From: Coriobacteriia bacterium
Lineage (GTDB): Bacteria > Actinomycetota > Coriobacteriia > Anaerosomatales > PALSA-660
DNA: 17,794 nt
NCBI GenBank assembly: GCA_030652345.1
Contig: JAUSAU010000094.1
Coordinates: forward strand, 1 to 17,794
Direction: 5' to 3'
Under the pieces are notes generated by a model that was not told the origin of the DNA, did not search any database, and saw only the letters and a list, made by a program, of their open reading frames with translations. The translations under genes and the position numbers were made by a program. Positions 1 to 17,794 of the stretch are shown one piece after another; position 1 is the stretch's first letter, and each line of letters begins with the position of its first letter.

Positions 1-440
1 CCGGCATCGGGCTGGCTGCCGCTGTGGGCTCGCAGGTGACGGGCGTGGCGGCCGGTCCGCTCGTCGGCATCTCATCAGGCGGACCGCTCGCTTCGCCCCT
101 TCTCGCCGCTCTCGCAGGAGCCGCATGCGGTGCCGGGGCGAGTCTGGCGGTTGCGGGGGCGTATCGCCTGGCGCGCGGGCGGCGTGGCCTCGGGATGGGC
201 GACGTGAAGCTCCTGGGAGCGATGGGCCTGCTGCTCGGGCCCTATGTCCTCATCGCGTACATCCTGGCCAATATCGCCGGAGCCGTGGTCGGTCTCGCCA
301 TGCTCGGGAACGAGAGCGGAGAGAAGGCGTCGGACATGCGCCTACCCTTTGGTCCGTTCCTGGCGTTGTCAGCTGTCGTCGCAGCGGTCGGGGGACCCGG
401 GATATGGGTGTGGTACCTGCGGCTGGTGGGCCTGTCGTAG
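1..440 (+). CDS. pilD: Prepilin peptidase (type IV leader peptidase), C-terminal part
   Basis: This is the 3' part of a gene that begins before the window; the reading frame runs from base 3 and ends at TAG 438-440. Seen: several hydrophobic membrane segments separated by a short basic loop and the sequence GLGMGDVKLLGAMG (bases about 190-231). This matches the second catalytic aspartate motif (GxGDxKLL) of the GXGD aspartic peptidase family. Known for the family: these inner-membrane enzymes cut the leader from prepilins and pseudopilins and N-methylate the new end. The N-terminal methylase region and the first catalytic Asp lie outside the window, so completeness cannot be judged. The GTG at base 24 is internal and is not taken as the start. 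The pilM-N-O-P genes immediately downstream support assignment to a type IV pilus system. Confidence 0.85.
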   Translation, partial: GIGLAAAVGSQVTGVAAGPLVGISSGGPLASPLLAALAGAACGAGASLAVAGAYRLARGRRGLGMGDVKLLGAMGLLLGPYVLIAYILANIAGAVVGLAMLGNESGEKASDMRLPFGPFLALSAVVAAVGGPGIWVWYLRLVGLS

Positions 441-506
441 GGGCGCCAATCGGTTCGTCCGCGAGGATCAAGGGCGACCGACGATCGATCCTGCGGCTCA
501 AGCCCT

Positions 507-533
507 TTGACAAACGGGCCGATGTGATACCAT
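507..533 (+). promoter_or_regulatory. Candidate sigma-70-type promoter for pilM operon
   Basis: TTGACA at 507-512 matches the -35 consensus exactly. It is followed after 15 bases by TACCAT at 528-533, preceded by TG at 525-526, which makes an extended -10 element. It lies in the 159-base gap between pilD and pilM. The gap otherwise shows nothing recognisable. The 15-base spacer is short, but an extended -10 can compensate. Inference only; no start site is known. Confidence 0.45.
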
Positions 534-599
534 GACCCACGGAAGTGTAGACGCAGCAACAGTCGTAGTCCTCGTCGTAGCACGAATTGGGGGGTCCAG

Positions 600-1736
600 G
601 TGGCTTCCACTTCCCTTGGCTCAAATGGCACCATGGTCGGGCTGGATATCGGCACCGATCATGTCCGCTTGGCTCAGGTCAAGCCTCAGGGTGCGACGTT
701 CAGCCTTCAGAAGTACGCGACCGTGGGTGTTCCCATGGGCGCTGTCGTCGAAGGCGAGATCGTCGACTCCGCTGCGGTCGCAGCATCCATCAAGGAAGTC
801 CTTCGTGCGACCGGCCTCCGGGGCGTGAACGCCGCGATCGGCGTGAGCAATCAGAAGGTCGTCGTCCGCCTCATCGATCTGCCCTACATGGAGCGCGCTG
901 AGCTCGAGGGCGCGATCCAGTATCAGGCGCAGGACTACATCCCGATCCCGGTCGAGGACGCGATCCTCGATTTCCAGATCATCGGCGACTACATGACCAC
1001 CGCCGACGAGCACATGATGGAAGTGCTCCTCGTCGCCGCCCAGCGGGACATGATCGGCAACGCGGTGCAGGCAGTGGAACAGGCCGGTCTCAAGCTCCAG
1101 ATGATCGACGTGACGTCGTTCGCGATCGTGCGGGGGCTGCTCGGCGTTCAGCAGAGTGTCCTGCCTGATGACAGTGAGGCCGCCGGCGAGGCGACAGGCA
1201 TCATCCACATGTCGGCCGGACTGACCAACATTGCCGTCGTCGAGAAGGGCGTACCGCGCTTCACGCGTGTCTCCGCCCTTGCCGGCAACGAGTTCACCCA
1301 GGCGATCGCCAATGCGCTCAATCTCACGTTCGACGAGGCAGAGGACCTGAAGCTACGCGTCGGACTCCCGGGAATCGACCAGCACGGCGCGATGGCCGAC
1401 CTTCCGCCCGATCTCGATCCGCAGAAGGCGCAGATCGCACAGGAGGCGCTCGAGCGCGAGGTCAGCAAGTTCATCGCAGAGGTCCGTCGCTCTCTGGACT
1501 ACTACCTCACGCAGGCCTCGCAGGTCCGCACGATCCGCCGCATCCTGCTGACGGGCAGCGGTGCCCAGTTGCGCAATCTCGACGGCTACCTGGAGAAGGG
1601 CCTGCAGGCTCAGGTCGAACTCGCTGACCCGCTTCGCTGGCTGCAGGTGCCGCCGCAGTATCAGGCGATCATGAACTCCGACCGGATGGGCTCCGTTGCA
1701 GCCATCGGTCTCGCCATGGGCGGGGTGGTCGCATGA
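600..1736 (+). CDS. pilM: Type IV pilus assembly protein PilM (actin-like ATPase fold)
   Basis: 378 residues, near the usual PilM length. PilM is a cytoplasmic FtsA/actin-like protein that binds nucleotide and the N-terminal tail of PilN, linking the pilus motor to the membrane platform. Seen: the phosphate-1 loop GLDIGTDHVRLAQ (residues 14-26), the family segment IDLPYMERAELEGAIQYQA (92-110) followed by YIPIPVEDAILDFQ, and a C-terminal adenosine-motif-like LLTGSGAQLRNLDGYL (316-331). The usual phosphate-2 'DIGA' sequence reads HMSA here (203-206), so the expected Asp is missing. The GTG start at 600 follows a run of G at 589-594 with a 5-base gap. It overlaps pilN by 4 bases and so is probably translationally coupled to it. 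Confidence 0.93.
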   Translation: MASTSLGSNGTMVGLDIGTDHVRLAQVKPQGATFSLQKYATVGVPMGAVVEGEIVDSAAVAASIKEVLRATGLRGVNAAIGVSNQKVVVRLIDLPYMERAELEGAIQYQAQDYIPIPVEDAILDFQIIGDYMTTADEHMMEVLLVAAQRDMIGNAVQAVEQAGLKLQMIDVTSFAIVRGLLGVQQSVLPDDSEAAGEATGIIHMSAGLTNIAVVEKGVPRFTRVSALAGNEFTQAIANALNLTFDEAEDLKLRVGLPGIDQHGAMADLPPDLDPQKAQIAQEALEREVSKFIAEVRRSLDYYLTQASQVRTIRRILLTGSGAQLRNLDGYLEKGLQAQVELADPLRWLQVPPQYQAIMNSDRMGSVAAIGLAMGGVVA

Positions 1737-2371
1737 TCCGCATCAACCTGCTCCCACCGGAGATCATTCAGAAGCGCAAGGATGAGGCGCGCTGGAAGTG
1801 GGTCATCCTTGGTGGCGTCATCGCCTTCGGTGTCGTCTTCCTCGGCTACGCGTTCATGTTCCTCCAGGTCCAGCTCAAGCGGACCGACGTGGACATCGCG
1901 AAGCAGGAGGCCGCTCGTCTCCAGAATGAAACGAGCCGTTTCGCCGTGTTCCAGGAGCGCGAGGCTATCCTGTCGACCAGGCAGTCGGTCGTTGACCGGG
2001 CTGCGGCAGATCGTGTCGACTGGGCGCGCCTCCTGACCGAACTCGGACTCAACCTTCCCAAAGACACGTATCTGCTGTCTCTCGCGGGTGCAGAGCCTGT
2101 CCCGGGCGCGGCCGGATCGATGCAGTTCACCGGCAACGCGATCGCTCCGCTGGATGAGCCTCAGGACGGCTACAAGTCCTTGGCGAAGCTCCTCGTGCGC
2201 CTGAGTGAACTGGGTCAGCTGGAGGGAGTCTGGTTGTCCAGCTTCTCCATCGTCCCGTCCGCGGACGGGCTGACCGGGCCGACGATCCCGTTCACCGGGA
2301 GTGCGAAGATCTCAGGTGCCGCGACCTCGACGCCCGGCGCGGGCACTCCGCCTCCGCCGCCGACTCCGTAG
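1733..2371 (+). CDS. pilN: Type IV pilus assembly protein PilN
   Basis: 212 residues. PilN is a bitopic inner-membrane protein that pairs with PilO; its short cytoplasmic tail docks into PilM. Seen: the N-terminal INLLP motif (residues 4-8), the known PilM-binding signature. A single membrane helix follows at about 23-44, then a coiled-coil-like stretch (about 45-75) and a periplasmic/extracytoplasmic domain. The C-terminus is a short proline-rich tail. The ATG start lies inside the pilM stop (ATGA overlap). The hydrophobic helix near the N-terminus and the position between pilM and pilO make the call firm even though the outer domain is poorly conserved in this family. Confidence 0.92.
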   Translation: MIRINLLPPEIIQKRKDEARWKWVILGGVIAFGVVFLGYAFMFLQVQLKRTDVDIAKQEAARLQNETSRFAVFQEREAILSTRQSVVDRAAADRVDWARLLTELGLNLPKDTYLLSLAGAEPVPGAAGSMQFTGNAIAPLDEPQDGYKSLAKLLVRLSELGQLEGVWLSSFSIVPSADGLTGPTIPFTGSAKISGAATSTPGAGTPPPPPTP

Positions 2372-2402
2372 ACGCCCAGGAAACGGGAGCGAGTAGACCG
2401 AG

Positions 2403-3038
2403 ATGAAGCTTACATCGATGCAGAAGGTCATCTTCGCGATCGCGGGCATCGTGATCGTGTGTGCCGGCGCCATCGCGTTGTTCATCGTCCCGATGTTCAC
2501 CGAGATCGCGACCCTGGACGGCGAGTTGGTGATCGCTCGCCAGCAGAAGGAGCAGGCGCTCGCGCTCCTTGCTCAGCTCGAGCAGGCCAAGGTCCGTGCG
2601 TCAGAGACCCAGTCCGAACTGTTGCGCATCGCGACGCAGATGCCGGACTCGCCGCAACTGCCTTCGCTCATCATCGAGATGCAGGAGATCGCCAGCGCCG
2701 CCGGCATGGAGATATCCGTCTTCTCGCCCGTCGCTCCGGGCTCGACTCCGAACGACGCCGGCTTCGTAGAGATCCAGATGAACGCGACGATGCTCGGGAC
2801 CTACAGCGATCTCATCGATTACGTTCGGCGTCTTCACAAGAGTGCACGTCTTATCAGGGTGGCCAGCGTGCAGATCGCCCCGCAGACGGCCGTCGACACG
2901 ACGGTCACCGCAAGCGCCGAACAGCCCATCGGGGTCCAGATGGTCATGAAGGCGTATGTCCTCCCGGCGTCGGTGCAACCGGCCGCCGGTGCTGTCGCAG
3001 CCCCGGGGGCCGCGCCAGCGGCCGCCCCGGGCCAGTAG
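2403..3038 (+). CDS. pilO: Type IV pilus assembly protein PilO-like
   Basis: 211 residues. The architecture is that of PilO: a short cytoplasmic N-terminus, one membrane helix (about 9-31), a coiled-coil segment rich in Glu, Gln, Leu and Ala (about 37-78), then a compact domain (about 85-190) expected to adopt the ferredoxin-like fold that dimerises with PilN. The protein ends in an Ala/Pro/Gly-rich tail of about 25 residues, probably disordered. The gene starts 31 bases after pilN. The ribosome binding site is weak: GGGAG lies about 13 bases upstream of ATG 2403 and only GAG is nearer. The family is divergent, so assignment rests mainly on architecture and position between pilN and the PilP-like gene. 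Confidence 0.87.
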   Translation: MKLTSMQKVIFAIAGIVIVCAGAIALFIVPMFTEIATLDGELVIARQQKEQALALLAQLEQAKVRASETQSELLRIATQMPDSPQLPSLIIEMQEIASAAGMEISVFSPVAPGSTPNDAGFVEIQMNATMLGTYSDLIDYVRRLHKSARLIRVASVQIAPQTAVDTTVTASAEQPIGVQMVMKAYVLPASVQPAAGAVAAPGAAPAAAPGQ

Positions 3039-3059
3039 AAGTGCAGGAGGGACGAAGGC

Positions 3060-3692
3060 GTGTCTGACGACACCGTAGTCAGCGGAGCTACCCCGGTCGC
3101 CGGGGAAGGAAGCTCACCACCGGCAGCGACGGGCGGTATCCGTGGCTTCTTCAAGACGACGCTGGGCCGCGTGCTTCTCATCGGTTGCGGCCTCGCGACG
3201 ATCCTGACGATCGTTGGCGTCGTCGTGGTGCTCGTGCTCGGAGCCACGCTCTTCGGGTCACTCAGCGATTCGCTGACCGGAGGCGCCGTGGTGTCCGATC
3301 CCGGCGCAGCCGCGCCGGGCGCATCGGTACCGGCCTCGGGCGCGCCGGGGGCGACGGTCTCCACCGTGCCGCCGCTTCCTCCGACTGACAACGAAGAGGT
3401 GTTCACCTTCCGCGATCCGTTCAAGCCGGTCGCCGCTCCGAAGAAGGTCGTCCCGGCAACGACCGGCTCATCGTCGGCACACGACAACATCCTGACGTTG
3501 ACTGACATCGTGACCGTGAGCGGCGCGCGCCGTGCGGTGCTGATGTACAACGGCACCACGTATACCCTCGGTCCCGGCGAGGCCGTGCCGGGCACGCCAT
3601 GGGAGGTCTACCAGGTCAACGCATCCAACGTGGTCATGTTGTATGGCGATGACCGCGTCACTCTGTCTGTCGGTCAGGGCATCTCGAAGTAG
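3060..3692 (+). CDS. PilP/GspC-like type IV pilus protein (putative)
   Basis: 210 residues. Seen: a disordered cytoplasmic N-terminus of about 36 residues, one membrane helix (about 37-61), a Pro/Ala/Gly-rich linker (about 75-110), the sequence FRDPFKP (117-123), and a small beta-rich C-terminal domain (about 140-210) ending LSVGQGISK. The RDPF-type motif before a small beta domain is typical of PilP and of the GspC homology region, which bridge the PilN/PilO platform to outer components. PilP is usually a lipoprotein, but here a membrane helix replaces the lipobox, so the match is structural rather than close. The GTG start is well supported by AGGAGG at 3045-3050 with a 9-base gap. It is the last gene of the pilus block. 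Confidence 0.65.
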   Translation: MSDDTVVSGATPVAGEGSSPPAATGGIRGFFKTTLGRVLLIGCGLATILTIVGVVVVLVLGATLFGSLSDSLTGGAVVSDPGAAAPGASVPASGAPGATVSTVPPLPPTDNEEVFTFRDPFKPVAAPKKVVPATTGSSSAHDNILTLTDIVTVSGARRAVLMYNGTTYTLGPGEAVPGTPWEVYQVNASNVVMLYGDDRVTLSVGQGISK

Positions 3693-3719
3693 GTCGAACG
3701 GGCTGAGTCAGCTTTCCTC

Positions 3720-3746
3720 CGGAGCGGCCTTTGACGGGCCGCTCCG
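3720..3746 (+). terminator. GC-rich hairpin after the pilus block
   Basis: A perfect 10-bp stem (3720-3729 pairing with 3737-3746) with a 7-base loop TTTGACG, 28 bases after the PilP-like stop codon. No run of T follows, so it is not a textbook intrinsic terminator. GC-rich stems without a T tract are often proposed as terminators or 3'-end stabilisers in high-GC Gram-positives. Its place between two gene blocks fits that role. Confidence 0.5.
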
Positions 3747-3768
3747 CGCGTATGGGTCACGAGCCCGA

Positions 3769-3777
3769 TGGTAGGAT
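3769..3777 (+). promoter_or_regulatory. Candidate extended -10 promoter for the aro operon
   Basis: TG-G-TAGGAT (TG at 3769-3770, hexamer 3772-3777) is an extended -10 element about 31 bases before the aroC start. No good -35 is visible 15-18 bases upstream. The TTGACG at 3731-3736, in the hairpin loop, is too far away. Transcription would begin near 3784 and give a leader of about 25 bases that contains the ribosome binding site. Confidence 0.4.
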
Positions 3778-3792
3778 ACGGACGTGGTGCCC

Positions 3793-3800
3793 GGGAGGAG
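3793..3800 (+). promoter_or_regulatory. Ribosome binding site fixing the aroC start
   Basis: GGGAGGAG lies 7 bases before GTG 3808. This excludes the more upstream in-frame GTG codons at 3784 and 3787, which precede it. Confidence 0.75.
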
Positions 3801-3807
3801 TCGGTCA

Positions 3808-4953
3808 GTGGAGTACCGTACCGCAGGCGAATCGCACGGACGGGCACTCGTCGCTCTCGTGACGGGCGTGCCGGCCGGCATCGCCCTGTCCTCCGAGGCC
3901 ATCGATGCCGATCTTGCTCGCCGCCAGGCGGGCTACGGGCGCGGTGGCCGGATGGCGATCGAGAGGGACCGCGGCCTGATCCTGTCCGGCGTGCGTTTCG
4001 GTTCGACCATCGGTAGTCCCGTCGCCATCACGATAGCGAACCGTGACTGGGACAACTGGACCGACGTGATGTCCGTGTGCGGCGACGCCGACGGGGCCCG
4101 ACGGGTCACCGCGCCGAGGCCCGGTCACGCCGACCTCGCCGGTGCTCAGCGTATCGGTACGGACGATGTCCGAGACATCCTCGAGCGCGCGAGTGCGCGT
4201 GAGACTGCGGCTCGTGTCGCAGCAGGTGCGGTCGCGAAGGCGCTCCTCGCCGAGTTGGGCGTCCGCGTCTGGTCGTGGGTGGAGTCGATCGGGGGCGTCG
4301 CAGCAGGCCCGTGGGACGCCGCGGAGATCGATATCGCGCTGGTCGAGTCCAGTGACGTGCGGTGTCCGGAACCCGGTGCAGCAGCCGAGATGCGCGCCGC
4401 GATAGACGCTGCGCGAGACGCCGGGGAGAGCCTCGGCGGGGTCGTGGCCGTCGCAGCCGACGGTCTCGTACCCGGGCTGGGCTCCTACGCCGAGAGAGGG
4501 CGCGGGCTCGACGCACTGCTCGCCGGCGCCGTCATGTCGATCCCAGCCATCAAGGGCGTCGAGATCGGCGACGGATTCGCGGCCGCATCGCGACCCGGGT
4601 CGCGTGTGCACGATCCGATCGTGCGGCGCCCTGGCGGGTTGGCGCGGGCAACCAACCATGCCGGTGGCCTGGAGGGTGGCATGACGAACGGGGAGCCACT
4701 CATCCTTCGCGCGGCGATGAAGCCCATTCCGACGCTCATGACGCCGCTCGCGACGGTGGATCTGGAGTCCGGCGAGATCGCGGACGCAGCCCGTGAGCGC
4801 TCCGACGTCTGTGCGGTCCCCGCTGCGGGTGTCGTCGCGGAAGCGGAGGTCGCCATCGTTCTTGCCGATGCGTATACGAGGATGTTCGGCGATACCTGCA
4901 TCGAGGATATCCGCACGGCCATCGCTCGGTATCGCGAGCGCTGCCCGCGATGA
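3808..4953 (+). CDS. aroC: Chorismate synthase
   Basis: 381 residues. It converts 5-enolpyruvylshikimate-3-phosphate to chorismate, the last shikimate-pathway step, with reduced FMN. Seen: the N-terminal signature YRTAGESHG with catalytic His10, the FMN/substrate region GRGGRMAIERDRG (44-56), NRDWDNW (78-84), RPGHADL with the second catalytic His107, the signature ERASARETAARVAAGA (126-141), and near the C-terminus GGMTNGEPL and MKPIPTL. The family normally begins M-x-Y-R-T-A-G-E-S-H-G, which together with the ribosome binding site selects GTG 3808 over GTG 3784. The gene is first in a tightly coupled operon and overlaps aroK by 4 bases. Confidence 0.97.
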   Translation: MEYRTAGESHGRALVALVTGVPAGIALSSEAIDADLARRQAGYGRGGRMAIERDRGLILSGVRFGSTIGSPVAITIANRDWDNWTDVMSVCGDADGARRVTAPRPGHADLAGAQRIGTDDVRDILERASARETAARVAAGAVAKALLAELGVRVWSWVESIGGVAAGPWDAAEIDIALVESSDVRCPEPGAAAEMRAAIDAARDAGESLGGVVAVAADGLVPGLGSYAERGRGLDALLAGAVMSIPAIKGVEIGDGFAAASRPGSRVHDPIVRRPGGLARATNHAGGLEGGMTNGEPLILRAAMKPIPTLMTPLATVDLESGEIADAARERSDVCAVPAAGVVAEAEVAIVLADAYTRMFGDTCIEDIRTAIARYRERCPR

Positions 4954-5462
4954 GCAGCGTGTTCCTCATCGGGTTCATGGGTGCCGGCAAGACCACGGTC
5001 GGGCGGATGGTCGCCGAGCGGCTCGGTCTCCCGTTCATCGACCTCGACGAGCTGGTCGAGCGCCGTGAGGAGAGCACGGTCGCCGCGATCTTCGAGGGCT
5101 TGGGAGAGCACGGGTTCCGCGCAGCGGAGCGGGCGGCGCTCTTGGCGGTGGCAGCCGGCCCCGAGGCGGTCGTGGCGTGCGGCGGGGGAGTCGTCACCGA
5201 CACTGACAGCCGAACCCTGCTATCGCGTTCCGGCGCGGTGGTCTACCTGCGTGTCTCACCCGATGAGGCGCTCGCGCGCATCGGTACCGAGTCGGCGGGG
5301 CGCCCACTCCTTCGTGCAGCGGACCCTGCCGCGGTGGCGGCCCTGCTCGGCGCTCGAGAGGCCCTCTATGTCGCGGCCGCGGACTTCGGGGTCGAGACCG
5401 TCGGTAGGACACCCGCCGAGATCACGGATGACGTGGTCGCAGGTCTGGGGGCCGCCGCGTGA
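4950..5462 (+). CDS. aroK: Shikimate kinase
   Basis: 170 residues, the standard length. It phosphorylates shikimate at the 3-hydroxyl using ATP. Seen: Walker A GFMGAGKTT (8-16), the shikimate/Mg region DLDELVE with Asp31 and Asp33, the substrate Arg57 in EHGFRAAE, the glycine triplet ACGGGVV (78-80), lid Arg118 in GRPLL, and Arg136 in AREALY. All residues expected for an active enzyme are present. It starts within the aroC stop (ATGA) and ends in a GTGA overlap with aroB. This fits coupled translation of three consecutive pathway genes. Confidence 0.96.
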   Translation: MSSVFLIGFMGAGKTTVGRMVAERLGLPFIDLDELVERREESTVAAIFEGLGEHGFRAAERAALLAVAAGPEAVVACGGGVVTDTDSRTLLSRSGAVVYLRVSPDEALARIGTESAGRPLLRAADPAAVAALLGAREALYVAAADFGVETVGRTPAEITDDVVAGLGAAA

Positions 5463-6568
5463 GTGGTGCAGTGGTACATGTCGCCGTGCCGGGTGGTGCC
5501 TACGAGGTCCGTGTCGGCCCGGGCGAACTCGATCGACTGGGTGATTCAGCGCGTGCCGTCTTCGACAGGTCGTCGTGCGCCCTCGTCACCGATTCCCGTG
5601 TCGCGCCGCTGTACGCCGACCGTGCGGAACTGTCACTGCGCTCCGTCGGTCTCGACGTAATCAGGCTCACCGTCCCGGCGGGAGAACGGACGAAGGATTG
5701 GGCGCGGGCGGGACGACTCCTGGAGTCCATGTCGGATGCAGGTCTCGGGCGGGACGCGTTCGTCGTGGCGCTCGGTGGCGGAGTCGTCGGCGACCTCGCC
5801 GGCTTCTGCGCCTCTGTCTACCTGCGAGGACTTCCTGTCATCCAGGTCCCGACCACGCTGCTCGCCCAGGTGGACAGCGCGATAGGCGGGAAGACCGGCG
5901 TGGACCTCCCGCGCGGGAAGAACCTCGTCGGGTCCTTCTGGCAGCCGGCTCTCGTCGTCTCGGACACGGACCTGCTTTCCACCCTGCCGGAGGTCGAGTG
6001 GCGCAGCGGGCTGGCCGAGGTGGCGAAGTCGGCGTTCCTCGCTTCCGACGAGGCCGTCCGAGGGCTCGAGGCCGATGCGACGGACCTGCTCGCGCGTGAG
6101 GCCACAGCCGTGGCTCGCGCCGTCGCGATGTCCGCGGGACTCAAGGCGGAAGTGGTCTCGGGTGACGAGCGTGAGTCGGCGGATCGCGAATGCCTCAATC
6201 TCGGTCATACGCTCGCGCACGCGCTCGAGCGCGAGCTCGGGTACGGTACCATCACGCACGGTGCTGCGGTCGCCGAGGGACTGCGCTTCGCGGCCGCCGT
6301 CTCCGAGCGTGTCGCCGGTGTCACGCCGGGCTGGGGGAGGCGGCAAGGCGATCTCCTCGACTCCCTGGGCCTCGAGTCCGCCGGTGCCGCGTGCGGACTG
6401 GCCGACCTGCTCGGCGCCATGGGATCGGACAAGAAGGTCAGAGCGGGCCGCATCCGTTTCGTGCTCTCCACCGGACCGGGCGCGTGGTGCGTCGAACCGG
6501 TCGATGGTGATGTACTCAGCGATCTGCTCGAGGTGTACTGTCAGGAGTCGACAGGAGGCGAGCGATGA
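5459..6568 (+). CDS. aroB: 3-Dehydroquinate synthase
   Basis: 369 residues. It converts DAHP to 3-dehydroquinate, using NAD and a metal ion. Seen: the NAD-binding loop [13 protein letters not shown] (104-116), [19 protein letters not shown] (131-149), the substrate region [11 protein letters not shown], and the metal ligands Glu187 (GLAEV), His250 (LNLGHT) and His267 (ITHGAA). The family's usual NFGHTxGHAxE reads [11 protein letters not shown] here, a mild change with both histidines kept. The start is GTG 5459, overlapping the aroK stop by 4 bases. It ends in an ATGA overlap with aroQ. Confidence 0.97.
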
Positions 6569-7008
6569 TGAGAGTGCTTGTGGTGCACGGCCCGAATCTC
6601 AACATGCTCGGCCGCCGGGAACCCGGCGTGTATGGCACGGCCACGCTCGCCGACATCGAATCGGCGCTCGTCGTGCTCGCGGATGAACTCGGGTGCGAGG
6701 TCGCCTTCTTCCAGAGTAACCATGAGGGTGAGATCGTGGACCGGCTTCAGCGCTCTGAGGACGATGCCGACGCGGTCGTTATCAATCCCGGGGCTCTCAC
6801 CCACTACAGCTACGCAGTCAGGGATGCCGTCGCCGCCATCGGGATTCCCGTGGTCGAGGTGCACCTGTCCAACATCCAGGCGCGCGAGGCGTTCCGTCGC
6901 GAGAGCGTGGTCGCTCCGGCCTGCGTCGGCCAGATCTCCGGTTTCGGGCCCGGCTCCTACCTTCTCGGACTGCGCGCTGCCGTCGAAGCGGCCAAGGAGC
7001 GCGTGTGA
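6565..7008 (+). CDS. aroQ: Type II 3-dehydroquinate dehydratase
   Basis: 147 residues, typical of the small dodecameric type II enzymes. It dehydrates 3-dehydroquinate to 3-dehydroshikimate. Seen: [17 protein letters not shown] with catalytic Arg18 and Tyr23, [14 protein letters not shown] (49-61), [16 protein letters not shown] (73-88), and [15 protein letters not shown] with His100. AGGAGG at 6553-6558 precedes two consecutive ATG codons (6565 and 6568). Either could serve: spacing is 6 or 9 bases, and the first overlaps the aroB stop. aroE, aroA and a DAHP synthase are not in this window, so the operon covers only part of the pathway. Confidence 0.97.
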
Positions 7009-8096
7009 ATGCGGGAGCGCGTCTGGCGGCATTCCGCCGCCGCCTGATCTCGGAGGGCGTCGGTGCGGCGCTCGTGACCTCGGTCGCGAACATGCGCTAC
7101 CTCACCGGCTTCGACGGGGTGTTCGACGAGGGTATCAACGCCGCCGTGCTCGTGACGCCGGAGTTCGCGCGATTCTACACGGATTCCCGCTACATCGAGG
7201 CCGCCGAGGCGGCGGCCGAGGGCACTCCGTGGGCCATGAACCTGCAGGCGGAGTCGCTCTATGTCGAGCTGTGCGCGGCGCTCAAGAACGAGGGTGTCGA
7301 CTCGCTCGCGATCGAGTCGTCCGTCCCGTACGGGCGTTTCAAGTTCATCTCCGAGCAGTTCCACGGTCGGGTGCTCGTGGTCGACCAGTGGACCGAGGAA
7401 CTGCGCTCGGTCAAGGAAGCGGCCGAGGTCGAGGCGTGCGCCCGGGCTGCCGCCCTCACCGATGCCGCGCTGGAGCACGTGCTCGGCGTGATCAGGCCGG
7501 GTATGCGTGAGGTCGACGTGGCGCTCGCGCTCGAGGTGTACATGCGCTCGAACGGCAGCGAGGGGGTGGCCTTCGCGCCGATCGTCGCGAGCGGCCCGAA
7601 CTCGAGCAGGCCCCATGCGGGCGTGACCGACCGGGTCATCGGCGTCGGTGAGTTGCTCAAGATGGACTTCGGCGCCCGGATCGACGGCTACTGCGCCGAT
7701 CTGACGCGCACCATCGTCGTCGGCACGGCGAGCGATGAACAGCGTCGCATGTATGAGGCGGTGCTTGCTGCGAACGAGGCGGCGCTGGCGGCCGTGCGTC
7801 CCGGAGTGCCGACGAAAGACGTCGACGGCGTCGCGCGGCGCGTGCTCACGGATCACGGCTACGGTGATCGATTCACCCACGGGTTGGGCCACGGAGTCGG
7901 ACTCGCTGTCCACGAACTCCCCACCGTCGGACCGCGCAGCAACGACGTGCTGCGGGCCGGTTCGATCGTCACCATCGAGCCGGGCGTCTACGTGCCCGGT
8001 TTCGGTGGTGTTAGAATCGAGGACCTCGTCGCGGTCGAAGAGGGCGGGCACCGCCTCCTGTCGCACGCGCCGAAGCATCTCATCGAACTAGAATAG
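7005..8096 (+). CDS. M24B family aminopeptidase (Xaa-Pro peptidase type)
   Basis: 363 residues. The N-terminal half (about 1-130) is a creatinase-like domain; the C-terminal half is the pita-bread metallopeptidase domain. Two-metal ligands are visible: Asp221 in [11 protein letters not shown], Asp232 in CADLTRT, His296 in [10 protein letters not shown], Glu325 in TIEPGVYV and Glu339 in GVRIEDL. The supporting histidines His204 (SRPHAG) and His303 (AVHE) are also present. The family removes N-terminal residues before proline or splits X-Pro dipeptides; sequence alone does not separate PepP from PepQ use. The start is GTG 7005 in a GTGA overlap with aroQ, with AAGGAG at 6994-6999. The order aroQ-peptidase-efp is widespread in Gram-positives. 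Confidence 0.93.
8009..8017 (+). promoter_or_regulatory. Candidate intragenic extended -10 promoter for efp
   Basis: TG-T-TAGAAT (TG 8009-8010, hexamer 8012-8017) is a good extended -10 element inside the end of the peptidase gene, about 144 bases before efp. It falls on codons for V-R-I, using GTT and AGA rather than the G/C-ending codons preferred here. No convincing -35 is present. The predicted leader would include the hairpin at 8101-8134. Confidence 0.3.
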
Positions 8097-8100
8097 GCAA

Positions 8101-8134
8101 CGCCGCGCGTCCCGTGAGGCGGGATGACGCGGCG
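8101..8134 (+). other. Long GC-rich hairpin between peptidase gene and efp
   Basis: Bases 8101-8107 pair with 8128-8134. After one bulged A (8127), 8108-8114 pair with 8120-8126 (one G-U). This gives a 14-bp stem around the loop TGAGG. It fills most of the 64-base gap between the peptidase stop and the efp ribosome binding region. No T tract follows. It could be a processing or stability element, a partial terminator between operon parts, or a leader structure for efp. Confidence 0.6.
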
Positions 8135-8160
8135 CGAGTGTGAGAAGGGACGAAGAGGCG

Positions 8161-8721
8161 ATGGCAGTCTCCACGAATCAGTTCAAGAACGGCATGTGCA
8201 TCTCCTACGACGGCAAGTTGTGGGTCATCGTCGAGTTCCAGCACGTCAAGCCCGGGAAGGGCGGGGCGTTCGTCCGCACCAAGCTCAAGGAGGTGCGGAG
8301 CGGCCGCGTGGTCGACATCACCTTCCGCGCCGGTGAGAAGATCGAAGACGTGCGCATGGAGACGAAGAACCTGCAGTACCTGTACAACGACGGCTCGGCG
8401 TTCCACTTCATGGACACCGCCACCTACGAGCAGTTCGAGCTCGCTGCGGACTTCGTCGGCGAGACGGCCAAGTGGCTCAAGGAGAACGAGGAGGCCACCG
8501 TGCTCGTCGCGGGCGGCGACATGCTCGGCGTCGAGCCTCCCATGTTCGTCGACCTCGAGATCACCGATACCGACCCCGGCTTCAAGGGTGACACGGTGCA
8601 GGGCGGCACGAAGCCGGCGACGCTCGAGACCGGCGCCGTCGTCCAGGTGCCGATGTTCATCAACACCGGTGAGCGGATCAGGGTGGACACACGCGACGGG
8701 CGCTACGTCACGCGCGTGTAG
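8161..8721 (+). CDS. efp: Elongation factor P
   Basis: 186 residues, standard for EF-P. It binds ribosomes stalled at polyproline stretches and helps peptide-bond formation. Seen: the KOW-like N-terminal domain beginning STNQFKNGM, the exposed loop HVKPGKGGAF with Lys33 at the position of the modified lysine of E. coli EF-P, and two following OB-type domains ending with TGERIRVDTRDGRYVTRV. No lysine-modification gene (epmA/epmB) is nearby. ATG 8161 is chosen over GTG 8140 because family members begin just before STNxFKNG and AAGGGACGA (8145-8153) lies at useful spacing. Several Pro-Pro-rich proteins are encoded in this window (PilN, PilP-like), which are plausible EF-P clients. Confidence 0.97.
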   Translation: MAVSTNQFKNGMCISYDGKLWVIVEFQHVKPGKGGAFVRTKLKEVRSGRVVDITFRAGEKIEDVRMETKNLQYLYNDGSAFHFMDTATYEQFELAADFVGETAKWLKENEEATVLVAGGDMLGVEPPMFVDLEITDTDPGFKGDTVQGGTKPATLETGAVVQVPMFINTGERIRVDTRDGRYVTRV

Positions 8722-8735
8722 ACGCGTGTAGACGC
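8716..8735 (+). repeat. 10-bp tandem duplication at the efp stop codon
   Basis: GTGTAGACGC is present twice in direct tandem (8716-8725 and 8726-8735). The first copy contains the efp stop codon TAG (8719-8721). The repeat is preceded by the palindrome CACGCGCGTG (8709-8718) and creates a small 5-bp hairpin (8723-8727 with 8732-8736). It looks like a slippage duplication just beyond the coding end. No function is evident. Confidence 0.8.
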
Positions 8736-8774
8736 GCTCGAATACCCGCTGGCGCGCACGCTCGCATCCTCCGC

Positions 8775-8780
8775 TATACT
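8775..8780 (+). promoter_or_regulatory. Candidate -10 box upstream of the biotin carboxylase operon
   Basis: TATACT is a strong -10 hexamer in the 151-base efp-carboxylase gap. No clear -35 or TG extension accompanies it. Transcription would start near 8787, giving a leader of about 86 bases before ATG 8873. The naive in-frame GTG at 8783 would then lie at or before the transcript start. Nothing else is recognised in this gap apart from the tandem repeat. Confidence 0.45.
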
Positions 8781-8872
8781 TTGTGACTTACATCGCATCG
8801 ACGCGGTGTGCTCGACGCTACCCGCAGGGTGTGCGGCGAGAGGTACGAGGACCCGACAGGCCAAGGACAGCT

Positions 8873-10732
8873 ATGCGACCCGTTCGGATCATGGACACGA
8901 CACTGCGTGACGCGCATCAGTCGCTCTGGGCGACGCGCATGGAGATCGGCGACATGCTGCCGATCCTCGAGAAGATGGACAGCGCCGGCTTCTGGGCACT
9001 CGAGGTGTGGGGCGGGGCGACGTTCGACGCGTCCCTGCGCTTCCTCGATGAGAACCCTTGGGAGCGGTTGCGGACGATCAGACGGCACTGCCCGAACACG
9101 CCGCTGCAGATGCTGCTGCGCGGGCAGAACCTCGTCGGCTACCACCACTACTCCGACGAGATCAGTCGCCGTTTCATCCATGCGACCAAGCGCAACGGGC
9201 TCGACAACTTCCGGGTGTTCGACGCGCTGAACGACATCCGCAACGTCGCGGTCTGCGCAGACGCGATCAAGGAGTGCGGCGGGCTGTTCGAAGGAGCCAT
9301 CTCCTACACCGTCAGCCCTGTTCACACCCTGGACGGCTACGTCGAGTACGCCTTGGCGCTCAAGGAGCTCGGCGCCGACACGATCTGTATCAAGGATATG
9401 GCCGGCATGCTGACGCCGTACCGCACCGAGAAGATGGTGCGGGCCCTCAAGGAAGAGGTCGGCCTGCCGGTCCACGTGCACTGCCACTACATCGGTGGCA
9501 TGGCGCCCATGAACTACCTCAAGGCGGTCGAAGCGGGCGCGGATATCATCGACACCGCTGTCGTCGCGCTGGCCTTCGGGAACAGCCAGCCCGCGGTCGA
9601 GATGATCGTCGCCGCTCTCAAGGAGTCGGAGTTCGACACGGGCCTCGATCTGGACCTGCTCTTCGAGATCGCCGAGTACTGGGAGGGCGTGCGCGAGCGC
9701 AAGAAGCTCAAGCGCGGCATCACAACCCTGCTGTCCATGGAGGTCTTCTCGCACCAGGTCCCCGGCGGGATGATGAGCAACCTCGTCAGCCAGCTCGAGA
9801 TCCAGAAGGCGTCCGATCGGCTGCCCGACGTGCTGACCGAGATCCCGAAGGTGCGTGCCGAGGTCGGCTATCCGCCGCTCGTGACTCCGCTGTCACAGAT
9901 CGTCGGCACCCAGGCCGTCCTCAACGTGCTGACCGGGAAGCGCTGGAGCGTCGTGCCGCGCGAGATGAAGGACTACATCCGCGGCCTGTACGGCAAGGCT
10001 CCGGGCCCGATGAACAAGGAGCTTGTCGCACGCGTGCTTGGCGGTGAGGAGCCGCTCGCCGCGGACATCCGACCCGGCTCACTCGAGACGATGACGTACG
10101 CCGAGGTCGAAGCCGAGATCGGGGACCTCGCGAAAAGCGAGGAGGACGTCCTGATGTACGCCCTCTTCCCGAATGAGGCGAGGCAGTACCTTTCCAAGCA
10201 CAAAGAGGGCGCCGAGAAGGCGGTCTTCATGCTCTCCGAGGAGATCGATACCGTCAGGGAGGACGAATCCGTGGACGTGAACCAGATCCGCGAGCTTATC
10301 AAGATGGTCGAGTCGTCCGATGTGACCGAGGTGGTCGTCGAAGAGAACGGTGCGACCGTCACGGTGCGCAAGGGCGGACACAGCGTGGTCGGTGCTGCAT
10401 CGGTCGCGGTCGCGGCACCCGTAGCCGCCGGTACGCCGGCGGCGCCCGCGGCGGATGCCGCCCCGGCGCCGGGGGCCCGGCCCGCGTCCTGGAAGGCCGT
10501 CACCTCGCAGATGGTCGGGACGTTCTACCGCAGGTCGTCACCCGCGTCGGAACCGTTCGTGTCGGTCGGGGTGACCGTCGAGGAGGGGCAGACCATCTGC
10601 ATCCTCGAGGCGTTCAAGCTCATGAACGAGATCGAGATGCCCGAGAGCGGGACGATCCGCGAGGTCGTTCCCGAAGACGGCTCGCTGGTCGACTACGGGC
10701 ACGTACTCTTCTACTACGAGCCGGTGGCGTAG
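8873..10732 (+). CDS. Carboxyltransferase (OadA/PycB type) fused to AccB-type biotin carrier
   Basis: 619 residues. Residues about 2-265 form the HMGL-like carboxyltransferase barrel. LRDAHQSLWATRM supplies metal ligand Asp13, CIKDMAG the active-site Lys174 (carbamylated in relatives), and VHCH the ligands His203 and His205. Residues about 285-465 match the conserved PYC/OADA domain (YPPLVTPLSQIVGTQAVLNV). From residue 467 the protein is a complete AccB-like BCCP: the N-terminal DVNQIRELIKMVESSDV, an Ala/Pro linker (about 501-543), and a biotinyl domain with MVGTFYRRSSP and ILEAFKLMNEIE. The biotin lysine is Lys582, with Phe and Leu in place of the usual flanking Met. With AccC downstream it would form a two-subunit pyruvate carboxylase, or act in oxaloacetate decarboxylation; which one is not decidable here. 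ATG 8873 follows AAGGA (8863-8867); the upstream GTG 8783 is rejected. Confidence 0.92.
   Translation: MRPVRIMDTTLRDAHQSLWATRMEIGDMLPILEKMDSAGFWALEVWGGATFDASLRFLDENPWERLRTIRRHCPNTPLQMLLRGQNLVGYHHYSDEISRRFIHATKRNGLDNFRVFDALNDIRNVAVCADAIKECGGLFEGAISYTVSPVHTLDGYVEYALALKELGADTICIKDMAGMLTPYRTEKMVRALKEEVGLPVHVHCHYIGGMAPMNYLKAVEAGADIIDTAVVALAFGNSQPAVEMIVAALKESEFDTGLDLDLLFEIAEYWEGVRERKKLKRGITTLLSMEVFSHQVPGGMMSNLVSQLEIQKASDRLPDVLTEIPKVRAEVGYPPLVTPLSQIVGTQAVLNVLTGKRWSVVPREMKDYIRGLYGKAPGPMNKELVARVLGGEEPLAADIRPGSLETMTYAEVEAEIGDLAKSEEDVLMYALFPNEARQYLSKHKEGAEKAVFMLSEEIDTVREDESVDVNQIRELIKMVESSDVTEVVVEENGATVTVRKGGHSVVGAASVAVAAPVAAGTPAAPAADAAPAPGARPASWKAVTSQMVGTFYRRSSPASEPFVSVGVTVEEGQTICILEAFKLMNEIEMPESGTIREVVPEDGSLVDYGHVLFYYEPVA
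10257..10263 (+). promoter_or_regulatory. Internal Shine-Dalgarno inside the fusion gene
   Basis: GGGAGGA lies 7 bases before the in-frame GTG 10271 and codes for part of V-R-E-D in the long protein, using the AGG arginine codon. The 12-mer CAGGGAGGACGA (10255-10266) recurs exactly in the dxs ribosome binding region (13456-13467). It marks a plausible internal translation start or the relic of a once-separate accB gene. Confidence 0.6.
10271..10732 (+). CDS. accB: Candidate nested biotin carboxyl carrier protein (AccB), in-frame internal start
   Basis: The last 153 codons of the fusion gene, read from GTG 10271, would give a free BCCP beginning M-D-V-N-Q-I-R-E-L-I-K-M-V-E. This aligns with the true N-terminus of ordinary AccB proteins (E. 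coli begins MDIRKIKKLIELVE, recalled). Seen: strong Shine-Dalgarno at 7-base spacing, usual AccB length (about 150-160), the complete N-terminal segment, an Ala/Pro linker and the biotinyl domain with lysine at position 116. Known: AccB carries biotin for acetyl-CoA carboxylase and pairs with AccC. Context: accB normally lies directly before accC and after efp in related gene orders. Inference: either an active alternative start or a relic of fusion. The short protein has not been shown to be made. Confidence 0.5.
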   Translation: MDVNQIRELIKMVESSDVTEVVVEENGATVTVRKGGHSVVGAASVAVAAPVAAGTPAAPAADAAPAPGARPASWKAVTSQMVGTFYRRSSPASEPFVSVGVTVEEGQTICILEAFKLMNEIEMPESGTIREVVPEDGSLVDYGHVLFYYEPVA

Positions 10733-10735
10733 CCG

Positions 10736-12097
10736 ATGCGCGAGTTCGGCAAAGTCCTCATCGCGAACCGCGGCGAAGTAGCGCTGCGGATCATCCGCGC
10801 CTGCAAGGAGATGGGGATCGCGACGGTCGCGGTCTTCTCCGAGGCCGATCGCGACTGCCTGCACGCGCGCATGGCGGACGAGGCGATCTGCGTCGGCCCC
10901 GCATCCTCCGCACTCAGCTACCTGAACGTGCCCAACATCATCTCGGCCGCGATCGCCACCGGTGCGAACGCGGTGCACCCGGGATACGGCTTCCTCGCCG
11001 AGAACGCGGGCTTCGCCCGTGCGTGTGAGGACAGTGGGATCACCTTCATCGGCCCCAAGCCCGATGCGATCGATCGCATGGGCGACAAGGCGGTCGCGAA
11101 GCAGACGATGAAGGAAGCCGGCGTCCCGACCGTGCCGGGCTCCGATGGTGCCGTCCACTCCGAAGAGGATGCACTCCGCTTCGCGGCCGAGGTCGGCTAC
11201 CCGGTGCTCGTGAAGGCGTCCTCGGGCGGCGGAGGGCGCGGGATGCGCGTGGCAGCCGACCCGGACGGACTCGTCGCGGGTATGCGCGCCGCGAAGGCGG
11301 AAGCCGCCGTCGCGTTCGGTGACGACACGGTCTACCTCGAGAAATATCTGACCCGGCCCCGGCACATCGAGATCCAGGTGCTCGCCGACACGCATGGCAA
11401 CGCGATCCATCTCTTCGAGCGCGACTGCTCGGTCCAGCGCCGTCACCAGAAGCTCATCGAGGAGTCGCCGTCCCCGGCGCTGACCGATGAGCAGCGCCGC
11501 GCGATGGGCGAGGCCGCGCTGCTTGCGGTGCGCGCCGTCGACTATGTCAACGCCGGTACGGTCGAGTTCCTGCTCGACGAGGACGGCTCCTTCTACTTCA
11601 TGGAGATGAACACGCGGGTCCAGGTCGAGCATCCGGTCACGGAGGCCGTCACGGGCGTCGACATCATCAAGGAGCAGATCCGTATCGCGGCGGGCTCCCC
11701 GATGCGCCATCCCGACCAGGCCGACATCGTCCAGCGCGGGCATGCGATCGAGTTCCGGATCAACGCGGAGGACCCCTCGAAGAACTTCCGTCCTCATCCG
11801 GGCAAAGTCGAGGTCTTCAACGCCCCCGGTGGTTTCGGCGTCCGTGTCGACTCCCATCTGTACTCGGGTTACAGTGTCCCGCCGACCTACGATTCGCTGA
11901 TCGCGAAGTTGATCGTGTGGGGCGAGACCCGCTATGAGGCGATCAATCGCGCCCGCAGAGCGCTCGACGAGTTCATCATCGTCGGTATCCCGACCACGAT
12001 CCCGTTCCATCAGATGGTCATCGAGAACGAGTACTTCCAGCGGGGCGAGGTCTATACTGACTTCGTCGAAACGCACATCTTCAACGAGCAGGACTAG
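10736..12097 (+). CDS. accC: Biotin carboxylase subunit
   Basis: 453 residues, usual for AccC. It uses ATP and bicarbonate to carboxylate biotin on the carrier domain. Seen: the N-terminal KVLIANRGEVALRIIRA, AVHPGYGFLAEN (79-90), the ATP-grasp residues Lys118 and Lys160, the glycine-rich loop SSGGGGRGM (162-170), His210 in RPRHIEIQV, the metal ligands Glu277 and Glu290, and MNTRVQVEHPVTE containing Asn292, Arg294 and Glu298. It starts 3 bases after the fusion gene with little independent ribosome binding site, so coupling is likely. It is the only biotin carboxylase in the window, so it may serve both the fusion protein and any free AccB. The accA/accD carboxyltransferase genes are not here. 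Confidence 0.97.
   Translation: MREFGKVLIANRGEVALRIIRACKEMGIATVAVFSEADRDCLHARMADEAICVGPASSALSYLNVPNIISAAIATGANAVHPGYGFLAENAGFARACEDSGITFIGPKPDAIDRMGDKAVAKQTMKEAGVPTVPGSDGAVHSEEDALRFAAEVGYPVLVKASSGGGGRGMRVAADPDGLVAGMRAAKAEAAVAFGDDTVYLEKYLTRPRHIEIQVLADTHGNAIHLFERDCSVQRRHQKLIEESPSPALTDEQRRAMGEAALLAVRAVDYVNAGTVEFLLDEDGSFYFMEMNTRVQVEHPVTEAVTGVDIIKEQIRIAAGSPMRHPDQADIVQRGHAIEFRINAEDPSKNFRPHPGKVEVFNAPGGFGVRVDSHLYSGYSVPPTYDSLIAKLIVWGETRYEAINRARRALDEFIIVGIPTTIPFHQMVIENEYFQRGEVYTDFVETHIFNEQD
12053..12058 (+). promoter_or_regulatory. Possible intragenic -10 box before the asp23-nusB group
   Basis: TATACT, the same hexamer as at 8775-8780, sits near the 3' end of accC and is spelled by the codons TAT ACT instead of the G/C-ending forms favoured here. 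No -35 or TG extension is evident. It could drive asp23 and nusB independently. Weak evidence. Confidence 0.2.
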
Positions 12098-12138
12098 CCG
12101 AGATCACCCCGGATGCCGCGCGAAGGGACGATACCGCC

Positions 12139-12474
12139 ATGGCCACAGAACTGAGGCTCGACGGGCTGGATGTCGCACCGGGTGTGGTCGAGACCATAGT
12201 GCAGCTCGCCGCCGAGGCAGTCGACGGGGTCGCTGCCGTGGGGAACTCGCCGCTCGGCAAGATATCCAAGTCCGCGAAGACCGTCGAGGTGTGTCTCGAT
12301 GGCGACGGCAGTTTCGTGGTCACGCTGCATATGACCGCGAGCTACGGTCGCCCGCTGAGGCAGCTCGGCGCATGCGTTCAGGAGGCGGTCGGCGACGCGC
12401 TCCTCTCGCAGACCGGGCACGCCGCTTCCCGTGTCGATGTCTTCATCGACGGTATCCAGTTCCCCGAGCAGTAG
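12139..12474 (+). CDS. Asp23/Gls24 family protein
   Basis: 111 residues, a single Asp23 (DUF322) domain. Seen: the family pattern of an N-terminal strand followed by VAPGVVETIVQLAAEAVDGVAAVG, then alternating beta segments and a terminal helix with a VDVFIDGIQF strand. Members of this family are small, often membrane- or envelope-associated stress proteins without known catalysis. The copy between accC and nusB (YqhY in Bacillus, recalled) has been linked genetically to acetyl-CoA carboxylase activity. That fits this position and would support acetyl-CoA carboxylase function for the upstream biotin genes. AAGGGACGA (12123-12131) serves as the ribosome binding region. No membrane segment is seen. 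Confidence 0.88.
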   Translation: MATELRLDGLDVAPGVVETIVQLAAEAVDGVAAVGNSPLGKISKSAKTVEVCLDGDGSFVVTLHMTASYGRPLRQLGACVQEAVGDALLSQTGHAASRVDVFIDGIQFPEQ

Positions 12475-12490
12475 GGCCGGCTGACAACAG

Positions 12491-12922
12491 ATGCTCGAAC
12501 GACGCAAGGCCCGCCATCAGGCGCTCCACATCCTGTACCAGCGTGAGATCACCGACGACCAGGTGTCGCGCATACTCGCCGACGGCTCGTGGAGCGTCGA
12601 GGATGGCGCGCCATCCGACTTCTGCCGCGAGGTCATCACGGGTGTCGAGGCGCATCAGGCCCGGATCGACGCCATCATCGAGGACATCTCGGAGAACTGG
12701 GCGCTGTCGCGTATGCCGCTGGTCGATCGCAGCATCCTGCGTCTCGCGGTCTACGAGATGCTCTATCGCGAGGATGTCCCGGAGTCCGTCTCGATCAACG
12801 AAGCGGTCGAGATGGCCAAGGTCTACGGTGGGGGCGACTCGTCGAAGTTCGTGAACGGCATCCTGGGGCGGTTGGCTGAGGTAGCGGCCGCGGGCGGCTT
12901 CGAGGAGAGCGTCGATGAGTGA
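12491..12922 (+). CDS. nusB: Transcription antitermination factor NusB
   Basis: 143 residues, all-helical family of usual length. NusB binds boxA RNA with NusE (S10) and promotes antitermination on rRNA operons. Seen: the N-terminal RRKARHQALHILYQRE (RNA-binding basic face), the central NWALSRMPLVDRSILRLAVYE, and the C-terminal signature SINEAVEMAKVYGGGDSSKFVNGIL. The start ATG 12491 has no clear Shine-Dalgarno, and the gap to the preceding stop is 16 bases. Its last 8 bases overlap the xseB start, where folD and xseA would be found in the Bacillus order. Confidence 0.96.
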   Translation: MLERRKARHQALHILYQREITDDQVSRILADGSWSVEDGAPSDFCREVITGVEAHQARIDAIIEDISENWALSRMPLVDRSILRLAVYEMLYREDVPESVSINEAVEMAKVYGGGDSSKFVNGILGRLAEVAAAGGFEESVDE

Positions 12923-13334
12923 CGATCGTTCCACGTTCGAGACCACCAAGGCGCGCCTTGAGGACATCGTCGTCCAGGTGCGCCGCAAGGACGTGTCGCT
13001 CGAGCAGAGTCTCGACATGCTTGAAGAGGCGGTCCGCCTCGTCAACCGCTGCAACGACCTCATCGACCAGACCACATGGAGGGCGCCCGCACCGGCGGGC
13101 GAGCCCGCCGAGGGTGTGGACGGGGAGCCGGAGGCCGGCGCCGAACCCGTGGCGTCCGTTGAGCCGCTCCCGGACGAGGATACCGACAGCGACGCGACGG
13201 TCGCCGACGTGGGCCAGGACGCGGCTTCCGACGCAGACCCCGGTCACGACGTCGCCTCCTGGGGCGATGACGCGTGGTCGGAGGAGCAGCCCGGTGCCGT
13301 CGAGCCGATGCCCGAGGACGACGCACGGGAATAG
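12915..13334 (+). CDS. xseB: Exodeoxyribonuclease VII small subunit with acidic C-terminal extension
   Basis: 139 residues. The first about 55 match XseB: TFETTKARLEDIVVQVRRKDVSLEQSL followed by an amphipathic helix (MLEEAVRLVNRCNDLID), the helical hairpin that coats the large subunit XseA. Typical XseB proteins have about 60-85 residues. Here about 85 further residues are rich in Ala, Pro, Asp and Glu, with several repeats of GEP/AEP/DA character, probably a disordered acidic tail. The start overlaps nusB by 8 bases and uses AGGAG (12903-12907) at 7-base spacing. xseA, required for nuclease activity, is not in the window. Confidence 0.85.
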   Translation: MSDDRSTFETTKARLEDIVVQVRRKDVSLEQSLDMLEEAVRLVNRCNDLIDQTTWRAPAPAGEPAEGVDGEPEAGAEPVASVEPLPDEDTDSDATVADVGQDAASDADPGHDVASWGDDAWSEEQPGAVEPMPEDDARE

Positions 13335-13474
13335 CTCGATGGGGGAGGTCACCGCGGCGTAACGGAGCGGTGACGGGGTGGTCGGAGCGACTTGCGGCAC
13401 TTCGGTGCCGGGTCTACCGTTCGATGGGAAGCTGGCCGTGCGCGGCCGGATCCGGCAGGGAGGACGACGGCGCG
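13335..13474 (+). other. Structured 140-base leader before dxs
   Basis: No gene is recognised here, but three hairpins can be drawn in series. The first pairs 13348-13355 with 13367-13374 (8 bp, loop 11). The second pairs 13395-13400 with 13405-13410 around the very stable loop TTCG closed by C-G. The third pairs 13432-13438 with 13443-13449 (7 bp including one G-U, loop TGCG). An octamer TCGATGGG occurs twice (from 13337 and 13422). The region lies where ispA would be expected from the Bacillus order. It may be a leader RNA controlling dxs or spacer from deletion. It does not resemble the common riboswitch consensus sequences I know. Confidence 0.45.
13457..13464 (+). promoter_or_regulatory. 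Ribosome binding site deciding a TTG start for dxs
   Basis: AGGGAGGA lies 10 bases before TTG 13475. The alternative in-frame ATG 13424 has no Shine-Dalgarno and would add residues unlike any Dxs N-terminus. Spacing is slightly long. Confidence 0.65.
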
Positions 13475-15409
13475 TTGAGCGATACCCTCCTCGATACCAT
13501 CAGCGGGCCGGAGGACCTCAAGGGTCTCGGGCCCGAAGATCTCGACCGGCTCTCCGCGCAGTTGCGCGAGCGGCTGATCGTCACCGTCGCCAAGACCGGC
13601 GGACATCTCGCACCGAACCTCGGCGTCGTCGAGCTCACGATCGGCCTGCTGAGAGCGCTGGACACGCCGCGTGACCGCGTGATCTGGGACGTCGGGCATC
13701 AGAGCTACGTCTACAAGATGCTCACGGGGCGTCGAGACCGGTTCGACTCCCTGCGCCAGTACGGTGGCGTCTGCGGCTTCCCGAAGCGAAGCGAGAGCCC
13801 ATACGACGCCTTCGACACCGGGCATGCATCGAACTCCATCTCGGTCGCGCTCGGGCTCGCGAGCGCGCGCGATGCGCGCGGTGGGGACGAGCAGGTCGTC
13901 GCCATCATCGGTGACGGGTCCATGACCGGCGGTATGGCCTTCGAGGCACTGAACCACGCCGGTCACCTGGGCAAGCGGCTCATCGTGATCCTCAATGACA
14001 ACGAGATGTCCATCTCGGAGAACGTCGGTGCCCTCGCGAGTTACCTGGCCCGCGTCAGGCTCGACCCGCGCTACATCCGTCTTCGCGATGATGTCGAAGG
14101 GGCCATCTCCAAGGTCCCGGGCATCGGCAAGCCGATGGTGGCGGCCGGTGAGGCTGCCAAGGAGTCGTTCAAGCAGCTCGTCGTGCCGGGCATGTTCTTC
14201 GAGGAGCTCGGCTGGACCTACGTCGGGCCGATCAACGGTCACGACGTGCAGAAGGTCCAGGACGCCGTCTCGTGGGCGAAGGCTGTGGATGGACCGGTGA
14301 TCGTGCACGCGGTCACCCGCAAGGGCCAGGGGTACGTGCCTGCCGAGCGCCAGCCCGACATGTTCCACGGTATCTCGCCGTTCGAGGTCGAGACCGGGCG
14401 GGTCAGCGCGAGCGCGGCCGGACCGCCGACCTTCACAGAGGTGTTCTCAGAGGCCATCGTCGCCGAGGCCGCCCGCGACGAGCGCATCTGTGCGATCACC
14501 GCGGCGATGCCGACGGGCACGGGGCTGGACCGATTCGCCTCCACCTACCCTGACCGCTTCTACGATGTGGGCATCGCCGAGCAGCACGCGGTCGGGCTCG
14601 CTGCCGGGCTCGCACTCGGTGGCCGGCGCCCCGTCGTCGCCATCTACTCGACCTTCCTGCAGCGCGCGTACGATCAGGTCATCACCGATGTCGCGCTTCA
14701 GAACCTGCCGGTGGTCTTCGCGCTCGACCGGGGCGGCCTCGTGGGCGAGGACGGGCCGACGCACCACGGCGTCTTCGACATGAGCTACCTGCGTGTCGTT
14801 CCGAACCTGACGCTCGCCACGCCGGCCGATGAGGCGGAACTGGTCGACATGCTGCACACGGGTCTCGCGGCGGAGTCGCCGTTCGCCATACGCTATCCGC
14901 GGGGACGGGCCGCCGGTGTCGCCCTGCCCCGGGAGCCGTCCCTGATGGAAGCCGGACGCGCGCAGGTGCGCCGCACCGGAACCGACGTGGCCCTGTTGGC
15001 GTTCGGGAGGATGGTCACCGTCGCCGAGAGCGCCGCCCAACTGCTTCTGCAGGCGGGTGTGTCCGCGACTGTCGTGAACATGCGCTGGGTCAAGCCGCTC
15101 GATCTCGAGACGGTCGCATGGGCCGCGGCGAAGCACTCCCTCGTGGTCACCATCGAGGAGAACAGCAGTATCGGAGGCGGCGGTTCGGCCGTCCTCGAGG
15201 CACTCGCCGACATGGACATGACCGTCTCTGCGATGCACCTCGGCGTCCCCGACTGTTTCGTCACCCATGGCGCGATGGACCGCCTGCTCTCTGATGTCCG
15301 GCTGACGGCCGACGGTGTGCGTGACGCCGTGCTCGGACGCCTCGAGCGCGTCCACGATGGTGAGGATGCGCACCATGGCGCGCCGCAGAGCAGACGCCGC
15401 ACTCGTTGA
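13475..15409 (+). CDS. dxs: 1-Deoxy-D-xylulose-5-phosphate synthase
   Basis: 644 residues from TTG 13475, the usual length. It condenses pyruvate and glyceraldehyde-3-phosphate with thiamine diphosphate, the first step of the non-mevalonate isoprenoid pathway. Seen: LLDTISGPEDLKGL at the start, His44 in GGHLAPNLG, WDVGHQSYVYK (71-81), the TPP motif GDGSMTGG (146-153) through NDNEMSIS (174-181), the catalytic Glu369 in VGIAEQHAVGLAAGLA, and DRGGLVGEDGPTHHG in the middle domain. An in-frame ORF continues upstream to 13274 but overlaps xseB in another frame and has no Dxs-like sequence, so it is rejected. The 3' end overlaps tlyA by 35 bases. Confidence 0.95.
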   Translation: MSDTLLDTISGPEDLKGLGPEDLDRLSAQLRERLIVTVAKTGGHLAPNLGVVELTIGLLRALDTPRDRVIWDVGHQSYVYKMLTGRRDRFDSLRQYGGVCGFPKRSESPYDAFDTGHASNSISVALGLASARDARGGDEQVVAIIGDGSMTGGMAFEALNHAGHLGKRLIVILNDNEMSISENVGALASYLARVRLDPRYIRLRDDVEGAISKVPGIGKPMVAAGEAAKESFKQLVVPGMFFEELGWTYVGPINGHDVQKVQDAVSWAKAVDGPVIVHAVTRKGQGYVPAERQPDMFHGISPFEVETGRVSASAAGPPTFTEVFSEAIVAEAARDERICAITAAMPTGTGLDRFASTYPDRFYDVGIAEQHAVGLAAGLALGGRRPVVAIYSTFLQRAYDQVITDVALQNLPVVFALDRGGLVGEDGPTHHGVFDMSYLRVVPNLTLATPADEAELVDMLHTGLAAESPFAIRYPRGRAAGVALPREPSLMEAGRAQVRRTGTDVALLAFGRMVTVAESAAQLLLQAGVSATVVNMRWVKPLDLETVAWAAAKHSLVVTIEENSSIGGGGSAVLEALADMDMTVSAMHLGVPDCFVTHGAMDRLLSDVRLTADGVRDAVLGRLERVHDGEDAHHGAPQSRRRTR

Positions 15410-16172
15410 TGCCGGCCTGTTCGCGTCCCGCGAACAGGCGAAGGCCGCGATCATGGCCGGCCGCGTGCGCATCGCCGGCGCCGTCGTGGCGAAGCCGGGC
15501 TCCGATGTGACCGCGGATGTCCTCTTCGAAGTCGAGCCGGCTCAGGAGTATGTCTCCCGCGGTGGTCATAAGCTCGCGGGAGCGCTCGATCACTTCGGCG
15601 TGGACGTCGCCGGGCTGAGCGTGGTCGACGTCGGGGCCTCGACCGGCGGCTTCACCGACTGCGTGCTGCAGCGCGGCGCGGCCCGGGTCACGGCGATCGA
15701 TGTCGGCTACGGGCAGCTGGCCTGGAAGCTCCGGAGCGACCCACGGGTCACGGTCCTCGAGCGGACGAACATACGCGCTGTCGAAGGCGTGGTCGAGGGC
15801 GCACCGTTCGACATCGCGGTCATCGACGTCTCGTTCATCGGGCTCGCGAAGGTGCTGCCGCACGTCGCAGATCTCCTTACGGAACACGGCGAGATCGTGG
15901 CTCTGGTCAAACCCCAGTTCGAAGCGGGTAAGGGCCGTGTGGGAAAACGAGGTGTGGTGCGCGACGCCGGTGTGCACGCCGATGTGCTCCGCGCCGTCTT
16001 CGACGCAGCGCTGGCGGGGGGCTGGATCGTCTCCGGGATGACGTGGTCGCCACTGAAGGGACCCGAAGGTAATATCGAGTTCTGGGTCCGGCTCGTCCGC
16101 GAGGGCGTGCCGACCGACGAGGCCGCCGACGATATCGTTCGTGCGGCGCACGAGGCCCTGGGAGGGCTGTGA
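15375..16172 (+). CDS. tlyA: TlyA family rRNA 2'-O-methyltransferase
   Basis: 265 residues. Residues about 1-60 form an S4 RNA-binding domain (MARRRADAALVDAGLFASRE); the rest is an FtsJ-like methyltransferase. Seen: the SAM site VVDVGASTGGFTD (83-95) and a K-D-K-E catalytic set at Lys66, Asp151, Lys179 and Glu235, each three positions before the residues I recall for M. tuberculosis TlyA. Characterised relatives 2'-O-methylate 16S and 23S rRNA cytidines and affect capreomycin sensitivity; some have been called haemolysins. ATG 15375 is chosen because homologues begin MARRR and GGTGAGG (15359-15365) is well placed. ATG 15366 is a poor alternative. Confidence 0.93.
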   Translation: MARRRADAALVDAGLFASREQAKAAIMAGRVRIAGAVVAKPGSDVTADVLFEVEPAQEYVSRGGHKLAGALDHFGVDVAGLSVVDVGASTGGFTDCVLQRGAARVTAIDVGYGQLAWKLRSDPRVTVLERTNIRAVEGVVEGAPFDIAVIDVSFIGLAKVLPHVADLLTEHGEIVALVKPQFEAGKGRVGKRGVVRDAGVHADVLRAVFDAALAGGWIVSGMTWSPLKGPEGNIEFWVRLVREGVPTDEAADDIVRAAHEALGGL

Positions 16173-16177
16173 CGCGC

Positions 16178-17020
16178 ATGCGGGTCCTGATCGTCCCCAA
16201 TATCGACAACGCTGCCGCGGTGGACGCGGCCCACGCGATAGCCGCTGCGCTGCCCGCAGCGGGCTATGAGGTGGCCCTGGCGGATGACGATGCCGTTGCG
16301 GTGGGGCTGGACGCCTTCGCGGTCCTGCCCGCGGCTCTGGGCCGGCCCGACCTCGTCGTCGCACTCGGTGGCGACGGCACGATCCTCAAGGCGGTCCACC
16401 TGCTCGCCGGTGGTGACGCCCCCATCCTCGGGATCAACCTCGGCAGGCTCGGATTCCTCTGCGGCGCTCGGGACGGGGATCCTGTCGCTGCCGTGCTGTC
16501 GGCGCTGTCCGGTGAGGCAAGCGAGGAGCGACGATCGACCCTGAGTGCCCGCGTGGCGATGGGCGGGCGGGACGCCGGGACGCATGACGCGCTCAATGAG
16601 GTGTTCGTCGGGCGCGGCCCGGGTGGGCGCGCGGTCGACATCGCCGTCTCAGTGGACGGGGCCGAGTTGAGCCGCTTCGTAGGTGACGGCGTGCTCGTCG
16701 CATCGCCGACCGGTTCGACGGCCTACGCACTCTCCGCGGGCGGCCCGTTGGTCGACCCCGCGTTGCGGGGCCTGGTCGTGGTGCCGGTGAGCCCCCACAC
16801 GATGCGCGCCCGGCCGGTCGTTCTGGGCGAGCATGCGCGGGTGGAGATCACCTTCCGGGATCCGTCGCGCTCCGACGCCTGCGTGGTCGTCGACGGGGAT
16901 CTCGTGCCCTGCCGACGCTCGCTCGATCGCGTCGAGATCACCCTCGGGGGGTCGGATGTGCGTCTCCTGCGGCTCGACGGGCGCGCGTTCGTCTCCGCTG
17001 TCCGCGACACGTTCCTGTAG
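16178..17020 (+). CDS. nadK: NAD kinase
   Basis: 280 residues. It phosphorylates NAD to NADP. Seen: the diacylglycerol-kinase-like signature ALGGDGTILKAVHLL (62-76) with GGDGT at 64-68, GINLGRLGFL (85-94), the ALNEVFVGRG segment with the conserved NE pair, and the glycine-rich SRFVGDGVLVASPTGSTAY followed by SAGGP. ATG 16178 follows GGAGGG (16161-16166) by 11 bases. The alternative GTG 16169 overlaps the tlyA stop (GTGA) but would be only 2 bases from that site, so the choice is uncertain by three residues. The order tlyA-nadK-recN is common in Gram-positives; NADPH supplied here is used by the downstream isoprenoid pathway. Confidence 0.95.
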   Translation: MRVLIVPNIDNAAAVDAAHAIAAALPAAGYEVALADDDAVAVGLDAFAVLPAALGRPDLVVALGGDGTILKAVHLLAGGDAPILGINLGRLGFLCGARDGDPVAAVLSALSGEASEERRSTLSARVAMGGRDAGTHDALNEVFVGRGPGGRAVDIAVSVDGAELSRFVGDGVLVASPTGSTAYALSAGGPLVDPALRGLVVVPVSPHTMRARPVVLGEHARVEITFRDPSRSDACVVVDGDLVPCRRSLDRVEITLGGSDVRLLRLDGRAFVSAVRDTFL

Positions 17021-17033
17021 GGCGGGGGACACC

Positions 17034-17794
17034 GTGCTGGATGAACTGCACGTCCGAGACCTCGCGCTGATCGAGGAGGCCTGGCTTGAACTCGGGCCGG
17101 GGATGACCGTGTTGACCGGCGAGACCGGAGCGGGCAAGACGGTACTCGTCGGCGCTCTCAAATTGCTCCTCGGTGAGCGGGCGGATGCGACGCTGGTCCG
17201 CTCCGGCGCCGGCGAGGCGCTCGTCGAGGGCCGCTTCACACTTGCGGGTGTCGAGCGGACCGCGCGTCGCCGCGTGAGTTCAGACGGTCGCAGCCGCTGC
17301 TATCTAGATGGCGAGATGGCCACGGTCGGCGCACTCGCTGACTCGCTCGGGCCGCAGGTCGATCTGCACGGTCAGCACGACCATCAACTGCTGCTGCATC
17401 CCGCGAGTCACGCCGCGCTGTTCGACCGGTTCGCCGGTGACGACGCGGGCGCGGCGCTCACATCGTATCGCGCCGCGTTCGCGGCGCTCGGTGCGGCCAC
17501 GGCCGATCGCGACGCCCGGACCGCGGCGCTCGCCGACCGGGACAAGCGCCTCGATGAGTTGGGATACGTCATCGCGGAGATCGATGCAGTCGCGCCCCGC
17601 GATGGCGAGGACGAGGAGATCGAGGGTCGACTGCCGCGCATGCGGCACGGAGAGCGTCTCGCGGAGGCGTCTTCAGCGGGGTGGGCGGCGCTCGCTCACG
17701 AGGAGGGCGCGGTCGACGCGATCGCGACGGCGCTCGCGGCTCTTCACCGCGTTGAGGGGATCGACCCGGATCTGGACGCGCTCGGGGAACTGCT
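17034..17794 (+). CDS. recN: DNA repair protein RecN, N-terminal part
   Basis: The gene starts at GTG 17034 and runs off the window end; about 253 residues are present with no stop. RecN is an SMC-like ATPase that holds DNA ends together in double-strand break repair. Seen: LDELHVRDLALIEEAWLEL typical of the N-terminus, Walker A GETGAGKT at 29-36, the family stretch QVDLHGQHDHQLLLHP near residues 108-123, and then the start of an Ala/Arg/Glu-rich coiled coil. A G-rich ribosome binding site (about 17024-17028) lies before the GTG, 13 bases after nadK. Walker B and the signature motif would lie beyond the window. Confidence 0.95.
   Translation, partial: MLDELHVRDLALIEEAWLELGPGMTVLTGETGAGKTVLVGALKLLLGERADATLVRSGAGEALVEGRFTLAGVERTARRRVSSDGRSRCYLDGEMATVGALADSLGPQVDLHGQHDHQLLLHPASHAALFDRFAGDDAGAALTSYRAAFAALGAATADRDARTAALADRDKRLDELGYVIAEIDAVAPRDGEDEEIEGRLPRMRHGERLAEASSAGWAALAHEEGAVDAIATALAALHRVEGIDPDLDALGEL

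Follow-up and report, generated by a model that had tools for sequence, protein, structure and literature searches.

A complete accB with a conserved candidate start codon of its own, nested in a carboxyltransferase gene of Coriobacteriia

Within the window (the whole stretch of DNA analyzed, 17,794 nucleotides) there is a gene in which a carboxyltransferase is fused in frame to a biotin carrier, and at their junction lies a Shine-Dalgarno sequence followed by a GTG codon, at the position where an ordinary AccB would begin. Does this gene make one protein or two, and what would the shorter one be for? The reading that we favor, at a probability of about 0.8 judged from sequence comparison, is that one gene would give two proteins, a long carboxyltransferase-biotin carrier and a free AccB made by internal initiation, with one AccC serving both enzymes. 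The features on which the argument turns are these, with positions in the window.

8140 to 8721, forward strand: efp, the upstream neighbor of the fused gene (three EF-P Pfam domains)
8873 to 10732, forward strand: fused gene of 619 amino acids, a carboxyltransferase of PycB/OadA type followed by a complete AccB (profile domains HMGL-like at residues 4-268, PYC_OADA at 291-470 and Biotin_lipoyl at 542-613)
10257 to 10263, forward strand: internal Shine-Dalgarno sequence GGGAGGA, duplex energy -11.1
10271 to 10273, forward strand: internal accB start codon GTG, codon 467 counted from ATG 8873 and in frame with the long reading frame
10271 to 10732, forward strand: nested accB, 153 amino acids (TIGR00531 and alignment to E. 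coli BCCP)
10511 to 10570, forward strand: thumb-like segment MVGTFYRRSSPASEPFVSVG (alignments to 4HR7 chain B and 5KS8)
10607 to 10618, forward strand: biotin attachment motif EAFK, with the presumed biotinyl-lysine codon at 10616-10618
10736 to 12097, forward strand: accC, biotin carboxylase, 453 amino acids (TIGR00514, 729 bits)
12139 to 12474, forward strand: asp23-like gene, downstream neighbor (PF03780)
12491 to 12922, forward strand: nusB, downstream neighbor (PF01029)

The fused gene and the accB within it

The ATG at 8873 is a chosen start for the fused gene, in a frame that is open from GTG 8783. The internal GGGAGGA is separated from GTG 10271 by seven bases (CGAATCC). The 153-residue product scores 143.0 bits against the TIGR00531 profile for BCCP (cut-off 115.2), with residues 1-149 lying on profile positions 1-154 of 156, and it aligns from residue 1 with E. 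coli BCCP (4HR7 chain B). The initial annotation was right in placing a Shine-Dalgarno sequence and GTG at the canonical start of an AccB of normal length.

A methionine before the biotinyl lysine is typical of AccB. The motif in the window is EAFKL, lacking this methionine, and the remaining 119 of the 120 closest proteins have EAMKL. Among the 142 aligned rows described below EAMKL is found in 139; one sequence is cut short (L044) and another has no clear motif (L060). We regard EAFKL as an isolated deviation, peculiar to the window, and do not take it as excluding the protein from AccB. A single sequencing error is an unlikely source, because the change from ATG to TTC takes two base changes.

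The thumb-like segment aligns without gaps to 4HR7 chain B, and seven of its residues are absent from the carrier domain of 5KS8. In the excerpt of PMC11926652 the thumb is described as a feature common to bacterial and plant BCCPs. The nested product is thus like the stand-alone E. coli AccB in its N-terminus, its thumb and a TIGR00531 score over the cut-off; unlike that protein, it is encoded inside, and in frame with, the gene for another enzyme.

The ATG of accC lies 3 nt past the stop codon of the fused gene, and its own Shine-Dalgarno sequence is weak (energy -5.1). The order efp-accB-accC-asp23-nusB is common in Bacillota. We infer that pycB was placed ahead of accB in such an operon and fused to it in frame, with the ribosome binding site and start of accB being kept. 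No sigma-70-like promoter was found within 8700-12200 by a test that is itself weak, and accB might still be transcribed separately. Elsewhere in the window there are a type IV pilus gene (pilM, 600-1736) and genes for aromatic amino acids (chorismate synthase, 3784-4953, and type II dehydroquinase, 6565-7008).

Among solved structures the full-length protein is closest to 5KS8 chain C, the beta subunit of a pyruvate carboxylase (490.9 bits), and the arrangement of an HMGL-like carboxyltransferase, PYC_OADA and a C-terminal carrier, with a separate adjacent gene for biotin carboxylase, is present as in two-subunit pyruvate carboxylase. An identity as the alpha subunit of a Na+-pumping oxaloacetate decarboxylase was rejected, on the ground that OadB (PF03977) was found in none of the 46 genomes of relatives that were searched and that the score of the fused protein against TIGR01108 (650.2 bits) falls under the cut-off of 756.5.

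Translation from ATG 8873 would yield the 619-residue protein, which with AccC would most likely be a two-subunit pyruvate carboxylase, and translation from the internal Shine-Dalgarno and GTG at 10257-10273 would yield the free 153-residue AccB. The enzyme of Methylobacillus flagellatus (5KS8), as far as the excerpt of PMC5059739 describes it, is alike in having carboxyltransferase and carrier in one chain and biotin carboxylase in a second. It is an alpha2beta4 assembly, and its BT-like domain uses the C-terminal helix of the alpha subunit (PMC5059739, same excerpt). AccC of the window ends 6 residues past the aligned core, whereas 5KS8 chain A runs 29 further, the BT-like helix being judged by length only. 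The carrier in the window also differs from that of 5KS8 in being a whole AccB, with the thumb and a start codon of its own. The long product and AccC may well form a pyruvate carboxylase of a different assembly from the 5KS8 subtype, perhaps through AccB-AccC contacts like those in acetyl-CoA carboxylase.

Conservation of the internal start

A scan of contigs confirmed 314 relatives, of which the best 80 were kept, giving 81 genes with that of the window. Most of these relatives are labeled Coriobacteriia or one of its orders, and some only Actinobacteria, Actinomycetes or another name. A class-wide sample of 296 genomes added more fused genes, and after six duplicates had been dropped there were 142 aligned rows. 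These still include one duplicate pair (L153 is the same as L061), and three further genes, L099 (accB part only), L115 and L137, had their starts read separately as ATG, GTG and GTG, respectively. Subtracting the duplicate and adding these three gives 144 distinct genes, window included. Synonymous steps were counted by the Fitch method on a protein tree from which residues 452-481 had been left out, using the 142 rows with their duplicate pair.

Codon 467 is GTG in 77 and ATG in four of the 81 genes, GTG in 124 and ATG in 18 of the 142 rows, and GTG in 126 and ATG in 18 of the 144 distinct genes taken as Coriobacteriia, with no other codon. At the protein level all 120 best relatives have valine here, 119 by pattern and one (P0107) by eye. 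The glutamate codon within the Shine-Dalgarno sequence (codon 463, at 10259-10261 in the window) is GAG in 81 of 81 genes and in all 142 rows. Codon 467 has undergone no synonymous step, whereas 35 other valine columns average 45.5 steps and none of them has fewer than 31. Five times this codon has changed state, each time between GTG and ATG. Codon 463 likewise shows no synonymous step, whereas 23 other glutamate columns average 24 and have at least 8 each. No six-codon stretch of the gene has fewer synonymous steps than codons 462-467.

The energy of the duplex with the anti-Shine-Dalgarno sequence has a median of -11.3 at the 81 internal sites, compared with -3.0 at 3507 other in-frame ATG or GTG codons; at the presumed own starts of the fused genes it is -8.9 (n = 79). 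About 1% of the 3507 codons reach the site median and 19.8% reach -5.8, the value of the weakest site, so that the weakest internal sites (about -6) are unexceptional taken alone. The usual distance of the Shine-Dalgarno core from the start is 8 bases, but in some genes it is 5 or 11. The conservation of start codon and Shine-Dalgarno sequence at the nucleotide level that is expected of a functional internal in-frame start is present. We consider this codon-level conservation in relatives to be the decisive evidence that the start exceeds chance, and on such comparative grounds internal initiation is strongly supported.

The fusion is not universal in the class, and some members have a stand-alone accB only (G236, G296 and G099, for example). 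A TIGR00531 match of any kind occurs in 242 of the 296 sampled class genomes and is not seen in 54. Ten loci with a stand-alone accB or one at a contig edge were examined, and no unfused pycB-accB pair was found among them. Eight adjoin an accC only 50-54% identical to that of the window, with no carboxyltransferase match nearby; the other two are contig edges, with accC, asp23, nusB and dxs behind accB. At the loci L089-L091 and L093-L097 the stand-alone accB of some Coriobacteriia sits beside another accC, and the fused gene is elsewhere or absent. Several of these loci lie near matches to accA and fabF.

Outside the class, 60 regions were taken from a phylum-wide sample, and those fused genes were counted whose identity to that of the window is 35% or more, 41 in all. 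Two of them match proteins named as from Candidatus Aquicultor and Candidatus Oleimmundimicrobium (both of class Candidatus Aquicultoria), where the fused orthologs again have the internal start. In a tree rooted on L207, the 142 sequences of the class group together to the exclusion of these 41 (support 0.87). The codon at the AccB start is ATG in 35 of the 41 and GTG in one, and is lost in five (CTT in two, ATA in two and a gap in one). Here and below a second match is any further match to TIGR00531 at an E value of 0.001 or better, not every one of which is confirmed as accB. The start is kept in 32 of 32 outside genes whose genomes have AccA (one a partial match) and a single TIGR00531 match, with Shine-Dalgarno energies of -6.6 to -12.7. 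The two ATA losses are sister genes in genomes lacking an AccA match; the three others (the sisters L205 and L206, and L207) have lost the start despite AccA, and each of these genomes has a second match. Of seven outside genomes with a second match, three have lost the start and four keep ATG; a tblastn search of the seven for accB near accA found none. Simple Fisher tests give 0.004 (3/7 versus 0/32) and 0.002 (2/2 versus 0/32), values that have only three separate loss events behind them and that take second matches in the broad sense just defined. Among 120 relatives of one outside gene (L188), 111 have methionine or valine at the start by pattern; eight of the remaining nine have methionine by eye, and one (P0235) has leucine.

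Left out of the 41 were L180 and L223-L228, which have no carboxyltransferase match, and 12 loci with a fused protein only about 27-30% identical (L181, L190, L202, L203, L208-L210, L213, L214, L216, L220 and L222). No strong start was found at the AccB N-terminus in these 12. In L202 and L208 a weak ATG precedes it by a few residues, and L210 has other in-frame GTG or ATG codons with sequences resembling a Shine-Dalgarno. They look like a different, distant kind of fusion.

Could the site be present for a reason other than initiation? The initial annotation had offered as its alternative that the start is a fossil of a recent fusion, a functionless remnant of a once-separate accB. The gene order, which suggests that the fusion arose within an efp-accB-accC operon, accords with such an origin. 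Yet fourfold sites differ by 33-73% in eight compared pairs of genes while codon 467 shows no synonymous change in the class, and fused orthologs with the start occur both inside and outside the class; we give this explanation almost no credence. It is also very improbable, if slightly less so, that the Shine-Dalgarno-like sequence is a ribosome pause site that aids folding and initiates nothing. Its position at the junction of two domains would suit a pause, but this leaves unexplained why codon 467 is only ever GTG or ATG (144 of 144) with no synonymous steps.

Gene content and the role of the short product

Would the cell need a free AccB? In a gene-content search of 46 genomes the fused AccB was found in all, and in 40 it is the sole TIGR00531 match. 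AccA is present in 37, PF01039 (a profile for AccD that takes in parts of AccA as well) in 38, and AccA without any AccB match besides the fused one in 31. The C-terminal domain of biotin carboxylase gives one match in 39 genomes, two in six and none in one. It follows from these counts that most of the relatives have the carboxyltransferase subunits of acetyl-CoA carboxylase without an AccB or AccC outside the fused locus, where absence of AccA, FabF or AccB is read from genomes of unstated completeness, some surely incomplete. Gordonibacter sp. An230, for instance, has AccA, and the fused AccB is its only AccB match. In genomes with no other accB the free AccB would be the carrier of acetyl-CoA carboxylase, charged by an AccC held in common with pyruvate carboxylase. 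The proposal of the initial annotation that one AccC charges both carriers is consistent with the single biotin carboxylase domain in most relatives and with AccA unaccompanied by another AccB; in the window's own cell the same sharing would be expected by extension from them.

The start is also kept where acetyl-CoA carboxylase would not require it. Within the class 33 genes with the start are in genomes that have AccA and a second match, and 30 in genomes where AccA was not found (G207, with a weak AccA match only, being scored among the latter), several of these also having no FabF match. Ten clades consist only of second-match or AccA-less genomes. In them codon 467 has no synonymous steps, whereas 37 valine columns average 8.7 and have at least 4 each; codon 463 has none either, whereas 23 glutamate columns average 5.3 and have at least 1 each. 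In the five second-match-only clades, codon 467 has none against a mean of 4.8 (minimum 1) and codon 463 none against a mean of 3.1, with one other glutamate column also at zero. Five AccA-less groups, the tree clade of one of which also holds an AccA-bearing relative, keep GTG or ATG and GAG; the products of the chances of retention are 0.012 for GTG (four groups) and 0.040 for GAG (five groups).

The start is constrained in these clades, and therefore supply of acetyl-CoA carboxylase is not the sole reason for it. Probably the short form has a role besides carrying carboxyl groups for that enzyme, perhaps in the assembly or stoichiometry of AccC or of pyruvate carboxylase. The initial annotation had proposed a free BCCP for fatty acid synthesis. 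The codon conservation argues for the free protein; fatty acid synthesis as its whole purpose does not fit a start that persists without AccA or beside a second match. A second accB together with an unconserved site, which would have spoken against the proposal, is not the pattern in the relatives, where the site is conserved even beside a second AccB-type match.

Among the genomes that carry the fusion, several (G031, G034, G035, G040, G043 and others) match neither AccA nor FabF, so that loss of fatty acid synthesis may have happened repeatedly.

Two further explanations accept that the site is used and differ over what it is used for. The main role of the short product might be structural, as a partner of the full-length protein, comparable to SctQ-C or Cas11, that sets the assembly of pyruvate carboxylase or AccC, and not as a carrier for acetyl-CoA carboxylase. 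This would suit the constraint in the second-match and AccA-less clades, the retention of GTG or ATG with GAG in the five AccA-less groups, and the keeping of the full N-terminal segment of AccB inside the fusion. Against it, the 31 genomes of 46 with AccA and no other AccB match imply that this gene should supply something to acetyl-CoA carboxylase, and outside the class every one of the five losses falls in a genome that either lacks an AccA match or has a second match. We think a mainly structural role unlikely, though it overlaps with the reading we favor and the odds of the two are not exclusive. Less likely again is that the long protein is the carrier for both enzymes and the internal site mainly feeds ribosomes to accC by translational coupling. 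Across the relatives the Shine-Dalgarno sequence of accC is weak (median energy -5.5 in the 70 of 81 loci with an assigned start), and in at least 47 of the 70 the accC start is 2-13 nt away from where the stop codon of the fused gene begins, which is what coupling would lead one to expect; on the reading that we favor, too, ribosomes entering at the internal start would raise AccC as well. But initiation there would also yield an AccB of normal length, the site is exactly at the canonical AccB N-terminus, and three loci with a strong Shine-Dalgarno sequence at accC (L048, L073 and L076) still keep the internal start.

A broader extension of the two-protein reading is tentative, and we would not put it as high as even odds. 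The nested accB would be an old device common to Coriobacteriia and Candidatus Aquicultoria, its free AccB acting as carrier for acetyl-CoA carboxylase and also being required as a partner in the AccC/pyruvate carboxylase assembly, and the second role would keep the start where fatty acids are no longer made or a second accB is present. If AccB does have this dual role, anaplerosis and lipid synthesis would be coupled through the proportion of long to short product.

Relation to known systems

Internal in-frame starts are already known. In SctQ/HrcQ one reading frame gives a full-length protein and, from an internal in-frame start that matters for function, its C-terminal part (excerpt of PMC8553256). 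Both of those forms belong to one machine, as far as the excerpt goes, whereas the products of the nested accB gene are proposed for two metabolic enzymes. Cas11, likewise a small protein, arises by translation from within cas8b (excerpt of PMC11899642); in contrast with the nested accB, the case set out in that excerpt has no fusion of two known enzymes, and the small product acts in the same complex. No description was found of an internal start yielding AccB in a literature search that left most subscription journals outside its range, and one gene serving two biotin enzymes was not found described.

If the two-protein reading is right, the carrier of a central lipid enzyme comes, in many members of a widespread class, from inside the gene of another enzyme. 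The short AccB would be easily missed under current names, and calls of a missing accB could be wrong. The nested gene would offer a clean system for studying the balance that a cell strikes between the two products of a single gene, and a column of valine and methionine that is only ever a start codon could serve as a simple test for other nested genes.

Where a public name is shown for these fusions of 600 amino acids, it is either 'acetyl-CoA carboxylase biotin carboxyl carrier protein' (NCBI) or the alpha subunit of 'oxaloacetate decarboxylase' (JGI), and either name misses one half of the protein.
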